Under the pieces are notes generated by a model, which saw only the letters and a list, made by a program, of their open reading frames with translations, was not told where the DNA came from and ran no database searches. The translations under genes and the position numbers were made by a program. Positions 1-64,000 of a stretch of 64,000 nucleotides of DNA are shown piece by piece (positions within the stretch are counted from its first letter, which is position 1; the number at the start of each line of letters is the position of its first letter). This DNA is from Halapricum desulfuricans. GTDB lineage: Archaea; Halobacteriota; Halobacteria; Halobacteriales; Haloarculaceae. The DNA lies in the NCBI RefSeq assembly GCF_017094525.1, contig NZ_CP064788.1:1039030-1103029 (forward strand). The letters are read 5' to 3'.

Positions 1-830
1 TCGTCGCTGTCGGCGTCTGCGTCGTCGGCCTCGTCAGGGGTCTCGGCCCCGGCGTCTGCCTCAGGTGCAGCCTGTTCGTCCTCCTCGTCGTCGCTCGCGG
101 TTTCACCGCTCGCTGATTCCGATTCGGTCCCCGAATCGCCCGTAAAGTTCTCGTCGATGACGACGACGTACTTGTCGATGGTCTCGAAGCCGTCGCCGTC
201 TTCCTGGGCGACCAGGACGTTGTTCGGCGAGGAGCCGGCGGTGACCTGGATCTCTTCGATCTCCCCGATCTCGCCGGCGTGCTGACCGTCGACGGCTGTG
301 ACGAGCGCGCCCTCCTCGTACTCGAAGTGAGCGACGATCTCGTCGTCTTCGTTCGCGATGACGATCGAGTCGCCCGGCGTGTACTCGCTGTCGGCTTCGA
401 CCAGCAGCGTGTGCCCGTCGTGCAGCGTCAGCTGGACGTCGCCGCCGGGGACGTGTTGCTTGCCGACGATCTTGCCGAGCTTGGACTCGGCGGCCTCGCC
501 GTCGATGGCTGTCAGTGCGAGTCGACCGCCCTCGCCGGGGAACACCCGGTAGTACTCCTCGCGCTCGGTGAACGCCAGGATGTCGAACATCCCGACCGGG
601 CGCGACTCGTCGCTCTCGGGCGTCCCGTTGATCAGGATCTGGTCCTGACCCAGGGCGTAGCGGGCTTCCTTGCGGCTGTCGACGTACCCAAGCACGTCCC
701 GGAGGACGATCAGCAGGGGCACGCCGTCCTCACCGTGCGGGCCGGCGTCGGCCTTGACGGTGAACGTCTGGGTCTTTCGTTCGACTGGCCAACTGTTCGG
801 TACCGAAAGTCGTTTCTGGTGGTTGCTCAT
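1..830 (-). CDS. rps4e: 30S ribosomal protein S4e (eS4), 3' end beyond window
   Basis: Small-subunit ribosomal protein found in archaea and eukaryotes. It starts at the ATG at 830-828, which overlaps the TGA of the L24 gene (ATGA). The frame is open to base 1, at least 276 codons. An S4-type RNA-binding stretch lies near residues 35-85 ([19 protein letters not shown]) and a KOW-like segment near residues 175-200. The usual S4e body ends about residue 233 with [12 protein letters not shown]. After that comes a tail of more than 40 residues rich in Asp, Glu and Ala, still open at the edge. Haloarchaeal S4e proteins are normally about 235 residues, so the tail is unusual. Last gene of the visible operon. 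Confidence 0.93.
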
Positions 831-1189
831 GCGCTATCCTCCTCGCTTTCCAGGCGCGCCTGCCGACGGTCGTCTTCGAGGTCGAGGTCGGTCACGCGGA
901 GATTGCTCGGTTCGAGCGCCCGGGGAACTTCCTCCCCGTCTGCCGTCTCCAGGGTGACGTCCTCGACGTGGACGACGGATTCGCGGAGGTCGACGTCGAC
1001 AACGTCGCCTTCCTCGCCGGCGAAGTCACCGCGCATGACCTCGACGGTGTCGCCCTCGTTGACGCGGACGTTGCGCTGTCCGTACTCCTCGCGGAGATCC
1101 TCGGACAGCGTCGCCCGCACCTGCTTTTGCTTCTCGTGCAGCGGGGCGCGCCGTGTCTGTGTTCGCTGTTTCGATGGTTGCTTGCTCAT
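827..1189 (-). CDS. rpl24: 50S ribosomal protein L24 (uL24)
   Basis: Large-subunit assembly-initiator protein of 120 residues. The KOW motif is visible around residues 41-68 ([19 protein letters not shown]). The basic N-terminus and an acidic C-terminus ending in ESEEDSA are usual for haloarchaea. It sits 4 bases downstream of L14 and its stop overlaps the start of S4e, so the three are almost certainly translationally coupled in one mRNA. The order L14-L24-S4e is the conserved archaeal spc order, which supports the assignment. Confidence 0.95.
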
Positions 1190-1193
1190 GGTT

Positions 1194-1592
1194 CTATACG
1201 ATCATCGTCGCTGTCGATGCGATGCTGCCGAACCGCTCCGCGACTTCCCGTGCGACGGGGCCTTTGATCTCGGTCCCGCGCGGGTCCTCGTTCTCGTCGA
1301 CGATGACGGCCGCGTTGTCCTCGTACTTGACGCGCGTGCCGTCGGGTCGGCGGATGGGCTTGCGCTGGCGGATGATGACCGCCTCGAGCACCTGACGACG
1401 CATCTCCGGCGTCCCCTTGGTGACCGAGACGGTGATCTTGTCACCCAGACCAGCCTTCGGGTGGCGGTTCTTGGTACCCTGGTAGTTGCTGATGCTGATC
1501 ACTTTGAGTTCGCGTGCGCCGGTGTTGTCGGCGCAGTTGATCAGCGACCCCTTCTCCAAACCCTGAGTGACGTCGGCTTTCAGCGCCTCCAT
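1194..1592 (-). CDS. rpl14: 50S ribosomal protein L14 (uL14)
   Basis: Large-subunit protein of 132 residues from the ATG at 1592. A GTG lies directly before it (GTGATG, overlapping the S17 stop), so a start one codon earlier is possible. I prefer ATG because related proteins begin [16 protein letters not shown]. Core L14 sequences are clear: [18 protein letters not shown] near the N-terminus, [18 protein letters not shown] in the middle and the [20 protein letters not shown] strand. The S17 stop overlaps the start, indicating coupled translation. Confidence 0.95.
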
Positions 1593-1924
1593 CACTCTTC
1601 ACCCCCTTCGGGGGTCACGTCGACGACGACGTGGGATTTCGTCTTCGAGAGCGGTCGTGTCTCTGCTATCGTGACCGTGTCGCCGACCTCGATGTCGAGG
1701 CACGGCGGAGCGTGCGCGGGCACCCGGGACCGACGCTTCATGTATCGGTCGTATTTGGGCACCTTGACGTCGTACTCGCGCTCGACGACGACGGTCTTCT
1801 CCATGTCTGTGGAGGCGACTGTGCCTTCGAGCGTCTGCCCGCGCACCGAAAGGGTGCCGTGGAACGGGCAGTTCTCGTCGTCACAGCTCGTCTCCGGCTG
1901 TTGTACGTTCAGTCCTATCGCCAT
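1592..1924 (-). CDS. rps17: 30S ribosomal protein S17 (uS17)
   Basis: Small-subunit 16S rRNA-binding protein, 110 residues, OB fold. The archaeal/eukaryotic form is recognised by the N-terminal [12 protein letters not shown] segment and by [18 protein letters not shown], followed by the [20 protein letters not shown] core that is universal in S17. Its start overlaps the end of rnp1 by 10 bases and its stop overlaps the L14 start. Position between RNase P component 1 and L14 is the normal archaeal arrangement. Confidence 0.95.
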
Positions 1925-2301
1925 GTGGAATCACCTGTGTGTTCTGTGCGTCGGGCCGGTCGTGCGACGAGTCGCTCTCCTTCGATCTGGACTCGCTGTC
2001 CGTCCGAAAGAGTGAATTCGAACGCCGCAGCCGCCTTCGGCACCAGTTTCTCGCGGGCGCGAGGCGGTGACACCGCCTCGGACTCGCGGCGCGTGGCGCC
2101 GCGCTGGCCCGCTCGAACGTCACGCGGAACGTCGTTCCGCGCTGGCCACGCCCGGTCGGCTCGCTCGATATGCAACGTGTTGGTCGTCTCCATGACGACC
2201 TCGCCTTCGATATCCAGCAAGTCGGGGTTAGACGCCGCCGTAACGCGGACGTCTAGTCCGACCAGTTCGTGTCGCGCGAGCGTCTCGGGCGTGCGTGTCA
2301 T
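1915..2301 (-). CDS. rnp1: Ribonuclease P protein component 1 (Rpp29/Pop4 family) with palindromic insertion
   Basis: Protein subunit of archaeal RNase P, which removes 5' leaders from pre-tRNA; 128 residues. The N-terminal [16 protein letters not shown] and the [19 protein letters not shown] segment are family hallmarks, and the C-terminus ([13 protein letters not shown]) is typical. Between IERADR (about residue 50) and [13 protein letters not shown] (about residue 86) lies a foreign-looking stretch of some 35 residues, rich in Arg, Pro and Ala. It is encoded by three back-to-back perfect hairpins, and the reading frame is kept. The gene lies between L29 and S17, as usual in archaea. Confidence 0.92.
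2060..2141. repeat. Three consecutive perfect hairpins inside rnp1
   Basis: Seen directly: (a) 2060-2080, arms CGAGGCGGTG/CACCGCCTCG around one base; (b) 2086-2102, arms GCGGCGC/GCGCCGC with a 3-base loop; (c) 2123-2141, CGCGGAAC and GTTCCGCG around three bases. All lie in the coding region of rnp1 and encode the extra segment of that protein. The arrangement resembles in-frame palindromic insertion elements, but I cannot tell whether copies exist elsewhere in the genome. Confidence 0.8.
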
Positions 2302-2364
2302 CTTACTGTTCCTCCGGAAGGTCGCCCTTCTCGCGGCTAGCGCCGCTTCGAGTGTCCGGTGATC

Positions 2365-2571
2365 TCATTCGAGATCACCCTCCTCACGCTGGATCGTTTT
2401 GATCCGCGCGATCGTCCGGCGGAGTTCGCCGATACGGCCGGGGTTGTCCGGCGCACCACCGGCGGCCTTGACGGCCTCGGCGTTCAGCAGTTCCGTCTCG
2501 AGTTCCTCGAGTTCGTTCTGCCGTTCCGCGGGCGTCATGTCCCGCAGTTCTTCGACGTGGACGATGCTCAT
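2365..2571 (-). CDS. rpl29: 50S ribosomal protein L29 (uL29)
   Basis: Short helical large-subunit protein, 68 residues, located near the polypeptide exit tunnel. The sequence [20 protein letters not shown] and the closing [14 protein letters not shown] are typical of L29. The start overlaps the last codons of S3. A 63-base gap separates it from rnp1 and carries no evident gene. Confidence 0.94.
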
Positions 2572-3503
2572 TGGTCACCCTCCTCGTCGGTGTCTTCGCC
2601 GTCGTTCGCGGTTTCTTCGCTGTCCATCTCGTCGAGCAGTTCCTCGGCTTCCGCCTCGGTCTCCTCGTCGAGCTCTTCGTCGACGGCTTCTTCGAGTTCG
2701 TCGAGGTTCTCCTCGACGTCACCGCCGGGAGTTTCGACCTCTTCGAACTCCTCGTCGACGACCTCCTCCTCGACGACTTCCTCGCCGGTGGACGGTTCCT
2801 CAGGTTCGCTCTCGGTCACCGGGGTCGCGCTCTCCTCGTCGGGTTCGCCTTCGAGGAGTTCCTCGACGGACTCGCCCTCGACGTCTTCGACGTAATCGGC
2901 GACGTCGACGTCCTCGTAGATCTCGAAGTCGTCGGGCAACTCGGCGTCCGGCGGGATGATCTTGACGTCCACACCGATCGTCCCGAGCTTCATGACGGCG
3001 ACGCCCTGTCCGTGATCGACGATGTTCTGTGCGGGTTCGCCGTTGTGCTTGATGTAGCCACGGTTGAACTTCTCGACGCGCGAGCGTGCGCCCGTGACCT
3101 TTCCGGAGAGGACGATCTCGGCACCCTTCGCGCCGGCCTCCATGATCCGGTCGATCGTGGTGTGGCCGGCCTTCCGGAAGTACCAGCCGCGTTCGAGGGC
3201 GTTCGCCAGTCGATCGGCGACGATCTGGGCGTTCAGATCCGGCTCCTCGACCTCTTGGACGTCGACCTGCGGGTCGTCGAGGTCGAACTCCTCTTCCAGC
3301 GTGGTCGTGAGCTTGCGGATGTTCTTCCCACCCTTGCCGATGACCATGCCGGGCTTCTCGGCCTTGAGGACGATCTGGGTCCCCATCGGCGTCTTGGCGA
3401 CGTCCATGCCGCCGTAGCCCGCACGACCGAGCTCTTCAGCGAAGAACTCGTCGATCTGGGTCCGCTGGAGCCCGTCCTCGATGAACTGCTGTTCGTCGGC
3501 CAT
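2568..3503 (-). CDS. rps3: 30S ribosomal protein S3 (uS3) with long acidic tail
   Basis: Small-subunit protein at the mRNA entry channel, 311 residues. A type II KH domain with the GxxG loop is visible ([14 protein letters not shown], about residues 52-65), and the C-terminal S3 domain follows ([20 protein letters not shown]). After about residue 200 comes a tail of over 100 residues made mostly of Glu, Asp, Val, Thr and Ser. Extended acidic S3 tails are known in haloarchaea. The start codon touches the L22 stop and the end overlaps L29. Confidence 0.95.
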
Positions 3504-3964
3504 TATGCTTCGACCTCCTCTAAGACGAGTTCGACGTCGACTTCCATGCTGTTGAACGCGGATGCCCGCCCCATCGCGCGGGGCTGGCGACCTTCGACCT
3601 CACCGACCTTGTGGGCCGCGACGTGCATGATCTCCATCGACTCGCCGTCGAATCCCTGGTGGTCGGCGTTCCCGATCGCGTTCTCCAGCAGGTCGAGAAA
3701 CGCCTCGCTGGCCTTTTCGGGGAAACGACCGGCGTCCCAGCCGTCGATGTTCTTTCGGTGGCCCACGCCCGAGTTGTGCTGTCGGAAGGGAACCGGCTGG
3801 TCCCCCTCGATGACGGCTTCGAGGTACTCGACAGCCTCGCCGGCTGTTTTCCCTTTGATCTCTCGGGCGATGGCCTTGCTGTGCTTGTGGCTCATCTGCC
3901 GCTCCCGGAGCATCGCTTTCGCGGTCGTCTCGGGGTCGGCCTCGACTGAGTAGCTGATTCCCAT
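3503..3964 (-). CDS. rpl22: 50S ribosomal protein L22 (uL22)
   Basis: Large-subunit protein lining the exit tunnel, 153 residues. The archaeal start MGISYSVEADPETTAKAM is clear, and the HKSGVGHRK-like region reads HNSGVGHRKNIDGWDAGRFP. Next come HVAAHKVGEVEGRQPRAMGR and an acidic end. It follows S19 with a 3-base gap, and its last base is shared with the S3 start, in standard S10-operon order. Confidence 0.95.
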   Translation of the reverse strand: MGISYSVEADPETTAKAMLRERQMSHKHSKAIAREIKGKTAGEAVEYLEAVIEGDQPVPFRQHNSGVGHRKNIDGWDAGRFPEKASEAFLDLLENAIGNADHQGFDGESMEIMHVAAHKVGEVEGRQPRAMGRASAFNSMEVDVELVLEEVEA

Positions 3965-3967
3965 GAT

Positions 3968-4390
3968 TTACTTGAGCGGTACGAACTTCGAGGATCGGGT
4001 CGCCCCGATTCCGGCCTGTCCGTGCTCGACGGACGTCCGCGTGAGCTGGAACTCGCCCAGGTAGTGGCCGAGCATCTCCGGCTCGACCGTCACGCGCTCG
4101 AAGCTCTGGCCGTTGTGGACGGCGAAGGTCAACCCGACCATCTCGGGAACGATCGGCATGTCCCGCAGGTGTGTCCGGATCGGGTCGTTGGCCGTCTCCT
4201 CCTCCTCGGCCTCGCGGGCTTCCTCGAGCAACTGTCGTTTCTCGTAGGACAGACCGCGTTCGATACTTCGCCGCACACGTGCGGGCAGCAGTTCCGCGAC
4301 TTCCTCGAGCTCCATGTCCTGCAACTCCTCGAGCGTGTAGCCACGGTAGGTAAACTCGCCTTCGTGGCCGATCTGATAGTCCGAGCTCAT
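3968..4390 (-). CDS. rps19: 30S ribosomal protein S19 (uS19)
   Basis: Small-subunit head protein, 140 residues, forming a complex with S13 near the A site. Archaeal N-terminal extension ([20 protein letters not shown]) is followed by the universal core: [40 protein letters not shown] and [20 protein letters not shown]. The start overlaps the L2 stop by four bases. Length agrees with other haloarchaeal S19 proteins. Confidence 0.96.
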
Positions 4391-5109
4391 TCGTTACCAC
4401 CGCGACCCGTTCGTCGCGAGGAGATGTCCCCGACCTTCCGGCCCGGCGGGGCGTTCCGGGAGATCGATTTGGGCTTGCCGGGGTGCTGGCGGCCACCGCC
4501 ACCGAACGGGTGGTCGACCGCGTTCATCGCGACCCCGCGAACCCGCGGCCAGACCATGCCGCGTGCTTTCGCTTTGTGGTGTTTCTTCCCGGCCTTGACA
4601 AGGGGCTTCTCGGTCCGACCGCCGCCGGCAACCACGCCGATCGTGGCCCGACACTGCGGATCGAGTCGCTTGAACTCCCCGCTGGGCAGTTGCACGACCG
4701 CGACCGATCGGTCGTGGCTGACCAGTCGGCCGTTGACGCCCGACGCCCGGGCGAACTTGCCGCCGTCGCCCTGGTTGGCCTCGATGTTGCAGACGGGGAC
4801 CCCTTCGGGGATCTCCGCCAGCGGCAGCGTGTTGCCGGGCGCGATCTCGGCGCTGACGCCGACCTGGATCTCGTCGCCGACCCCGACCCCTTCGGGAGCC
4901 AGCACGAGTCGCTGCTCGCCATCCTCGAACTCGACGGCCGCGATCGGTGCCGAGCGGGCCGGGTCGTGTTCGATGTCGACGACCGTCCCGGAGACGACAT
5001 CGTCGTCTTCGACCGTGCGATGCTGCAGATCGGATTTGTACCGGTGCGACGGGGCACGGAACGTCGGCGTCCCGCGACCACGTCGCTGTCCGCGAATGCG
5101 TCGTCCCAT
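4387..5109 (-). CDS. rpl2: 50S ribosomal protein L2 (uL2)
   Basis: Peptidyl-transferase-associated large-subunit protein, 240 residues. Recognisable segments are the basic N-terminus ([20 protein letters not shown]), the OB/SH3 core ([20 protein letters not shown]), and the strongly conserved C-terminal [20 protein letters not shown] loop. That loop contains the universally conserved histidine next to the catalytic centre. It follows L23 with one base between and overlaps S19. Confidence 0.96.
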
Positions 5110-5110
5110 C

Positions 5111-5371
5111 TTAGAACACCCCGATTCGTGAAGCGACTTCCTGTGCGTCGTCGTCCTCGGACAGTGTCACTTCGGCTTTCTTGTCGCCGTCCATCGTCAC
5201 CATCGTCGTCACGTTCTCGACCGTGACGTCGAACTGCGTCTCGATCGCCTCGACGATCTCGTCTTTCGTCGCGTCGACGTTGGCGATGAACAGCAGCTTG
5301 TTCTGGAAGTCCATCTTGTCCATCGCCTTCTCGGTGACGTGCGGATGCTTGATCACGTCGCGTACGCTCAT
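5111..5371 (-). CDS. rpl23: 50S ribosomal protein L23 (uL23)
   Basis: Exit-tunnel rim protein that docks SRP and nascent-chain factors, 86 residues. The N-terminal HPHVTEKAMDKMDFQNKLLF and the following DATKDEIVEAIETQFDVTV match the family. The basic loop region is reduced and the C-terminus is acidic. Overlaps the L4 stop by four bases (ATGA). Confidence 0.95.
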   Translation of the reverse strand: MSVRDVIKHPHVTEKAMDKMDFQNKLLFIANVDATKDEIVEAIETQFDVTVENVTTMVTMDGDKKAEVTLSEDDDAQEVASRIGVF

Positions 5372-6111
5372 CGGTCAGCCACCTCCGCGAGTGCGCTCTC
5401 GGTCCAGATCGTCAGTCGACCGACGTCGCCGCCGGGCGCGAGGTCCTCCGCGTTGACCTCCGCCGCGGTCGCGACGTCGGCTCCGGCGAGGTTCCGCGCG
5501 GCCTTCGACGGCTCCTCGCTCGTGACGAACAGGATCGATTTGGGCCGGCGGTACTTCCGACCGCGGGACTTGCCCTGTCCGGCCTTGATCTTCGTGTCGT
5601 CGGCGCGCTCGATATCGGCGTGAACGCCGAGTTCCTCGAGCATGTCGACGACGTCCTGGGTCTTCACCAGCTCCTCGAAGTCGTCGCTGACGACCAGCGG
5701 CAGTTCGAGGTCCGATTCGAATTCGTGACCGCGATCGGTGACGGCCTCTGCGTCGGCGGTCGCCGCGATCGCCGATCGGATCGCCTTCTGGCGTTCCTTG
5801 TCGTTGAGGTCGAGGCCGCGGTCCGTGCTTTCTTTCGGCGGGTGGGCCCGACGGCCGGAGACCGCCTGGGGGACCCGCTTGGCTGTGCCGTCCTGGCGCG
5901 GGACGTGCGCCTGTCCGCGGCCGCTGCCGAACGATTCGGCTGGCGTCCGGAGACCGGCGTAGTCGTCGCTGCCGTAGTCCTGCTTTCGGTTTGCCTGGGC
6001 GGCCTGGACCGCTCGCGAGATCAGGTCCGGCCGAACGGTCGTCTCGAAGACCGCCGGCAGGTCGACCTCGTCGTCGGCCTCGCCGTCCAGATCGTATACT
6101 GTAGCCTGCAT
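5368..6111 (-). CDS. rpl4: 50S ribosomal protein L4 (uL4, archaeal L4/L1e type)
   Basis: Large-subunit protein of 247 residues whose long loop reaches the exit tunnel. The archaeal type is shown by VFETTVRPDLISRAVQAAQA, the tunnel loop SFGSGRGQAHVPRQDGTAKR and the conserved VSGRRAHPPKESTDRGLDLN. The C-terminal domain includes GKSRGRKYRRPKSILFVTSE. It begins 5 bases after the L3 stop. Confidence 0.96.
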   Translation of the reverse strand: MQATVYDLDGEADDEVDLPAVFETTVRPDLISRAVQAAQANRKQDYGSDDYAGLRTPAESFGSGRGQAHVPRQDGTAKRVPQAVSGRRAHPPKESTDRGLDLNDKERQKAIRSAIAATADAEAVTDRGHEFESDLELPLVVSDDFEELVKTQDVVDMLEELGVHADIERADDTKIKAGQGKSRGRKYRRPKSILFVTSEEPSKAARNLAGADVATAAEVNAEDLAPGGDVGRLTIWTESALAEVADR

Positions 6112-6116
6112 TCAGG

Positions 6117-7127
6117 TCACCCCTGGTTGGAGTCGGTGGAGACGTAGCGCAACTCGGGATCGAGTCGCGGGCTGTCGCTCGGGCGGACGGCCGGACGGAA
6201 ACGCACCAGGCGCTTTTCCGGACCCGGCAGCGATCCTTTTACCAGCGTGTACTCGCCCTCGACGTCGCCGTAGTTGACGAAGCCACCCTCGGGGGTGACG
6301 TCGTCGTCGCCGATGTCGAGAATGCGCTTGTTGAGTTCCGTCCGCTGGTGGTAGCCGGTCTGGCCTTGCTGGGGCACGGTCGACCGGACGCGGCTGGGGT
6401 TCCACGGACCGAGGTTGCCGATCCGTCGTCGCCAGCCCTGACGGGCGTGTTTGCCCTTGCGCTTCTGGACACCCCAGCGCTTGACGGGACCCTGCGTCCC
6501 TTTGCCCTTGGTGGTGCCCGCGACGTCCGCGTACTCGCCCGCGCGGAACACGTCGTTCATCGAGTGTTCCCCACCGTCTTCGATGAGGTCCAGCCCGTGC
6601 TCGACGCGATCGGCGAGCGAGCCGCCGCCGACGCGTGTCTCCATCACGTCGGGTTTCTTTTTCGGGACGCCATCGAGTTCGCCGGGGACGGTGTGCGTGA
6701 TGAGACGCACGTCGCCCAGTTCGCCCGACTCGAGCGCGTCCTCGATCTGTTCCTCTGCACCGTCGGACGACCCCTCGGGAAGGTCCAGCGCCCGGTCGAG
6801 TTCCGGGTGGAACTCGTCGGTCCAGACCTCCGTCAGTGGGCGGAGTCCGTACGGCGTGTCTTCGTAAGCTCGAAGCGCCACAGCGCGCATCGGCGGCGTC
6901 TCGACGACAGTGACGGGAACGGTCGTCTCCATTCCCTCGCGTGGCGAGTTGGGTTCGTCGTTGATGAGCACGACGTGTGTCATCCCGGCCTTGTAGCCGG
7001 CAAACCCCTGCACGCCAGGCTGTCCGTCGTCGTCGGGCCAGCTGTTGAACCGCGGCGTCTCGCTGGCCGTCCGCTTGCGCGGGCTGAAGCCCATCGAGCC
7101 TTTGCGTGGTCTGCTTGGTTGTGGCAT
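6117..7127 (-). CDS. rpl3: 50S ribosomal protein L3 (uL3)
   Basis: Large-subunit protein near the peptidyl-transferase centre, 336 residues, in the long archaeal form. N-terminus MPQPSRPRKGSMGFSPRKRT is diagnostic. Further family signatures are QGFAGYKAGMTHVVLINDEP and the W-finger region (KRWGVQKRKGKHARQGWRRR, NLGPWNPSRVRSTVPQQGQT). It follows the RNA methyltransferase gene after 7 bases and is the first ribosomal gene of the operon. Confidence 0.96.
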   Translation of the reverse strand: MPQPSRPRKGSMGFSPRKRTASETPRFNSWPDDDGQPGVQGFAGYKAGMTHVVLINDEPNSPREGMETTVPVTVVETPPMRAVALRAYEDTPYGLRPLTEVWTDEFHPELDRALDLPEGSSDGAEEQIEDALESGELGDVRLITHTVPGELDGVPKKKPDVMETRVGGGSLADRVEHGLDLIEDGGEHSMNDVFRAGEYADVAGTTKGKGTQGPVKRWGVQKRKGKHARQGWRRRIGNLGPWNPSRVRSTVPQQGQTGYHQRTELNKRILDIGDDDVTPEGGFVNYGDVEGEYTLVKGSLPGPEKRLVRFRPAVRPSDSPRLDPELRYVSTDSNQG

Positions 7128-7134
7128 CGGATTC

Positions 7135-8013
7135 TCACTCCGTGAGACTGAGGCAGGCCAGTGTTGCGAACATCGCTTCCTCGGTTCGCACCACCTCGCT
7201 GCCTTGATCCGGGATCGTGTTCAGCCAGAGGTCGAATCGGGTGGTGTCCGATTCGGATCCGGTGACCACGTCCTCGACGTCCGTGGGCCCGACATCGTCG
7301 GGGTCGATCCCCATGATGGCGGGCAAGCCGCGCTCCGGTGCGCCAAAGGCGACGGTTAGATCGCCCGCGCCGTCGTCCTCACCGTGGATCGCCTCGACCA
7401 GCTGGCCGAGACGGTCGGTCGTGAGTTCGACACCGTGGCGCGATGCCGCGATCCGCACGCCGGCGTCGGCACGCGAGAGCGCTTCGTCCAGGTCCGCGCG
7501 GTCGACCGCAAACCCCGGAAGGGGTTCGTCGACGAGTTTCGCGCGGACCGGTCGTCGCGAATAGATCCTGACGGCGACGCGCTCCCCCTCGCTGACCTCC
7601 ATATCGGAGGGAACAGCCAGAGAGATCGGGTGTTGCATGCCGCAATTGACCCGAACGCGCCCATCAGATCCGACCTCGGTCACGAGTCCCTGTCTCAACG
7701 ACCCCGAATCGTCCGATCCGGAGCCGGTCCGTGGTGTCACGTGGAGCGGCGGCAGGACGCCGACGTACTCCAGTTCGTCCCGCGTACCCCATACCTCCTT
7801 TCGGAGGTACGGCGGCGTCGCGGCGTACCGCAAGACGGTTTCGACGAACCCGCCGTCCAACTTCCTTTCCCCGTCGGGGTCGGGAACGATCGTCAGCCGA
7901 TCCGCCCGGAAGACCGTAGCCGCGCGGGCCACGTAACCGAGTTTGCGAGTCGCCTCGCGTTTGTCCTCGGCTTCCCGGGTGAGGGACGACGGCACGAGCA
8001 CGCTGGTCGTCAT
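7135..8013 (-). CDS. SPOUT-superfamily RNA methyltransferase-like protein (operon leader)
   Basis: Protein of 292 residues from the ATG at 8013; an in-frame GTG at 8034 would add 7 residues. Segments typical of the archaeal COG2106 family are TTSVLVPSSLTREAEDKREA, YAATPPYLRKEVW and LPPLHVTP, followed by an OB-like region (VRVNCGMQHPISL). A glycine-rich C-terminal SAM-binding part (TVAFGAPERGLPAIMG, and the NTIPDQGSEVVRTEEAMFAT knot region) completes it. It is the usual first gene upstream of L3 in haloarchaea. The family is predicted to methylate rRNA; the exact target is not visible here. Confidence 0.85.
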   Translation of the reverse strand: MTTSVLVPSSLTREAEDKREATRKLGYVARAATVFRADRLTIVPDPDGERKLDGGFVETVLRYAATPPYLRKEVWGTRDELEYVGVLPPLHVTPRTGSGSDDSGSLRQGLVTEVGSDGRVRVNCGMQHPISLAVPSDMEVSEGERVAVRIYSRRPVRAKLVDEPLPGFAVDRADLDEALSRADAGVRIAASRHGVELTTDRLGQLVEAIHGEDDGAGDLTVAFGAPERGLPAIMGIDPDDVGPTDVEDVVTGSESDTTRFDLWLNTIPDQGSEVVRTEEAMFATLACLSLTE

Positions 8014-8061
8014 GCCGTGACGCTTCCACGTCACGCCACTAGACTGTAGCGATTAGTCTTC

Positions 8062-8082
8062 GGGCCGTACCTAAAAGGGTAG
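8062..8082 (-). promoter_or_regulatory. Probable promoter of the ribosomal operon
   Basis: On the minus strand, ACCCTTTTAGG-type sequence lies about 25-30 bases before the expected transcription start at about 8045. This fits an archaeal BRE/TATA element giving a short leader to the GTG at 8034 or ATG at 8013. Assigned by sequence and spacing only. Confidence 0.4.
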
Positions 8083-8270
8083 CGGATCGAAATCGGGATG
8101 ACACGCGCTCTCACGGGCCAGTGTGCCAGTTTCGGGCCTCTCTCCGTGTGATTCATCCCGCGAACGCGACCATATTAGTCGTCCGGTACGACCGCACTTT
8201 CCGGCGCGTCGCTCGCCGGCAATCGGTCGTGCGAGCGGGACAGTCGCTCCGATTCGCGGGGCAAGTATTA

Positions 8271-8288
8271 TAACAACGTGTGTTGTTA
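8271..8288. promoter_or_regulatory. Inverted repeat TAACAAC-N4-GTTGTTA
   Basis: Perfect 7-bp arms around GTGT, directly next to TATTATAA. A palindrome of this size over a TATA-like sequence suggests a dimeric regulator site, but the gene it would control is not clear: it lies about 220-260 bases from both flanking starts. Confidence 0.4.
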
Positions 8289-8422
8289 ACGGCTAGTATC
8301 GTGAACTCACCCGTGCCGTCTGCTGCTGAATCCGCCCGTGAGGGGGGATTTCGGGGGTGAGCGAGTTGAGACTGTGGCAAGCCGATCAAAAGATGGTTCC
8401 AGAAGCAGATAGATGAATATGA

Positions 8423-8444
8423 AACAATAAAGAAATATATTGTT
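8423..8444. promoter_or_regulatory. Inverted repeat AACAATA-N8-TATTGTT upstream of transducer gene
   Basis: Perfect 7-bp arms, 65 bases before the ATG at 8509, inside AT-rich promoter DNA. Candidate operator for the transducer-like gene. The half-site TATTGT also occurs in the divergent promoter at 62943-63048. Confidence 0.4.
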
Positions 8445-8508
8445 CTGGTATAAAATGTAGAGTGTTATACATAAATCTTATTATTGTGCATATGAATAAT
8501 CACAGATT

Positions 8509-10383
8509 ATGTTCGACAGGGTACGGACAGTCGTCCCGGGCGTAATCAGGCGACGCTATGCCGTCAAGTTCGGGATCGTGATTCTCGTTATTGGACTGGT
8601 AATCGGGGCCGTCGGACTCGGCGGGACGTCGCTGATGGCCGAACAGGTTGAACAGAGCGTGAACAGCGACTTCGAATCGACGGCGACGTCTGACGCGCTG
8701 ACACTGGACAACTGGCTCGAATCGAATGCGGCCGAGATGCGAACACTCGAACGGAATCTCCCCGATTCCGGAGCGAGTGACAGTGCGATCAACGAGTACT
8801 TGCAGACTCATCAAAACGATCTCTCGGACCGATCGGTGCTGACGCTCGTACACGTAGTCGACACAGAGACGAGCACGATCGAATACTCTTCGCGCACAGC
8901 GATGAGAGGGGAGACGTTCGACGAGGAGGCGGTCGGCTGGTCCGGCGAACCCGACTTCGAAACCGGTGACGTCGGCGTCTCCCCGCTGTATGTCGCCGAG
9001 GACGACTACCACGCGATCGCGTTCATGAAAGACCTTGAGGGAGATCAACGGCTCGTCGCGGTCTACGACGCCGAAGACGTGGGCGACGAGATCCTGTCTG
9101 GCGGAGCGAATCCCGAGTACAGTTCCTCGGAGACGGTCGTGGTCGACAGCAGTGGCACAATCGTGATGGCGGACGCGAGACTCGGCGAAGCGGTCGGCGA
9201 ATCGTATCCAAGCAAGAGTCCCGCACTCAAGCGCGTCCGGCAAGTCGAAGCACGGACGGTGAGCGAATCGACCACCGTCGCACCCGAGCACGTGCACGAC
9301 AGCGCGCTCGCCCCTGCAGCAGAACATCTGGTCGGGTTCGCGCCGTCAGGGCCACGGAGCGCACCGGATTTCGGTAGCGACTGGGTCGTCCTCGTTCACG
9401 CACCGAGCGACGAGGCATACGGGTTCGCCGGGACGCTCGAAACCTACGGACTGTACGCGACGCTGCTTGGGATCCTGCTTGCTGGACTGATCGGGGCGGC
9501 AGTCGGCCGGAACACGGCGGCTTCGGTCAATCGGCTCACCGACCGGGTCGAGGAGATGGAAGACGGGAATCTCGATGCGGATTTTTCGACCGGACGGGTC
9601 GACGAGATCGGCCGTCTCTACGACGGGTTCGCGAACATGCGTGACGCGCTCAAACAGCAGATCAACGAGGCCGAACAGGCCCGCAAGGAGGCGGAGGTCT
9701 CGCGGGCGGAAGCGATGGAGATGTCGAACTACCTGCAGGAGAAGGCCGACGAGTACGCCCGGATCATGCAGCAGTGTGCCGCGGGCGATCTCACCCAGCG
9801 GATGGAACCCGACGGCGAGAACGAGGCGATGGACCGCATCGCGGGCGAGTTCAACGAGATGATCGACGAACTGGAGAAGACGACCGGCCAGCTCAAGAGT
9901 TTCGCCGACGAGGTCGAAACCGCCGGTGAGGTCGTCCAGACCTCCTCCGAAAGCGTCCGCGACGCCTCCGAACAGGTGGCTGATTCCATCCAGAAAATCT
10001 CCGACGACGCCCACGATCAGAAAGAGCGTCTGCAGGAAATCTCCAACACGATGGACGACATCGCGCGCGACCTGGAGACGTTCGCCGCCGACAACGACGT
10101 CGACTTCGGCGAGTCGCTGGACCGCATCGAGGAGGTCGCCACGACGCTCAACGACGTCGTCGAGTTGAGCGAACAGACCATGGCCGAGTCCGAGAACGTC
10201 GCTGGCGCCGCCGAGGAACAGGCCGCCGAACTCAACGAAGTCACCCAGCGCGCCGAAGACCTCTCCCGGTACGCCCGCCCGCTGAAGGAAGTCCTCGACC
10301 GCTTCGAGACCGAATCCGAACACGAGTTCTACTTCCCCACCGGCCCCGGCTCCGGCGAGGCGAACCTCCCCGACGAGAGGTAG
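8509..10383 (+). CDS. Htr/MCP-like transducer lacking the signalling tip
   Basis: Membrane protein of 624 residues. TM1 is about residues 20-42, an extracytoplasmic sensor about 43-310 (Cache-like by layout), and TM2 about 313-333. Two HAMP segments follow (about 334-388 with EEMEDGNLDADF, and about 415-455 with CAAGDLTQRM), then a helical part to about residue 605. The helices resemble the outer ends of the methyl-accepting bundle (SSESVRDASEQVADSIQKIS; ENVAGAAEEQAAELNEVTQR). The expected hairpin tip that binds CheA/CheW (consensus like EQTNMLALNASIEAARA) is absent; the two arms meet through a short turn near NDVDFG. The C-terminus ends with a Gly/Ser tail. It therefore probably does not drive CheA in the normal way. 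Confidence 0.85.
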   Translation: MFDRVRTVVPGVIRRRYAVKFGIVILVIGLVIGAVGLGGTSLMAEQVEQSVNSDFESTATSDALTLDNWLESNAAEMRTLERNLPDSGASDSAINEYLQTHQNDLSDRSVLTLVHVVDTETSTIEYSSRTAMRGETFDEEAVGWSGEPDFETGDVGVSPLYVAEDDYHAIAFMKDLEGDQRLVAVYDAEDVGDEILSGGANPEYSSSETVVVDSSGTIVMADARLGEAVGESYPSKSPALKRVRQVEARTVSESTTVAPEHVHDSALAPAAEHLVGFAPSGPRSAPDFGSDWVVLVHAPSDEAYGFAGTLETYGLYATLLGILLAGLIGAAVGRNTAASVNRLTDRVEEMEDGNLDADFSTGRVDEIGRLYDGFANMRDALKQQINEAEQARKEAEVSRAEAMEMSNYLQEKADEYARIMQQCAAGDLTQRMEPDGENEAMDRIAGEFNEMIDELEKTTGQLKSFADEVETAGEVVQTSSESVRDASEQVADSIQKISDDAHDQKERLQEISNTMDDIARDLETFAADNDVDFGESLDRIEEVATTLNDVVELSEQTMAESENVAGAAEEQAAELNEVTQRAEDLSRYARPLKEVLDRFETESEHEFYFPTGPGSGEANLPDER

Positions 10384-10517
10384 TCGATGGGGAATACCTA
10401 GTCAAAAAATAACATTATATCTTGCCAGCACCGGATCCGTGGTATCGCTGTCAAACTGTGTGAGCGACCAGACGCCCTTCATCGAGCCGATTTCGAACGA
10501 TAATGTCGAAAACTAAA

Positions 10518-10556
10518 CATCATATGATGATTCTGAAACGCGTCAGAGACGTCTCT
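10518..10556. promoter_or_regulatory. Two perfect 12-bp palindromes before dcd
   Basis: CATCATATGATG at 10518-10529 and AGAGACGTCTCT at 10545-10556, 15 bases apart, both perfect. They lie in the 273-bp gap between the transducer and dcd, about 75-110 bases upstream of the dcd TATA box. Possible operator sites or transcript ends; no further evidence. Confidence 0.35.
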
Positions 10557-10627
10557 ACGGACGCCACTCGTCGATCCCGGGTCGTACTTCGAGCGTGACG
10601 ACCGGCCGTCGACGGTTTCCGGGACGC

Positions 10628-10633
10628 TTTATA
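10628..10633 (+). promoter_or_regulatory. TATA box of dcd
   Basis: TTTATA (in GCTTTATACA) lies 24 bases upstream of the ATG at 10657. Expected initiation falls on or next to the start codon, so the dcd mRNA is probably leaderless, as is common in haloarchaea. Confidence 0.6.
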
Positions 10634-10656
10634 CATCGGGGGTTCGGAATACCTGT

Positions 10657-12681
10657 ATGATCCTTTCGGACGCGGACATTCTGCGACGCCTGGAGGAGGG
10701 GGATCTGGTGATCGAACCGCTCGACGATCCGGACATCCAGATCCAGCCCGCCAGCGTCGATCTCCGCCTGGGACGGGAGTTCCTGGAGTTCCAGCGAACG
10801 AACATCCCCAGCATTCACCCGAACAGCGAGCAGGAAGTCGAGGAGTACGTCGAGGAAACTGTCGTCGAGGAGAGTGAAGAGTTCATCCTCCATCCCGGCG
10901 ATTTCGTGCTCGGCACGACACACGAGCGCGTCGAGATTCCGGACGATTTGATCGCCCACGTCGAGGGGCGGTCGTCGCTGGGCCGGCTGGCGATCGTGGT
11001 CCACGCTTCACTCCCGTACGACGAGGAAGTGTTCCTGTGGACGCCAGCGGATGGATTCGGGTTTTACGAGATCGGTGACATCGTCGAAAACGAGCGCCCA
11101 GCGCGAGCTGTGGCATTCGATCCGCAGACACTACGGGTTAGTACGCACCGTGTTACCGATTACATTACGAACCCAACACAACGGATCTACCGAGTGACAC
11201 TCGACTCGGGACGACAGATTCACGTCACGAAAGATCACAACCTGTTCACACTCGATAGAGACGGTGGCGTCACCCGGATCCCCAGTGAGGACGCTGAGGG
11301 AACGCAGGTCATGGTCCCGAAGCAACTCCCTGGATCGCCGACCGAGCATCGTTCGATCGACGTTCTCGATCACGTTGAGCCGACGGAAACGACGTTATAT
11401 GCCACAGACGGGTTCGGATTTGTCGATTCCGCGGGAATGGCACAGGGTTCGGAACGACATTACGATGCCAACGGAAGCGCGCCGATGGAAGCGGTACCGA
11501 AGATCACAATGCCAGACGATGTCGAAGTCGCGTTCCGACAGAGCGACTATCGTCTCCCGCGTGAACTCCCGTTGACCCGCGAATTCGGTTGGATGCTCGG
11601 GTTCTATATCGCAGAAGGGTCGGCTCGACGAAAGCAAATTCAGGTAGCAAACACCGAACGCCAGTATCTAAACCGATTCAGGGAGTTCTTCGCACAGTAC
11701 GACGCGTCGATCTCGATTCGGCAAACGGATGATCTCACTCGACTCACTGTCTGTTCGGCGCTCTGGTCTGCGGTTGTTCGTAGCCTCGCAGGGGCTGGCA
11801 GCGAGAAAACGATCCCCGAGTCAGCATTTGGTTGGCCCCGTGACACCCTCGAAGGGCTGCTTGAAGGGTTGCTCGATGGAGATGGGTGCCGTCGCGACGA
11901 GCGTGATACGTTCTACACTGCTAACGAGGAGCTGGCGAACAAGGTCATGTATCTCGCGGCTCGCCTTGGGAGGGGTGGCTCTCTCTACAGCAGGGAACGG
12001 AAACAATATATCGAGATAAGCGATGTCGAATGGGAGGGGGAAATGTGGAGCGTCGACGTGAGTGGTGAACGGCACAAGCGAGGTCAGTATGTACCCGTTC
12101 CGAGTCGCTATCTACGCGAACTCCGGAAGCGGGCTGGTCTCACGATGGACGAAGCGGCAGAGCTGATGGGTTATTCGTCGAAGTCCAGTATTTCCAACGT
12201 CGAGAACGAGGAGTACGATACCATCAAGCGCGATACGCTCCGTCGATTCTGTGACGCGTACAGTGGAACTGGCGTCGAGACGACGCGATTGGATCAGATA
12301 CTCGATGGTGGTGTTCGGTTCGAGGAAGTCGTATCCGTAGAAGAGACAGAACGTGTCGAACCGACATATGACCTCGAGGTCCAGCCCAACGGCGAGACTA
12401 TCGAGAACTTCCTTGGCGGGCGTGGCGGCGTATTCCTCTCGAACACAGCCGGACTCTGCGACCCGGGATACAACGGCCAGATAACCCTCGAGCTGTCAAA
12501 TCTCGGGACCGCACCGGTCGCACTCTCGCCCGGGATGCGGATCTCGCAGCTGACGTTCACCGAGCTAAAATCGCCGGCCGAGCGACCATATGGCGAGGAA
12601 CGCGGGTCGAAATATCAGGATCAGGAAGGGCCACAGGCGTCGAAGATACAGGGCGATCGGGAGTTCGGAGGCGACCAATGA
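10657..12681 (+). CDS. dcd: dCTP deaminase interrupted by an intein
   Basis: 674-residue precursor. Residues 1-117 and 597-674 join to a 195-residue dCTP deaminase, the usual haloarchaeal length. It makes dUTP from dCTP for dTMP synthesis. N-extein features are [17 protein letters not shown] and [18 protein letters not shown]-extein features are [20 protein letters not shown], carrying the conserved catalytic-loop glutamate (ITLEL), and [20 protein letters not shown]. The intein sits between VVHA and TAG, inside the active-site loop, so splicing is required for activity. The 3' end of the gene is the source of a 63-bp tandem duplication. Leaderless start is likely. Confidence 0.93.
11008..12444 (+). 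other. Intein with LAGLIDADG endonuclease and an HTH domain (Dcd precursor residues 118-596)
   Basis: 479 residues. First residue is Ser (SLPYDEEV). Splicing block B is visible as [17 protein letters not shown] (T-x-x-H). Two LAGLIDADG-like motifs are visible: [13 protein letters not shown] and [13 protein letters not shown]. Between the endonuclease and the C-terminal splicing block there is a Cro/C1-type helix-turn-helix ([20 protein letters not shown] ... SISNVENE, about residues 484-535 of the precursor). Block F/G reads [10 protein letters not shown] ... GGVFLSN followed by Thr+1. The residue before the terminal Asn is Ser, where His is usual. Both endonuclease motifs keep an acidic residue, so nuclease activity is plausible. 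Confidence 0.9.
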
Positions 12682-12809
12682 GCCGAGTCTCGTCTCGCGG
12701 AGATGTCGCCGAGAAACGACGTGGAGTTCGGAGGCGACCAATGAGCCGAGTCTCGTCTCGCGGAGATGTCGCCGAGAAACGACGTGGAGTTCGGAGGCGA
12801 CCAATGAGC
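12661..12809. repeat. 63-bp tandem repeat, 2.4 copies, derived from the dcd 3' end
   Basis: Copies begin at 12661, 12724 and 12787 (partial, to 12809). The two full copies are identical. Each begins with the last codons of dcd (GAGTTCGGAGGCGACCAATG), including its TGA stop, and continues through the trailing sequence. Only the first copy terminates dcd; the others lie in the gap before the thiR-like gene. The pattern fits replication slippage. Confidence 0.9.
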
Positions 12810-12853
12810 GGACGCGAGCACTGCGAGCGATCGATCAGCAGAGGTGATCAGTA

Positions 12854-13750
12854 GTGCGGTTCATCGAAGAGGTCGTCGTCGAGGAGTTCCTCCCGACGTT
12901 CAGGTCACTGCTCGCGGAGGCGCTGCGCGAGCGCGGGCTGACCCAGAGCGAGGTCGCCGACCTGCTGGGGATCAGCCAGAGCGCTGTCTCGAAGTACGCC
13001 CACGGCGAGGTCGAGCGCAACGAGCGATTGCTCGAGGACGACCGGCTGGCGGAACTCGTCGAACAGTTGGCTGACGGGCTGGCCGCCGGCGAGATGACGT
13101 CCGTTCAGGCACTGGTCGAGGCAGAAGTGTTCGTCCGGCGGCTCGAGCGCGGGGGCCTGCTGGCGAAACTGCACGAGGAGTCGTTCCCGCCGCTGGCCGA
13201 CTACGAGGACGAGTTCGACATCCACGACCCCGACAGCCAGCTCCGGCAGACAGAACGCGTGCGCTCGTCGCTGCGGCGCGGCCTGCGCGTCCTCGAGAAC
13301 ACGAGCGGGTTCGCGGGATTGATCCCGGCAGTGGGATCGAATCTCGTGGAGTGTCTGCCGGACGCCGAGGGGATCGATGACGTGGCCGCCGTGCCGGGCC
13401 GGATCCTCGACCTGAAGGGGCGAGCGCACGTCCCCGGCGAGCCCGAGTTCGGCGTGAGCGAGCACGTCGCCGGCGTGTTACTCGCCGCCCGAACGGCCGG
13501 AAACGACGCCCGGGCGGCGCTGAACGTCAGGTACGACCCGGAGACGATCGAGCAACTGCAAGCGCAGGGACTGACGACCGCACAGTTCGACATCGAAGGC
13601 GAAATCGGGCCGGCAATCGGCGACGCGCTGGCCGAGACCCCCGACGCGGACGTGCTCTACCAGACCGGCGGATTCGGCGTCGAGCCGGTCGTGTACGTTC
13701 TCGGCCCGGACGCACCGACCGTCGCCGGGGTCGTCCGGGATCTCGTCTGA
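12854..13750 (+). CDS. thiR: ThiR-type transcription regulator: HTH plus ThiN (thiamine phosphate synthase-like) domain
   Basis: 298 residues, starting at a GTG. A Cro/C1-like HTH is at about residues 14-50 (LAEALRERGLTQSEVADLLG, SQSAVSKYAHGEV), followed by a linker. The C-terminal ThiN domain spans about residues 125-298 (AVGSNLVECLPDAEGIDDVA, VPGRILDLKGRAHVPGEPEF, AARTAGNDARAALNVRYDPE, YQTGGFGVEPVVYVLGPD). In archaea this HTH-ThiN architecture is known as ThiR, a thiamine-pathway repressor sensing thiamine phosphate; the standalone domain is a thiamine phosphate synthase. Whether this copy keeps enzyme activity cannot be read from sequence. It lies downstream of dcd and overlaps nothing; the following methyltransferase starts one base after its stop. 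Confidence 0.87.
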   Translation: MRFIEEVVVEEFLPTFRSLLAEALRERGLTQSEVADLLGISQSAVSKYAHGEVERNERLLEDDRLAELVEQLADGLAAGEMTSVQALVEAEVFVRRLERGGLLAKLHEESFPPLADYEDEFDIHDPDSQLRQTERVRSSLRRGLRVLENTSGFAGLIPAVGSNLVECLPDAEGIDDVAAVPGRILDLKGRAHVPGEPEFGVSEHVAGVLLAARTAGNDARAALNVRYDPETIEQLQAQGLTTAQFDIEGEIGPAIGDALAETPDADVLYQTGGFGVEPVVYVLGPDAPTVAGVVRDLV

Positions 13751-13751
13751 C

Positions 13752-14420
13752 ATGGGTAGCGACGACGCGACCCGTGTCACCGACTTCTACGAGCGACTGG
13801 CCGAGTGGTACGACCCCCTCGCGACCGCGCCGGTAGTCCGTGGCTGGCGGGCGATGGCGGCGGACGAACTGTCGCTGTCGCCCGGTGATACCGTCGTCGA
13901 GATGGGCTGTGGAACGGGCGCGAATCTGCCGTACCTGCGCGAGCGCGTCGGCCCCGGGGGACGCGTCGTCGGGGTCGATCTCACGCCGGGGATGCTCGAG
14001 CAGGCCGGGAAACGCATCGAACGTGCCGGCTGGACGAACGTCTCGGTCTGTCGCGGCGACGCGGCCCGGCCGCCGGTCTCGGAGGCCGACGCCGTGCTCG
14101 GGTCGTTCGTCGTCGGGCTGTTCGACGAGCCCGCGACGGTCGTGGATCGCTGGCTCGACGTGCTCCGGCCGGGCGGTCGAATCGTGATCCTGGAAGCGAC
14201 TCGAAGCGATCGTACGGTTGCCACCCCGCTTAACCTCGCGTTCCGACTGTTTCTGCGGTTCTCCTCGCCGGGCGGCTGGACGCGATGGCGCTCGCCGGCC
14301 GTGGAACTCGATCGGAAAGTCACCGCGGCACAGGTGGTCGTCGCCACACGGACCGTCGAGCGGCAGTATCGAACCGTCGGGTGCGGGCTCGTTTCAGTCA
14401 CGTCCGGCCGATTGAAGTGA
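13752..14420 (+). CDS. Class I SAM-dependent methyltransferase (UbiE/COQ5-like)
   Basis: 222 residues. SAM-binding motif I is VVEMGCGTGANLPYL at about residues 47-61, followed by the acidic end of strand 2 (VVGVDLTPGMLEQAGKR). Motif II/III region is ADAVLGSFVVGLF and the post-I loop DVLRPGGRIVILEATRSDR is typical of UbiE-like enzymes. Substrate unknown. It begins one base after the ThiR-like gene and is probably cotranscribed with it. Confidence 0.85.
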   Translation: MGSDDATRVTDFYERLAEWYDPLATAPVVRGWRAMAADELSLSPGDTVVEMGCGTGANLPYLRERVGPGGRVVGVDLTPGMLEQAGKRIERAGWTNVSVCRGDAARPPVSEADAVLGSFVVGLFDEPATVVDRWLDVLRPGGRIVILEATRSDRTVATPLNLAFRLFLRFSSPGGWTRWRSPAVELDRKVTAAQVVVATRTVERQYRTVGCGLVSVTSGRLK

Positions 14421-14626
14421 CACACCCGGTTCGGGTCGCGCTTCGAGACGAAAGCGACCGGATCCCAGCGGATGTCCGGAGGTCAGGTAGCCCATTCATA
14501 GTGACCGTTGTATGTCCGTGCCGGATCGACCGCCCGAGGGCGGTCGTACCGGTAAGTCGCTACAATAATCACGATGATACTGCCGGTGGACGGTTCCGAA
14601 CTGTAGGGAGTATCGTCGCCGGCAGG

Positions 14627-15280
14627 ATGAAATACGTCGGGCGAGAACGGCCCCACGTGAGCGACGAACGCCCCCCGGAGGACGTAGAAGCTACCTGTCC
14701 GCGCTGCGGGGCGTCAATCGGCGACCACGACGGATCGTGTCCATCCTGTGGGCTCGTCTTTCTCGATGACGACGGCCGATTGACCGACGAAACCGCGACG
14801 GCACTGTTTGAGGACAGTGATCTCGACCTCGACACGCTGGATCTGTCCGGGAACGAGTTGTACACTCCGCGGTGGGTTCGACTGCTCGTCGGACTGGCGA
14901 TCAGCGCACCGCTGGCTCCGCTCGTGGCGTTTGTCGCCGGATCGATCGTGTCGTTCCCGCTGTGGGTCGGAAGTCTCGTCTTCGCGTTGGGCTGGGCACT
15001 GCCGGCGGTGTTTCTCTCGCGGCTGGCGCTCCCGAGCGCGATCGTCGCCGCCGGACTCGTCGTCCTCGGTTCGACGCTCGTGGTGACCCCGCCCGTGATT
15101 GTCGCTGGACGTACACTCGTCGGCTCGAACGCCGAGACGATCGGTGCGTTTGGGCCCGACGCCTGGACTGCTCAGGCCGCGTTCCTGACAGTCGGGGCCG
15201 TCGTCCTCGTACTCGGTGCGTTCCTCTATCGGTACGTAAAACGCAAACGCGACGCGTGGGCCGAAGCGGGCACCCGGTGA
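14627..15280 (+). CDS. Zinc-ribbon membrane protein
   Basis: 217 residues from the ATG at 14627; a GTG at 14657 is an alternative. The N-terminus holds a double CxxC zinc ribbon (CPRCGASIGDHDGSCPSCG). A linker follows and then four hydrophobic segments (about LLVGLAISAPLAPLVAFVAG, FPLWVGSLVFALGWALPAVF, AIVAAGLVVLGSTLVVTPPV, AAFLTVGAVVLVLGAFLYRY). A basic end (KRKRDAW) suggests the C-terminus is cytoplasmic. I recognise no family beyond this layout. The next gene is convergent. Confidence 0.75.
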   Translation: MKYVGRERPHVSDERPPEDVEATCPRCGASIGDHDGSCPSCGLVFLDDDGRLTDETATALFEDSDLDLDTLDLSGNELYTPRWVRLLVGLAISAPLAPLVAFVAGSIVSFPLWVGSLVFALGWALPAVFLSRLALPSAIVAAGLVVLGSTLVVTPPVIVAGRTLVGSNAETIGAFGPDAWTAQAAFLTVGAVVLVLGAFLYRYVKRKRDAWAEAGTR

Positions 15281-15324
15281 ACGCGGTTCGCACGACTGCC
15301 GAGCGCGACGCCGGGCGGACCGTC

Positions 15325-16266
15325 CTATCGATCCGATTGCAACTCCTCGACCAGCTGCTTGATCGCCGTGTGATGATTGCGAAGTAACTGGTTTTGCTTG
15401 TCGACGGCGGCCGTCAATTCGTCGAGTTGTGCTTCGATCCGTTCCAGATCGGCCGGAGTCATGGCCGCGTCGACGGGCTCCGTCTCGCTGCCCGTGTCGG
15501 ACGGGCCGGTGCCGTCGACTGTATCGGTGTCGGCACGGGATCCGGGGTCGTCACCGAGGGGCCGGATCTCGCTGTCGAAGGGGTACTCGTCGTTCGATCG
15601 CGCCGCCGCTGAATCTGTCTCGTCGACCTCCGACTGGAAGCGCGACTGGAGTTGCGACAGCGACGTCACCTCGAAGTACTCGTTCAGCGCGCGTTCGAGC
15701 GCGCGCTCGACGAGCCGGGCCTCGTCGTTGGGCGTCTTGATTCGCTTCGGTCGCCCGTCGACGGACAGCACGACTTCCGTCGCGACGCGGGCCTGCTCGA
15801 AGTCGATCCCGGTGAGCGCCTCGTATTCGAAGGACTCGTACTCGCCGTCCCAGACGGCGTTGCCGACGTGCTTGACGATCCGGTCGTCGGCGACGACCAG
15901 CGTGAGCTCGCTGAATCGAAACGCCTCGACGACGCCCTCCTCAGCGTCGAGAACCCGCTCGGCACGGAGGATCCCCTCGAGGAGCAACCCGAGCACGTCA
16001 CGGGTCGCGTCGGCCGGCACCGTCAGCGACTGTTCGTCGTCGACGTATTCGAAATGAAACTTCGTTTTCCGTCGCCCCTCAGACAGCTCGAGCCGTTCGA
16101 CATCGTGGGGGTAGTCGGTAACGCGCTCGTCGCTGAGCAGGCCGTCCGCCCGGTAGAGCAGCGTCCGGGTCGGGGTCAGACAGAGCAGATCGTCGTCACC
16201 CAGCGCGAGTCCGGCCTGTACGTCCTCGTTGCCAAGGTGTTCGCGAACCAGTTCCGGCAGTTCCAT
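15325..16266 (-). CDS. Conserved haloarchaeal protein, DUF7115-like
   Basis: 313 residues from the ATG at 16266 (MELPELVREHLGNEDVQAGL). Two similar PH-like halves appear likely: LALGDDDLLCLTPTRTLLYR and FRFSELTLVVADDRIVKHVG. A low-complexity acidic linker follows (about residues 225-265) and then a C-terminal coiled coil (LERIEAQLDELTAAVDKQNQ). No catalytic motif or membrane segment. I link it to the DUF7115 family by its N-terminal wording and length, with moderate certainty. Cytoplasmic scaffold or sensor is possible; function unknown. Confidence 0.7.
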   Translation of the reverse strand: MELPELVREHLGNEDVQAGLALGDDDLLCLTPTRTLLYRADGLLSDERVTDYPHDVERLELSEGRRKTKFHFEYVDDEQSLTVPADATRDVLGLLLEGILRAERVLDAEEGVVEAFRFSELTLVVADDRIVKHVGNAVWDGEYESFEYEALTGIDFEQARVATEVVLSVDGRPKRIKTPNDEARLVERALERALNEYFEVTSLSQLQSRFQSEVDETDSAAARSNDEYPFDSEIRPLGDDPGSRADTDTVDGTGPSDTGSETEPVDAAMTPADLERIEAQLDELTAAVDKQNQLLRNHHTAIKQLVEELQSDR

Positions 16267-16382
16267 ACCGCCTGTGTGATCTGCCGGGAGCATAAATCCG
16301 CGGGCTGTGCCAACGGATCGCGTAGCCGTCGGGCGACGAAGATGAGAAGGTTAAAGAGCGACACTCTGCTACCATCGGATGC

Positions 16383-16526
16383 GCCCGGGTGGCTTAGCTG
16401 GACATAGCGCCGCACTCATAGGGTTTCACTCTGAACGCGGCACCATCCCGGCATGCCCGTCGAGGCGCTGTCGAGCCTCGGACCTGGGTCATGCGGAGAT
16501 CGAGGGTTCGGAGCCCTCCCCGGGCA
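16383..16526 (+). tRNA. Elongator tRNA-Met (CAT) with a 70-nt intron
   Basis: Acceptor GCCCGGG (16383-16389) pairs with CCCGGGC (16519-16525); discriminator A at 16526. D arm GCT/AGC at 16392-16408. Anticodon stem CCGCA (16410-16414) pairs with TGCGG (16492-16496); anticodon CAT at 16417-16419. The T arm is GAGGG-TTCGGAG-CCCTC (16502-16518). The anticodon loop is interrupted after position 37 by bases 16421-16490. Intron-bearing elongator tRNA-Met genes are known in haloarchaea. CCA is not encoded. A TTAAAG promoter element lies near 16350. Confidence 0.93.
16421..16490 (+). other. tRNA-Met intron
   Basis: Seventy bases between anticodon-loop positions 37 and 38. It can fold back (GCATGCCCGTCGAGG-type and CCTCGG segments) to give the bulge-helix-bulge cut by archaeal splicing endonuclease. 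Boundaries follow from restoring a 7-base anticodon loop. Confidence 0.8.
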
Positions 16527-16859
16527 TTTTCATTTCGTCACTCGCTCCGTCGAGTGACAACGCAAGAAATGGGTCGTGTCGCAAAGTCCTCTAGAGTTCA
16601 GTAGTGACTGGGTCCCGTGAGGAACGGGACGCCTCCGGTGTCCACCCACGAGGTGTCCCAGGCACGCCACAATCGACGTGCGGCTCACGATCGGCATCGA
16701 CGAGGATAAGACGGTACCGCTCGCCACGCTTGCCGAGTTCGTTACCTGGCTATCGATATGGCTGAGGTGACTGTTGCCCTCAACGACGCGAACGCAACGA
16801 GCGCTATCAAGGCGCTTCTGTAACGACTGGCGTTACTGCTCGATCACGCCGTTTTTGGC
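16527..16859. other. Intergenic region (333 bp) with a hairpin
   Basis: No convincing gene. A perfect hairpin GTCCCGT-GAGGA-ACGGGAC lies at 16612-16630. A T-run follows the tRNA at 16527-16530. A short plus-strand frame around 16757 has no recognisable family. Its position beside a tRNA would fit decayed inserted DNA, but nothing proves it. Confidence 0.45.
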
Positions 16860-17546
16860 TCACGTCCAGGATTCGCCGCTCGCCAGATCGGTCTCCCCAT
16901 CCAGTTTCGAGGACGGGCAGATGTCTTCCAGCACGCAGTCGGCACAGTCCGGGTTGCGTGCCGTACAGACCGCCCGTCCGTGGTCGATAAACAGATGGGT
17001 GAACGCCTGCCACTCCTCCCGGGGGACGAGCGACGTGAGATCGTCTTCGATCGCTTCCGGTCGTTCCCGTTCGGTGAGCCCGAGTCGCCGCGTGAGCCGC
17101 TGGACGTGCGTGTCGACGACGATTCCCTCAACGACATCGTGGCCGTGCTGGAGGACGACGTTGGCGGTCTTGCGTCCGACGCCCGGCAGATCGGTCAGCT
17201 CGCTCATCGTGTCCGGGACCTCGCCATCGTGTTCGTCGGCGAGCTTCCGTCCGATGCCCTTGAGATACCCGCCTTTGTTGTTGTGAAACGTGACGCCGTA
17301 GATGTCCTCGGCGAGTTGCTCCTCGCTGGCTTCAGCGTAGTCCTCGGCGGTCTCGTAGTTCTCGAACAGGTCTTCGGTGACTTCGTTGACGCGCTCGTCG
17401 GTACACTGCGCCGAGAGCACGACTGCGACGAGCAGTTCGAGACGGTTTGAGAACTGCAGCGAGATCGTCGAGTCGGGGTACTCCTCGTGGAGTCGGTCGA
17501 TGATCTCGGCGGCCTGTGCTTCGCGAGAATCGAGCGGATCGCCCAT
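16860..17546 (-). CDS. nth: Endonuclease III (DNA glycosylase/AP lyase)
   Basis: 228 residues from the ATG at 17546; base-excision repair of oxidised pyrimidines. The helix-hairpin-helix with the catalytic lysine is LPGVGRKTANVVLQHG (about residues 118-133), and the catalytic aspartate follows in VVDTHVQRL. The [4Fe-4S] ligands are C-x6-C-x2-C-x5-C in CTARNPDCADCVLEDIC. The N-terminal FSNRLELLVAVVLSAQCTDE is also typical. Length agrees with the family. It stands downstream of a palindromic element and of the DUF1508 gene, same strand. Confidence 0.95.
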   Translation of the reverse strand: MGDPLDSREAQAAEIIDRLHEEYPDSTISLQFSNRLELLVAVVLSAQCTDERVNEVTEDLFENYETAEDYAEASEEQLAEDIYGVTFHNNKGGYLKGIGRKLADEHDGEVPDTMSELTDLPGVGRKTANVVLQHGHDVVEGIVVDTHVQRLTRRLGLTERERPEAIEDDLTSLVPREEWQAFTHLFIDHGRAVCTARNPDCADCVLEDICPSSKLDGETDLASGESWT

Positions 17547-17588
17547 GACCGACCCTCGGGCCGGCGGGGCTTGAGCGGTTCGAAACTG

Positions 17589-17668
17589 ATACTGCCGGCT
17601 GTAAGTTCGTAAAGATATTCGCCACCCCGGGGTGGCGAATTCCTTCAGTTTGTTACAGCCGGCAGTAT
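17589..17668. repeat. Nested palindromic element (80 bp)
   Basis: Outer perfect 16-bp inverted repeat ATACTGCCGGCTGTAA (17589-17604) / TTACAGCCGGCAGTAT (17653-17668). Inside it is a perfect 24-bp palindrome, ATTCGCCACCCC/GGGGTGGCGAAT (17617-17640). It lies between the 3' end of the DUF1508 gene and nth. It could be a MITE-like insertion or act as a terminator; no flanking target duplication is obvious. Confidence 0.85.
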
Positions 17669-17680
17669 GACTCGCGGCCC

Positions 17681-19204
17681 TCACTCGATCGTTGCACCGG
17701 GAGCGTTTTTCTTGACGCTCTCGATGGCGTCGTGGACCTTGTTCCGCTCCGCGTAGCCCTCGCCGCTGTCTGCGATGACGTTGCCGTTGCGGTGGCGCAG
17801 TCGCCAGCGCCACTGTTCGCCCTGATCCTCGAAGACCTCGAACGCCGCGGGTCCGACGTCGAGCGCGTCAGCATCGGGCGCGAGCTGCCGGATCCGCTCG
17901 ACAGCCTCCTCAGCGTCCGACTGGGTGCTGTATCCCTCGCCGCTCGTGGCGACGATTTCGCCGTTTCCGCCCCGCCATCGCCAGCGGGTTTCGCCGCGGT
18001 TGTCCTCGTAGATTTCGAAGCGGTCGTCCGAGAGGTCGTCACGGAGCGAGTCGACCGCGCGTTTCGCGTCGCGCCGTCGGGTGTATCCCTCGCTGGCCGC
18101 CGCGATGACGTTCCCGTTGCGATGGAGGAGGCGGAACCGCCACTCGCCAGCGTTGTCGCGGTAGATCTCGAACGACGCCGGATCGAACTGCAGGTAGCTG
18201 GCCGGACCAGCGTTCTGCTTGACGCTGTCGATCCCCTGTCGCGCCTTCTGCTTGCTGGCGTAGCCCTCGCCGCCGTCGGCGATGACGTTGCCGTTGTCGT
18301 GGACCAGCCGCCAGCGCCACTGCCCGCTGCGGTCCTCGTACAACTCAAACGTCGCTCGACTCTCGTCGGTCATGTCTGGAATGAGTGGGGCCGCTTCGAG
18401 TGCGTCTTCGGGCATTTCGTCTGGCTCGGGTGTGATTTCGAGTAGCGTCGCGCCGATGGCGTTGCGTCTGACGCTCGCCATCCCCTTTTTGCCGTTGTGC
18501 TTTCGCGTGTACCCTTCACCGCTGTCGGCGATGACGTTGCCGTTTCGGTGTCGCAGCCGCCAGCGCCACTGCCCGCTGCGGTCCTCGTACAACTCGAACT
18601 GCGCCTGACTGGCGTGCAGCGAATCGACCAATGCCTCGCGTTCGTCGAGTTCGGAAGTCAACTCCGACTGGACGGTCTCGCGTTCCTCGCTGGTCGCTTC
18701 CAGCTCGGCTTCGAGTTCTGAGGCATGCTGTTCGCTGACTCCGAGCGCCTCACGGGTCGCCCCACCGATGACCGAACCGGCGACGCCGGCCAGCGCGATG
18801 ATCGCCAGTCCAGCGGTGTACAGGAAGATCACTGGTTGATTGCCAGTGAGCGTCGACCACTCGGCCGGGAAGACGACAGCGAACCAGACGACGGCCGCGA
18901 GACAGATCGCCTGCCCGAGATACGCCGCGTAGGTGGCCCACGACTGCAATGGCAACCGGATGATCGGCCCCGCGACCAGCATCGCCAGCCCAATCGACAG
19001 CAGCATCACGCTCCCTTCCCGGAGCGTGAACCCGTCGGCCCCGCTGGCCGACTCACTGAGGAAAAACAATACGAGTCCCGCGATTCCGAGGAGCAACCCG
19101 ACCAGAAATACCCAGTAGCCGCGAACCTCGTCGTCGGTGTCGGGCTCGCCGATCCGGTTCCGGTAGAAGCTGTACAACGGTCCCTGCGTGGTCGTCGTTC
19201 CCAT
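17681..19204 (-). CDS. Membrane protein with five DUF1508 (YegP-type) repeats
   Basis: 507 residues. Four hydrophobic segments occupy about residues 28-155 (YWVFLVGLLLGIAGLVLFFL, SVMLLSIGLAMLVAGPIIRL, AAYLGQAICLAAVVWFAVVF, FLYTAGLAIIALAGVAGSVI), followed by a coiled coil (about 160-195). Five DUF1508 units follow, each with the pattern FE-Y-D--G-WRWRL-HRNGN-IA-SGEGY. They begin near residues 200, 283, 342, 395 and 452, and the final one ends at the C-terminus. Units 1, 2 and 5 are almost identical. The domain is common in haloarchaea as one or two copies; its role is unknown. The membrane anchor with five copies is unusual. Confidence 0.88.
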   Translation of the reverse strand: MGTTTTQGPLYSFYRNRIGEPDTDDEVRGYWVFLVGLLLGIAGLVLFFLSESASGADGFTLREGSVMLLSIGLAMLVAGPIIRLPLQSWATYAAYLGQAICLAAVVWFAVVFPAEWSTLTGNQPVIFLYTAGLAIIALAGVAGSVIGGATREALGVSEQHASELEAELEATSEERETVQSELTSELDEREALVDSLHASQAQFELYEDRSGQWRWRLRHRNGNVIADSGEGYTRKHNGKKGMASVRRNAIGATLLEITPEPDEMPEDALEAAPLIPDMTDESRATFELYEDRSGQWRWRLVHDNGNVIADGGEGYASKQKARQGIDSVKQNAGPASYLQFDPASFEIYRDNAGEWRFRLLHRNGNVIAAASEGYTRRRDAKRAVDSLRDDLSDDRFEIYEDNRGETRWRWRGGNGEIVATSGEGYSTQSDAEEAVERIRQLAPDADALDVGPAAFEVFEDQGEQWRWRLRHRNGNVIADSGEGYAERNKVHDAIESVKKNAPGATIE

Positions 19205-19259
19205 AGCGTCTGAAACATCTCAGCCAAACCTAATAAAAGATACTGAAATTCAGATCCGA

Positions 19260-19715
19260 TCACAGTTCGTCGAGCGTGACGGCCTCGTGCGCTGCGTTTC
19301 GAAGCGCGTCAGAGCGGCCGTACGCGCCCGGTGCGATCGCGACCGTTCGGAGTCCCTCGCGAGCGGCGAGTTCCAGTACCGGTTTGAAGTCGGTATCTCG
19401 GGAGGCGATCGCCAGTACGTCGGCGTCGCCGCTCGCTGCGAGCGCGGCCGCGTCGACGGCGAGTTTGACGTCGACGTCGCCGCTGGTCGTGACGACCTCG
19501 AACCCGCGGGCCTCGGCCGCCTGAATCAGCCCGGGGGTCGCGTGCTCGTCGAGATACAGACGCGTCGTCACAAGCCGGCCGCGTTGGCTTGCGACGGCGC
19601 GGAGTTCGTCCAGATCGACATCGAACTCGTCACGGAAGACGTTCGGTCCGTCGACGAGCAGTGCGACGCGCGATCCGCTCGTAGCGGAGCCGAACAGTCG
19701 GCCGAGCAGTCCCAT
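19260..19715 (-). CDS. NYN/LabA-type PIN-like nuclease domain protein
   Basis: 151 residues. The NYN fold signature is VALLVDGPNVFRDEFDVDLD, with the first acidic residue in DGPN. A second acidic cluster is GDVDVKLAVDAAALAASGDA, and the last is ADVLAIASRDTDFKPVLELA (S-x-D-x-D). These are the metal-binding positions of NYN RNases. The C-terminus (GRSDALRNAAHEAVTLDEL) matches the LabA/DUF88 group. Probably a cytoplasmic RNase acting on structured RNA. Transcribed away from the neighbouring tRNA-Glu. Confidence 0.85.
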   Translation of the reverse strand: MGLLGRLFGSATSGSRVALLVDGPNVFRDEFDVDLDELRAVASQRGRLVTTRLYLDEHATPGLIQAAEARGFEVVTTSGDVDVKLAVDAAALAASGDADVLAIASRDTDFKPVLELAAREGLRTVAIAPGAYGRSDALRNAAHEAVTLDEL

Positions 19716-19822
19716 ACCCGTCGGTATTTCCCAGCAGATATGGATGTTGCGACAGCGGCCGGTGGTGTTTGCGTCGCTGCGGGATGATGTAGCACACCCC
19801 GTGCTCGCTCCGATTGGTGTGA

Positions 19823-19830
19823 TTTATAAA
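19823..19830 (+). promoter_or_regulatory. TATA box of tRNA-Glu
   Basis: TTTATAAA lies 30 bases upstream of the first base of the tRNA, the expected archaeal spacing for a start a few bases before the mature 5' end. Confidence 0.6.
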
Positions 19831-19859
19831 CCCGCAAGCCATCGTTCCCGATGTCGAAC

Positions 19860-19934
<75 letters not shown>

Positions 19935-20098
19935 TACAAATCCGTTCCCCTTCTCGCACTTTTTCCGTCTCTGAGCTATGCAACTATGTCACCACGCAAA
20001 GCCAACGAGACGGGTGTTTGGGACACATCCCTGCGCGGTCTTGCGATTATAGTATCGAATCAGTCCAGATATATGAATCGCCATACTGGGGCAGGGCT

Positions 20099-21247
20099 AT
20101 GAGTATCGAGACAGGCGGTTCCAGTGACGGACGCCCGTACCCAGAGAAAATCAGAGGCATATCAGTTGTCCCAGAGCCGTCGCGCGAGCGACTTGGCGAG
20201 CGAGAGTTGATTGACTACGGCCAGCACCGTACTGATCTACTCCGCTGGGCATTCGACGTAGGGAAGAACCCTGACCGTGCAGAGGGCTATGCACAGCAAA
20301 CTGTGTTTGGTCGTGCCTACCGCCTTGACCAATTCTCTAGGTGGGTGTGGGACGAATACGATGGATACACGACGAACATCACTCATAGCTATGCAGACGA
20401 CTACACACGGTATCTTGTCCGTCGAGATGGGGGTGATGAAGACAAGTCGAATCACCAGAAAGCGATTAAGATGCTGTTCAAGTGGAAAGCTTGGAACGGA
20501 ACGGGAGAGACGTGGAACCCCGACGTGACGATCAACAGTAATAGCGGGACTACGAACCCCGCAGACTTCTTTACAATCGAAGAACGGTCACAGATTCGTG
20601 AGACGCTCCTCTCATTCGATTCTGTCCCGAACTATAGCAGCTGTAGCCCCGAGCAACGTGATCGGATCAAACAACACCTTGCCCAACGCTTCGAGAAACC
20701 AAAGCGTGACGTGACGCCAGAGGACTTTGAACGGGCAAACTCGTGGCAACTGCCGTCACTGTTCTGGACCGCACTTGACACGGGGCTACGCCCCATCGAA
20801 GTGAGGCGGGCAAACGTTAGTTGGGTGGATATCGACAATAACGTACTACGCATCCCAAAAGATGAGTCCTCGAAGAACAGTGACAACTGAATTGTCTCGG
20901 TTACGGATCGGACTGCCGAGGCACTACGTCGCTGGTTGCACGAACGTGACGCTTATCCGAAGTACGAAGACAGTACAGCACTCTGGTTGAATCGGCAGGG
21001 GAATCGCTACGAAGGCTATTCCCTGAACAGGCGATTACGGCAGATCTGTGACGAAGCAGGCATAGACACAGAGAACCGTGACGTATCGTTCTACTCGATT
21101 CGGCACTCTGTCGGGACATATATGGCCCGCGAAGAGGGGCTTGCGGCTGCACAAGCACAACTCCGTCACAAGTCAGAACAGACGACTATGCGTTATGATC
21201 AAGCCCCTGTAGAAGATCGACGTGATGCTCTGAATTGGATGGAGTGA
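20099..21247 (+). pseudogene. Tyrosine recombinase/integrase interrupted by one in-frame TGA
   Basis: ATG at 20099. The frame is the same on both sides of a TGA at 20888-20890 (codon 264 of 383). The local reading is SSKNSDN-stop-IVSVTDRTAEAL. Related haloarchaeal integrases generally have Trp at this spot, so a single TGG to TGA change explains it. The N-terminal SAM-like core-binding domain covers about residues 45-160. Catalytic residues are present on both sides: Arg in DTGLRPIEV, then after the stop SIRHSVGTYM (Arg), QLRHKSEQ (His) and TTMRYDQAP (Tyr nucleophile). The gene is more AT-rich than its surroundings and lies behind tRNA-Glu. Truncated product without the nucleophile is expected unless the stop is read through. 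Confidence 0.88.
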
Positions 21248-21387
21248 CTCATACTGCTGGTTTCTCTATACGTCTTCCCCCGTTTAGCATGGTTTAAAAC
21301 AGATTTGCACCCAAATTCGTATTTGCGTACAAACTATTTCTTACCACCCATACTACTAAGTGCTTGGATCTATGTACTCTAGTCGTG

Positions 21388-21846
21388 ATGCCGAGTGCTA
21401 AAAGCTCATTTGAGTTTGAAGGTGAGAAGGCTCTTGAAACAGCCAAAACCGTACTGAGTAACTACGAAATCGAGGGGAAGGTAGAACGAATCTCAGTCGA
21501 AATCGAAGAGAACTCTACGGAGGACGAAGTGGGAAACGGACAATCTTCGAGTGGCAGTGACGACCGAGAGCTAAAGCAAATTCGTCCAGACACGAACCAT
21601 CACATGGTTCTTACGGCAGTTAAAGAACTACAAGGCGCGGGGGAAACCCCTGTTAGCGCCAAGGATATTCACAAACACATCGGTTCGGACAAAATCAAGG
21701 AAGGTTCGGTATATGCGTCTCTAAACGACTTGTATAATCGAAGACTGGTTGAACGCGAGCGGATCAAACGAGATGGTACACATAAGAACGTATATGAGAT
21801 GACAGGCTACGGTGATGAAGAGATTAAGCGACTCGGAGGATACTAA
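21388..21846 (+). CDS. Small winged-helix-like protein of the integrated element
   Basis: 152 residues from the ATG at 21388. The N-terminal part (EFEGEKALETAKTVLSNYEI, GKVERISVEIE) is charged, and a polar linker follows. The C-terminal part looks like a winged helix: HMVLTAVKELQGAGETPVSA, KDIHKHIGSDKIKEGSVYAS (recognition helix), LNDLYNRRLVERERIKRDG. The RRLVER...G turn resembles PadR/MarR-type wings. Probably a DNA-binding regulator carried by the element. Codon use is AT-richer than in neighbours. No closer identification possible. Confidence 0.6.
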   Translation: MPSAKSSFEFEGEKALETAKTVLSNYEIEGKVERISVEIEENSTEDEVGNGQSSSGSDDRELKQIRPDTNHHMVLTAVKELQGAGETPVSAKDIHKHIGSDKIKEGSVYASLNDLYNRRLVERERIKRDGTHKNVYEMTGYGDEEIKRLGGY

Positions 21847-21864
21847 TAGGAACTGAGCCGTCTG

Positions 21865-22347
21865 ATGATTGGCATTAAGGATGCTGCACGGGGCGCACCT
21901 GTAGCCGCGTTTTGGCCTACAGCTGCTTCAGTAATTGTATATACTGAATCCCCCTCCACTCTCAATCTGATTTTCTTGTCCGTGATGACCTTTGCAGGGG
22001 CAATGACGTACGTCACCATGAGACAGGTAAAGTCGCTATTCGAGCAAGCTCAAAACAATACTCCACATCGGGGAAGGGGGAGACGGAACAGACCATCTAA
22101 ATCCAGGATGGACTATTTTCGGGAAGTCCATAATATGACGATCGATCTAATGCCTGACTCCAAGGGGGCTAAGAGACTCATCGTCTTTTGGATAGTTATT
22201 GATATGATGGGTCTGATAGGGCTTTCCGCCATTTTTCTATATCGAGTGTTTGTTGAGTCTCAGCTTGGTGCTACTGTAACAGGATTCACGCTACTCCCGA
22301 TCGTGTATATTTGTGTTTTGCTCAGTATCTTAATCTGGAACGTGTAA
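21865..22347 (+). CDS. Hypothetical four-helix membrane protein of the integrated element
   Basis: 160 residues. Two hydrophobic helices lie near the N-terminus (about 13-32 and 37-53), followed by a basic cytoplasmic loop (RGRGRRNRPSKSRMDYFREV). Two more helices follow (IVFWIVIDMMGLIGLSAIFL and GFTLLPIVYICVLLSILIWN). It begins 18 bases after the winged-helix gene, so the two are likely cotranscribed. AT-rich codon use points to transferred DNA. I do not recognise the family. Confidence 0.55.
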   Translation: MIGIKDAARGAPVAAFWPTAASVIVYTESPSTLNLIFLSVMTFAGAMTYVTMRQVKSLFEQAQNNTPHRGRGRRNRPSKSRMDYFREVHNMTIDLMPDSKGAKRLIVFWIVIDMMGLIGLSAIFLYRVFVESQLGATVTGFTLLPIVYICVLLSILIWNV

Positions 22348-22449
22348 CAACAGACAGCACAGCATTTTTCGTTGTAGTTCAGTGGGATTCTCCGAGCGAC
22401 TGCTGTTCATCGCTCGAACGTTCCGAACGAAGTGAGCGAGAAGCGCGAC

Positions 22450-23571
22450 CTATCGCACGGCCCGCGTCGCGGCGTCCATGATCTCGATCGCCTCTTTGAG
22501 CTGCTCGATACCGGTCGCGTACGAGATGCGGGCGTACCCGTCGCCGTGCTGGCCGAAGGCGTCGCCGGGCACGACTACGACCCCGCGGGCGAGCACTTCC
22601 TCGACCCAGCCGTCGGGGACTCTCGGCATCGCGTAGAACGCGCCTTTCGGGGTCGGATACGTTAGTCCCATGTCGTCAAGCCCATCGAGCAGGACGTCCC
22701 GTCGTCGCTCGAAGGCCGCGACCATCTCCTCGACAGCGTCCTGTGGGCCCGAAAGGGCGGCTTCCGCGGCGTACTGGGCGGGCGCGCTGGCACAGGCCTG
22801 AACGTACTGGTGGACGCGCAACATCCGCTCAATCCGGTCGGTCGGCCCGGTCACCCAGCCGAGTCGCCACCCGGTCATCGAGTAGGTCTTCGAGCAGGCG
22901 TTGATCAACACGACGTTGCCCTCTTCGGAGAACTCCAGCGGCGAGCGGTGCTCGCCCTCGAAGACGATGTGTTCGTACACCTCGTCGGTGATACAGAGCA
23001 CGTCGTGCTCGTCGGCTATCCGGGCGAACTCCCGCATGTCCGCGGGCGACTGGACCGCGCCCGTCGGGTTGGCGGGACTGTTGACCACGAACGCGGCCGT
23101 GTCGTCGGTGATCGCCTCCTCGACCGTTTCGGGATCGAGCGTCAGATCCTCCCGCAGCCGAACGGGATTCGGCGTCCCGCCGGCGAGTCGAGTCAGCGCG
23201 TCGTAGGAGACGAAGCCCGGATCCGGGAAAATCACTTCCTCGCCGGCGTCGACGTGGGCCTCCAGCGCGATGTGCAGCGCCTCGCTCCCGCCGGCGGTCG
23301 CGATCACGTCCTCGGGATCGACCTCGAGGTCGTTGTCCCGGGCGTGTTTCGCGCTGATCGCCGCCCGGAGTTCGCGGGTTCCCTTGTTCGAAGTGTAGCC
23401 GTCGGCCTCGCCGGCCTGAATCGCTTCGACAGCGGCCTGACGGGCGTGGTCGGGCGTCGGGAAGTCCGGCTGGCCGAGTCCGAGGTTGATCGCGTCCTCG
23501 CTTGCGGCCTCGAACACCTCGCGGATCCCCGAGATCGATACCTGTTCGACTCGCCGTGAGAAGTCGGTCAT
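22450..23571 (-). CDS. Class I PLP-dependent aminotransferase (AspC/ArAT-like)
   Basis: 373 residues, fold-type I. The PLP lysine is in NACSKTYSMTGWRLGW (Ser-Lys at about residue 230). The substrate/PLP-binding residues VNSPANPTGAV (Asn) and CITDEVYEHI (Asp, Tyr) are visible. The C-terminal Arg lies in GDGYARISYAT. The N-terminus INLGLGQPDFPTPDHARQAA is typical of the archaeal aspartate/aromatic aminotransferase group. Amino-acid specificity cannot be set from sequence. It ends 100 bases from the edge of the integrated element and appears to be normal core DNA. Confidence 0.9.
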   Translation of the reverse strand: MTDFSRRVEQVSISGIREVFEAASEDAINLGLGQPDFPTPDHARQAAVEAIQAGEADGYTSNKGTRELRAAISAKHARDNDLEVDPEDVIATAGGSEALHIALEAHVDAGEEVIFPDPGFVSYDALTRLAGGTPNPVRLREDLTLDPETVEEAITDDTAAFVVNSPANPTGAVQSPADMREFARIADEHDVLCITDEVYEHIVFEGEHRSPLEFSEEGNVVLINACSKTYSMTGWRLGWVTGPTDRIERMLRVHQYVQACASAPAQYAAEAALSGPQDAVEEMVAAFERRRDVLLDGLDDMGLTYPTPKGAFYAMPRVPDGWVEEVLARGVVVVPGDAFGQHGDGYARISYATGIEQLKEAIEIMDAATRAVR

Positions 23572-23616
23572 ATCTGTCTTCGAGGACGGGAACGCGATAA
23601 CTGTTGATGATCGCAG

Positions 23617-24030
23617 CTACGCTCGTTCCCGCTCGCGCGCGTCTCCCGTCTCCGAGGTCACCCGGGACCGGTCTTCGGCGTCTTCGAGCGTCTCCGTTTC
23701 CAGCAGGCGCTCGACCTTGCGCTCGAACTGCTCGTCAGTGAGTTCGCCGCGCGCGTATCGCTCCCGAAGCGTCTCCAGCGCGTCGAGTTGCTCGTCAGTG
23801 TGTGATTGTGCCGTCGTCTCGACCTCGTCGTCCCACCACTCCGAAATGTCGTCCTCGTCGCCGAACAGAAGCGCCGTCAGCGGGACGATCACGACGTACC
23901 CGACCAGCATGAAGGGGAGCCACCAATTCTGTCCGGTGAACATCGCGGCGAGCCAGATTCCCGTGACGAGCACGGAGACGATTTCCGTGAGGTTCTCCCG
24001 GGCACGACTCAGCGCCGAGCGCTCGTTCAT
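23617..24030 (-). CDS. SHOCT-domain membrane protein
   Basis: 137 residues from the ATG at 24030. Two hydrophobic helices are present (VSVLVTGIWLAAMFTGQNWW and FMLVGYVVIVPLTALLFG), then an acidic loop and a C-terminal SHOCT motif (DALETLRERYARGELTDEQF, ERKVERLL). SHOCT motifs usually mediate oligomerisation at the ends of membrane proteins. Haloarchaeal proteins of this layout are common and uncharacterised. It lies 31 bases after PurL on the same strand. Confidence 0.8.
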   Translation of the reverse strand: MNERSALSRARENLTEIVSVLVTGIWLAAMFTGQNWWLPFMLVGYVVIVPLTALLFGDEDDISEWWDDEVETTAQSHTDEQLDALETLRERYARGELTDEQFERKVERLLETETLEDAEDRSRVTSETGDARERERA

Positions 24031-24061
24031 GTGCCGGGATTCGGCGACCACCGACAAAAAC

Positions 24062-26188
24062 CTACAGTTCGTCCTCGATGACCGCGCGCAGTTCGGCCAC
24101 CTCAGACGCGTCGACGGTCAGCGACGCGTCGCCGGCCTCGATCGAGAGTGTTCCATCGGCAGTCGCCGCACCCAGTTTCTCGACGGGGGCGACGCCGTCG
24201 AACGCCTCGCGCACGGCGTCGGGGTCGGTCGTCTCGACGACGACGCGGCCGGGCTGTTCGTCGAAGGGCGCTAGCGAGTTCTCGACGGTCACGTCCGCAC
24301 CGGCGTCGTCAGTGAGCATCTCCGCGAGCGCGACCGCCAGCCCGCCGTGGCTGACGTCGTGAGTCGACAGCGTGCTCTCGAAGTCCGCGACCGCGGCGAT
24401 CGTCTCGATCAACTCGGCCGCGTTCCCGGGGAGTTCCGGGAAGCGATCGCTCCCGCCCGACCGGGCGAGCAGCTCCGAGCCGCCGAGGGCCGGCCCGTCG
24501 TCGGTCCCGCCGACGAGCAGGAGCGTCCCCTCGCCGGACAGCGCCATCGGCGGGGCGTCGTAGCCGTCTTTCGTCCCGACCATCGTCAGCGTCGGCGTCG
24601 GCGGGATCGGCCCCTCGACGGAGTCGTTGTACAGCGAGACGTTGCCGCCGACGACCGGCGTCGAAAGCGTCGAGCAGACGTCGGCCAGTCCGTCGACGAT
24701 CGCCTTGAACCCGCCGTAGACGTCCGGTTTCTCCGGGTTGCCGCCGTTGAGACAGTCGACCGCGGCCAGCGGCGTCGCTCCCTTGGCAGCGAGGTTCGTC
24801 GCGTTCTCCAGTCCGACCGCGCGGGCCCCGTCGTACGGTGCCGCAGTCGTCCAGTTGGGGTCCGCACCGGCCGAGATCGCCAGCCCCGTCTCGGCCTCGC
24901 GGATCGCCATCACTGCCGCGTCGTCGCCCGGCGGCGTGGCCGTCCGGACCTGCACCTCGTGGTCGTACTGTCGGTAGACCCAGCGCTTGCTCGCGGTGTT
25001 GGGCGACCCGACGACCGTCTCGAAGGCCGCCTCGAGGTCGAACTCCGGCAGGTCGCGTTCGGGCTGGTCGGGTTCGGCGTGATCGAGATCGTGCATCGGC
25101 GCGCCCTCGCCGAGGAACTCGGCGTCGGCTTCGACGACCGTCTCGCCCTCGAAGGTGCAGTGGTAGATCCCGTCGTCGGTCGTCTCGCCGATGACCGAGG
25201 CCTGCAGATCGTAGCGCTCGGCGATCTCGGCCACCCGATCGACGTTTCCGGGCTCGACCTCGTAGACCATCCGCTCCTGGGACTCCGAAAGCAGGATCTC
25301 GGTCCCGTTCATGCCGGGTTCACGCTGGTGGACGCGATCCAGTTCGATATCCCCGCCGAGCCCGCCTTTCGCGACCAGTTCCGAGGACGCCCCGCCCAGC
25401 CCGGCCGCGCCGAGGTCGCGGGCCGACTCGATCAGGTCCTCGTCTATCAACTGCTCGTTGCACTCGATCAGCAGTTTCTCGCTGTAGGGGTCGCCGACCT
25501 GGACCGCGGGACGGTCCTCGGTCTCGGCGTCCTCTGCGAGGTCCTCGCTGGCGAAGGAGGCGCCGCCCATGCCGTCTCGGCCGGTCTCTCGGCCGACGAG
25601 GACGAGCTTGTTGCCCGGTTCCTGCGCCTCCGCAGTGACGAGGCGGTCACCGTCGGTCAGCCCGACGCAGGCGACGTTGACCAGCGGGTTCCCCTCGTAG
25701 CCGTCGTGGAAGGCGACGCTCCCGGCGACCGTGGGAACGCCGATGCTGTTGCCGTAATGGGAGATCCCCTCGACGACCCCCTCGAAGAGATAGCGGGGGT
25801 ACTCCTTCTCGAAATCCCCGAAGTAGAGGCTGTCGGTCAGTGCGATCGGGTACGCCCCCATCGAGAGGATGTCCCGGACGATGCCGCCGACGCCCGTCGC
25901 CGCGCCGTCGAACGGATCGACGTAACTGGGGTGGTTGTGACTCTCGATGCCCATCGCGATGTAGGTGTCCCCGTCCCCGGACGACGGTATGGCCACGACA
26001 CCGGCGTCGTCACCGGGCGGGACGATCACGTTCTCGCCATCGCTCTCGAACGCACCGAGTAGCGGGCGCGAGGAGCGATACGCACAGTGTTCGCTCCAGA
26101 GGTTTTCGAACAGGGCTGTTTCGGCCTGTGTCGGCTCGCGCCCGAGGTGCTCGGTCACGAGCTTGTGATCCGAGTCGTTGAGACTCAT
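24062..26188 (-). CDS. purL: Phosphoribosylformylglycinamidine synthase subunit PurL
   Basis: 708 residues from the ATG at 26188. It converts FGAR, ATP and glutamine-derived ammonia to FGAM in purine synthesis, together with PurS and PurQ, which are not in this window. The small-type PurL start is visible ([36 protein letters not shown], with the catalytic-region His). Next come [20 protein letters not shown] and [20 protein letters not shown], then [14 protein letters not shown], the ATP/phosphate region typical of the family. The second half repeats the AIRS-like fold ([20 protein letters not shown]). Length is normal for archaeal PurL. Confidence 0.96.
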
Positions 26189-26312
26189 TACCGGACCCTC
26201 GCGCAGGCCCACCAAAAGCGCTTTCTATCCCGCTACAGTCCGATCCCGAACAGCCACGCGCCGGTTGGCCGCCCGGGACGCGCTTATACCGCTGGACGCT
26301 CTCTGTTCGAAC

Positions 26313-26585
26313 ATGGAGATCACGCTGCGGTTTTTCGCCAGCTTCCGCGAGGCGGTGGGTCAGAAGACGCTCGTCCGGGAGTACGACGACGTCTCGACCG
26401 TCGGCGGCGCGCTCGAAGCGATCACCGCGGAGTACCCCGACCTCGACCTCTACGACGACGGCGCGCTCCGGGAGTACGTCACCGTCATGCGAGACGGGAG
26501 AGACGTGACTCACATCGACGGACTGGACACGGAACTGGCAGGTGGCGAGGCGCTGAGTCTGTTCCCGCCGGTCGCCGGCGGATAG
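26313..26585 (+). CDS. MoaD/ThiS family ubiquitin-like sulfur carrier
   Basis: 90 residues, start ATG at 26313 just after TTATACC-type promoter sequence. Beta-grasp sequence ITLRFFASFREAVGQKTLVR and the C-terminal GEALSLFPPVAGG give the Gly-Gly tail that is adenylated and thiocarboxylated by an E1-like enzyme. It probably supplies sulfur for the pterin cofactor, and the nearby tungsten oxidoreductase supports this. SAMP-like protein conjugation is an alternative role in haloarchaea. Confidence 0.9.
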   Translation: MEITLRFFASFREAVGQKTLVREYDDVSTVGGALEAITAEYPDLDLYDDGALREYVTVMRDGRDVTHIDGLDTELAGGEALSLFPPVAGG

Positions 26586-26646
26586 CCGAGCGTGCTGTCA
26601 CAGCCAACTGGCGAAGCTATTTGAATCCGCCAGCCGTACCGCGGGC

Positions 26647-27030
26647 ATGGACACTGTCTCACTGGGCGTCCCCCAGCCGATTCTCGACGCCTTGCCGGAG
26701 GAGGGCATCGACGCCGGATCGGACATGCAGCGGGTCGTCGCGTCCTGGCAAGAGCGGATCAACGAGGCCATCGAGACGGCCGAGTCGGATCGCGACGCCG
26801 CCGGCGCGGTCGCCGACGCCGTCGAAGTTCTCGAGGACCGCCACGAGCGCTACGACGAACACGTCGTCGAACTGCGCGCGTGGGGCCAGTCGCCCATCTA
26901 CGCTATCGCGTGGCGGAACCTCTACGCGGATCTGATCGCACAGCTGTACGACCACGACGACCTCGCAGACGAAATGAACCGCGAGCGCAACGCACGGATC
27001 GTCGAGGACGGGATCCGGTTCAGCGACTGA
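26647..27030 (+). CDS. Conserved haloarchaeal hypothetical protein
   Basis: 127 residues, mostly helical and acidic. The sequence shows SLGVPQPILDALPEEGIDAG, a long helix with VVASWQERINEAIETAESDR, and a C-terminal WRNLYADLIAQLYDHDDLAD. No transmembrane segment, Cys or catalytic motif. It lies 61 bases after the MoaD-like gene and 25 before the next small gene on the same strand, so a short operon is likely. Function unknown. Confidence 0.7.
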   Translation: MDTVSLGVPQPILDALPEEGIDAGSDMQRVVASWQERINEAIETAESDRDAAGAVADAVEVLEDRHERYDEHVVELRAWGQSPIYAIAWRNLYADLIAQLYDHDDLADEMNRERNARIVEDGIRFSD

Positions 27031-27055
27031 TGCGCTCCCGGACGCGCCCACAGTA

Positions 27056-27310
27056 ATGCGAGTCGAACGGTCCTTTCGCGGCATCTCGGCGCGGCTGGCG
27101 CGCCGCTACCTCTCGAAACTCGGCGGGTCGGTCGTCGACGAGACGACCGTCGAGGGGTCGGACTGGACGGCGACGCTCTCGACGGAGACGGTCGAGATCG
27201 GTCCCTCGATCGAGCTCACCGAAGTGACCGTCGTCGTCGAAGGCGACGAGGAGACCGTCCCGTCGCTCGTCGAGTCATTCGCGCAGAAAGCGATACGAGC
27301 GGGCGGATGA
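27056..27310 (+). CDS. Small conserved protein between MoaD and the tungsten oxidoreductase
   Basis: 84 residues: MRVERSFRGISARLARRYLS then two beta-rich stretches (WTATLSTETVEIGPSIELTE, VTVVVEGDEETVPSLVESFA). The length and fold pattern resemble the small MoaD-associated domain DUF1952, but I cannot confirm that. It is the last plus-strand gene of the group and is convergent with the AOR gene. A role in tungsten or molybdenum cofactor work is suggested only by context. Confidence 0.6.
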   Translation: MRVERSFRGISARLARRYLSKLGGSVVDETTVEGSDWTATLSTETVEIGPSIELTEVTVVVEGDEETVPSLVESFAQKAIRAGG

Positions 27311-27346
27311 GACGAGCGACGGACTGCAGACGTCCTGGGGCTACGG

Positions 27347-29269
27347 TCAGTCGTCGGCCGAAACACCGGCGGAGACGCCGGTCCCCGGACCGATGGTGAT
27401 GTCGAGTTCGTCAAGGCGCTCGTCAGGCACGACGCCGTCGACCCACTGACGTGCCTCGTAGTACTCGTCTTTGAGCTGGTCGAGTTCCGCGAGCTGGCCC
27501 TCCGCGGCACCCATGCCGGGGATGGCGTCCTCGCTTCCTTCGATGAACCGGTCCGGTAGCGAGTCGTCGTCGCCGTCGAAGCCCACGAGGTTGTTGTAGT
27601 AGCGTTCGAGCGTGTAGATGCGCTTGCCGGTCTCGATGAGGTCCTCCTCGCTCACGTCACGACCGGTCATCCCGTTGTACTGCAACACGTACTCCTCGAT
27701 GCCCTCCGCGAAGGCGTTGAACTTGCAGATGTCGAACGAATCGGAGATGGCATGCAGGTCCTGGAAGGTGACCTGCAGTTCGCCCTTGCCCTCGGGATCG
27801 GCGGGGTCGACGGCCTCCGGAATGCCGAGGATCTCGGCCGCGGGCGTGTACCCCCGGAGGTGACACGCGCCACGGTTCGAGGTGGCGTAGCCGATGGCCA
27901 TGCCCTTCATCGAACGCGGGTCGTAGGCGGGGATGGTCTGGTTTTTCACGTCCAGCCGGGAGTCCTCGGCGTCAAAGCGCTCGGCCGCGCCGGCCGCGCC
28001 CTCCGCCAGGGCGTCGGCGAGCTCGCCCTCGCGCTCGGCGATCTTGCGCAGCATCTCGTACATGGCGTCGTGATCGCCCCAGTCGATGCCGTCCTCGACC
28101 TGCCCCTTCTCGGTCATCTCCATGGCCATCGCGAGCATGTTGCCCGACTCGATGGCGTCGATGCCGTACTTGTTACAGCGGTCGATCAGGACCGCGGTCA
28201 CTTCGGCGTCGTCGTTCATCGAGTTCGACCCGAAGGTGAAAGCCGGCTCGTACTCCAGCGACTCCATCCGGACGTTCTGTGTCTCGCCGCCGAGTTCCGT
28301 CTCGACTTCGACTTCCTTCTTGCAGGCGACCGGACAGGAGTGACAGGTCGGCTCGTCGACGAGGATGTTCTCCCGGACCCACTCCCCGGAGGTGTTCTCG
28401 GCGTCGATGTTCGGCTCGCTCGGGTCGTCATCGCGTTCCGCGGACGTCGAAGTGTATCGCCCGTTGCGAGTGGGCAGGCCGTCCATCTCCTCGGTCAGAT
28501 TCGTCAGGACGTTCGTGCCGTACACCGACAGGCCGCCCTCGTTGGGGGCGGTCACGTCCGATTCCTGGATGACCTTCATGGCCTGTTGGTGGCCCTCCGC
28601 GAACGTCTCTTCGTCCGCCGGCTTCGGCATGTCGGTGCCCGACTTGACGACGACCGCTTTGAGGTTCTTCGAGCCCATGACCGCGCCCGTCCCGCCGCGG
28701 CCGGACGCGCGGTCGTCCTCGTTGATGATACAGCCGAACCGGACCTCGTTCTCGCCGCCGGGGCCGATCCCCATGAAGCTCAGGCTCTTGCCGTACTCGC
28801 CGTCGAGTTCGTCCTCGATAAGCTCGCGGGCCTCGTGAGTGGTCTTGCCCCACAGGTGCGAGGCGTCTCGCAGTTCGACCTCGCCGTCCTCGACGTAGGC
28901 GTAGACCGGTTCGTCGGCCTGTCCCTCGAACAGCAGCGCGTCGAAACCGGCCCACTTGAGTCGGGCGGCCGACCAGCCGCCGTGATGGGAGTCGGTCACC
29001 GTGTTAGTCAGCGGTGATTTGGTGACGACGGCCATCCGGCCGCTCATCGTCGCCTGTGTGCCCGTCAGCGGGCCGTTCATGAACGCCAGCAGGTTCTCGG
29101 GGCCGAGCGGGTCCACGTCCGGACCCTGCTCGAAGACGTACTTGACCCCGAGACCTCGTCCCCCGATGTACTTCTTGGCGTCCTCGTCGTCGATGCCCTC
29201 GTAGCCGATGTCACCGCTCCCGAGGTCGATCCGCGCGACCCGATCGCGGTAGCCGCCGAGTTCCGTCAT
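27347..29269 (-). CDS. aor: Tungsten aldehyde:ferredoxin oxidoreductase family protein
   Basis: 640 residues. It oxidises aldehydes to carboxylates with ferredoxin as acceptor, using a tungsten bis-pterin and a [4Fe-4S] cluster. Domain 1 has YIGGRGLGVKYVF and GPLTGTQATMSGRMAVVTKS. The pterin-binding region has GPGGENEVRFGCIINEDDRA, then SGRGGTGAVMGSKNLKAVVV. Cluster cysteines are CHSCPVAC plus the distal Cys in DSFDICKFNAF. The second pterin region is YDPRSMKGMAIGYATSNRGA with CHLRGYT. All key positions are kept. Context with TupABC and a MoaD-like protein supports tungsten. Substrate unknown. Confidence 0.92.
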   Translation of the reverse strand: MTELGGYRDRVARIDLGSGDIGYEGIDDEDAKKYIGGRGLGVKYVFEQGPDVDPLGPENLLAFMNGPLTGTQATMSGRMAVVTKSPLTNTVTDSHHGGWSAARLKWAGFDALLFEGQADEPVYAYVEDGEVELRDASHLWGKTTHEARELIEDELDGEYGKSLSFMGIGPGGENEVRFGCIINEDDRASGRGGTGAVMGSKNLKAVVVKSGTDMPKPADEETFAEGHQQAMKVIQESDVTAPNEGGLSVYGTNVLTNLTEEMDGLPTRNGRYTSTSAERDDDPSEPNIDAENTSGEWVRENILVDEPTCHSCPVACKKEVEVETELGGETQNVRMESLEYEPAFTFGSNSMNDDAEVTAVLIDRCNKYGIDAIESGNMLAMAMEMTEKGQVEDGIDWGDHDAMYEMLRKIAEREGELADALAEGAAGAAERFDAEDSRLDVKNQTIPAYDPRSMKGMAIGYATSNRGACHLRGYTPAAEILGIPEAVDPADPEGKGELQVTFQDLHAISDSFDICKFNAFAEGIEEYVLQYNGMTGRDVSEEDLIETGKRIYTLERYYNNLVGFDGDDDSLPDRFIEGSEDAIPGMGAAEGQLAELDQLKDEYYEARQWVDGVVPDERLDELDITIGPGTGVSAGVSADD

Positions 29270-29438
29270 CGTTATCCCTCATGATTATATACGGTCGCCA
29301 GCGAGTTATCTCTACGTCCGGCGATGTAATCGTCCTCGATTACGTCGCGCTGGTTCGCTCTGTCTTGTCGATCCCATCCGCAGCCACCGACGCCTGTGGA
29401 CGGTACGTTCTTGGGGACGGGCAGCGAACGTCTCGAAG

Positions 29439-29897
29439 ATGGCGTCACAGGAGTCCGAACCTGCCGTGACGGTCGCGGGGGACAGCGAGGTCGTGCTCGC
29501 GGACGCGCCGGCGACCCGCGAGCGGTTCCCGTGGCAGACCCGCGGGTTCACGATCAACTGCCACTCCGGGCGCGAGATCGAGGGGCGCTGGAGCGGAGTC
29601 CCGATCGCGCCGGTGGCCGAAGCCGCGCAATTCCCGCCCGAGACCACACATCTGCTGCTGACCGCGGACGACGGATATCGAGTCTGCATCGACGCCTGGT
29701 TCGGGCTCGATGGGTTCGTCGGGTTCGTCTGTGAGGAACTCACCGTCGAAGGTGGCGAGGCGTACGCCCTGCGTGAGACGCCGCGGTTTCTGGCCCCGGA
29801 GATCGACTCCTCGCGGACGATCCGGAACCTCTCGGCGATCGAGGCGATCGAACTGCAACCCGGCGAGGACGCTCGCGACTACGAGACCGGTCATTGA
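29439..29897 (+). CDS. Conserved haloarchaeal protein, molybdopterin-oxidoreductase-like
   Basis: 152 residues. The central part TRGFTINCHSGREIEGRWSG, VPIAPVAEAAQFPPETTHLL and DDGYRVCIDAWFGLDGFVGF recalls the molybdopterin-binding domain of the sulfite-oxidase family. The single Cys in INCHSG is a possible metal ligand, though the protein is much shorter than those enzymes. It lies between the AOR gene and TupC, on the opposite strand to both. I infer a link to W/Mo metabolism from context only. Confidence 0.55.
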   Translation: MASQESEPAVTVAGDSEVVLADAPATRERFPWQTRGFTINCHSGREIEGRWSGVPIAPVAEAAQFPPETTHLLLTADDGYRVCIDAWFGLDGFVGFVCEELTVEGGEAYALRETPRFLAPEIDSSRTIRNLSAIEAIELQPGEDARDYETGH

Positions 29898-29924
29898 TCG
29901 GTGTCGGAGGCTGGACCACGTCGG

Positions 29925-30782
29925 TCAGTAGACCAGCTCTCCTGCGATAAACTTCCGGGTGCGCGGATCCGATGGGTCCTCGAAGATCGTCTCCGTCGGG
30001 CCGACCTCGGTGATCGTCTCGCCGAGCAGGACCGCCACCCGGTCGGCGACGCGCTCGGCCTGATGCATGTCGTGGGTGGCCACGACGACGCCGATACCTC
30101 GGTTTCGCGCCTCGGCGATCGCCTCCTCGATGACGGCGGTGTTTCGCGGATCGAGGTCGGAGGTCGGTTCGTCGAGCAACAGCACGTCGGGGTCGTACGC
30201 CAGCGCGCGGGCGAAGGAGACGCGCTGGGCCTCGCCGCCCGAGAGCGACTCCGCCTGCTGGTCGGTCTTGTCCCGTAACTCGACGACGCCGAGCGCTTCG
30301 TGGACGGCCTCGGCGGTCCCGTTGAAGCCGAGTATCGACTGCACTTCAGCACGGACCCGTTCGGACCAGGACCGGCGGACTCGAAGTCCGTACTCGACGT
30401 TGCGGGCGACCGAGGCGTCGAACAGGGACGCCTCCTGAAAGACCATCCCGATGCGCCGGCGCAGCGAGAGCCGTTCGGACGTGCCGACGCGCCAGGCCTC
30501 GGTCCCGTCGAAGGTGACAGTCCCGGCGTCCGGCTCAAGCGCGAGCGCGAGCATCCGCAGCAGCGTCGACTTGCCGACGCCGGAGGGCCCGATGACAGCG
30601 ACGACCTCGCCACTGCCGATGGCGAGTGAGAGGTCGCGAAACACCGTTTCGTTCCCGTAGGACTGGGCGAGGTCTGTCGCCCAGAGCGTTGCCGTGCCCG
30701 TTTGCGGCTGTGAACGGTCGATCGCCCGGACCATCGTACCGTCTTCTCGCGTCTGTGAACGCTCGGGTTCCCGGAGCATCAT
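29925..30782 (-). CDS. tupC: Tungstate ABC transporter ATP-binding protein (TupC-like)
   Basis: 285 residues. Walker A is [15 protein letters not shown] (about residues 63-77), the Q-loop is [11 protein letters not shown], the signature is [20 protein letters not shown], Walker B is [14 protein letters not shown] and the H-loop follows in [17 protein letters not shown]. The first 40 residues are variable, so a later start is possible. The gene overlaps the permease by ATGA, as expected for one transporter. It powers oxyanion import; tungstate is chosen from the binding protein. Confidence 0.88.
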
Positions 30783-31498
30783 CGGACCCCCTGATCGCCG
30801 AGTCGGACGACGACGGCGTTGATCACCAGCACGAGCGCGAGCAGGATCGCCCCGAGTACCATCGCCGTCTCGTATTTCCCCTGCCGGGCCTCGAGCTGGA
30901 TGGCGGTCGTCAGCGTCCGGGTCTTGGAGATCCCGTCCGCGCCGGTGATGTTGCCGCCGACGATCAGCACGGACCCGACCTCGCTGATCGCGCGGCCGAA
31001 CCCGGCCAGGATCGCCGTCGCGATCCCGTAGCGCGCCTCCTTGAGAACGACCAGCGCCACGTCGAGACGCGTCCCGCCGAGGACGTGGGCGGCGTCGCGA
31101 ACGCGATCGTTCACGCCGGTGATAGCGGCGAGGCTGATCGCGGTGATCGGCGGCGTCGCGAGCACGAACTGCGAGATGATCATCGCTTCCTTGGTGAAGA
31201 TCAGCTCCAGCGATCCCAGCGGCCCCTGATTGGAGACGAGGAACAGCACGGCCAGCCCGACGACCACGCTGGGAAAGCCCATGCCGGTGTTGATCACCGA
31301 CTTCACGAACTGTCGGCCGGGGAACGCAGAAAACCCCATCACGATCGCAACCGGGACGCTGACCAGCGTGCTCAACGCGACGGCGGTGAGGCTCACGTAC
31401 AGCGAGACGTAGATGATGCTCCAGACGTAGCCGTCTCTGAACGGGAGATCGAAGACGGCCGCCAGCGGGTATCCGAGCAGTTCCAGTAACACGATCAC
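30779..31498 (-). CDS. tupB: Tungstate ABC transporter permease (TupB-like)
   Basis: 239 residues from a GTG at 31498 that overlaps the tupA TGA (GTGA). The longer frame to 31642 would overlap tupA heavily and is unlikely. About six membrane helices. The BPD-transporter EAA loop is visible as [20 protein letters not shown] with the Gly. [20 protein letters not shown] and the [16 protein letters not shown] end are typical of TupB/ModB permeases. Confidence 0.88.
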
Positions 31499-32436
31499 TC
31501 CCCGGACGAGTCGCTGTTCCACCCCTCGGGAACGTACTGCTGGAAGTCCGGGTTCTCGGAGATCGCTTCGGGATAGAACAGCTGTTCGCCGTTTCGCTCG
31601 TGGTCCGCGATCGCGTCCTGGGCGTCGGGACTGGTTAGCCACCCGATGTAGGCCATCGCGAGGTCGTAGTTGGCGTTATCGTGGATCGCGGGATTGACCG
31701 CCATGACGCCGTAGGGATTGGCGAGGATCTCCGGCCCGTCCTTGATGGGGCCTTGCACCAGGATGACCAGGTCGGTATCCGCGCGCCGAGAGAGGAAGGT
31801 CCCGCGGTCCGAGAGGGTGTACGCGCCCTGCTGGTTGGCGACGTTCAGCGCCTCGCCCATCCCGGACCCGGTCTCCTGATACCAGTCCCCGCCGGGTTCG
31901 GTCCCGGCGGCCTCCCAGAGGTTCAGCTCCTTAGTGTGGGTGCCGGAGTTGTCCCCGCGCGAGACGAACGTCGCCCCGGTCTCGGCAATGGCGGTAAGCG
32001 CCTCGGTCGCCGAGCCCATCCCGTCGATCCCCGCCGGATCGCCCTCCGGGCCGACGATGACGAAGTCGTTGAACATGAGGTCCCGACGGTTGACGCCGTA
32101 CCCGTTGCGCATGAACTCGTCTTCGAGACCCCGTGCGTGGACCATCACCACGTCGGAGTCGCCGTTGCGGGCCGACTCGAGCGCGGCTCCCGTCCCCTGT
32201 GCGACCGGGTCGACCTCGACGCCGTACAGCTCCTCGAAGTCGGGGTGGATCGCATCGAGCAACCCCGTGTCGTAGGTGCTCGTTGTCGTCGTGAGCGTGA
32301 GCGTTTCCCCGACGACGTCCGGCCGGTCGTCGTCCGCCTCACCGTCGCCCCCCAGCTGTGCACACCCGGCCGTGAGCGCGACTGCCCCCGCACCGATCCC
32401 CGCGACGAACTCCCGTCGTTGTATCGCCATAGACAT
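31495..32436 (-). CDS. tupA: Tungstate-binding lipoprotein (TupA-like)
   Basis: 313 residues (ATG at 32436; a second ATG two codons on). The Tat signal with lipobox is [18 protein letters not shown] then LTAGC, so the protein is exported folded and lipid-anchored. The mature start [20 protein letters not shown] carries the TTTS motif characteristic of tungstate-specific TupA. Downstream are [36 protein letters not shown] and [20 protein letters not shown], oxyanion-binding positions in the family. First gene of the tupABC operon, divergent from the Tfx regulator. Confidence 0.92.
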
Positions 32437-32438
32437 AA

Positions 32439-32467
32439 CGAAAACCCATTAATAAATATACTTTTCG
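32439..32467 (-). promoter_or_regulatory. Promoter of tupABC
   Basis: AT-rich block ATTAATAAATATA lies directly upstream of the tupA start on the minus strand and provides the only TATA-like sequence. It is flanked by CGAAAA (32439-32444) and TTTTCG (32462-32467) as an inverted pair. Confidence 0.5.
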
Positions 32468-32475
32468 GCAGATAA

Positions 32476-32495
32476 CGTGATCGGGATCGATTACG
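32476..32495. promoter_or_regulatory. Candidate operator between tupA and tfx
   Basis: CGTGATCG (32476-32483) and CGATTACG (32488-32495) form an inverted repeat with 4 bases between and a single mismatch. It is centred in the 131-bp divergent promoter, about 50 bases before tupA and 75 before the regulator. Probable site for the Tfx-type regulator, by position. Confidence 0.5.
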
Positions 32496-32567
32496 GTCGC
32501 GGGCATCGCGACAGTCGGCAGTCTTAAGCGCCGGTGACGAGTACAGTTGGACCCACACACGTAGTGC

Positions 32568-33020
32568 ATGGACCGAGAGACCGACCCCCTTGACGACACC
32601 GAGTACGAGGCCGACGAGCTGGTGGTGACGCGCCGACAGGCCGAGGTGCTCGCGCTGCGGGAACAGGGGCTGACACAGGCCGACATCGCCGACCGCTTCG
32701 GGACGTCCCGTGCCAACGTCGCCAACATCGAGGCGAGCGCGCGCGAGAACGCCGAGAAGGCACGCAACACTGTCGACTTTCTGGAGCGGTTGCGCCCGCT
32801 CGTGGAGCTTGAGATCGACGCACATACGTCGCTGTTCGACGTCCCGCCGATGGTGTACTCGGCCTGCGACGAGGCCGACATCAAGGTGAGCAGTTCCGCC
32901 GTCGATCTGGTCCAGACGGTCCGCTCGGAGGCCGGCGAGGCGATCAGCGGCAACGTCGTCACCGAGCCGATCCGGGTGCTCGTCACCGAGAGCGGCGACG
33001 TTCGCGTGGTCCGCGACTAG
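32568..33020 (+). CDS. tfx: Tfx family transcriptional regulator
   Basis: 150 residues. N-terminal HTH LVVTRRQAEVLALREQGLTQ, ADIADRFGTSRANVANIEAS (about residues 18-58). The C-terminal Tfx domain reads ENAEKARNTVDFLERLRPLV, AHTSLFDVPPMVYSACDEAD, VTEPIRVLVTESGDVRVV. Tfx was first described in a methanogen as binding the promoter of the molybdenum formylmethanofuran dehydrogenase operon. Here it is divergent from tupABC, so control of tungstate uptake is a reasonable inference. Its stop overlaps the convergent J-domain gene by 3 bases. Confidence 0.9.
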   Translation: MDRETDPLDDTEYEADELVVTRRQAEVLALREQGLTQADIADRFGTSRANVANIEASARENAEKARNTVDFLERLRPLVELEIDAHTSLFDVPPMVYSACDEADIKVSSSAVDLVQTVRSEAGEAISGNVVTEPIRVLVTESGDVRVVRD

Positions 33021-33607
33021 TCGGTCGCGTGCTGTCTGGCCGTCGTGTACGCCTCCCGGACGCGGCGGAACGCGGCCTCGTCGCCGCCCTGGTCGGGATG
33101 GACCTCCTTGACTTTCTGTCGGTAGGCGTCTCGAACGTCCGCGAGCGGCGCACCAGCAGGCAGTCCGAGCCGGGCAAACGCCTCGCTCGCCGGGTGAGAA
33201 TCACTCCCAGGAGACGGAGCACTCCCCGGCGTCTCGAAGGGCAGTCGCGGGCCGATCGCGACGCCCGGGAGTTCGTGTTCGACGAGCACCGGCGTGGTGT
33301 CCGTCCCGACGAGACGGAAGTAGACGCGCGCGTCGAAGGTGATCGCCACCGCGCGACCGGGGAGATAGAACGCGACCGACTGACCGGCGACGACGTGGTT
33401 CTCGACGTAGCGCTCGCCGATCCCGTCCAGATACGCCCGGATCTCCGAGCGACGGCGCGCTTCCGTGTCGCTGGACTGAGAGGGTCCCCGGGTGGGGAAC
33501 AGGCGAACGATCGCGACGAACAGCCCCGCGATGGCGACGCTACTGGCGACTCCAAGCACGAGACCGGTGACCAGCCACGAGGGTAGGGTCACGAGACCGT
33601 CTAGCAC
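33017..33607 (-). CDS. Membrane-anchored J-domain protein
   Basis: 196 residues if started at the GTG at 33607, which places the membrane helix (PSWLVTGLVLGVASSVAIAG) near the N-terminus; an ATG at 33658 would add 17 residues. The middle part (YVENHVVAGQSVAFYLPGRA, VAITFDARVYFRLVGTDTTP) is a beta-rich domain found with haloarchaeal J proteins. The C-terminal J domain has the HPD motif (VKEVHPDQGGDEAAFRRVRE). It would stimulate a DnaK-type chaperone at the membrane. Confidence 0.82.
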   Translation of the reverse strand: MLDGLVTLPSWLVTGLVLGVASSVAIAGLFVAIVRLFPTRGPSQSSDTEARRRSEIRAYLDGIGERYVENHVVAGQSVAFYLPGRAVAITFDARVYFRLVGTDTTPVLVEHELPGVAIGPRLPFETPGSAPSPGSDSHPASEAFARLGLPAGAPLADVRDAYRQKVKEVHPDQGGDEAAFRRVREAYTTARQHATD

Positions 33608-33718
33608 ACTTGAAGCGAGTAACGGATACCGCAAACAAGAACGGTTCGCTGGAGGCAAGCCGTGCTGGATTCCGGCCGACGGGCGCGATACCGTGGCCGT
33701 CGTTGCGGAGGTGCGAGC

Positions 33719-34474
33719 CTAGCCGATATACCGGAGGTCTTCCTCGGACGCCGCGGGACCGCCGCCCTCCATCTCCTGGATCTTCCGGACGACCTCTTCC
33801 ATCTCGTCGGCGCGCTCTTCCAGCGAGGCGAAATCGACCTCGAAGCCGATCACGTCCTGCAGGATCTCGAGCACTGCCTGGGCGCTCTTGGGATCGACGA
33901 GATAGCCGGAGGTCTCGCCCATCAGGCAGGCGGCCGGGAGGTCGCGGCGGCCGCTCAACCCGAGCAGCAGGCCCGAAACGCCGACGATCCCGCCGGCGGG
34001 CTCGTCCTCGCGGAACTCCACGCCGGCGCTCTCGAGTTCGTCGACCAACTCGTCGGTCGTCGCCGCCCCGAGCACGTCGTACTCCTCGATGAGTTCACCG
34101 GTCGGGACGCCGCCGAGAGCGAACACGCGCTGGACGCCCAGTCGGTCGGCGACATCCAGAAACGTGTCCGTCAGCCCGTAGTGACCCTCGTTGTCCTGTG
34201 CCTGGTGATCGCCGGTCAGCGTGATCAGGTCGGATCCGTCCTCGGTCTCGACGGCGTGAAACTCGGCGTGGGCCAGTTCGGCCGTGCCGTCCTCGACGGT
34301 CACCTGCGGCGGGAAGTGCGTCGAATAGACGCGCGCGACGAGCGTGCTGTCCAGCTCTTCGAGGACGTGCTCGGCGGCGAGTTTGCCGACGTGGCCGACG
34401 CCGGGCAACCCCTCGACGAGCACCGGATCGTCCAGTTCTGGCTCGGCGAGAATCTCGATCTCGAATGGGTCCAT
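33719..34474 (-). CDS. PAC2 family protein (proteasome-assembly-chaperone-like)
   Basis: 251 residues. The family features are VEGLPGVGHVGKLAAEHVLE at the N-terminus, ITLTGDHQAQDNEGHYGLTD, FALGGVPTGELIEEYDVLGA and LPAACLMGETSGYLVDPKSA. It is an archaeal member of the PAC2 group whose eukaryotic relatives help assemble the 20S proteasome; the archaeal role is not settled. It sits at the 3' end of the L44e-S27e-aIF2alpha-Nop10 cluster, 5 bases after Nop10, a conserved archaeal arrangement. Confidence 0.9.
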   Translation of the reverse strand: MDPFEIEILAEPELDDPVLVEGLPGVGHVGKLAAEHVLEELDSTLVARVYSTHFPPQVTVEDGTAELAHAEFHAVETEDGSDLITLTGDHQAQDNEGHYGLTDTFLDVADRLGVQRVFALGGVPTGELIEEYDVLGAATTDELVDELESAGVEFREDEPAGGIVGVSGLLLGLSGRRDLPAACLMGETSGYLVDPKSAQAVLEILQDVIGFEVDFASLEERADEMEEVVRKIQEMEGGGPAASEEDLRYIG

Positions 34475-34479
34475 ACCCG

Positions 34480-34662
34480 CTACTCGCGGCGTCGCTCCTT
34501 AAGTGCCCGTCGGTACGAACCGTACCGATCCTCGGGCGAGAACGGGGCCGGCGCGCTGTTGACGGCCTCGGATCCACAGTCGGGACAGCGTTCCGAGAGA
34601 GTGTAGACCGGGCGATCGTGGGCCTCGCGCCACGCCGAACACACGCGGATATCGGATTTCAT
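34480..34662 (-). CDS. nop10: H/ACA ribonucleoprotein subunit Nop10
   Basis: 60 residues. Archaeal Nop10 binds the Cbf5 pseudouridine synthase in the box H/ACA RNP. The pattern YTLSERCPDCGSEAVNSAPA PFSPEDRYGSYRR is diagnostic. One zinc-site half (CPDC) is intact; the first half shows only CSAW in place of a CxxC-type pair. It is flanked by aIF2alpha and PAC2, as in other archaea. Confidence 0.93.
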   Translation of the reverse strand: MKSDIRVCSAWREAHDRPVYTLSERCPDCGSEAVNSAPAPFSPEDRYGSYRRALKERRRE

Positions 34663-34683
34663 GCGTGAAAACAGCGAACGGAG

Positions 34684-35484
34684 TTACTCTTCGTCGGTGT
34701 TGCGCTCGCGGTGATACTGTGCCGTCCCACCGCGGCTTTCAATGACGTCGACGGCCCGGTCGGCACTGTCTTCCAGTTCCGACTCGGCGGTCTTGTAATC
34801 CGGCGCTTTGACCTTGATCCGGTACTCCGGCGATCCGACATAGGTCACCTCGAGTTCGACTTCCTCCGGCACTGCTCCGTTGCCCTCCGCGGCCTGCAGC
34901 GCCTCCTTGATCGCGTCGACGCCGTCGCTGTCGAACGCCTGCAGATCGACGTATCCGGTCACCTCGACGTAGGGCACCGAGACGTTTTCGCGGGCCGTTT
35001 CGACGATCGACTCGATCTCGCCGTCGTCGAGGTCGGTGTCCGCGAGCGCCTCGCTGCCACGGATGGCTGCCTCCTCGAAGCCGGCGTACATCGAGCCGAA
35101 CGCCGCGAGCAGTTCGTTCGCGACGGCGGCGTACTGCTCGTCGGAGATGTCCTCACCGAAGGACTGCTCCATCCAGTTGTCGGCCTTGCGCTCGTTTTTC
35201 CATTCCTGGATCTTGTCCTTGCGCTGGTGGTCGTTGACGTCCTTCAGCGAGAGGTCGATCTGCTGGGAGGACTCGTCGACATCGAGCACCTTCGCGACGA
35301 CGCGCTGGTCGGGGCTGACGTGATCGCGGACGTTCTTGATCCAGCCGCTCGCGACCTCGCTGACGTGGACGAGCCCGCGCTTGTCCTCGTACTCCAGCAG
35401 GTCGACGAAGACGCCGAAGTCCTCGATCTCGTCGATCCGACCCACGACGAGTTCGCCCGGTTCCGGCCACCCGCTGTACTTCAT
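34684..35484 (-). CDS. eif2a: Translation initiation factor aIF2 subunit alpha
   Basis: 266 residues. The S1/OB domain is at the N-terminus ([40 protein letters not shown]). The helical domain follows ([20 protein letters not shown]) and then the C-terminal alpha-beta domain ([40 protein letters not shown]). With the beta and gamma subunits it brings initiator tRNA to the ribosome. Two bases separate it from S27e. Confidence 0.96.
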
Positions 35485-35486
35485 CG

Positions 35487-35660
35487 TTACCGGGCCTCGA
35501 CGGTCTCGACGACCTCGCCTTCGATCTCGGCCTTCCCGCCCGTGGGGACCGCGAGCGTGTGCCCGCAGACCGCACAGGAGACCTCGGTGGCGGCCTTGCC
35601 GAAGACGATCTGTTCGTTCTCACAGTCCGGACAGACGACGGTGTGGAAGTTCCCGGCCAT
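35487..35660 (-). CDS. rps27e: 30S ribosomal protein S27e (eS27)
   Basis: 57 residues from the ATG at 35660. Four-cysteine zinc finger: [20 protein letters not shown] then [15 protein letters not shown], as C-x2-C-x14-C-x2-C-type spacing. Length is normal for archaea. It lies between L44e (5-base gap) and aIF2alpha. Confidence 0.95.
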
Positions 35661-35665
35661 CGTGA

Positions 35666-35947
35666 TCACTCCTGGAACTCCAGCCGTCCGGCGCGCCATC
35701 CCTCGCGAACGTGGGCGTTGCCACACTCGCTGCAGCGGTAGGTGAGGTTGGTCTTCTTGGTGGGTTTGTCCCCACCGGGGACCTTCGAGAACTTGCCGTC
35801 GTTCCCGATGCCGGACTGGCGCTCGCGCTGGCGGTCGTTGACCTTCTTCATGCCCGAGGATCGGCCCGTCCGGACCTTCTCGACCTCGTGTTCGTGGTGT
35901 TCGTTACAGTGCGGACAGTACGTGTTAAATCGGCGTGGCATCTGCAT
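35666..35947 (-). CDS. rpl44e: 50S ribosomal protein L44e (eL42)
   Basis: 93 residues. Zinc-binding pairs CPHC and CSEC are seen at either end, with the basic middle [40 protein letters not shown] usual for archaeal L44e. The protein touches the E site. First gene of the translation cluster; a start two codons later (MPRRFN) is also possible. Confidence 0.95.
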
Positions 35948-36051
35948 AGCGAATCGTCCTTGACGGGGATTTGACGTGGGCGCTTAAAACCCGTTTGGTT
36001 CCGCTCGCTCCCTCCGAAGTCCCTAAGTGCGGTTGCACCGAACGAGCGGGC

Positions 36052-36303
36052 ATGAAGAACCTCATCATCAACGGCGATCCCGGCGACCTCCGAAAGGACG
36101 CCGTCATCGAGTACGACGGCGAGCAGTACGTCTGTTTCTCGGTCAAGCGCCAGGGCGACTGGCACGGGCCGGATCGACCGCAGCTGTGGTGCACGATCGG
36201 GCAGGAAGACGAGCGCGAAGCCTACGCGCGCCGCCAGTACATCCCGATGCACCTCGAGACGCTCTCGACCGAGGCGGAGGCGGTGAGCGTCGTCGAGGCG
36301 TAG
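36052..36303 (+). CDS. Conserved small haloarchaeal protein (HAH_0734 family)
   Basis: 83 residues from the ATG at 36052. Sequence MKNLIINGDPGDLRKDAVIE, YVCFSVKRQGDWHGPDRPQL and WCTIGQEDEREAYARRQYIP matches a family found widely in Halobacteria with no assigned role. No membrane segment. Divergent from the L44e cluster and convergent with the DUF2298 gene. Confidence 0.8.
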   Translation: MKNLIINGDPGDLRKDAVIEYDGEQYVCFSVKRQGDWHGPDRPQLWCTIGQEDEREAYARRQYIPMHLETLSTEAEAVSVVEA

Positions 36304-36306
36304 CTC

Positions 36307-38922
36307 CTAGCCAGTCCCGTTGCCGAGCGCCCCCTGATCGACGCGATAGATCGTCACGGCGGGCCACTGTTTCGCGACGGTCACCGCGCTCAGGTTCGCA
36401 ACGGTACTGTCGGGGTAGTTGCGGCGTTCGTGGGGGCCGACGTAGACCAACTCGACGTCGTACTCGGCCAGCAGCCGGCGCTGTTCGTCGGGCCGACCGG
36501 TGAAGATCGTCTCGACGTCCGCGACGCGCTGTCGATACACGTCACCCCCGCGATAGACGCTCTCCGGTGGCTTGCCCACGACCGTCGGCACGCCGGTCAG
36601 GCTGGCGGGCGCATTGTCCCACTGGTACTGCTGGCCCGGATAGCTGACCATGTTCGGCTGTCCGTCGACCTCCCGATCGAGCCAGTAGATCGCATCGGCC
36701 TCTTCAGGGTGGTCCGACTCGACGAACGCCAGCGCATCCACTGTCGGATCGGCGTCTCCGGCCGCGTCGACGACCGCGAGGCCGCCGACGAACGCGACCG
36801 AGACGACGAGCACCCCGACCGCCAGCCGGCTACCGGCCCGATACGCCCCACGCTCGGCCGGTATCGCTGCCGAGACCCGCCGCAGTGTTAGCCAGCCGAT
36901 CGCGGTCAGGCCGAGCAGCAATCCCCCGAGGACGACACCCACGGGGACGGCCGACAGCGGTCCGGGCAGACTCGCCGCAGAGTCGGCCAGCCCGAAGTGC
37001 CCCGAGAGGGCGAGACCGCCGTACAGCGAGAGCATCGCGGCGAGCGCAACCGCGCCGACCAGGAACCCGCGTCGCCACCGCGGTCCCGAGAGGCCGAGCG
37101 CCGAGTGGTGCTGGTCGATCAGTCGCGTCAGGACGACCCCGGCCGCGACCGCTGCGAGTAGCCAGGCCTGCGCGTAGACCTTGAACACCGTGTTGAACCG
37201 CCCGGAGGCCCCTCCGTCCTGCAGGTAGACGAACTCGACGAGCACGATCAGTCCGGCCGCCCCGACCAGCAGCACGGTCTCGAACCCGGGGCGGGCCGGT
37301 GCGTCGCTGTCGGCCGGTTTTGGGGCGTCGGTCGCTTTCGGGGGGGCCGGCGTGTAGAGGCGTTCGTCGCGGAGCAACACCCAGCCGACGAGGATCAGCG
37401 GGCCGAACAGGCCGATCGCGACGACGTCGATTGCCACCGTCACCGCAAGGAGCAGGACGGCGAGCGCGGCCAGCACCGCCCGTGAGGCGACGACTGGCCG
37501 ACTGTATCGGTAGAGGTACAGCCAGAAGAGGAGCAGGAAGGACCCGTGTGCGACGAGCAGTTCCGCGAGCGTGCTCCGGTCGGGAAACAGCCCGATCCCA
37601 CCCGTCGAACTCGCGACAGCGAGCCAGTACGGCGAGGAGAGCAGCCAGGCCAGCCCGAGGACGACGCCGCCGGCGACGGCCGCGAGGGCGAGCGTTCGCG
37701 CCTCAAGCAGCGGGCGGGCGAACGGCCCGTCGTAATTCAGGATCGGTCGTTCTCGATCGAGAAGTGACATCATCGGTCGCTCGGGCGCGAGCGCGAGCGT
37801 CAGCACGGTCAGGCCGCCGACGGCGGGGAACGACCACGAGTTGACGACGGCAATCGTCGCCCCCAGCGCCGGGACGACGCCGAAGACTGTAACCAGCGTC
37901 CGGGACTGCGAGCGGTCGGTTCCGGCGGCGAACGTCTGAAAGAGCACGGCCGCGACGGCCAGCAGGAACGGCGTGCTCATCATGTGAGCGTGGAGGTCGC
38001 CGTTGAGCCACGCGAACAGCGGGAACTCGGTAATCGCGCCCTCGAGCACCCGGCTTGCGGGCCAGTAGCTGAACTCCGAGGTCGAGGTCGCGATCCCGTA
38101 GTCCCGCGGCAACGGGAGCAAGAGCCCGGCGAACCAGTTCCAGACGGCCGCCAATACCGACGGGAATACACCCAGCGGCCCGGCCCGAGCGGCGACGGCT
38201 TCAAGCACCGCGCCGCCGAACCGCAGCGGCGTCAGGAGGTTGCTGGCGAACCCGACGAAGAAGGCGGCCGCGATCCCGGCCCGCCGGTAGGAGAACCCGC
38301 GGTGGGCGGCGATCGAGCCGGCCAGCCCGTAGGCCGCCGTCACGAGCATCGCGCAGTAGCCCGACAGCGCGAGGTTGCAGGCCAGCCGACCGCTCGTTCC
38401 CGTCAGTCGAGCCAGCAGCGACGCAAGCAGGTGCCCGCCGTAGTAATACCGGACAGTCTCGCCGGCGAACCAGGCGTCTTCCGGCGGGATCGTCGTCCCT
38501 CGGAGCGAGGACTGCAGCAGGCTCATATCGAGGAATTTCTCGCCCGCCACGGGCGAGGCGGCCGGATCGACCGCCCGAACCGCGACCAGAAAGAGAAACG
38601 CGATCGCGAACACGAGCGCGGTGCGTGCGTACGCGTCGTGGTCGACCTCGAACCCCCGATAGACCGCGACCCCCGAGAGCCCGGCGAGGGCGAGCAACCC
38701 GACCCAGAGCCCGAGCTGGATCGAGACGCGCCCGAGGACGAACACGACGAGCCAGACGACCGCCAGCCCAAGCGGGAGCGCGACCGTGGCCCCACGATCC
38801 TCGAGGTCGGGAAGTAGCGCGGCAGCGAGCGGCTGTCCGAGATACAGCAACAGGAGATACGTCACCAGCCACAGCGCGACGAGAGCGTATTCCATTACGA
38901 GCACGAACGGCAATCTGGCCAA
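36307..38922 (-). CDS. DUF2298 (YYY motif) polytopic membrane protein
   Basis: 871 residues with roughly twenty hydrophobic helices. The YYY motif is in ETVRYYYGGHLLASLLARLT, preceded by RGTTIPPEDAWFAGE. The conserved acidic region FPLFAWLNGDLHAHMMSTPF is also present. The C-terminal soluble part (YWLDREVDGQPNMVSYPGQQ, YRGGDVYRQRVADVETIFTG) faces outside. The layout resembles GT-C fold glycosyltransferases, and these proteins are suspected to act on cell-surface glycans, but that is inference. Confidence 0.9.
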   Translation of the reverse strand: MARLPFVLVMEYALVALWLVTYLLLLYLGQPLAAALLPDLEDRGATVALPLGLAVVWLVVFVLGRVSIQLGLWVGLLALAGLSGVAVYRGFEVDHDAYARTALVFAIAFLFLVAVRAVDPAASPVAGEKFLDMSLLQSSLRGTTIPPEDAWFAGETVRYYYGGHLLASLLARLTGTSGRLACNLALSGYCAMLVTAAYGLAGSIAAHRGFSYRRAGIAAAFFVGFASNLLTPLRFGGAVLEAVAARAGPLGVFPSVLAAVWNWFAGLLLPLPRDYGIATSTSEFSYWPASRVLEGAITEFPLFAWLNGDLHAHMMSTPFLLAVAAVLFQTFAAGTDRSQSRTLVTVFGVVPALGATIAVVNSWSFPAVGGLTVLTLALAPERPMMSLLDRERPILNYDGPFARPLLEARTLALAAVAGGVVLGLAWLLSSPYWLAVASSTGGIGLFPDRSTLAELLVAHGSFLLLFWLYLYRYSRPVVASRAVLAALAVLLLAVTVAIDVVAIGLFGPLILVGWVLLRDERLYTPAPPKATDAPKPADSDAPARPGFETVLLVGAAGLIVLVEFVYLQDGGASGRFNTVFKVYAQAWLLAAVAAGVVLTRLIDQHHSALGLSGPRWRRGFLVGAVALAAMLSLYGGLALSGHFGLADSAASLPGPLSAVPVGVVLGGLLLGLTAIGWLTLRRVSAAIPAERGAYRAGSRLAVGVLVVSVAFVGGLAVVDAAGDADPTVDALAFVESDHPEEADAIYWLDREVDGQPNMVSYPGQQYQWDNAPASLTGVPTVVGKPPESVYRGGDVYRQRVADVETIFTGRPDEQRRLLAEYDVELVYVGPHERRNYPDSTVANLSAVTVAKQWPAVTIYRVDQGALGNGTG

Positions 38923-39372
38923 TAGGTTTTGTGAACGACGGCCTCGCGCCGACAGACGGCTTTCCCGGTCGAAACCGTCCGCTACCGAAGATTAGTCTTG
39001 CATACCGGACGAAAATCTATGTGGCTGTCTGACCGGCTATCTGGAGGCGTGCTTGAGGGGACGAGTGACACCTCCGGAAGGGGGAGTCGCAAGCCTTTAG
39101 TAGTGTGGTGTGCGTACAATATACTGCAACGGGGACTTGTCCCCGGCCGGGGTCGGCGTCGAGCCCCGCCCACGATTGATCGACGCGATGCCATCCATCC
39201 CACGACGGTCGCGGGACATGCCACCTGCGGCCGCCATCCTACCGGACCGGAACATCTGGCCTCCCCGGCGTTCCTGTTCGGTGCTTTTCACACCCCCGAG
39301 TCACGACTGCGCCCCGTCAGAGCAAGCAGTCGGACGGTTCGTTTTATACGCTGCGGCGTGGTACGACCACAC
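38923..39372. other. Intergenic region (450 bp) with tandem hairpins
   Basis: No gene I can support. At 39132-39145 GGGGAC-TT-GTCCCC is a perfect hairpin. It is followed at about 39152-39170 by a second stem made of GGGGTCG and CGAGCCCC. An AT-rich CAATATACT sequence lies just upstream (about 39117), as a promoter would. A short structured RNA is possible. The right end holds the TATA box of the next gene. Confidence 0.4.
39343..39348 (+). promoter_or_regulatory. TATA box of the rubredoxin-like gene
   Basis: TTTATA (in GTTTTATACG) 25 bases before the ATG at 39373; a leaderless or nearly leaderless mRNA is expected. Confidence 0.6.
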
Positions 39373-39666
39373 ATGAGCGAGCCAGACGACGCCGACGTCA
39401 CGTTCGGCACGGAGATATACGACGAGAAGGGCAATCGACTCGGCACCGTCCGGGGCTTCGACGAGCACGGTTTCTACGTCAGTACGGACGAGGGGATCAC
39501 GGCGATGTCGAGCGAACACGTCGCCTCGGGGATCCCGGGCGAGGCCGAGTTGACCTGGCGGTGTTACGAGTGTGGCGCTATCGGGGACATCGAAGAATTG
39601 CCCGAAGACGGCTGTCCCGACTGCGGCGCGCCGAAAGAAGCCATCTACTACCACATTCAGGATTGA
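39373..39666 (+). CDS. Rubredoxin-like zinc-ribbon protein (DUF7130-type)
   Basis: 97 residues. A beta-barrel-like N-terminal part (FGTEIYDEKGNRLGTVRGFD, EHGFYVSTDEGITAMSSEHV) is followed by a four-Cys ribbon WRCYECGAIGDIEELPEDG CPDCGAPKEAIYYHIQD, i.e. CxxC-x16-CxxC. Such a site could bind iron or zinc. The family is common in Halobacteria and unstudied. Its stop touches the start of the ketopantoate reductase gene, so they are cotranscribed. Confidence 0.8.
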   Translation: MSEPDDADVTFGTEIYDEKGNRLGTVRGFDEHGFYVSTDEGITAMSSEHVASGIPGEAELTWRCYECGAIGDIEELPEDGCPDCGAPKEAIYYHIQD

Positions 39667-40554
39667 ATGCGAGTCGTCGTCTTCGGGGCGGGGAGCCTCG
39701 GTAGCCTGATCGGAGGACTGCTCGCCGACGAGCACGACGTGACGCTGATCGGTCGCGAGCCCCACGTGCGCGCCGTCCGGGACCACGGGCTGGAGATCAC
39801 CGGCGAGATCGAGACGACGAGCTACCCCGGCGCGGCCACAGCCGTGTCAGGACCGGCCGAACTGGCGATCGTGACAGTCAAAAGCTACGACACTCCCGAA
39901 GCGGCTCGGGCGCTGCAGGCACTCGATACCGATGTCGTGCTCTCGCTGCAGAACGGGCTCGGCAACGAGGAAGCGCTGGACGAGGCGCTCGCGGCGACCG
40001 TCCTGGCGGGGACGTGCACGTACGGGGCGCGGCTAATCGAGCCCGGCGTCGTCCGGTGCACCGGCGCAGGCGAGGTGACGCTCGGAGCGAGATCCGGGGG
40101 CCGCTCCGAGGCCGCCGAACGGGTCGGGAACGCCGTCCGTCGGGCCGGCATCGACGCGACCGTCGCAACCGACATGCCGCGACGGCTCTGGGAGAAACTG
40201 GCGATCAACGCGGGGATCAACGCAGTCACGGCGCTGGCCCGTGTCGAGAACGGCGCGCTCGGAGACGGACCCGCGAACGACGTCGCCACACGCGCGGTCC
40301 GGGAGACTGCACACGTCGCCCGGGCGAACGGGATCGATCTCCCCGACGAACGCGCGACCGCCGCGCTCGACACTGTCGTCGAAACGACGGCGGCCAACCG
40401 CTCGTCGATGTATCAGGACCTCGAAGCCGGGCGACGGACGGAAATCGACGCGATCAACGGGGCTGTCCTCGAGCGGGCGAACGATCCCGTTCCGGTGAAC
40501 GAGACGCTGGCGGCGCTCGTCAGAGCATGGGAACGCGAGCGAAAGCTACGATAG
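39667..40554 (+). CDS. panE: Ketopantoate reductase family protein (PanE/ApbA)
   Basis: 295 residues. The N-terminal Rossmann motif is MRVVVFGAGSLGSLIGGLLA. The family signature appears as ALDTDVVLSLQNGLGNEEAL, and the catalytic Lys is in MPRRLWEKLAINAGINAVTA. The C-terminal region MYQDLEAGRRTEIDAINGAV is the conserved PanE end. Reaction: NADPH reduction of 2-dehydropantoate to pantoate in CoA synthesis. Haloarchaea often have several homologues, so the exact substrate is not certain. Confidence 0.9.
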   Translation: MRVVVFGAGSLGSLIGGLLADEHDVTLIGREPHVRAVRDHGLEITGEIETTSYPGAATAVSGPAELAIVTVKSYDTPEAARALQALDTDVVLSLQNGLGNEEALDEALAATVLAGTCTYGARLIEPGVVRCTGAGEVTLGARSGGRSEAAERVGNAVRRAGIDATVATDMPRRLWEKLAINAGINAVTALARVENGALGDGPANDVATRAVRETAHVARANGIDLPDERATAALDTVVETTAANRSSMYQDLEAGRRTEIDAINGAVLERANDPVPVNETLAALVRAWERERKLR

Positions 40555-40581
40555 GTGAATCAAAAGCGCAACCGACGGAGA

Positions 40582-40950
40582 TCAGAACGGAGCCTGCGGG
40601 CCTTCGTCGTCGCCGCCGTCGTCGACACTCCCGCCGCGGGACTCGCCGGGGAGCGTCGGACCGTCGTCGGCACCGCCCATGCCACCGCCGCTGCCGGTGT
40701 TGGCGTGGACGGTCTCGATCTCGGGGATCTCTTTGGTCATTCGGGTCTTGATCGCCTGGATCGTCATCGGGGAGATACCACAGCCACTGCAGGCTCCGCC
40801 CAGCGCAATCGTGACTTCTCCGGCTTCCGGATCGAGCTCCCGGATCGCCGCGCTCCCGCCGTGCATCTGGATCTGCGGGAAGTTCCGCCGCAGGAAGTTC
40901 GCAACGCGGTTTTCGAGGTCGCTCGTTCCGCTGTCGCTGTCAGTACTCAT
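40582..40950 (-). CDS. NifU C-terminal-domain protein (Fe-S scaffold)
   Basis: 122 residues from the ATG at 40950. The Nfu motif CSGC is in ALGGACSGCGISPMTIQAIK, and the rest of the domain reads LENRVANFLRRNFPQIQMHG. It carries a transient [4Fe-4S] cluster between two subunits and passes it to targets. The C-terminus is a Gly/Asp-rich tail after ETVHANTGSG. Convergent with the PanE-like gene. Confidence 0.9.
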   Translation of the reverse strand: MSTDSDSGTSDLENRVANFLRRNFPQIQMHGGSAAIRELDPEAGEVTIALGGACSGCGISPMTIQAIKTRMTKEIPEIETVHANTGSGGGMGGADDGPTLPGESRGGSVDDGGDDEGPQAPF

Positions 40951-41130
40951 ACTCCCGCGTAAGCGAGCGCGGCGTTTGAACCTTTGGTTCGTGACAGCCA
41001 CACGCCGCGGATACAGATTGCTATACGTCTGTTCCGGATCGACTGTCAGATGCAGGACGATCGGATCGTCATCGATTGAGGTGCTTGCTCGGCAACGTGG
41101 CTCTGGACAGGGATGACGCTGCCCTTGCTC

Positions 41131-42561
41131 TCACGTTCGGGGGACGACGTTGATGTTCGTCCGGAACCGGTTGTCCGGATCGTAGATCGCCTTCAGTTCG
41201 GCGAGTCGATCGTAGTTCTCGCCGTAGACCAGCTTCGCCCAGTCCTCGTCGTCCTGCTGTTCGTACCCGACGTAGCCCGGATACGCGTATTCGCCTCCGA
41301 TATCGCGGGCTTCTCGCTCACGTCGTCGCACCCATTCGAGGTTCTGGTCGGTCGCCTCGGGGTCGACCCACTGTCCCTCGATAACGAGCAAGTACTCCTT
41401 GTCGGTCCAGGGCGCGGCTGTCGCGTGATCGCTGTCCCCGATAGCGCCGCCCGTCGTCCAGAGACCGATCCCGTCGAGTGGCGACGGCGCGTCGTCCGTG
41501 CCGGTCCGGATGAGGTCGAGGTGATCGTCAGTCAGCTCGTCGAGGAAGACCGACCGCTGACTGTACAGGTGCCCGTCGGGGAACATCTCCGCACCGAGTT
41601 CGTGCAACGCCATGTAGGGCATCTCTCCGGACATGTCAAGAATAGGGTCACCGAGTGCCCGGTACGGATCGAGTACCTGCGCGGCGGCGTCGGGGTCGCC
41701 GAGATACGCCCCCATGATCGCGATCGACGGCGTCCCCTGCAGGTCCTCCGGGACGTCCGGCAACGGCGGGACGTGCGTGTTCAGCAACATGGTACTGAGC
41801 GCGTCCGGGGCCTCGGTCGCCAACTCGCGGAAGCCTTCGAGCACCGCCTCGGCGTCGTCGCGTGGATAGAAGACGCCGAGTGCCGGGACGACGGGCGGTG
41901 TCTCGTACAGCTCGAACGTGAGTGCAGTGACGACGCCGAAGTTCGCGCCAGCGCCACAGATCGCCCAGAACAGGTCCGGATCATCGTCCGGGCTGACAGT
42001 GCGAACCGTGCCGTCGGCAGTGACGAGCTCGACTTCCCGGAGGCCGTCGAACCCGGCCCCGTGCTTGCGTCGCATCCAGCCGAGTCCGCCACCGAGTGTC
42101 GATCCGGACAGGCCGACCACGGATGCGCTCCCCGTGGGGAACGCGAGTCCGTGTTCGAGTGTTCGTTCGAGAGCCGCCCCGGCAGTCGCGCCGGCACCGA
42201 CGGTGACGCGCCGCGCGCCGCTGTCGACGTCCACGGCAGTGAGATCCGCGAGGTCGACGACGAGCCCGTCCTCCACGAGGGCGCTCCCGGCCTGGTGGTG
42301 GGCGTTTCCCCGGATCGAGAGATCGAAGTCGTATCGATCCGCGAATTCGAGGCTGGCTGCCACGTCTTCGGCGTGCCGGACCCGGACGATGACTGCCGGA
42401 TGCTTGTCGACGAGTCCGTTCCACACGTCCCGGGCATCGTCATACGCGTCGTGATCCGGAAGGATCAGGTCGCCGTCGAGTCGCTCGTCGAACGTTTCGA
42501 CGTCTGTCGCTGGTATCTCACTGACCGAATCGTTCGGTGACGAACCGTCACTCATGCTCAT
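41131..42561 (-). CDS. FAD-linked oxidase (berberine-bridge-like)
   Basis: 476 residues from the ATG at 42561 (another ATG two codons later). The PCMH-type FAD domain shows VIVRVRHAEDVAASLEFADR and DLSIRGNAHHQAGSALVEDG, the second containing the His commonly attached to FAD. Next come SVVGLSGSTLGGGLGWMRRK and ICGAGANFGVVTALTFELYE. The C-terminal BBE domain ends NYDRLAELKAIYDPDNRFRT. The second attachment Cys of bicovalent enzymes is not present in the GGGLGWMRRKHG loop, so single attachment is likely. Substrate probably a sugar or alcohol. No linked gene suggests more. Confidence 0.85.
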   Translation of the reverse strand: MSMSDGSSPNDSVSEIPATDVETFDERLDGDLILPDHDAYDDARDVWNGLVDKHPAVIVRVRHAEDVAASLEFADRYDFDLSIRGNAHHQAGSALVEDGLVVDLADLTAVDVDSGARRVTVGAGATAGAALERTLEHGLAFPTGSASVVGLSGSTLGGGLGWMRRKHGAGFDGLREVELVTADGTVRTVSPDDDPDLFWAICGAGANFGVVTALTFELYETPPVVPALGVFYPRDDAEAVLEGFRELATEAPDALSTMLLNTHVPPLPDVPEDLQGTPSIAIMGAYLGDPDAAAQVLDPYRALGDPILDMSGEMPYMALHELGAEMFPDGHLYSQRSVFLDELTDDHLDLIRTGTDDAPSPLDGIGLWTTGGAIGDSDHATAAPWTDKEYLLVIEGQWVDPEATDQNLEWVRRREREARDIGGEYAYPGYVGYEQQDDEDWAKLVYGENYDRLAELKAIYDPDNRFRTNINVVPRT

Positions 42562-42645
42562 CAATGGACACAAAAGCGGTATAGTGGTCCGGAAACGAGC
42601 AGAAAGTTCCGGTGCAGCGTCATGGTGATTACTCTGAGACGCGGC

Positions 42646-45525
42646 CTATGCCGAATCCGGGTTCCGAATGTTCTCGACAAGAGTTTGCAGCGCAGATTCC
42701 GACAGCGGTTCGATGTCGACTTGACTCCCTGTTTCCGTGTACAAGATCGCGGTCGAGATCGCCCGCTCCGGGTACAGGGCATCCAGTACGTGGTAGTAGA
42801 CGCTGAGCTGCTTTCGGTACTCGGACTCGGCGTGCCGGCCGCGGTCCGTTTTGTAGTCGATGATGTCGATGCTGTCTGGCGTGATGTGGAGTAAATCGAT
42901 CACGCCGGAAAGCGTGATGTCGCCACTGTCGGTCGTCATTGGGAGATACACTTGCTGTTCTGGTCGAAGCTCACCGGGCAGCGAATCGATACGTTGCTGA
43001 ACGTGTTCCTCATCAGTGTTACGTGGGACGACATCAGCGCCGAGGACGTACGCCTCTGCGAACTCGTGGACCTGCGTTCCGAATTCTGTGCCCATCCCGT
43101 CCTCGACGTCCTCGTACACTGCCGTGTCCATCAACGAATGCGGTGAGAGCTTTGTCGGACCGACCTCGTCGGGAATAGAGAGTGTAAGTGTGGCCCGTGG
43201 ATCACCAGCGATATCGGCGTCCTCGACGTCAGCGGTCCCTGGCTGAATATCGACTGGGAGTTCGTCTAAGAACGTGTTCGGATCGTCGCCGGCAGTGAAG
43301 AGGACGTGGTTTTCGGCGCGGGTAATCGAGACGTAGAGCAACCGTCGCTCCTCGTCGTACTCGCGGTTCAGACAACGAGTGAGAACGTCTGCTTTCCAGT
43401 TATCGTAGATATACGGGTCGCCATGCGCGTTGGCGAAGGTTTTGCGTTGGCGGAGGCCGGCCGCGTCGTCGTACATAATCGTCGGCGAGCGACCGCCGGA
43501 CGGTGGAAACCGGCCGTTGTTCATGTTCGCCAGGATCACGATGGGATGTTCGAGGCCTTTGGTGGCGTGAATCGTCTGGACAGTGACCGAGTTCGTCGCG
43601 GCGCTCGTGTTGACTTCGTGCGTACTTCCGTGTTCGATGCCACGCGCAATGAACCGGATCAGGTCACCGACTGTGAGCGTCGTCGTATCGCGAATCGAGT
43701 TGATTGTGTGAAGGAGGACGTCAGCTCGCGACCCATCGAATCCGTAGCGGTCGAAGACTTTCCGCATCACGCCGCCGAGACTCTCGAGTGACGCGAGTGA
43801 GTCTCGGAAGGCACGCATATCCGCAGGATACGACTCCGTCTCAAGGATGTGATCTATCTCGTCAAGGGTATAGCCGGCCCGTTCGAGAACCGGTGCCCAG
43901 CCCCGGTCGGCGTTCGAGTCGAGAATACGGAGCCACGCGAGCAGGAGCTTCGCCTGATCGGTACGGAACAGTTCGATACCGCCGTCATAGGCCATTGGAA
44001 AGTCATGGTCGTCGGCAACGGCCTGGAGTTCTCGCCCGAAATCACGCGTCCGGGTCAACACGGCGATATCGCGGTACTCCGGGTCCCGAAGCTCGCCGTT
44101 TTCGTCCCGGACCTGGTATGCAGAGTTGCCGACGACGTCTTGGATTTTCGTGAGGACAGCCTCGTGTTCGTCTTCGTGCTGGTAGGCTTCGATACGTGAG
44201 TTCTCGTGCTCGGTATTTGAGTCAAGGCTCACGATGCGGTCCTGGATCTCGTCAGCGTCGAACGAGTCGTACGTGGCGGCAGGCGTGACCAGACCCTCCT
44301 CAGAGAAATCCAGAATACGCTGCGTCGACCGGTAGTTCTGTGTCAGTTCGATCGTCTGGACAGACGAGGTATCGTAGGTGATCCGTGAGACATCATCGTT
44401 CAGATCAGCGGCGAACTGGGTGAGACGCTGGCGAAAGTCGAGAATGTTCTCGACAGCGGCATACTGAAAGGAGTAGATACTCTGTTTCCAGTCGCCGACA
44501 ACGCAGATGTTGTCGGTGCCGGCCAGCAGAAGCCCAAGCTTGAACTGGATCTCACTGGAGTCCTGGAATTCGTCGATCATCAGGTACTCGTATTCGAGAC
44601 GATCCCGGAGTGCGTGGTCCTCATAGAGGAGCACAAACGCGAACAACTGGAGGAACCCGAAATTCAGGTAGTTCCGACTAAGCGCGAATTCGAGGTACTC
44701 GAAGTACACGTCATGCACGAACCCCTTGAGGTCCTCACGATCCTCCGCAAAGACTCGCTGTGCGAGTTCCTCGGGGACCTGTTTGCCGTCGCCGCGGACC
44801 GCAGCTTTCGACGGTGCCTCCGGCAGATAGCATTTGTTCTTCCCGTACTGGTAGAGTTTCGACCGAAGCCGTGACTGTTTGCTCCCGCCGTTGCGTGGCT
44901 CGTTCAGCGTGTCGAACTGGCGCTTGAACGCCTCGAAGTCCCCGTCGAGGTACTGCCCGCTATCACGGTACCAGCCATCGCTGGTCGGGAAGACACCCTT
45001 CGAGGCCAGCTGATTGATCAAACCAAGCAACGCCAACGGATCCGAAACGACACGGATCAGGTCGGTGTACTCGGGGTGGTCATCGACGAACTGCTCGAAG
45101 AATTCACTGAACAACGCTTCTTCGACGATATCGTCTTCGATGATACGCGTCGAGCTCGGGATCCGCTCATCAATACCGAGTCGCGTCGGCACATCAAAGC
45201 CGTGATTCTGAAGAATATCGTGACAGAGGCTGTGAAACGTTTGAATCGGCGCATCAGCGAGTTCAGCCATGCTGTAGTCACACTGGCCGACAATTCGGTC
45301 TTTCATCTCCGTTGCCGCGTTTCTGGTGAACGTGATCAGCAAGATGTCATCGGGCGAGGCGTCAGTCGTCGCCAGGATATTCGCGTACCGGCGAGTAATA
45401 GCGAAGGTTTTGCCCGTGCCTGCACCGGCATCGACGAGATAGGTTCCGTCAAGGCTCTCGATGAGTTTCGTCTGTCCGGCGTTCGGCGTCGGCCGGTCAG
45501 GCTGTTCAGACGAGACGTTGCTCAT
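42646..45525 (-). CDS. UvrD-family helicase with C-terminal RecB-type nuclease (AddA-like)
   Basis: 959 residues. SF1 helicase motifs in order: I LVDAGAGTGKTFAITRRYAN, Ia LITFTRNAATEMKDRI, II YLMIDEFQDSSEIQFKL, III VVGDWKQSIYSFQYA, IV TQNYRSTQRILDFSEE, V VTVQTIHATKGLEHPIVILA, VI EERRLLYVSITRAENHVLFT. The C-terminal PD-(D/E)XK nuclease has LSGVIDLLHIT, IIDYKTDRG and YRKQLSVYYHVL. All catalytic residues appear intact. The start overlaps the AddB-like gene by ATGA. Together they should process DNA double-strand ends for recombination, and may degrade foreign DNA. Confidence 0.9.
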   Translation of the reverse strand: MSNVSSEQPDRPTPNAGQTKLIESLDGTYLVDAGAGTGKTFAITRRYANILATTDASPDDILLITFTRNAATEMKDRIVGQCDYSMAELADAPIQTFHSLCHDILQNHGFDVPTRLGIDERIPSSTRIIEDDIVEEALFSEFFEQFVDDHPEYTDLIRVVSDPLALLGLINQLASKGVFPTSDGWYRDSGQYLDGDFEAFKRQFDTLNEPRNGGSKQSRLRSKLYQYGKNKCYLPEAPSKAAVRGDGKQVPEELAQRVFAEDREDLKGFVHDVYFEYLEFALSRNYLNFGFLQLFAFVLLYEDHALRDRLEYEYLMIDEFQDSSEIQFKLGLLLAGTDNICVVGDWKQSIYSFQYAAVENILDFRQRLTQFAADLNDDVSRITYDTSSVQTIELTQNYRSTQRILDFSEEGLVTPAATYDSFDADEIQDRIVSLDSNTEHENSRIEAYQHEDEHEAVLTKIQDVVGNSAYQVRDENGELRDPEYRDIAVLTRTRDFGRELQAVADDHDFPMAYDGGIELFRTDQAKLLLAWLRILDSNADRGWAPVLERAGYTLDEIDHILETESYPADMRAFRDSLASLESLGGVMRKVFDRYGFDGSRADVLLHTINSIRDTTTLTVGDLIRFIARGIEHGSTHEVNTSAATNSVTVQTIHATKGLEHPIVILANMNNGRFPPSGGRSPTIMYDDAAGLRQRKTFANAHGDPYIYDNWKADVLTRCLNREYDEERRLLYVSITRAENHVLFTAGDDPNTFLDELPVDIQPGTADVEDADIAGDPRATLTLSIPDEVGPTKLSPHSLMDTAVYEDVEDGMGTEFGTQVHEFAEAYVLGADVVPRNTDEEHVQQRIDSLPGELRPEQQVYLPMTTDSGDITLSGVIDLLHITPDSIDIIDYKTDRGRHAESEYRKQLSVYYHVLDALYPERAISTAILYTETGSQVDIEPLSESALQTLVENIRNPDSA

Positions 45526-48125
45526 TGGTCGCCCTCCAACAGGAGGTCACGGTGATTCACGCGTCGGTAGTTCGGTTCGTCACGCAATTCAGCGACTGGG
45601 AACCGTTCAGCACCGCCGCGACGCGTGTTCAACTCCCCGAGGCGATCGGTGACGAACGATTCAAACGCGTCGAGGTCGTCCTCGAAATAGTTCTGGTTCC
45701 GGATGCTGATCAGTTCGCGGATCGCTTGTTGACACCCTGTCTCGACGTACTTGTAGTCGCCGACGGCGTCTTTCATACGATGTTCGAGCGCTGTCCCGAA
45801 CGGTGAGTCGATAACGTCGTCGCTATCGCGGGTCTTCGGGAAGTCCGCCGCTTCGAACACTGCCACGTAATCATCATACGCCACCTGTGAGAGAGTCTTC
45901 TGGCACTTCTGCGAGCCCTCATCTCGCAACCGTTCAAAGACGGCTCGCTGCTGGATATACTCGTCATACGGAGTCGGGTAGTAGGTGATCTCAGTGAGCG
46001 TGTCAGATAGCTCTCCTTCGCCCCGGACGACGTCGTCGACATTTTCGAGGAAATGCAAGAAGACGAACTCAAGCTGCTCATTGGGGTGTTCCGTGCGCTG
46101 GTGGGTAAGATACAGCAGTGCCTGGAAGTTCGGCGTGTCGGAGATCCCCTCCAGCGCAGAGTTCTTGACGACTTTCGTGGCCGACTTCTTCGATCCCGAT
46201 TTGTAATCGACGAGTCGCGTCGCTGACTGGACAAGGTCGATTTTCCCTTTCACACCGACGTCTTCGTTCTCGAACCACCGCTCGGTCAGGTCTGAATCGA
46301 CAGATCGGTCGTAGTATGCCGCGAAATCGTTTTGCTGCCACGACTGTGTTTCGACGGCAATATTGCCAGTCTCTGGCCGATTCTCGTCGAGAAATGCCAC
46401 GATGTTCTCGACCCCGACACGGTACCGTGTCCGGCGTACGTCCCGATCAACGTCGCGTACGAACGGCTCCATCTCGGCGACCATGAAATCGACGACCTCG
46501 TCTAGCCCGCGTGCGGCGATCACCTCAGGATGGTGAACGTAGAACTCGGCGAAGTCGTGAAAGAGATTCCCTTCGCGGAAGTAGTCCTTGTTTGGCGAGT
46601 CCACGAGCCGGTCGAAGAAGTAATCGCGAGGCGAGTTGACATAGGTACTCAGACCCGATTGACTGATCGTCGTGAGCTCAGTCGGTTCAACCGAGACTGC
46701 GTCGTTCCCGAACGGTGTCTCGCTCTTGATGCCATCGCGGGGAGCAGCATATCGTTCGGCATCGAGATCGGTGAATCGAGTGAACGACGTATCCAATAAC
46801 TCCTCGAAGTAGAGACACGGTGTGACAGGGCTTCCGCCGACGGTATCGCGGACGAGGTAATACTGCGCGGCGCCGTTCTGGAGAAGCAGCTGGAACTGCC
46901 GGATATGGCGGTCGTATTCAGCATCGCGATCGACCCACGGCCGCCGCAGTGGTGACCTTGTCCACCCATCGTCCAGCCCCAGATAAAACACGAGCGGCCG
47001 GTCAACGTGTGTCGCCGATTTCGCGTCTGCAAGCAACACTCCCTTGTTCTCCCGCGACACTGGAACCTCGTAGGACTGGAGATAGAACTCCAAGTCATCA
47101 ACGCGCGCTTCAGTAATTGGGTGCGTTGCGATCCCGAGCGACGCTAACTCGTCATGAAATGCCTCGAACTCGGTACGCAGCATCGATTCGTACTCGGAAA
47201 GCGCACGTTCAAACGACCACGTACCGCTCTCGACGGCGTCACAGAACGTCTGAAAACGAGTTACTTCTGGGACATCGAGCGAGTGGAGCCGCTTTTCGTC
47301 GTGATCGACATCGAGGTCGAGCCCGATATGCTGTAGTACGGGCTTGATATCCGAGACTCGGACATCCTGCCCACGGAATGGGGCCCGGAGCAGGTTCACG
47401 AACGCACGGTGATCCGGATCGTCCAGAAAGCCCGGCCCACCGTAGAACGGGATACCAGCGGCGTCGAATGCGGACTCGACGAGCGTGGAGAACTCACTCC
47501 CGGCATCAAGCACGACCGCGGTGTTGTCAGCATTGGCAGGGGAAATCGTGTCGAGAAGGGCCCCGACGATGTCTGCGGAGGTATCGAAAAGGCGGAACGG
47601 TGGCTGATCGAACGCGTCATCGGTGAAGCGATCGATTTCGGTGTACTCTGACGGGAGGATCGACCGTTCGAGCGCCGTCAGCTGAGGATACCCGACAACT
47701 GCGAGATCGATATCCTCGTCGATCGTGAAGTCGGTGAGGTGCCGTGACGTCGTATCAAGGTCGCGAGTCTGCGCAACGGCTTGCCTGACTGCTGGTGTAT
47801 TGAACTGCTCAAACTCAAGGATCCCGTCCGGTCGGGCCGTATACTCCCAGCTGTGGATGATTTCCTCACCGAGGTAGGACGCTTGCTTCCAGGAGAGGTC
47901 CGTCTCGTGAAGGAGTTCGAGAAACACAGTCCGCTCCTCGACCTGTTCGCGCCGACCGGCGGCAGCGCGACGCGGTGTTGTGGCAAAGTCGCCGAGATGT
48001 GGCCGGTCCAAGTGCCGGTTGAGAGCACTGGCCAGCGGGGCATCGGGGACGAGAACCAGATCGTATTGCTTCACCTCATCATACAGAGTTTCGAGCGGTT
48101 TTGCTCGCTGAATTGGCACGTACAC
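45522..48125 (-). CDS. AddB-like subunit: degenerate helicase fold with PD-(D/E)XK nuclease
   Basis: 867 residues. The N-terminal half lacks a Walker A but follows the AddB layout (VVLDAGSEFSTLVESAFDAA GIPFYGGPGFL; LGLDDGWTRSPLRRPWVDRD AEYDRHIRQFQLLL). The C-terminal nuclease shows VKGKIDLVQSATRLVDYKSG and NFQALLYLTHQR, the D, D-x-K and Q positions of the RecB nuclease family. The four Cys that hold an Fe-S cluster in bacterial AddB are not evident. First gene of the pair; a perfect 19-bp palindrome lies 18 bases upstream of its ATG. Confidence 0.85.
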   Translation of the reverse strand: MYVPIQRAKPLETLYDEVKQYDLVLVPDAPLASALNRHLDRPHLGDFATTPRRAAAGRREQVEERTVFLELLHETDLSWKQASYLGEEIIHSWEYTARPDGILEFEQFNTPAVRQAVAQTRDLDTTSRHLTDFTIDEDIDLAVVGYPQLTALERSILPSEYTEIDRFTDDAFDQPPFRLFDTSADIVGALLDTISPANADNTAVVLDAGSEFSTLVESAFDAAGIPFYGGPGFLDDPDHRAFVNLLRAPFRGQDVRVSDIKPVLQHIGLDLDVDHDEKRLHSLDVPEVTRFQTFCDAVESGTWSFERALSEYESMLRTEFEAFHDELASLGIATHPITEARVDDLEFYLQSYEVPVSRENKGVLLADAKSATHVDRPLVFYLGLDDGWTRSPLRRPWVDRDAEYDRHIRQFQLLLQNGAAQYYLVRDTVGGSPVTPCLYFEELLDTSFTRFTDLDAERYAAPRDGIKSETPFGNDAVSVEPTELTTISQSGLSTYVNSPRDYFFDRLVDSPNKDYFREGNLFHDFAEFYVHHPEVIAARGLDEVVDFMVAEMEPFVRDVDRDVRRTRYRVGVENIVAFLDENRPETGNIAVETQSWQQNDFAAYYDRSVDSDLTERWFENEDVGVKGKIDLVQSATRLVDYKSGSKKSATKVVKNSALEGISDTPNFQALLYLTHQRTEHPNEQLEFVFLHFLENVDDVVRGEGELSDTLTEITYYPTPYDEYIQQRAVFERLRDEGSQKCQKTLSQVAYDDYVAVFEAADFPKTRDSDDVIDSPFGTALEHRMKDAVGDYKYVETGCQQAIRELISIRNQNYFEDDLDAFESFVTDRLGELNTRRGGAERFPVAELRDEPNYRRVNHRDLLLEGDQ

Positions 48126-48142
48126 AACGACCGGCGTCCAGC

Positions 48143-48161
48143 GTATAAGTTTAACTTATAC
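48143..48161. promoter_or_regulatory. Perfect palindrome over the addB-like promoter
   Basis: GTATAAGTT (48143-48151), T, AACTTATAC (48153-48161): perfect 9-bp arms. It is 18-36 bases upstream of the ATG at 48125 and contains the TATA-like TTATAC, so a bound protein would block TBP. Candidate operator for the helicase-nuclease pair. Confidence 0.6.
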
Positions 48162-48399
48162 AGAGACCGTCATAGAAAACTTCGATGAAAAAGGCGGACT
48201 GCTCAGCCTTCGGCCTCGCCGTCCGGGAACCGCGCTCGCTCCGCTCGCGCGGATACGACTGCTGCATACAATCTCTATATCTTATACTATCTTCTGTAAC
48301 TATATCTATCTTAACATTTCACTATTCAGAATTTTGAGGTGAAATATTCGCGCTTCGGCGTGGGCGGAAGTCAAATATACGTAGTGCGATAGACGAAGT
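48162..48399. other. AT-rich intergenic region
   Basis: No gene seen. About 48265-48345 is very AT-rich (runs such as CTATATCTTATACTATC). It probably supplies the promoter of the disrupted sugar dehydrogenase that starts at 48400. Confidence 0.5.
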
Positions 48400-48886
48400 A
48401 TGGTCGATAAGCACATTTCTCGTCGCCGGCTGCTCGCAGCAGTGGCCCTCTCTAGCTCGGTCGCGGGCTGTACCGGCCTATCCAACGAGGAGTCCGGGAC
48501 CACCCCATCGGGTAACTCAACCACCAGTGTCGAGGTCACCAAGGCAGTAACCGGCATCTCGAACCCTTGGGGACTCGCTTTCCTCCCCGACGAGTCAGGT
48601 CTGCTGGTGACCGAGCAGGCAGGGCGGCTCCTGCTAACGGACCCGAAGACCGGCGACCGAACCACACTGGCAGGAGTCCCCGATGTCTATGCACGCGGCC
48701 AGGGCGGGCTACTAGACGTGACGCTGCATCCCGACTTCGACTCGAATCACCTCGTCTACCTCACTTACTCTGTGGCGGATGCGGATGGTTCGACCACACG
48801 GGTCGGTCGCGGACGACTGGAGCGCGACCGGGGGCAGATCGCTGACTTCGAACCTATCTACACTGCCCGCCCGTTCGTCGAGTCTG
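48400..48886 (+). pseudogene. PQQ-dependent sugar dehydrogenase, N-terminal fragment
   Basis: ATG at 48400; 162 codons before the insertion sequence. A Tat signal with lipobox is visible (SRRRLLAAVALSSSVAGC), so the protein was an exported lipoprotein. The beta-propeller start ISNPWGLAFLPDESGLLVTE, GRLLLTDPKTGDRTTLAGVP and GQGGLLDVTLHPDFDSNHLV YLTYS is typical of soluble aldose sugar dehydrogenases. The frame then runs into the IS end and stops at 48901-48903. The remaining C-terminal part is at 50596-50859; the middle of the gene is missing. Confidence 0.88.
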
Positions 48887-50289
48887 CATCCGTCTTTAGC
48901 TAAGAGAAGAACCGCAGTACAGCAGTAGCTTATCGAGGCTTCTTTTCGAGAGGAATGAGGAGGTGTCGGTTGTGCACACTAAAACCTCCTCATCGAGAGT
49001 TATGCGTCGGCTCACTACACTGTTTCCCTCCGAGTTCCTCGAAGAGCACGCCGAGGAACTCGGCGTGGTCGAACGAGAGGGAAAACTCCAGGTTCCAGTC
49101 CTCGTGTGGGCGCTCGTGTTCGGCTTCGCCGCAGGCGAGAGCCGAACACTCGCTGGGTTCAGACGCAGCTACAACTCCACAGCTGACGAAACGATCTCGC
49201 CCGGTGGCTTCTATCACCGGTTGACACCGACGCTGGCGGAGTACCTCCGCGACCTCGTTGAGCGCGGTCTCGACGAGGTCGCTGTTCCCGACGCTGTTGA
49301 CGCTGATATCGACCGATTCAGGGACGTGATGATTGCTGATGGAACGGTGTTGCGGCTCCACGAGTTCCTCTCTGATGAGTTCCAAGCCCGTCACGAGGAG
49401 CAGGCTGGAGCGACGCTCCACCTGCTCCATAACGCCACCGACAAGACAATTGAACGGATCGACGTAACAGACGAGAAAACGCACGACAGCACGTTGTTCA
49501 ATACAGGTTCGTGGCTGCAAGGACGGCTCGTTTTGCTCGATCTAGCGTACTTCAAGTACCGCCGCTTCGCGTTAATCGACGAGAACGACGGCTACTTCGT
49601 GAGTCGGCTGAAGAAGAGCGCGAACCCGGTGATAACAGAGGAATTACGGGAATGGCGCGGGCGCGCCATTCCCTTGGAGGGCAAGCAGATCCACGATGTG
49701 GTCGATGACCTCTCGCGGAAGTACATCGACGTAGAGGTCGAGGCGGAGTTCAAGCGAGGACCGTACGAAGGGACGCGCTCGCTGGATACGAAGCGGTTCC
49801 GCGTCGTCGGCGTCCGCGACGAGGACGCCGACGACTACCATCTCTACATCACGAATCTGCCGAGAGAGGAGTTTCTCCCGGCAGATCTAGCAACGCTGTA
49901 TCGGTGTCGCTGGGAAGTAGAAACGTTGTTCCGTGAGCTGAAGACACAGTACGAACTGGATGAATTCGACACAAGCGACCCGGATGTCGTGGAGATTCTG
50001 CTGTATGCGGCGTTGCTGTCACTGCTGGTGAGTCGTGAGCTGTTGGATCTGGTCACCGAGCAGGCTGACGATGAGATCGTGTTTCCGCCGGAACGCTGGG
50101 CGGCGACCTTCCGGTCGCACGCCCAGCTCATCCTCCACGAACTCGGTGAGTACCTTGGCTACTCGCCACCGCCGCTGTTGGAGCGGCTGATCGAAGACGC
50201 ACAGAAGATCCACCAGCAACGACCGATCTTACAAGAGACGCTCGCTACCGCCACGCAACCGAGGTGTGAGTCTTAGCTAAAGACGAATG
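48887..50289 (+). mobile_element. ISH8-type insertion sequence (IS4 family), 1403 bp
   Basis: Terminal inverted repeats: CATCCGTCTTTAGCTAAGA (48887-48905) and, on the other strand, CATTCGTCTTTAGCTAAGA (50271-50289), one mismatch in 19. Size agrees with the ISH8 group (about 1.4 kb). It contains one intact transposase gene. The bases just outside the two ends (GTCGAGTCTG on the left, GGCGGATCAT on the right) do not match, so there is no target duplication. Confidence 0.9.
48963..50276 (+). CDS. IS4-family (ISH8-type) transposase
   Basis: 437 residues from a GTG at 48963; an ATG at 49002 is an alternative. DDE residues: Asp in VMIADGTVLRLHEF, Asp in RLVLLDLAYFKYRRF, and Glu in the YREK-type motif LYRCRWEVETLFRELKTQYE. 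The N-terminus FPSEFLEEHAEELGVV and SPGGFYHRLTPTLAEYLRDL is typical of haloarchaeal ISH8 proteins. Reading frame complete, so the element may be active. Confidence 0.92.
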   Translation: MSVVHTKTSSSRVMRRLTTLFPSEFLEEHAEELGVVEREGKLQVPVLVWALVFGFAAGESRTLAGFRRSYNSTADETISPGGFYHRLTPTLAEYLRDLVERGLDEVAVPDAVDADIDRFRDVMIADGTVLRLHEFLSDEFQARHEEQAGATLHLLHNATDKTIERIDVTDEKTHDSTLFNTGSWLQGRLVLLDLAYFKYRRFALIDENDGYFVSRLKKSANPVITEELREWRGRAIPLEGKQIHDVVDDLSRKYIDVEVEAEFKRGPYEGTRSLDTKRFRVVGVRDEDADDYHLYITNLPREEFLPADLATLYRCRWEVETLFRELKTQYELDEFDTSDPDVVEILLYAALLSLLVSRELLDLVTEQADDEIVFPPERWAATFRSHAQLILHELGEYLGYSPPPLLERLIEDAQKIHQQRPILQETLATATQPRCES

Positions 50290-50563
50290 GGCGGATCATT
50301 TTCTCGTCGACCGTAAGCTGATCCGCAGTGACTGTCGAAATTGGCTGTAGATCGGCTTTGTGAACCCACTCGTGGATCGCTACATGACTCCGTTGGACTC
50401 CCAACTCATCGAGAAACTGACTGGCATCCCGTAATGACATACCTGCCAAGTGACATCGGATGCCTACTTGAATCGCCCACTCGGGAGTCCGATCTCGCTC
50501 CACAAACGACAAGTCTATCCACGCGATACTCTCGCTGAGGCGGCCGGTTTCTGTCATAGACAC
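50290..50563 (-). pseudogene. IS6-family transposase, N-terminal fragment
   Basis: ATG at 50563. The first about 90 residues of an IS6-type (ISH14/ISH15-like) transposase are present: AWIDLSFVERDRTPEWAIQV, GIRCHLAGMSLRDASQFLDE, IHEWVHKADLQPISTVTADQ, LTVDEKMIR, the last bearing the first catalytic Asp. The frame is cut at the ISH8 end. The rest of the element is absent. The original left end should lie between 50564 and 50595. Confidence 0.88.
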
Positions 50564-50595
50564 TCAGAACTCGTCCGCCTCATCCTCTAACTTAA

Positions 50596-50859
50596 CGCGA
50601 CCCGCCGAGCGGCACCACCTTTTATGACGGGGACGCGTTCCCTGACTGGCGTGGCGACCTGTTTATCGCCGGCCTGGCGAAACGGTATCTCGCGCACTTT
50701 ACCGTCGATGGTCGCGAAGTAACAGAGGTTGAGCCACTACTGGCCGACCGCGACCAGCGTATTCGTGACGTGATAGCTTCGCCAGTCTCGGGTCACCTTT
50801 TTGCAGCGGTGGATGCCGACAACGCGCCGATATACCGTATTGCGCCTGCTATCAGCTAA
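50596..50859 (+). pseudogene. PQQ-dependent sugar dehydrogenase, C-terminal fragment
   Basis: About 87 codons with no start. Seen by translation: SGTTFYDGDAFPDWRGDLFI, AGLAKRYLAHFTVDGREVTE, DRDQRIRDVIASPVSGHLFA, ending DNAPIYRIAPAIS and TAA at 50857-50859. This is the normal C-terminal blade of the sugar dehydrogenase whose N-terminus is at 48400. Same strand and order, so both are remains of one gene. Confidence 0.85.
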
Positions 50860-51003
50860 AAGTCCCGTTGCGAGGGGCTCAGATTTGTGGCTCATTCTCA
50901 TTGGTATGAACAATCCTGACGGCACCTCCGACCCCGACACGGTGACGGCGTCATCGCTTTGAGCGAGCCTCGAACGGTGCTGACGGGGCAGTGGCCGTTG
51001 GAG

Positions 51004-51159
51004 TTATCCGTGAAACCAGTACAGGGAGGTGACGTATGGCAGCCGGTTGAGCATCCAGATCGCGACCGGGATCCCCACGATCGTGACTGCGAACAACGAC
51101 GCAGCGTTCGCCCACAGCAGGCTCAACCACCACCCGACGAGGACGAAGTTAACCCACAT
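51004..51159 (-). CDS. Small YccF-like membrane protein or remnant
   Basis: 51 residues from the ATG at 51159 (MWVNFVLVGWWLSLLWANAA, SLFAVTIVGIPVAIWMLNRL). The GWW...TIVG-P--IWMLNRLP pattern is that of YccF domains. Full proteins are usually longer with two such units, so this may be a truncated copy. A longer frame to 51219 has no hydrophobic extension. Confidence 0.5.
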   Translation of the reverse strand: MWVNFVLVGWWLSLLWANAASLFAVTIVGIPVAIWMLNRLPYVTSLYWFHG

Positions 51160-51243
51160 CGTTCCCCTAGCGCTTCCCGACCCATTCACTCCACAGGTTT
51201 TGGCCCCACCCCACGTCAAGGGCGGGCTTTTCGCCTCAGGCGG

Positions 51244-52050
51244 TCAATAATCGCCGAGAACGCCGAGTCGGCGAGCTCGCCGTGTCGCATAGTGAAATAC
51301 TAGGTAGCCGGCTGCCAGATAACCCACTGCAACACCAACAAGCAAAGCGAGATCGAACGGGCTGAACTGCCAGATCCGGGTCCCGTCAACCATCGCCCGC
51401 TGAAGCAGTGCACTCCCGTGTGCAAGCGGGAGCAGCCGAGTCCACGGAGCGTCGAACACGGGAGCAGAGATCAACACGATGAACCCGAACTGGAGGAGGT
51501 TGAGCCAGTTCCCGATCCGCTTGTAGAGGACCGTGACCCCGCCAGCTGCGAACCCGAGCCCGAGCACCGACGTGATCGCCAAGCCCGCGACGCTGATTGT
51601 CGTCACCGGCTCGATCCGGAGTGTCGTCCCTGTCATCAGGAGCATCGCGACCAGTACGATCAGTGACGTCAGGAACGTCCGGACAATCTTGGCAACGCCT
51701 TTCAGTAACGCGACCGGCGCAAACCCGAACGGCGTGGTGATGTGTCGTTCAAGGGTCCCCCACTGTACCTCGCTGCCGATGTCGTTCGACACCGACGAGT
51801 ACGCGCCGACAGACAGCGTCCAGAGGAAGTAGCCAACGATGATGCCTTCGAGTGACTCGGTGAGGGCTTGCCCGGCCAACTGACGGCCGCCATAGAATAG
51901 CACGCCAAAGAAGAACAGTGAGACGACGATTCCCCCGATCGCGTTGGCCGGATACCGGACAAAGATGAGAAACTCACGGTACAGTACCGCTCGTGCGAGA
52001 TGGTAGTACGTTGCCGGGCGAGGCTGTTCGATCGACTCGGGATCTGTCAT
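51244..52050 (-). CDS. ABC-2 type transporter permease
   Basis: 268 residues, about six helices: YPANAIGGIVVSLFFFGVLF, LEGIIVGYFLWTLSVGAYSS, FLTSLIVLVAMLLMTGTTLR, VLGLGFAAGGVTVLYKRIGN, LLQFGFIVLISAPVFDAPWT, DLALLVGVAVGYLAAGYLVF. Typical of ABC-2 exporters. Overlaps the ATPase gene by four bases, so both form one exporter of unknown substrate. Confidence 0.88.
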   Translation of the reverse strand: MTDPESIEQPRPATYYHLARAVLYREFLIFVRYPANAIGGIVVSLFFFGVLFYGGRQLAGQALTESLEGIIVGYFLWTLSVGAYSSVSNDIGSEVQWGTLERHITTPFGFAPVALLKGVAKIVRTFLTSLIVLVAMLLMTGTTLRIEPVTTISVAGLAITSVLGLGFAAGGVTVLYKRIGNWLNLLQFGFIVLISAPVFDAPWTRLLPLAHGSALLQRAMVDGTRIWQFSPFDLALLVGVAVGYLAAGYLVFHYATRRARRLGVLGDY

Positions 52051-53153
52051 AGCGACCGCTCACCCTCACTCGGCCCGCGAAGTCCCTGCGTGTCACCAGT
52101 CAGGCTGACGAACACGTCCTCAAGATCGGGCTCGACGGTGTGGAGTTGCTCGACTGTGACTCCCGCATCACGGAGTGTGTCCATCAGCGTGTACAGTTCC
52201 TCACCAACCGCTTCCAGTTCGACGCGACGACTCCCGTCGACCGTCTCGACGCTTAGTAGCGTGAACGCGCTTTCGAGTCGATTCACGACGTGATCGTCGA
52301 TGTCCGCGCTGGTGATTCGGATCGCGTTGCGGTCGGCACTGCCCAACAACTCCTCGACGGTGCCGTCAGCGACGATCTGGCCCGCCGACATCACGATCAC
52401 GCGATCACAGACGTCCTCGATGACAGTCATATTGTGGCTGCTGATGAAGATCGTCAGCCCTTCTTCACGGGCGAGTCGCGTCAGCTCGGTCCGAAGCGTG
52501 CGAGAACTCTCGACGTCCAGGCCGAGCGTCGGCTCGTCGAGAAAGATGAGTTTCGCGCCACCCGCAAGCACGCTCGCCAGCGACACCTTTTGCTTCATCC
52601 CACGTGAGAGGTTCCGGACAGCGGTGTCGGCGTGGTCGCCAAGCCCGAGCCGATTCAGGAGTCGGTCGTGTCGGGCCGTGACCGAATCGGGATCGACCCC
52701 GCTGATCGTCGCAAAGTACCGCAGATTCTCTCTGACAGTGAGTCGCCAGTAGTCGTTGCGTGCCCCTTCGAGCATCGCGTCCACGTCGATGTAGGCCCCG
52801 CGCCGGCCATCGCTCGCGTCAGTCCCGAAGATCTCCACCGATCCCTCGTCCGGCAGCACCATCCCGAGAATGGATTTGATCAGCGTCGTTTTTCCCGCAC
52901 CGTTAGGACCAAGTAGCCCAACGACAGCGCCCTGTTGGACTGTAAAACTCACGTCGTCAACGGCAATAACCGCGCTTTCTCCGTCGCCAAACCGTTTGGA
53001 GACACCGTTGACAACCAGCGCATGCTCGCCGACAGCAGTGGTAGCCATCTCCCCGAGACCGTCGCGAGCGCCATTCTCTGTCGGACCAGCCAGTGTGGCC
53101 TCCTTACGGCTCCGATCACCCGGTTCCTGGCCGGTCGACGTAGCGTCGCCCAT
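52047..53153 (-). CDS. ABC transporter ATP-binding protein (ABC-2 exporter type)
   Basis: 368 residues as drawn. The first 35 look non-conserved, and an internal ATG at 53048 (MATTAVGEHALVVNGVSKRF) would give 333 residues. Walker A LLGPNGAGKTTLIKSILG, signature VRNLSRGMKQKVSLASVLAG, Walker B KLIFLDEPTLGLDVESSRTL and H-loop FISSHNMTVIEDVCDRV are intact. The C-terminal domain (LRDAGVTVEQLHTVEPDLED VFVSLTGD) is that of DrrA-type ATPases. Substrate unknown. Confidence 0.88.
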   Translation of the reverse strand: MGDATSTGQEPGDRSRKEATLAGPTENGARDGLGEMATTAVGEHALVVNGVSKRFGDGESAVIAVDDVSFTVQQGAVVGLLGPNGAGKTTLIKSILGMVLPDEGSVEIFGTDASDGRRGAYIDVDAMLEGARNDYWRLTVRENLRYFATISGVDPDSVTARHDRLLNRLGLGDHADTAVRNLSRGMKQKVSLASVLAGGAKLIFLDEPTLGLDVESSRTLRTELTRLAREEGLTIFISSHNMTVIEDVCDRVIVMSAGQIVADGTVEELLGSADRNAIRITSADIDDHVVNRLESAFTLLSVETVDGSRRVELEAVGEELYTLMDTLRDAGVTVEQLHTVEPDLEDVFVSLTGDTQGLRGPSEGERSL

Positions 53154-53332
53154 TGCCGTGTCTTATACTCTCGATGGACATAAGCGGCACCCGGCAAATC
53201 CGGGTCGATTGCCCGTTCCGTATTATCGTTCTACAGATCGAAATATGGCGTGACACTCGTTGGCGAGTACACGACGATGTCGACTTCGGTTTGTGCCTTC
53301 CTTCTTTGGTGCCACAGACACGAATACCGGAT

Positions 53333-54145
53333 ATGGAGTCCGTAACCGTTCAGGGTACTGCGGTCCCGATGTTAGGGCTTGGCACGTATCAGCTACGGGG
53401 CGATGCGTGTGTCCAGACGGTGCGCGAGGCCATCGAGATGGGGTATCGGCATATCGACACAGCCGAATACTACAACAACCAGCGCGAGGTCGGCCAGGGT
53501 ATTGCGGCCGCCGATGTCGATCGAGAAGACATCTTTCTCACGACGAAAGTGTGGCGGTCGAACCTGGCCCATGACGACGTGCTGCAGTCTGTCCAGGAGA
53601 GTCTCGACAAACTCGGGGTGGAGACTGTCGATCTCTTGCTGATTCACTGGCCGAGTCAGTCGGTTCCCGTGGGTGAGACGCTTACCGCAATGGAACAGTT
53701 ACAGACGGAAGGCAAAGTACGTCATATCGGCGTCAGTAACTTCTCAGTCGAGCAGTTGCGGGAGGCGATGCAAGTGGCTGAGAGCCCGGTGCTGACCAAC
53801 CAGGTGAAGTATCATCCGTTCCACAGCCAGGCCGAGCTCGTCGAGTTCTGCATCGAGCATGACGTGCTGCTCACCGCCTATAGTCCATTAGCGAAGGGGG
53901 ACGTCGTCGGCAACGAGACGTTGGCGACGATCGGCGAGCGATACGGGAAGTCCGCCGCACAGGTCGCACTGCGCTGGTTGCTCCAGCAAGAGGTGGTGGC
54001 GGCGATTCCAAAGGCCGCTAGCCGAGCGCATCTCGAAGAGAATATGGCAGTGTTCGACTTCGAACTCACCGACGCGGAGATGGAACGCATCTTTGAGTTG
54101 CAGGACGGGCTTATCGCTGCTCTCCGTGATCGACTCGGACTCTGA
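53333..54145 (+). CDS. Aldo/keto reductase
   Basis: 270 residues from the ATG at 53333. AKR catalytic tetrad is visible: Asp and Tyr in YRHIDTAEYYNNQREVGQGI, Lys in IFLTTKVWRSNL and His in VDLLLIHWPS. The signature GKVRHIGVSNFSVEQLREAM and the cofactor-binding end VVAAIPKAASRAHLEENMAV are complete. NADPH-dependent carbonyl reduction, substrate unknown. Upstream 180 bases contain no gene. Confidence 0.92.
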   Translation: MESVTVQGTAVPMLGLGTYQLRGDACVQTVREAIEMGYRHIDTAEYYNNQREVGQGIAAADVDREDIFLTTKVWRSNLAHDDVLQSVQESLDKLGVETVDLLLIHWPSQSVPVGETLTAMEQLQTEGKVRHIGVSNFSVEQLREAMQVAESPVLTNQVKYHPFHSQAELVEFCIEHDVLLTAYSPLAKGDVVGNETLATIGERYGKSAAQVALRWLLQQEVVAAIPKAASRAHLEENMAVFDFELTDAEMERIFELQDGLIAALRDRLGL

Positions 54146-54706
54146 GCGTGCTGTGGCGTGTCAACGATAAGAACTCGCATATACTGACATAAAGCATCCA
54201 CCTTTCCCCCTAGTCATTGATGATATCGTCCCAATGGGGGTGTACAGCGTTGAGTGTACACGGCAGGTCAGGCGCGCATTTGACGCTGACTTGCCACTCA
54301 TTGCAGCCATCCGCTATCACGCGACGGAGGGGTTCATCGGCGAAATCAAGAAACGCGATACCGTCTTACAAGTCGCCGGTTTCACGGGCCGCAGTAGCCC
54401 GGCCCCTGACTGGTGGGGACGCCGACTCCGAAGGTCGTTTGGTACGGGCGAGGAACGACCTTCCTCCGCGGTGACAACTGGCGACGAGTCCCAGATCAAA
54501 GCCCCACCATCCACGAGCGAACCCGTTGGGTGAAGCGAAGTAGAGTGGAGTCGGTTACAGCGAGCGCACTGGGAAACCGACACAACTGACCGTATGAGAC
54601 GTTTTGGCGATCAAGCCTGGCCGAATCCCTGAACGGGGTGCCGTCCCCGAGCAGCATCGACGTCGTGTGGGTCTGATTCAAGGCTGTCCGGTCCAAACAG
54701 AGCGGT
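54146..54706. other. Intergenic region (561 bp), probable decayed sequence
   Basis: No gene I can support. A plus-strand frame at 54234-54533 (CTRQVRRAFDADLPLIAAIR...) and a minus-strand frame at 54496-54696 show weak protein-like composition but no recognised family, and neither has a good start context. It may be an eroded mobile-element or transferred gene. Confidence 0.45.
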
Positions 54707-55297
54707 GTGGCCGGAACGCTCGTGATCGGTTCGCTCGCGCTCGCACTGCTCGCTGAAACGGCCGAAATCGCTGCGCTAGCGGTGAGCGTCCGCTGGCCGG
54801 ATCGACGAATGTGGCCCCCTGGCGAGATCGACCGTCGGTGGCTATTCTACTGGGGAAATACCGCGGTCGTGGTCGGTGCACTCAGCGCCGTCGCGTTCCA
54901 CGACGCGGAGAGCTGGGTCTTTGCCGGACTGGTCTGGGACGTCCTCGGAGGTGGGCTCGTAGTTGTTGGTGGCGCACTCGCTGTCTGGGCTGGACGGACA
55001 CTCCGGTTGCGCGAAAGTGTCGGCCTCGACGGGTCACTTGTCACTGACGGTCCGTACCGCTACTCGCGCAACCCGCAGCTCGTCGGCATTGGTTTGGTGG
55101 CGATCGGTGTCCTCGTCGCCGTGAACTCGACACTGCTGACTGTCGGTGCGATTCCGGGCGTGATCTGGCTCTGGTTGTTACCTGTGGCCGAAGAGCCGTG
55201 GCTGGGCGAACAGTTCGGCGAGGAATATCGCGCGTATCAGCGGACAGTCCCACGATTCGTGGGCTGGCGCACGATCGACCGGCTGCTTGATCGATGA
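54707..55297 (+). CDS. ICMT/PEMT-like integral membrane methyltransferase
   Basis: 196 residues from a GTG at 54707 (other GTG starts nearby). Four or five membrane helices. The C-terminal SAM-binding region of the isoprenylcysteine carboxyl methyltransferase superfamily is clear: VTDGPYRYSRNPQLVGIGLV, then AEEPWLGEQFGEEYRAYQRT VPRFV. Acceptor may be a lipid or isoprenoid; not determinable. Six bases after its stop comes the convergent flavoprotein gene. Confidence 0.85.
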   Translation: MAGTLVIGSLALALLAETAEIAALAVSVRWPDRRMWPPGEIDRRWLFYWGNTAVVVGALSAVAFHDAESWVFAGLVWDVLGGGLVVVGGALAVWAGRTLRLRESVGLDGSLVTDGPYRYSRNPQLVGIGLVAIGVLVAVNSTLLTVGAIPGVIWLWLLPVAEEPWLGEQFGEEYRAYQRTVPRFVGWRTIDRLLDR

Positions 55298-55303
55298 CCG
55301 CGG

Positions 55304-57190
55304 CTACAGCGTTCGGGCGACTTCGAAGCCGTCAGCGATCGCGTCCTGAGCTTTGCCAACGGATTCGGCATCGCCGACAGGATACACTGGAACGTCGATA
55401 TCCTCGGCGGTCGAGGGGAACACATCGTCACTTGTGACGCCGGTCGCGAGCACGTACCGATCGATGTCGTTCCACTCTCGGGTGGTCCCGTTGTGCGTCG
55501 CGACAGCGCGACGCCCGTCGACGCGGTCGAGATCGGTCTCCGGGTGCAGTTCGACACGTTCGTCCGCGCGCAAGCGGGCGAGGAGTGGCCCCTTTTCAAG
55601 ACCGAGCATATCGCCACCTAGTTCATCAAGCAACTCGATAACGATCACGTCGTTGTCGGCCGCCGCAAGCGTATCTGCCGCTTCCAGACCGACGTATCCG
55701 CCACCGATCACCATCACTCGCTCCTCGGACGGCATTCGTTCGGGGGCGAGTATCTCTGCACCGTCCGGATCAACGTCTTCGAGCCCGTCGATCGGCGGCA
55801 CGATCGGAGTCGATCCGGTCGCCGCGATCACGGCGTCGAAATCCACGATATCCGTCGGTTCGGCCCGCTGGTCGCGTACCGTGACACTCTCGCTGGCTTC
55901 GAGTCTGTCGACGAAAAAGTCAATTCCCCTCTGGAGGGGGTCTTTCCCAGGTGGAGACGGGGCATACTGGAACTGCCCGCCGAGTTCGTCCGATTCGAAC
56001 AGCGTGACATCGTGGCCGCGGTCGGCAAGCGTCAGGGCGGCAGACATTCCTGCTGGACCCCCACCGACGACTGCGATCTCGCGTGGATCGCTCGTCGGTT
56101 CGACCCGGAGGCTGCGGTCCGTACCGACGGCAGGATTGATCACACAGCCGAGGCCGTCGCCGGATTTTACACCGCCGAGACAGCCGTCGTTGCAGGCCAT
56201 ACACGGTCGGGGTGCCCCATCGACAGCCTCGAAGTACTTGCCGAGGAAGTCCGGATCAGCAACCAGTGGTCGCCCGACTGCGATCAGATCCGCGAGTCCG
56301 CGCTCTTCGATCGATTCGATGTCCTCGAACGTGTTGATCTGCCCGACTGCCATCACGGGGACATCGAGTTCCGCTCGGAGCCGTCCTGCGTACTCCCAGG
56401 GTTTGCCCTTCTCGGCGTACATATGCTGGAAGAACGCCGGCGGTCGAGCACAGATCGTCCCGACCGTCACGTGGATCCCATCCACACCACGGGCCTGCAG
56501 TCGCCGTGCGAGCCACTGTGCCTGCTCGAAATCGATCCCGCCATCGACGCCGTCGTCGGCCGTGAGACGAACCAGTATGGGCAAATCCGTCGCTGATCGA
56601 ACAGCCTCGAATACCTCGAATCCGAACCGTGCCCGGTCTTCGAGATTGCCGCCGTAAGCGTCGTCACGGTCGTTGACGGCCGACGAGAGGAACTGCGCGA
56701 TAAGATAGCCGTGGCCAAACTGTAGCTCGATCGCGTCGAAACCACCATCCTGGGCGCGTTTCGCGCCGTCTCTGTATAGCTCGATCGCCGACTCGATGTC
56801 CGTGTCGTCCATCCGTTCTGGCGTGATGCCCGTCCGCTCGCACGGCGTGGCCGACGCCGAGCGGTGGGCGGTCCCCTCGATCTGGGGATTGGCCATCCGA
56901 CCGGGATGGTTGAGGTGCGCGATAGCTGCCGCCTCCCCGTCGTGGATCGTCTCGGTGAGCGAGCGAAGGCCCGGTATCGCGTCATCGCTATCGATTCGCA
57001 ACTGTGTCGGCAACTCCCGTAGCGTCGGGTCGAGCGCGAGTGGTTCCGGCGTTATCGCCCCGACGTACTCGGCCCGGCGTGCGTAGAACTGTCGAACGCG
57101 ATCTGTCACGTGGCCGTCTGCATCCCCGTATCCCGTCTTGACCGGGGCCATCACGAACTTGTTTGACAGCGTGTGATTTCCCAGTTCCAT
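55304..57190 (-). CDS. Old-yellow-enzyme-type NAD(P)H:flavin oxidoreductase (2,4-dienoyl-CoA reductase-like)
   Basis: 628 residues. The N-terminal FMN TIM barrel (about 1-350) contains APVKTGYGDADGHVTDRVRQ, FDAIELQFGHGYLIAQFLSS and LADLIAVGRPLVADPDFLGK. The Fe-S cysteines are CMACNDGCLGG and, 11 residues later, a Cys in GLGCVINPAVG. The C-terminal FAD/NAD domain has IAVVGGGPAGMSAALTLADR and VMVIGGGYVGLEAADTLAAA. Architecture and length match bacterial 2,4-dienoyl-CoA reductase and related trimethylamine/enoate reductases. Substrate uncertain. Confidence 0.9.
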   Translation of the reverse strand: MELGNHTLSNKFVMAPVKTGYGDADGHVTDRVRQFYARRAEYVGAITPEPLALDPTLRELPTQLRIDSDDAIPGLRSLTETIHDGEAAAIAHLNHPGRMANPQIEGTAHRSASATPCERTGITPERMDDTDIESAIELYRDGAKRAQDGGFDAIELQFGHGYLIAQFLSSAVNDRDDAYGGNLEDRARFGFEVFEAVRSATDLPILVRLTADDGVDGGIDFEQAQWLARRLQARGVDGIHVTVGTICARPPAFFQHMYAEKGKPWEYAGRLRAELDVPVMAVGQINTFEDIESIEERGLADLIAVGRPLVADPDFLGKYFEAVDGAPRPCMACNDGCLGGVKSGDGLGCVINPAVGTDRSLRVEPTSDPREIAVVGGGPAGMSAALTLADRGHDVTLFESDELGGQFQYAPSPPGKDPLQRGIDFFVDRLEASESVTVRDQRAEPTDIVDFDAVIAATGSTPIVPPIDGLEDVDPDGAEILAPERMPSEERVMVIGGGYVGLEAADTLAAADNDVIVIELLDELGGDMLGLEKGPLLARLRADERVELHPETDLDRVDGRRAVATHNGTTREWNDIDRYVLATGVTSDDVFPSTAEDIDVPVYPVGDAESVGKAQDAIADGFEVARTL

Positions 57191-57254
57191 CGTTATATCT
57201 ATTCCCGACCATAGACCATCAATATTGTCCTATAAGTCCACAATAGTGAACTCT

Positions 57255-57273
57255 CCCGGGGTCAAGCCCCGGG
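57255..57273. terminator. GC hairpin after the metallophosphoesterase gene
   Basis: CCCGGGG (57255-57261), loop TCAAG, CCCCGGG (57267-57273). It lies about 45 bases past the stop of the minus-strand operon. It may end that transcript or be the remnant of an IS200/IS605-type right end, which often carries such stems; no transposase remains nearby. Confidence 0.35.
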
Positions 57274-57316
57274 GCAGTCTCCTTGACCGCCTGTACATTG
57301 CTGGCTGCTGTGCGGG

Positions 57317-57973
57317 TTACCGACCGCGAGCGAGTCGCTCAGCGTTGTAGCTGTCGATACTGGTGTTCTCGATCCGGCGCCGTACCGCCTCGATATCATA
57401 GGAAACTCGATGCAGATCAACAGCCATCGCATCGAGATCGACGACCGCATAGGCCGCATCTGGATCCCTGTCGCGTGGCTGGCCGACACTACCGGGATTG
57501 ACGACGATCCCGTCAGCAAACACTTCGGCATACTGGACGTGCGTATGCCCGAGGACAAGCACGTCTTCGTCGTCAAGAAGCGTCGGTTCGAATGCCGCGG
57601 GTCGCGTGTAGCGATTCCGCTCTTCGGGATGATCGTGGACGACCTTCAGTCGGCCGTCGAAAAGCAGGCGCTCTCGCGGAAGGGCCGCCAGCCACGACCG
57701 CTGACCCTCCGACAGCGTGCGGCTGGCGTACTGGTCGCCTGTCTCGTATGGCTGGTCGGTGACAACGGCCCGATCGTGGTTGCCCTCCACCGTTGGAATT
57801 GACTGCCCGCGAACTATCTCGATGCACTGCCCCGGTGACGGACCGTATCCGACAACGTCACCGGCACAGACCAGTGCATCCACGTCGTCCATCTCCTCGA
57901 GGACGGCTTCCAGCGCGATGGCGTTGCCGTGGATATCTGAGAGCAGGCCGATGCGAGTCGGGTGGTCACTCAC
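57317..57973 (-). CDS. Calcineurin-like metallophosphoesterase
   Basis: 218 residues. Metal-site motifs are complete: D-x-H in LLSDIHGNAIALEAVL, GD in VCAGDVVGYGPSPGQC, GNHD in PTVEGNHDRAVVTD, His in VVHDHPEE and GHTH in VLVLGHTHVQYAEVF. Similar to YfcE/DevT-like small phosphoesterases acting on phosphodiesters or phosphoproteins. The start overlaps the stop of the ADP-ribosylglycohydrolase by four bases (ATGA). Last gene of the five-gene operon. Confidence 0.9.
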   Translation of the reverse strand: MSDHPTRIGLLSDIHGNAIALEAVLEEMDDVDALVCAGDVVGYGPSPGQCIEIVRGQSIPTVEGNHDRAVVTDQPYETGDQYASRTLSEGQRSWLAALPRERLLFDGRLKVVHDHPEERNRYTRPAAFEPTLLDDEDVLVLGHTHVQYAEVFADGIVVNPGSVGQPRDRDPDAAYAVVDLDAMAVDLHRVSYDIEAVRRRIENTSIDSYNAERLARGR

Positions 57974-58911
57974 TCGGCATCACCCCCGGTATGCTCCAGT
58001 TCGAGTAATTCGCCCGCGAGATCGCGGAGTTCGTCGGTTTCATCGATCGCGGCCAGCCACGCGTCGGGAAGCGACTCCGCGCCAAAGCGAGCGCCGGCGA
58101 CGGCCCCAGTGATCGCACCGACTGTGTCGGCGTCGCCACCAGCGTTGACCGCCCGGACGATCGCCTCTTCGACACTGTCTGCGTCAAGCGCATAGTACAG
58201 CCCCGCCTGGAGCGCATCGACGACGTAGCCACCGTTGTTGAGCTCGCTTTCCGAAACGCTGTCCGGCAGTCCCTCGACAGCGTTGACGAGCTCCGGTGCG
58301 TCTGACTGGCCGGGATAGGTCGCCGCAAGAGCGCGTCGCAACGGCTCGTCCTCGCCGCGAAGCAGACCCGCAATAGTGAGATTCAGGACGGCACAGCCAC
58401 GCTTACAGCGGGGATCCGCGTGGGTGATCGCTGAAGATTGTTCGCTCACGCGCCCGAGATGCTGCGGGTCGTCGGTGAAAGCCAGCGCGTACGGCGCACA
58501 CCGCATCACACTCCCGTTGCCGGCGTTACTACCTTCCCGTCGTGACTCCCAGACATCTTGGCCGGCGTGCTCCCACGACTCACCCTGCTGGAGACGAGCG
58601 AGGGCGTCGCGAGTCATCAAGCCAATATCGAAGGGGTCGGTCTCGTACCAGCCCACGAACCGCTCCGCGACGTCAGCGCCGTCGAAACCGCCGGCGTCGA
58701 CGAGACTGCGGGCGATCCGAAGCGCGAGTTCGGTATCGTCGGTGATCGTGCCGGGCGGTTGCCCGTGACTGCCGTCGCCGAGCATTGAGTCAACGGTGCC
58801 GTGCTGTGCCTCGATCGTCGCGGCGGATTTGAATTCGACTGGCCGGCCAAGGGCATCGCCGCAGGCTAGCCCGAGGAGACAGTCTTCCGCCTGTGAGGAG
58901 GGAATCATCAT
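57970..58911 (-). CDS. ADP-ribosylglycohydrolase (ARH/DraG family)
   Basis: 313 residues from the ATG at 58911 (second ATG next to it). It removes ADP-ribose from modified targets. Mg-site motifs are present: LLGLACGDALGRPVEF, PPGTITDDTELALRIA (T-D-D-T) and RAVNAGGDADTVGAITGAVA (D-x-D-T). RREGSNAGNGSVMRCAPYAL is also conserved. All catalytic acids are in place, so an active hydrolase is expected. No ADP-ribosyltransferase lies within the window. It is coupled to the phosphoesterase by overlap and follows the HEAT gene after 73 bases. Confidence 0.92.
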   Translation of the reverse strand: MMIPSSQAEDCLLGLACGDALGRPVEFKSAATIEAQHGTVDSMLGDGSHGQPPGTITDDTELALRIARSLVDAGGFDGADVAERFVGWYETDPFDIGLMTRDALARLQQGESWEHAGQDVWESRREGSNAGNGSVMRCAPYALAFTDDPQHLGRVSEQSSAITHADPRCKRGCAVLNLTIAGLLRGEDEPLRRALAATYPGQSDAPELVNAVEGLPDSVSESELNNGGYVVDALQAGLYYALDADSVEEAIVRAVNAGGDADTVGAITGAVAGARFGAESLPDAWLAAIDETDELRDLAGELLELEHTGGDAE

Positions 58912-58984
58912 TGGAGGTCCTGTGATCGCTTTCGATATCTGACGCGCTGTGCTACTATGTGTGCTGGAATCCTGGTAAGCGTAC

Positions 58985-59947
58985 TCATACTGGGTCAATC
59001 TCCGCAAGTGCCCACGCGATTCTGTTCCGAACGGCTTCGTTTGGCTCTTCCTGGAGACGTTCTTCGAGTGTCGCTTTCGCCTCCGACGCCTCAAGACGGC
59101 CCAGCGTCCAGCAGGCGTTCTCTCGGACCATCTCGTTGTCATCCGAGAGCAGGTCGATGAACGTCGGAGTCAGGGGATCGACCGACGCCGGGAAATCCTT
59201 AGCCACCCGTGCGAGCGTGCCACTCGCGTTGATCCGGGTCCGAGCATCGTCGACCGTGAGCAGTGCTGCGATATCATCGACGTACTGCTTGACCGTATCG
59301 GTATGGAGGTCAGCCACTTCGTAGGTCAGCGCGACGGCGTTGTTCCGGAGTTTGTAGTTGTCGGCGTCGTACAGTTCGACGAGATCCTCGAAGACGTCGA
59401 TCACAAGTGCAGAGGATGCCCTGACGGTACGGCCGAGCGCCGCTATCGCGCTCAATCGAACGTGATCCAGTTCGGACTCGTCGATGGCGATGTCGGCGAG
59501 CGAATCAGCAGCCGCTTCGGTCGCCTCGGGGACCTCTGTCGCGACCGCTGCGAGAGCGGAGACAGCATGCTGTCGTTGCTCGGCACCTTCGTCGAGCAGA
59601 GCAACGAGTGACGGGACGGCGTCGACGATATCGCTTGGGACCTCCCTGGTAATCGCAGCAAGACAACCGGCCGCCTCACGTCGGACCGACGGCCGATCCG
59701 AATCGAGATACGGTTCAATGTCTGCGACCGCCGGTGCGATGTCCTCTGGACTGGTACTGCCGATCGCGTGGAGGGTCGCCAATGCGTCGTGGAGGCCAGC
59801 GGGGTCGTCCTTCCGAAGCAATGAACGCAGGATAGGAATCGCGGGCGTGCACGCTGCTGGTCGAACCGCCGCGAGGGCGGCCAAAGCGTGGAGGGCATCT
59901 CGCTGCTGTTGGGGCGGCAACGGTTGCTGATCTAGCAGTGTCAACAC
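58985..59947 (-). CDS. HEAT-repeat protein, 5' end apparently lost
   Basis: 320 residues from a GTG at 59947 whose second codon overlaps the HAD stop (GTGTTGA). About eight HEAT-like helix pairs can be seen (LHALAALAAVRPAACTPAIP, VRREAAGCLAAITREVPSDI, VRLSAIAALGRTVRASSALV, TRINASGTLARVAKDFPASV, VRENACWTLGRLEASEAKAT). The same frame stays open and HEAT-like upstream of the GTG (DAAAALRRVADTAPNQLRLS) but has no start codon before a TGA near 60070. So the N-terminus of an older, longer gene seems to have been removed or shifted. HEAT proteins usually scaffold other proteins. Confidence 0.8.
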   Translation of the reverse strand: MLTLLDQQPLPPQQQRDALHALAALAAVRPAACTPAIPILRSLLRKDDPAGLHDALATLHAIGSTSPEDIAPAVADIEPYLDSDRPSVRREAAGCLAAITREVPSDIVDAVPSLVALLDEGAEQRQHAVSALAAVATEVPEATEAAADSLADIAIDESELDHVRLSAIAALGRTVRASSALVIDVFEDLVELYDADNYKLRNNAVALTYEVADLHTDTVKQYVDDIAALLTVDDARTRINASGTLARVAKDFPASVDPLTPTFIDLLSDDNEMVRENACWTLGRLEASEAKATLEERLQEEPNEAVRNRIAWALAEIDPV

Positions 59948-60774
59948 GGGCGAGAGCCGCAGCTGGTTCGGCGCTGTATCCGCAACCCGGCGGAGCGCCG
60001 CTGCTGCGTCGGGTTGTGTCCGGCCTGTGCGGTGACCGCTTCCGCCGACAGTGTGACGGCGTGGACAACGTCAATTGCACCGACGGGCACAGTGACCGAC
60101 TCCCCCTCGGGGACGAGTGCAGAGCAGCGAACGCCCGGCCCCGCACCCTCAGCCGAGTCCTCAACCACGGTAACGTTCCAGCACAGTCGCGTCACGTCGT
60201 CGCCGTCCTGTTCGTAGGTGATCTCGAATCCGGGCGTGTCATCGTACTTCCCTAGGAAGGATGCGAGCTGGTCAGCGTCCGCGGGCATAATCCCTGCCAC
60301 CGTCGGTAGCCCGCCATCCGTGACGAGATCGTCATCACTCACTTGCGCATCAACTGACGGGAGCGAGAGGTCGAGGTGCCCATCACGGACTGCCGGGGCA
60401 AACTCCCAGGCGTGGTAGTGCTGCCAGCCCTCGACGTCGCTCAGATCGAGGTCGTCAACGACGATATAGCGGTCGGCTGCCGGGTGCAACGCTTCGATCA
60501 GTGCCAACCGTTCCCGCCGCGTCGGGAAGCGTTCGTATCGGCCGTCCGGCTGTTTGTCGCCGAGCCAGTGGTCCCAGTCATCTGCGTGACGGCCAACGAT
60601 ATCGACGACGCCGGGAATCGCCGCTTCCTCGGCCAGATCTTGGTTTCCAATCGCGTAGACGGCGTGGTCAGTTTCGTGCGCGAGGTGACGTACCCACTCC
60701 AGCGGGACCGCCTCGTGCCGCGGATGCGGGTTGACATCGACAGTCCAGTCGCGATCGAACGCAAAGACCCACAT
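59941..60774 (-). CDS. HAD-like hydrolase (haloarchaeal type)
   Basis: 277 residues from the ATG at 60774. HAD motif I is FDRDWTV at residues 6-12 (D-x-D-x-T). Further conserved parts are HETDHAVYAIGNQDLAEEAA and RERLALIEALHPAADRYIVV DDLDL with the acidic motif. A second domain follows from about residue 150 (GIMPADADQLASFLGKYDDT; VTRLCWNVTVVEDS). The last about 20 residues (QQRRSAGLRIQRRTSCGSRP) are read out of frame over the start of the HEAT coding sequence and look accidental. The ATG shares one base with the stop of the VWA gene (TGATG). Confidence 0.8.
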   Translation of the reverse strand: MWVFAFDRDWTVDVNPHPRHEAVPLEWVRHLAHETDHAVYAIGNQDLAEEAAIPGVVDIVGRHADDWDHWLGDKQPDGRYERFPTRRERLALIEALHPAADRYIVVDDLDLSDVEGWQHYHAWEFAPAVRDGHLDLSLPSVDAQVSDDDLVTDGGLPTVAGIMPADADQLASFLGKYDDTPGFEITYEQDGDDVTRLCWNVTVVEDSAEGAGPGVRCSALVPEGESVTVPVGAIDVVHAVTLSAEAVTAQAGHNPTQQRRSAGLRIQRRTSCGSRPC

Positions 60775-62861
60775 CAGTCCCGATCGCCCGCCTGCTCGAC
60801 CGTCGGCTGGATCTCGACGCCGGCCTCGGCACACAGCGTCTCAAGCACGTCGATCTCCTGCCCCAGCGTGTCGTCACCGAGTGCGTTGGCTTCCGCGACC
60901 AGATACGCCCGCAGCGTCTTGAACTGGCGGCCATACTTTGCTGGCACTGTCAGCGGTACCGACTCGCGTTCCTGTTCGTCCGGTCTCCCGGCGTCGATCC
61001 AGTCATCGACACCTGCCGACCCGTTCACGCGTGAGTGGACGTCCTCGGCCCACGCGCGAAGCAGACCCGCATACCGGGCGAGCGCAGTCGCTTTCCGGAC
61101 GCCGCTGTGATCGAACGACGGCATATCCCGTGGGAGTTCGACGGCGACGCGCTCGGTGTGATGGCTGCCGTCGCGTTCGACCCACGACGCGACCAGATCG
61201 ACCGCACGGTCCTCGTCGGTCACGTCCAGTTCGACCAAGACGACCCCGCCGCGGGTCTCGCCGTCGGCCTTGGGCGAAGGGAACAGCGTCGTCACGTGAA
61301 TCAGCTGGTCAGTGCTGTCATTGCCGGGGGCGCCGTGGACAGCGGCGATCTCGCAGCCCTCCGCATCGAGTTCCAGCTGGAGATCGAACACCAGTGGCGA
61401 CACCATGTACGCGAACTCCTCGCCGAGGCGTTGCTCGAACCCCTCGACGGAGTGGACAAAGTAGTGGTTCGCACCGCGGACATCTGAGACGGCGTCAGCG
61501 AGGTCGGCGTTCTCGTCGAGCCCGATCCCGAGAAACGTTGTGTGGATCCCGTCAGCAGCAGCGTCCGCGAACAACTCACGGAGTCGCGTCTCGCCGGTGC
61601 TGCCCATATTCGGCATCATATCGGTCATAAACACGACGCGGCGCTCGCTGTCGGGCTCGGCCGATGCGTCCTGCAGGAGATCCCACGCTGCCATGAAGCC
61701 GTCCTCCATGTTCGTCCCGCCGCCAGCCGACACCTCACGGATGTGTTCCCGGATCGCGTGCATATCCGTCGAGCCAACGTCTCGCAGCGGCTTGGCGACG
61801 TGGGCGCGGTTGTTGTACAGGACGACGCCCAGTCGATCCTCGTCGTCTAACTGCTCTGTAAGCGCACACAGCGCGCGAGTGGCGGCGTCGATCTTTCGCT
61901 CGCTCGACGTCTCGACCTCGCGGCGGCGGCCATGTTCGTCGTAGTAATACTCGTCGAACGGGGAGTCCATCGACCCTGAGACATCCACCACCGCCACCAG
62001 ATCGAGGCGCGGCCGCTCGAAGTCATCAGTCGACAGCGTTGAGTCCAGCCCGACGCTCAGAACATGTTCGGTCTCAGTGGTGACGGGATCTTTCGAGACG
62101 CCGGCAGCGTACCGGGGCGCGAACAGCGCGTCCGTCTCGGCGCGGCGGCCGCCCGTCTCGAAATAGTAGTCGTAGAACAATCCCTCCGTGCTGATCGCCC
62201 CGGGCTGGGGCGTGTACCCTTGCTCGATGTTCTCCCGAAAGTTCGTCGCGTCTTTCCCGCCGCCAGTCGCCAGTCCTATCGTGTCTGACGACGATGCCAT
62301 CATCGAGTGTTCCATACTCTCGATGCTAGGCTCGCGCTCCCCGTCGGCCGGGAGATGCAGGTCGCGGTCGTCGAAGACCTCCCCACAGTTGTCACAGACG
62401 TAGTCCGGCGCCGTATGTCGCGTTCGGTCGTCCCGATCCATCGGCTGCCAGTCGTCAACTGTCTCGCGGTCAGCGCGAACGAGCCGCGTCTGCTCTGTCG
62501 CGATGAAAAACGGGTCGTCGATCCCCAACTCCGCAACAGCCTGTCGAAGTGATGCCGGTGCGGCGTCGATCGCGACGGCGTGGCGCAGTTGTGCGTCGCA
62601 GTTCGGGCAGCGTTCGTCGCTCGGGTCCGCGGCGGCTGTCGGCACGCAGTACCGCACCTCGGTGACCTCGTAACGGCGTCCGGTCTGGAGGCCGTGGACG
62701 TCGCAGTCGGCAGCGGCTGGAACCAGCAGCGTCTGCGTCGTTTCGTCGCCATCGAACGACAGTCGATGGACGCTGGTTCCATCGATGTTGATCGTGCGGC
62801 GCGTGATGAAAGCACCCGTGAAGTCGGTCCGCTCGCCGTCGGCGGTATGTGTTGCTGACAT
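60774..62861 (-). CDS. VWA-domain protein with zinc ribbons
   Basis: 695 residues from the ATG at 62861, preceded by GGGGAGG as a Shine-Dalgarno sequence; upstream in-frame extension is unlikely. Two CxxC units lie at about residues 85-88 and 157-160 (CPNCDAQLRH, CDNCGEVFDD). The von Willebrand A domain is about 275-460: MIDAS residues DLVAVVDVSGSMDSPFDEYY, GGGTNMEDGF and FMTDMMPNMGSTGE are complete. The C-terminal half (VFDLQLELDAEGCEIAAVHG and ATALARYAGLLRAWAEDVHS) is VIT/Ter-like in layout. No membrane helix or signal, so cytoplasmic. First gene of the operon and divergent from a P-loop ATPase. Confidence 0.88.
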   Translation of the reverse strand: MSATHTADGERTDFTGAFITRRTINIDGTSVHRLSFDGDETTQTLLVPAAADCDVHGLQTGRRYEVTEVRYCVPTAAADPSDERCPNCDAQLRHAVAIDAAPASLRQAVAELGIDDPFFIATEQTRLVRADRETVDDWQPMDRDDRTRHTAPDYVCDNCGEVFDDRDLHLPADGEREPSIESMEHSMMASSSDTIGLATGGGKDATNFRENIEQGYTPQPGAISTEGLFYDYYFETGGRRAETDALFAPRYAAGVSKDPVTTETEHVLSVGLDSTLSTDDFERPRLDLVAVVDVSGSMDSPFDEYYYDEHGRRREVETSSERKIDAATRALCALTEQLDDEDRLGVVLYNNRAHVAKPLRDVGSTDMHAIREHIREVSAGGGTNMEDGFMAAWDLLQDASAEPDSERRVVFMTDMMPNMGSTGETRLRELFADAAADGIHTTFLGIGLDENADLADAVSDVRGANHYFVHSVEGFEQRLGEEFAYMVSPLVFDLQLELDAEGCEIAAVHGAPGNDSTDQLIHVTTLFPSPKADGETRGGVVLVELDVTDEDRAVDLVASWVERDGSHHTERVAVELPRDMPSFDHSGVRKATALARYAGLLRAWAEDVHSRVNGSAGVDDWIDAGRPDEQERESVPLTVPAKYGRQFKTLRAYLVAEANALGDDTLGQEIDVLETLCAEAGVEIQPTVEQAGDRD

Positions 62862-62942
62862 AGGTTCCTCCCCTTTGAGTCGTACCGGCCGCACTGTCTC
62901 CGGAACAGTTGGATGACGCTCCCATCCTGAACAAAGACATCC

Positions 62943-63048
62943 TATTGTGCCTTTTCTGGCCGGGACACCCAACAATATGTTCTTTAGTGGCATAAATCCT
63001 TCGACAAGGGGAACACTATTGTGGGTAGCGCTCTGATAACGGACAATA
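62943..63048. promoter_or_regulatory. Divergent promoter region with paired TATTGT/ACAATA repeats
   Basis: In the 263-bp gap between the VWA and ATPase genes, TATTGT at 62943 and 63017 faces ACAATA at 62972 and 63043. This gives two inverted pairs, 23 and 20 bases between arms. CTATTGTG is exactly repeated at 62942 and 63016. The arrangement suggests shared control of the two transcripts. Confidence 0.4.
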
Positions 63049-63124
63049 CGATGTCGATAATCCGGCGGACGGATCAACGCGACGACCACCCAGCAATCCA
63101 CAGCTACGGCTGCGTCACATAGCC

Positions 63125-64000
63125 ATGTCTGCCGACATTCAGGACGCGCTGGTCCGGGCGCTCGCCGACCACAACCCGTGGTGGCAAGCTGGCGCCGCAG
63201 CACTTCAGGGAGAGCTGCCCGACCGGCAGAAAAGCGACTTCTACCACCTCGTACGGCCCGACGAAGCGTCGACGCAGTTCGAGGACGCGACGGTGTTCGG
63301 GCTCGTCGGTCGCCACGGCGTCGGCAAGACCACGCTCCTCAAGCAATTCATCCACCTCCAACTGCAGCAGGGTGTCGAGCCGGAGCGATTCCTCTACGTC
63401 CCCTTCGACGCAAACGCGCTCTATCAGCTCCACTCGGCCGACCAGCTCCAGCAGGTCTTCCGGTATTACGAAAGCCGTGTCCTCGGCCGGCTCGACGACC
63501 CGGCTCCACACTTCGTGATCCTCGACGATGTCCACCGGGTCGCCCACAGCGATAAACGGAGTGTCGATGGCTGGGGCACCGTCGTCCGCGACGCCCTCGC
63601 TGACGAACAAGGTCGAAACGTCGTCGTCGCGGCCGGCGCGACCGAGCAGGTCAACGGTGAACTCGACCGCGTCGGCTTCGACTCTGACGCGTACCACACG
63701 CAGCCGATCCTCCCCGAGAAATTCCGTGATTACATCTTCACCCGCTATCCCGATCTCGAAGACGGGGACACGCGTGTCAGTCCGACCCCGCTGCGCGCCG
63801 GCGACGGCAGCCTGCCGCACGCGCTCGAAACCGGCGAGACAGAGGCACTCGTGGAGACGCTCCGCGACCAGCACCAACGTGTCGCAGACGTGTCTCGCCG
63901 CCTCCAGTCCCAGGTCGCTCACTATCTGACGCTGGGCGGCGTCCTCAGCTACGTTGCGGACGGTTCTGCCGTCGATGCCTCCGACATCGGGGCCGACGCC
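63125..64000 (+). CDS. P-loop ATPase, 3' end beyond window
   Basis: ATG at 63125, open to the right edge (292 codons). Walker A is VFGLVGRHGVGKTTLLKQFI (about residues 57-76) and Walker B is PHFVILDDVHRVAHSD (about residues 127-142). The sensor-like strand NVVVAAGATEQV and the following YHTQPILPEKFRDYIFTRYP resemble AAA+/STAND-type ATPases that bind DNA or partner proteins. The rest of the protein is not seen, so the family cannot be fixed. It is divergent from the VWA-HAD-HEAT-ARH-phosphoesterase operon. Confidence 0.82.
   Translation, partial: MSADIQDALVRALADHNPWWQAGAAALQGELPDRQKSDFYHLVRPDEASTQFEDATVFGLVGRHGVGKTTLLKQFIHLQLQQGVEPERFLYVPFDANALYQLHSADQLQQVFRYYESRVLGRLDDPAPHFVILDDVHRVAHSDKRSVDGWGTVVRDALADEQGRNVVVAAGATEQVNGELDRVGFDSDAYHTQPILPEKFRDYIFTRYPDLEDGDTRVSPTPLRAGDGSLPHALETGETEALVETLRDQHQRVADVSRRLQSQVAHYLTLGGVLSYVADGSAVDASDIGADA

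Follow-up and report, generated by a model that had tools for sequence, protein, structure and literature searches.

Introduction

Accessory domains with a helix-turn-helix (HTH)-like fold have been reported in the inteins TliVMA and PI-TkoII, and the purpose of accessory domains in a subset of intein endonucleases has been called elusive (PMC8966425). When the HTH domain of TliVMA was deleted, cutting of the homing site was kept, binding was reduced, and cutting at an alternative site was gone, and the isolated domain seemed to add no affinity (PMC8966425). Inteins are also on record in haloarchaeal dCTP deaminases, as the initial annotation of the locus described here had stated; Soucy et al. 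reported in 2014 a deaminase allele, named dtd, in an extein new to inteins, present in six Halobacteria and monophyletic (PMC4071816). The passages of that paper concerning the dtd allele make no mention of an HTH domain, of histidine loss in blocks F and G, or of decay, and they do not print the insertion site.

Here, we describe an intein in the dCTP deaminase gene (dcd) of Halapricum desulfuricans, located within a 64,000-nucleotide stretch of DNA that was analyzed as a whole (the window). It is almost certainly the published dtd allele, an identity inferred from host gene and group, i.e., an intein in a halobacterial dCTP deaminase (Dcd) with relatives in named Halobacteria. Novelty was rejected for a dcd intein in Halobacteria, published in 2014 (PMC4071816), and for an HTH within an intein, with TliVMA and PI-TkoII as precedents (PMC8966425); HTH-like stretches recognized by eye in the GyrB and AtpA inteins of the same genome also count against the latter. 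The window intein is genuine and probably active; its allele is already known, and so is its type of accessory domain. We found no description of the dcd-intein HTH or of HTH decay in the open-access literature searched. What this analysis adds is comparative evidence linking the recognition helix of the HTH to endonuclease function, together with a C-terminal splice junction without either of the usual histidines, constant across all complete dcd inteins sampled.

Architecture of the dcd precursor and its intein

A single open frame at window positions 10657 to 12681 of the forward strand encodes a 674-residue intein-split dCTP deaminase precursor (Table 1), with an NCBIfam dCTP_deam match of 218.7 bits and a Pfam DCD match at residues 2 to 117. 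Frame and profiles bear out the initial annotation, which had placed the intein at residues 118 to 596, splitting the deaminase at VVHA/TAG, and had expected a spliced product of about 21 kDa; the computed spliced Dcd has 195 residues and 21.6 kDa, and the intein has 479 residues and 54.1 kDa. The ITLEL motif of Dcd presumably holds a catalytic residue.

Within the intein, Pfam profiles matched above their cutoffs: Intein_splicing at residues 138 to 587 with 51.8 bits (cutoff, 35.8), LAGLIDADG_3 with 43.8 bits (cutoff, 22.5), HTH_31 at residues 484 to 544 with 46.4 bits (cutoff, 27; E value, 5e-12), and HTH_3 with 31.1 bits (cutoff, 23). The NCBIfam profile intein_Nterm scored 30.4 bits, exceeding its cutoff of 24.5, and intein_Cterm scored 15.0 bits, slightly short of its cutoff of 15.6, which fits the atypical C-terminal end described below. 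The domain order is endonuclease, HTH, and then the C-terminal splicing half; the two LAGLIDADG motifs and the separate Cro/C1-type HTH near residues 484 to 535 that had been recognized at the outset are both present, the motifs with their catalytic acids kept. AlphaFold modeled the endonuclease and the HTH with confidence, the latter as five helices at residues 483 to 549, but the exteins and the intein end with low confidence; in the model of the intein, residues 452 to 479 fell below pLDDT 50. Altogether, the sequence suggests that the dcd insert is probably a full-size mobile class 1 intein with a probably active endonuclease.

Table 1. Features of the intein-split dcd gene, with positions in the window
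Feature	Position	Strand	Evidence
dcd N-extein, residues 1-117	10657..11007	+	Frame, domain bounds, Pfam
Intein, residues 118-596 (Ser1 ... Ser-Asn)	11008..12444	+	Domains, Pfam/NCBIfam, precise empty alleles among relatives
Hint-N splicing half (our bounds: residues 118-225; Ser118, Thr191, His194)	11008..11331	+	Pfam, alignment
LAGLIDADG homing endonuclease domain (our bounds: residues 301-460)	11557..12036	+	Pfam, AlphaFold, fold match, dN/dS
LAGLIDADG motif 1, LGFYIAEGS, residues 314-322, acid Glu320	11596..11622	+	
LAGLIDADG motif 2, LEGLLDGDG, residues 402-410, acid Asp407	11860..11886	+	
Cro/C1-type HTH accessory domain, residues 484-544	12106..12288	+	Pfam, AlphaFold, fold match
Asn514, HTH recognition helix	12196..12198	+	Alignment of 48 dcd inteins
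Hint-C blocks F and G, residues 568-596; Glu583 and Ser595 replace the usual histidines	12358..12444	+	Alignment
dcd C-extein and stop	12445..12681	+	Frame, domain bounds, Pfam

At the end of the gene, a perfect tandem repeat of 150 bp (63-bp unit, 2.4 copies) occupies positions 12660 to 12809, covering the final dcd codons, the stop codon, and part of the gap to the following gene. The exact 63-bp unit was found at four loci of the same genome and nowhere else among 195 loci, many of which end short of this stretch.

Splice junctions without helper histidines

The window copy has the class 1 intein residues Ser118, Thr191/His194, Asn596, and Thr+1, and its C-terminal junction reads FLSN/TAG, i.e., an SN-Thr end with serine in place of the penultimate histidine, as first noted. 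This end had been considered as a possible distinguishing mark, but all 48 complete dcd inteins in the collection carried Ser1 and a terminal SN. The extraction patterns demanded Ser plus SN or N and left unmatched only the incomplete rows L023, L024, and L191; with a looser pattern, SN was present in every dcd intein row. L023 (G105:C15) has one internal TGA, and its two parts lie in different frames, through either a sequencing error or breakage of the gene.

Thr191, His194 (His B:10), and Asp572 (Asp F:4) were invariant in 35 of 35 dcd inteins. The histidines that help asparagine cyclization were absent from all 48, position G:6 being Ser595 and position F:13 being Glu583, the latter assigned from the position preceding Asn-Phe (IENF); the block F loss is additional to the penultimate serine. 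Across most of the surroundings of Asn596, Ser595, and Glu583, both AlphaFold models were below pLDDT 50. According to a review, inteins without the G:6 histidine exist, and class 2 inteins carry serine at G:6 (PMC4031507); mycobacteriophage inteins have Gly, Lys, or Ser at this position, and a block F histidine is able to substitute (PMC5050341). The G:6 and F:13 histidines are usual in class 1 inteins and do not define them. Among Pfam-matched intein loci in the family, the best 30 matches all end in HN, in a sample that favors canonical inteins. The dcd inteins, without both helper histidines of the final intein-release step, are a clean set in which to ask what substitutes for them.

The Top6B intein of the same genome (L065, G000:C1 near 1477249), which ends in ...DENFVVVNEGALSVKN/S, apparently lacks the block F and penultimate histidines, as judged by eye.

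Distribution and probable mobility of the dcd intein

A search with the full precursor found matches in 141 of the 146 genomes searched from its family. At least 20 of the 146 have intein sequence, which in 2 is broken or truncated at a contig edge, and the other 121 matching genomes were taken as extein only, among the matches listed. Elsewhere, intein sequence was present in 14/170, 5/125, 5/26, 2/2, 2/9, and 1/1 genomes of other families. Scanning named genomes with a pattern found 34 loci; Halobacteria account for 32, with hosts that include Halorhabdus salina, Haloarchaeobius, Halovenus, Natronococcus, Halonotius, Halorubrum, Halobacterium, Halegenticoccus, and Halorutilus; the remaining two were weak matches (21 to 24%) in Micrarchaeota.

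Intein-free alleles from the family had the precise VVHA/TAG join in 10 of 10 that were read, and the join pattern H-x/T-A fitted 50 of 50. On an extein tree of the family only, with 66 rows (16 of the 20 intein positives and 50 negatives), intein presence changed 14 times, compared to a mean of 14.5 and a minimum of 11 in 200 label shuffles; scattered presence of this kind is what gain and loss through homing leave behind. Intein and extein distances were correlated (Mantel r of 0.62; 0 of 2,000 permutations as high; n = 32), suggesting that transfer favors close relatives or that inheritance is partly vertical.

A viral or plasmid vehicle was rejected, as none of the 65 phage and 50 plasmid records with a match, of which 30 and 20 were listed, had a match region spanning 80% of the query, and scanning viral contigs yielded a single relative, with 26% identity over residues 26 to 152. 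At positions 1492 to 2546 of Halorubrum virus VOLN27B (L197), an annotated free-standing LAGLIDADG endonuclease gene is followed immediately by a dcd gene that lacks the intein.

Selection on the endonuclease and decay of the HTH domain

Both catalytic acids, Glu320 and Asp407, are present in the window intein, whose endonuclease alters 0 of 40 positions conserved among other live inteins, or 1 of 42 once close relatives are excluded. Against five relatives, dN/dS of the endonuclease was 0.08 to 0.16, dS exceeding 1.5 in three of the comparisons; for the HTH, the two closest relatives gave 0.10 and 0.37, and the remaining three gave no estimate. These values show purifying selection on the endonuclease, which is probably active; taken together with scattered presence and exact empty alleles, it points to a mobile and probably active intein.

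We classed dcd inteins as endonuclease dead if a catalytic LAGLIDADG acid was lost and as live if both acids were kept. In a first set, 4 of 35 were dead, and changes were counted at positions with 95% or higher conservation among live rows, with close relatives excluded for live rows. Altered positions in dead versus live rows were 36/160 versus 48/1,297 in the endonuclease and 12/72 versus 27/593 in the HTH, while the two Hint halves were not raised (3/196 versus 44/1,561 and 1/88 versus 7/680). Enlarging the set with other families gave 48 complete dcd inteins, 7 dead and 41 live, and conserved-site changes, again dead versus live, were 114/287 versus 44/1,514 in the endonuclease, 44/161 versus 24/713 in the HTH, and 1/154 versus 3/902 in Hint-C. 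Hint-N was also raised in dead rows (23/385 versus 42/2,043), chiefly through L192 and L193 (8/55 each). In these two inteins, endonuclease and HTH are strongly decayed and the splicing residues are intact; by this pattern, they are at a late stage of the homing cycle.

One residue of the HTH followed the state of the endonuclease throughout. Asn514, in the third or recognition helix, was Asn in all 41 live inteins, whereas the 7 dead ones carry Ala, Lys, Ser, or His, and its loss exactly in dead inteins ties the HTH to homing. Asn514 would correspond to Gln33 of the 434 repressor, a residue that contacts bases. Of the 23 conserved HTH positions, 10 were unaltered in all seven dead inteins, including Ser510 in the same helix as Asn514, and the fraction of HTH positions altered per row overlapped between dead (0.13 to 0.48) and live (up to 0.21) inteins. 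Plain p-distances (4 dead and 31 live rows) were rejected as a separator, since three of the four dead rows had an HTH/Hint ratio inside the live range. On a tree of the splicing domains, the seven dead inteins represent approximately four events, with two well-supported pairs, a number with which a sign test is unable to reach 0.05.

The joint decay argues well, though not conclusively, for an HTH that belongs to the homing machinery, where its role would probably be target binding. It lends support to the earlier suggestion that the HTH may aid target recognition or endonuclease control, in that service to the endonuclease is plausible. The HTH as a mark of this copy did not hold, with HTH_31 matching 30 of 30 dcd inteins scanned (an overlapping set); the idea that either the HTH or the SN end is peculiar to the window copy was rejected, both being shared within the dcd inteins sampled, which for this sample is the outcome named at the outset as refuting it.

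A proposed role for the HTH in homing

We consider it likely that this is a mobile dcd intein whose HTH serves as an accessory DNA-binding arm for homing. The precursor would self-splice, with Ser118 as the nucleophile, Thr+1 as the acceptor, and cyclization of Asn596, to give the 195-residue dCTP deaminase. The released intein would act as a LAGLIDADG endonuclease on intein-free dcd alleles, with the HTH, placed between endonuclease and C-terminal splicing half, as an accessory DNA-binding arm in cutting; the cut alleles would then be converted through repair. Counting against this role are the TliVMA deletion, after which the homing site was still cut (PMC8966425), the small number of independent dead inteins, the overlap in HTH alteration between dead and live rows, and the raised Hint-N changes in dead rows. 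A narrower proposal, put forward tentatively and with somewhat less than even confidence, is that the HTH is a fixed target-reading arm, in which Asn514 may contact the dcd site, be selected only while the endonuclease cuts, and decay after. If true, such an HTH would have a homing role opposite to the published promiscuity idea for accessory HTH domains.

That published idea, the TliVMA spread model, would have the HTH lower specificity and permit alternative cut sites rather than secure the dcd site. We regard this as unlikely for the dcd intein, even with deletion and grafting experiments behind it in TliVMA (PMC8966425) and an identical domain order in the two inteins: the recognition helix is strongly conserved, with Asn514 kept in every live intein at one site, whereas drift predicts diversity. 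The objection is weak, as conservation might equally preserve a fixed alternative site. Much less probable is a regulatory role, in which the excised intein would repress its own gene or dcd. The Cro/C1 fold is typical for autoregulators, and the 150-bp tandem repeat lies at the dcd end, but Asn514 is lost together with endonuclease catalysis while dcd and the splicing residues persist, and the exact repeat unit, within the search given above, is confined to its four loci in the same genome. Least probable is a passive scaffold required for Hint folding or splicing, which would suit the location of the HTH between endonuclease and Hint-C and the 10 positions retained even in every dead intein, but other HTH positions, chiefly Asn514, vary where splicing residues stay, and HTH-deleted TliVMA kept its HINT and HEN folds (PMC8966425).

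With 41 endonuclease-intact and 7 endonuclease-dead inteins in a single gene, all with splicing residues kept, the dcd family is a natural experiment that lets the role of an accessory domain be probed at a single residue, and an accessory DNA-binding arm for homing is the role we favor.

Comparison with known inteins

In fold searches, TliVMA (7qss; Z of 19.3, 333 residues aligned, rmsd of 6.7), a second TliVMA entry (7qsu; Z of 19.3, 249 aligned), and PI-TkoII (2cw7; Z of 18.5, 343 aligned) were tied as the nearest folds to the dcd intein. Because 7qsu is a truncated TliVMA construct and matches equally strongly, the HTH is not the driver of the TliVMA fold match. The HTH region matched a lambda-repressor-like protein (28tn; Z of 9.3) and a SinR-DNA complex (3zkc; Z of 8.4), values in a range commonplace for helical domains, and the endonuclease fold is I-DmoI-like (1b24; Z of 15.9).

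Within the same genome, the AtpA intein (L002, G000:C1:2439857-2441326), which has an HTH-like stretch by eye, is the sole other match aligning over nearly the whole dcd intein (25%). The GyrB intein (L067, G000:C1 near 2505649) also has an HTH-like stretch by eye, located between Hint-N and LAGLIDADG; it precedes the endonuclease, whereas the dcd HTH follows it. Among the closest non-dcd inteins (26 to 27%) are those of haloarchaeal RNA polymerase A'' (L062 and L064; host judged by eye and backed by a PRK14898 match), whose alignments extend over intein residues 57 to 459 and 59 to 448, covering the HTH position; they differ from the dcd intein in host, and both end in HN. The dCTP deaminase intein of cyanophage CL131 shares the host enzyme and splices in Escherichia coli, but it has an HNH-type endonuclease and belongs to a cyanobacterial phage (PMC6293099). 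CL131 was not among the best 30 of 65 matching phage records.

PI-TkoII (also PI-PkoII), the best PDB profile match, has an HTH-like accessory domain like the dcd intein and differs from it in its DNA polymerase host and an extra domain IV (PMC8966425). In TliVMA (VMA-b site), as in the dcd intein, the HTH links the endonuclease to the C-terminal HINT; unlike the dcd intein, TliVMA resides in a V-type ATPase subunit, with 19% identity between the two, and its HTH enables an alternative cut site (PMC8966425).

Follow-up and report, generated by a model that had tools for sequence, protein, structure and literature searches.

Organization of the locus

The window, the whole 64,000-nucleotide stretch of Halapricum desulfuricans DNA analysed here, has at its right end a set of leftwards-transcribed genes and a divergent ATPase gene. 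The features are as follows:

42646..45525, minus strand: helicase of the UvrD type, paired with the AddB-like gene
45522..48125, minus strand: AddB-like PD-(D/E)XK protein (c11 family), ~9 kb downstream of the core
57317..57973, minus strand: YfcE-like metallophosphoesterase, 218 aa, metal motifs intact
57970..58911, minus strand: DraG-type ADP-ribosylglycohydrolase (ARG), 313 aa, TDDT and GGDADT metal-site motifs intact
58985..60774, minus strand: HAD-HEAT gene, a single ORF in nearly all relatives
60021 (approximate), minus strand: one-base deletion splitting HAD-HEAT, by comparison with Halapricum desulfuricans pHSR-Est01
60774..62861, minus strand: VWA protein, 695 aa, with a MIDAS motif and two CxxC zinc-ribbon-like pairs
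62862..63124, no strand: 263-bp divergent promoter region shared by ATPase and VWA
62932..62953, no strand: predicted operator site 2, 15.3 bits, 106 bp from site 1
62992..63003, minus strand: conserved CGAAGGATTTAT, BRE/TATA-like, between both operators
63038..63059, no strand: predicted operator site 1, palindromic, 16.6 bits
63125..64000, plus strand: ATPase, AAA_14 plus DUF4143, Walker A GRHGVGKTT, running on past the window

The original prediction for this DNA counted six genes, and the five minus-strand ORFs and the divergent ATPase are indeed present; HAD and HEAT are not two independent genes, however, but a single gene in relatives. In the window this gene is broken into ORFs at 60774–59941 (HAD-like domain and linker) and 59947–58985 (HEAT), and the GTGTTGA motif taken for an overlap between them is the scar of the single-base deletion. 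The proposed TGATG overlap is confirmed, with the VWA gene (62861–60774) meeting the HAD frame at 60774, as is a gap of exactly 73 bp ahead of the ARG gene (58912–58984). The ARG and phosphoesterase genes do overlap by four bases, although the sequence is GTGA and not the ATGA that had been proposed.

Most of the predicted family assignments are recovered in Pfam, with matches of the VWA protein to PF13519 (5e-13), the HEAT part to PF13646 (9e-21), the ARG to PF03747 (2e-79) and the phosphoesterase to PF12850 (7e-24). The exception is the HAD-like part, for which Pfam and NCBIfam give no match and a sequence comparison with the PDB brings up no HAD protein. Its motifs D7-x-D9-x-T11 and D107-D108-x-D110 are invariant in 17 homologues and its predicted model has an alpha/beta order, and on these grounds we refer to it as HAD-like, an assignment that stands at the motif level; a Foldseek search with the whole HAD-HEAT model is dominated by HEAT/ARM proteins and is uninformative on the HAD part. 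The key residues of the ARG metal motifs are near-invariant across 17 members, and the best PDB likeness of the ARG is DraG (1e-40). As noted before, no ADP-ribosyltransferase is visible in the cassette: neither this activity nor a sirtuin is found among the Pfam-scanned cassette proteins, and a search for DarT in the window's own genome was negative. Pfam likewise finds no Nudix or WYL domain in any cassette protein or in the operon.

The ATPase and its divergent promoter

The ATPase gene lies where it was predicted, sharing a promoter region with the VWA gene, and having been described as cut off at position 64000 is completed 696 bp further on, encoding a protein of 523 aa (L006:9155-10726). 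This matches AAA_14 (2e-10) and DUF4143 (4e-14), and the ExK signature is missing from its DUF4143 nuclease-like domain. Pairs of VWA and ATPase genes had been cited as chaperone or conflict modules; the ATPase here is of the DUF4143 (AAA_14) type and not the MoxR type, and these matches rule out a MoxR-vWA chaperone pair. At 29 of 29 loci the ATPase and VWA genes point away from each other, 195–399 bp apart, an arrangement beyond chance.

The palindromic operator normally occurs twice, and the two copies lie 106 bp, or about ten helical turns, from each other. The pair is present at 36 of the 38 ATPase loci with zero other occurrences in 2.07 Mb, and the window pair was matched in none of 2000 shuffles. 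Since the pair is also found at ATPase loci without a VWA gene, it tracks the ATPase. The position of the conserved CGAAGGATTTAT suggests that it functions as the promoter element of the VWA operon.

Related cassettes and their distribution

The ATPase, VWA and ARG genes form one locus in several genera, as anticipated. In the relatives the ATPase is divergent from VWA–HAD-HEAT, which are followed by the ARG, the phosphoesterase, c10, and the CARF_m1 and PIN-like genes, with an AddB-like nuclease (c11 family) and a UvrD helicase next after PIN. Halapricum desulfuricans pHSR-Bgl01 and Salinibaculum sp. KK48 are examples with a complete copy. The c10 protein is without a Pfam match, and its poor model (pLDDT 54) is unfit for comparison with ARPP or the TY-chaperone. 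The CARF protein matches CARF_m1 in PADLOC (2.5e-57) with an invariant DVTPGRKFMS ligand motif, and acidic positions are conserved in its PIN-like partner. Relatives' HAD-HEAT ORFs are 590–650 aa long, typically ~595 aa, and the HEAT part and linker are evolving far faster than the HAD domain, ARG, VWA protein and phosphoesterase: identity to one relative (G002) is 42–50% for the former and 78–84% for the latter.

Among 45 HAD loci in 43 genomes, a VWA gene adjoins HAD in 25, the ATPase is present in 25, and an ARG adjoins in 25; a CARF gene lies within 8 kb of HAD in 19. There is considerable variation in composition. In Halogeometricum, Halosimplex, Halolamina, Natrinema and Halococcus the ARG adjoins HAD without the ATPase and VWA genes, and Haloglomus has the ATPase, HAD-HEAT and a TerY-like vWA without an ARG. 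The ARG is absent from four complete-looking loci (L029, L030, L036 and L139) and reduced to a 128-aa remnant in L077 and L093, and is therefore not essential. CARF-PIN is also found apart from the ATPase/VWA core.

Sampling of 392 genomes across the order found the cassette in 54; its distribution is patchy and often plasmid-borne, and as far as sampled it is confined to Halobacteriales. A HAD-HEAT query found no relative in IMG/VR viral contigs, and viral carriage was rejected on this basis. The suggested defence neighbourhood is seen around the relatives' loci, which have CARF/PIN, PD-(D/E)XK and UvrD helicase, DrmE and restriction enzyme genes nearby.

Relationships to described systems

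This is a previously undescribed cassette of salt-loving archaea; the literature covered, outside which the 2020 CARF classification falls, yielded no description of the gene combination. We call it an archaeal variant, known here from its genes, of the bacterial ARG-centric kind (PMC9503650), the closest described kind. The ARG-centric host systems of Iyer, Burroughs, Anantharaman and Aravind (2022) are predicted to reverse viral ADP-ribosylation (PMC9503650, section 3.8); they occur in bacterial lineages, combine an ARG, a phosphatase, a vWA and a nuclease/helicase without an ADP-ribosyltransferase, and include a Nudix/WYL transcription factor optionally, in about 42% of cases. Shared with the cassette are an ARG with intact metal motifs, calcineurin-like and HAD phosphatases, a vWA (a peptide chaperone in the bacterial systems), and variable REase-fold nucleases and helicases, so that both have a conserved core with exchangeable modules. 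The linkage is similar too: the phosphoesterase gene overlaps the ARG gene in the window, the HAD-like gene (assigned by motif only) adjoins the ARG in 25 of 45 loci, and the MIDAS-containing vWA adjoins HAD in 25 of 45. Unlike the bacterial systems, the cassette belongs to Halobacteriales, has no Nudix/WYL regulator, rhodanese-phosphatase or recognizable ARPP among the components found, and in their place has CARF-PIN, a fused HAD-HEAT protein and a two-site operator associated with its DUF4143 ATPase.

Other systems share fewer features. The MoxR-vWA ternary (VMAP) systems (PMC7159879) likewise join an NTPase and a vWA protein with variable effectors, but the cassette ATPase is AAA_14/DUF4143 rather than MoxR-clade AAA+, Pfam reveals no VMAP/iSTAND third component among the cassette proteins, and the effectors are separate genes, not vWA fusions. 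Complete relatives contain CARF and PIN-like genes as in the CARF_m1/CARF-PIN effectors (PADLOC; reviewed in PMC4012209), although here they are linked to an ARG/VWA cassette and the ATPase-bearing genomes lack Cas10. The ARG has the DraG-type fold and metal motifs of DraT-DraG, with defence-type neighbours in place of a visible DraT partner. The ATPase shares the AAA_14 plus DUF4143 architecture of COG1373-type ATPases, but lacks ExK and goes together with two operators in helical phase within the divergent promoter of its gene. In contrast to the TerY-P triad, the cassette is without a kinase or PP2C in Pfam, and a TerY-like vWA is present only in Haloglomus-type loci.

A putative antiviral role

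We read the locus, with a probability of roughly 0.45, as a partly eroded mobile haloarchaeal conflict cassette that would sense and reverse host ADP-ribosylation, and whose complete copies would escalate to RNA cleavage. This is suggested by the conserved neighbourhood, the ARG-HAD linkage, plasmid-borne patchiness, the CARF and PIN-like genes, the operator pair, the missing ExK, the fast-evolving HEAT and linker, and the precedent in PMC9503650. The link to defence is well supported by gene context, and from the gene content we infer the following mechanism. The ATPase, to which the operator pair is linked, would bind the two operators on the same face of the DNA, 106 bp apart, and loop the promoter, holding both divergent units low until, on infection, a change in its binding of ATP or a ligand frees the operon. 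The VWA protein, as a metal-dependent peptide binder, and the HEAT arm would then recognize modified proteins, from which the linked ARG would strip ADP-ribose, with the HAD-like domain and phosphoesterase perhaps processing the freed phosphate or nucleotide products. In complete copies CARF would sense a nucleotide product, not from Cas10, and activate the PIN-like RNase, with the helicase-nuclease encoded in the relatives acting alongside.

A bolder proposal, which we consider distinctly improbable in its entirety, is that the COG1373-type ATPase, with a dead nuclease domain, is an ATP-dependent promoter-looping switch that acts on operators ten helical turns apart and gates the cassette, and also that ADP-ribose, or a derivative, released by the ARG, HAD and phosphoesterase is the CARF ligand, with CARF-PIN operating without Cas10 or cyclic oligoadenylate. 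If the antiviral reading is true, the host defences predicted to counter viral ADP-ribosylation would extend to archaea and be tied to a CARF sensor in Cas10-free genomes. The ATPase and its two-site operator would offer a concrete testable regulator in a widespread, poorly understood family, and the loci make CARF ligands outside type III CRISPR testable.

The same loci could also be explained by two independent modules that co-travel in defence islands and form no single pathway: an ARG-HAD pair with a function of its own, and an ATPase-VWA module that recruits exchangeable cargo (the ARG-HAD pair, CARF-PIN and helicase-nucleases). The ARG-HAD(-HEAT) pairs without ATPase and VWA, the occurrence of CARF-PIN elsewhere, the ARG-less Haloglomus arrangement and the differing order of the cargo all point this way, but the VWA-HAD-HEAT-ARG order is fixed and tightly overlapping in several genera and a single promoter architecture is common to the loci; we regard independence as rather unlikely. 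We would assign a still lower likelihood to a non-antiviral stress-response or protein-quality system that removes ADP-ribose from host enzymes, as DraG does for nitrogenase; the resemblance of the ARG to DraG would fit, as would VWA and HEAT being general protein binders, whereas no DraT-like partner is seen, the distribution is patchy and plasmid-borne, and CARF-PIN, nuclease-helicase, DrmE and restriction genes adjoin the relatives' loci.

That the cassettes are ancillary effectors of type III CRISPR or CBASS, with CARF-PIN fired by cyclic oligonucleotides from Cas10 or a CD-NTase, is very improbable indeed. The CARF_m1 matches and the NCBI name of the Halorientalis litorea CARF gene ('CRISPR-associated ring nuclease') speak for it, but Cas10 is present in only 4 of 146 family genomes and 0 of the 27 that bear the ATPase, and SMODS scores above cut-off in just two of these 27 (G046 and G077); a Cas10 or CBASS source of the CARF ligand is thus not supported.

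State of the window copy

The window genome encodes the components of the proposed antiviral mechanism from promoter looping to product processing, with HAD-HEAT frameshifted, and is without CARF and PIN for the final step; c10, CARF and PIN are missing from the window copy, and CARF from the whole genome. The copy is damaged and may be inactive. Whether it is a non-functional remnant concerns this copy only and is compatible with any of the explanations above; we hold this view tentatively, at somewhat less than even odds. The one-base deletion, the loss of c10, CARF and PIN, and drifted operators (a pair sum of 31.9 bits, where the lowest sums are 30–33) are in its favour. Against it, the HEAT codons past the deletion are still constrained (dN/dS 0.17–0.26 in three comparisons) and every other ORF is intact, which would make any loss either recent or the product of a sequencing error. 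HAD and HEAT are likewise two ORFs at a distant locus (L137), and a split form may therefore work. PADLOC gives some matches in the rest of the window too, which is not a clean negative control because it contains the UvrD/AddB pair.

A conserved cassette in haloarchaeal relatives

Neighbourhoods were examined around homologues of the VWA, HAD and ATPase genes in the family, the order and named records; gene calls at these fetched loci come from a simple script based on codon usage, so errors in some starts and short ORFs are to be expected. Canonically, the genes run in the order [helicase] <ATPase / VWA> HAD-HEAT> ARG> (phosphoesterase> c10>) CARF> PIN> (AddB-like> UvrD>), where ARG is the ADP-ribosylglycohydrolase, c10 the gene following the phosphoesterase, CARF a CARF_m1 sensor and PIN its PIN-like partner; the ARG slot may instead hold a longer, 616-aa form of the enzyme that has an additional C-terminal domain. 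Nearly the whole cassette is present on a plasmid in Halapricum desulfuricans HSR-Bgl. Among 45 HAD loci from 43 genomes, VWA adjoins HAD at 25, the ATPase is present at 25, ARG adjoins HAD at 25, a phosphoesterase is found at seven, and CARF lies at most 8 kb away at 19. The ATPase adjoins VWA at 29 of 34 ATPase loci, divergently in 29/29, and adjoins HAD-HEAT at three more.

There is also variation. Haloglomus-type loci combine HAD-HEAT and the ATPase with a TerY-like vWA gene, and a minimal ARG-HAD(-HEAT) pair lacking ATPase and VWA is found in Halogeometricum, Halobacterium, Halosimplex, Halolamina, Natrinema and Halococcus. ARG is absent or reduced at several otherwise complete loci. Two loci (L077:11392-11778 and L093:12106-12492) carry a 128-aa remnant of about 30 N-terminal residues plus a portion of the additional C-terminal domain seen in the 616-aa ARG. 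ARG is fused to a C-terminal domain of about 300 aa at L031:3486-5336, L033:11058-12911 and L041:9348-11240; this domain gave no Pfam match above cut-off in the one scanned (L033).

Of 392 genomes sampled from the order, 54 carry the HAD family; in the phylum sample, no genome outside the order does. Scanning one genome per species (84,980 species) gave 25 loci, all archaeal and haloarchaeal wherever named. More divergent, stand-alone HAD-like relatives (about 140–270 aa; L118-L136) occur in other contexts with no adjoining ARG or VWA.

The window copy

The window genome is that of a Halapricum (Haloarculaceae), a genus whose genomes include Halapricum desulfuricans strains. It is a single contig of 2.89 Mb, of which the window covers 1039030-1103029, and DNA beyond 64000 was taken from fetched locus L006 (window position = L006 position + 53970). 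The ORFs of the original prediction are borne out with one correction, and VWA starts at ATG 62861 with the TGATG overlap with the next gene present. The ATPase is 523 aa long, ending 696 bp past the window (from L006), and has AAA_14 and DUF4143 domains; no second DUF4143 gene was found in the genome. DUF4143 is generally grouped with PD-(D/E)XK folds, and ATPases that carry it generally have a winged helix; in this DUF4143 domain, PVPVALAYR stands where ExK would be expected. The DraG-type ARG (PF03747, 2e-79; its best PDB relatives are DraG) retains the TDDT and GGDADT motifs. The phosphoesterase resembles YfcE, and its metal motifs are likewise retained.

The correction concerns HAD and HEAT, predicted as separate genes: in relatives, the homologue of the putative HAD, so called from motifs, is part of a longer open frame, about 590–650 aa, that includes the HEAT repeats. 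Compared with H. desulfuricans pHSR-Est01, the window is one base short near 60021; beyond this point the 'HAD' ORF runs out of frame for its final ~26 codons, and the HEAT part is read in another frame. Two more gaps near 59755-59761 compensate each other. Because the HEAT codons past the deletion are still constrained (dN/dS 0.17–0.26, three comparisons), the frameshift either arose recently, is tolerated, or reflects a sequencing error. HAD and HEAT are likewise two ORFs at one locus of another family (L137), so the split form is no proof of inactivity. At L150 (G191:C2), a 443-aa opposite-strand gene, possibly a transposase, is inserted between the two parts.

CARF has no match in the window genome, and no remnants of CARF, PIN or c10 were found within the window. 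Two genes that directly follow PIN in several relatives are present 9 kb downstream of the core, with unrelated genes in between:

45522-48125, same strand as the core, AddB-like PD-(D/E)XK protein (c11-type gene)
42646-45525, same strand as the core, its UvrD partner

Loss of c10-CARF-PIN together with rearrangement would most simply account for this layout. Elsewhere (L098-L114), CARF_m1-PIN pairs occur apart from the ARG/VWA core, often adjoining UvrD or PD-(D/E)XK genes.

Relationship to defence systems

The relatives' loci contain CARF_m1 with its PIN-like partner and AddB-like and UvrD genes, and near them are DrmE, DpnII and AspBHI-type restriction genes. These neighbours, the plasmid location and the patchiness point to a conflict system, and we consider the cassette conserved and defence-linked with a probability of about 85%. 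The PADLOC background set, the window's other genes, was not clean. Of the 146 family genomes, 4 have Cas10. None of these is among the 27 bearing the ATPase, and SMODS exceeds the cut-off in only two of those 27.

The closest published idea is an ARG-centric system comprising ARG, a phosphatase, a vWA chaperone and nuclease/helicase partners, without an ADP-ribosyltransferase, and proposed to reverse viral ADP-ribosylation (PMC9503650, section 3.8). The haloarchaeal cassette matches its logic but differs in its regulatory and effector parts. A role in reversing ADP-ribosylation with CARF-PIN back-up is a tentative proposal, slightly less than an even bet. HEAT and the linker diverge far faster than other cassette parts, which fits target recognition in an arms race, although relaxed constraint would give a similar pattern.

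Paired operators upstream of the ATPase

A palindrome (ACATCGCGATGT core) is common to 25 non-redundant ATPase/VWA intergenic regions (Gibbs score 364, versus 161–165 in shuffles), usually as two copies 106 bp apart and at some loci with a weaker third about 105 bp further. The window sites, outside the training list, lie in the promoter region at 62862-63124 and flank a TATA-like element:

63038-63059, operator site, palindrome model
62932-62953, operator site, palindrome model

None of 2000 shuffles of the window promoter reached the pair score. Of 38 ATPase loci, 36 have the pair. Across the 2.07 Mb of haloarchaeal sequence scanned, a biased sample of overlapping loci fetched for this study rather than whole genomes, and including many loci used to train the model, all pairs spaced 104–107 bp lie upstream of the ATPase, as do 61 single sites of at least 17 bits. 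Among VWA-less loci left out of training (L047-L049, L075, L106, L116), the pair is found at five of the six, and a strong single site at every one. Because the operators track the ATPase whatever gene lies opposite, its product is the best candidate for binding them. Two single sites of at least 17 bits lie elsewhere, one of them 5′ of a HAD-HEAT gene whose contig ends before an ATPase could be seen.
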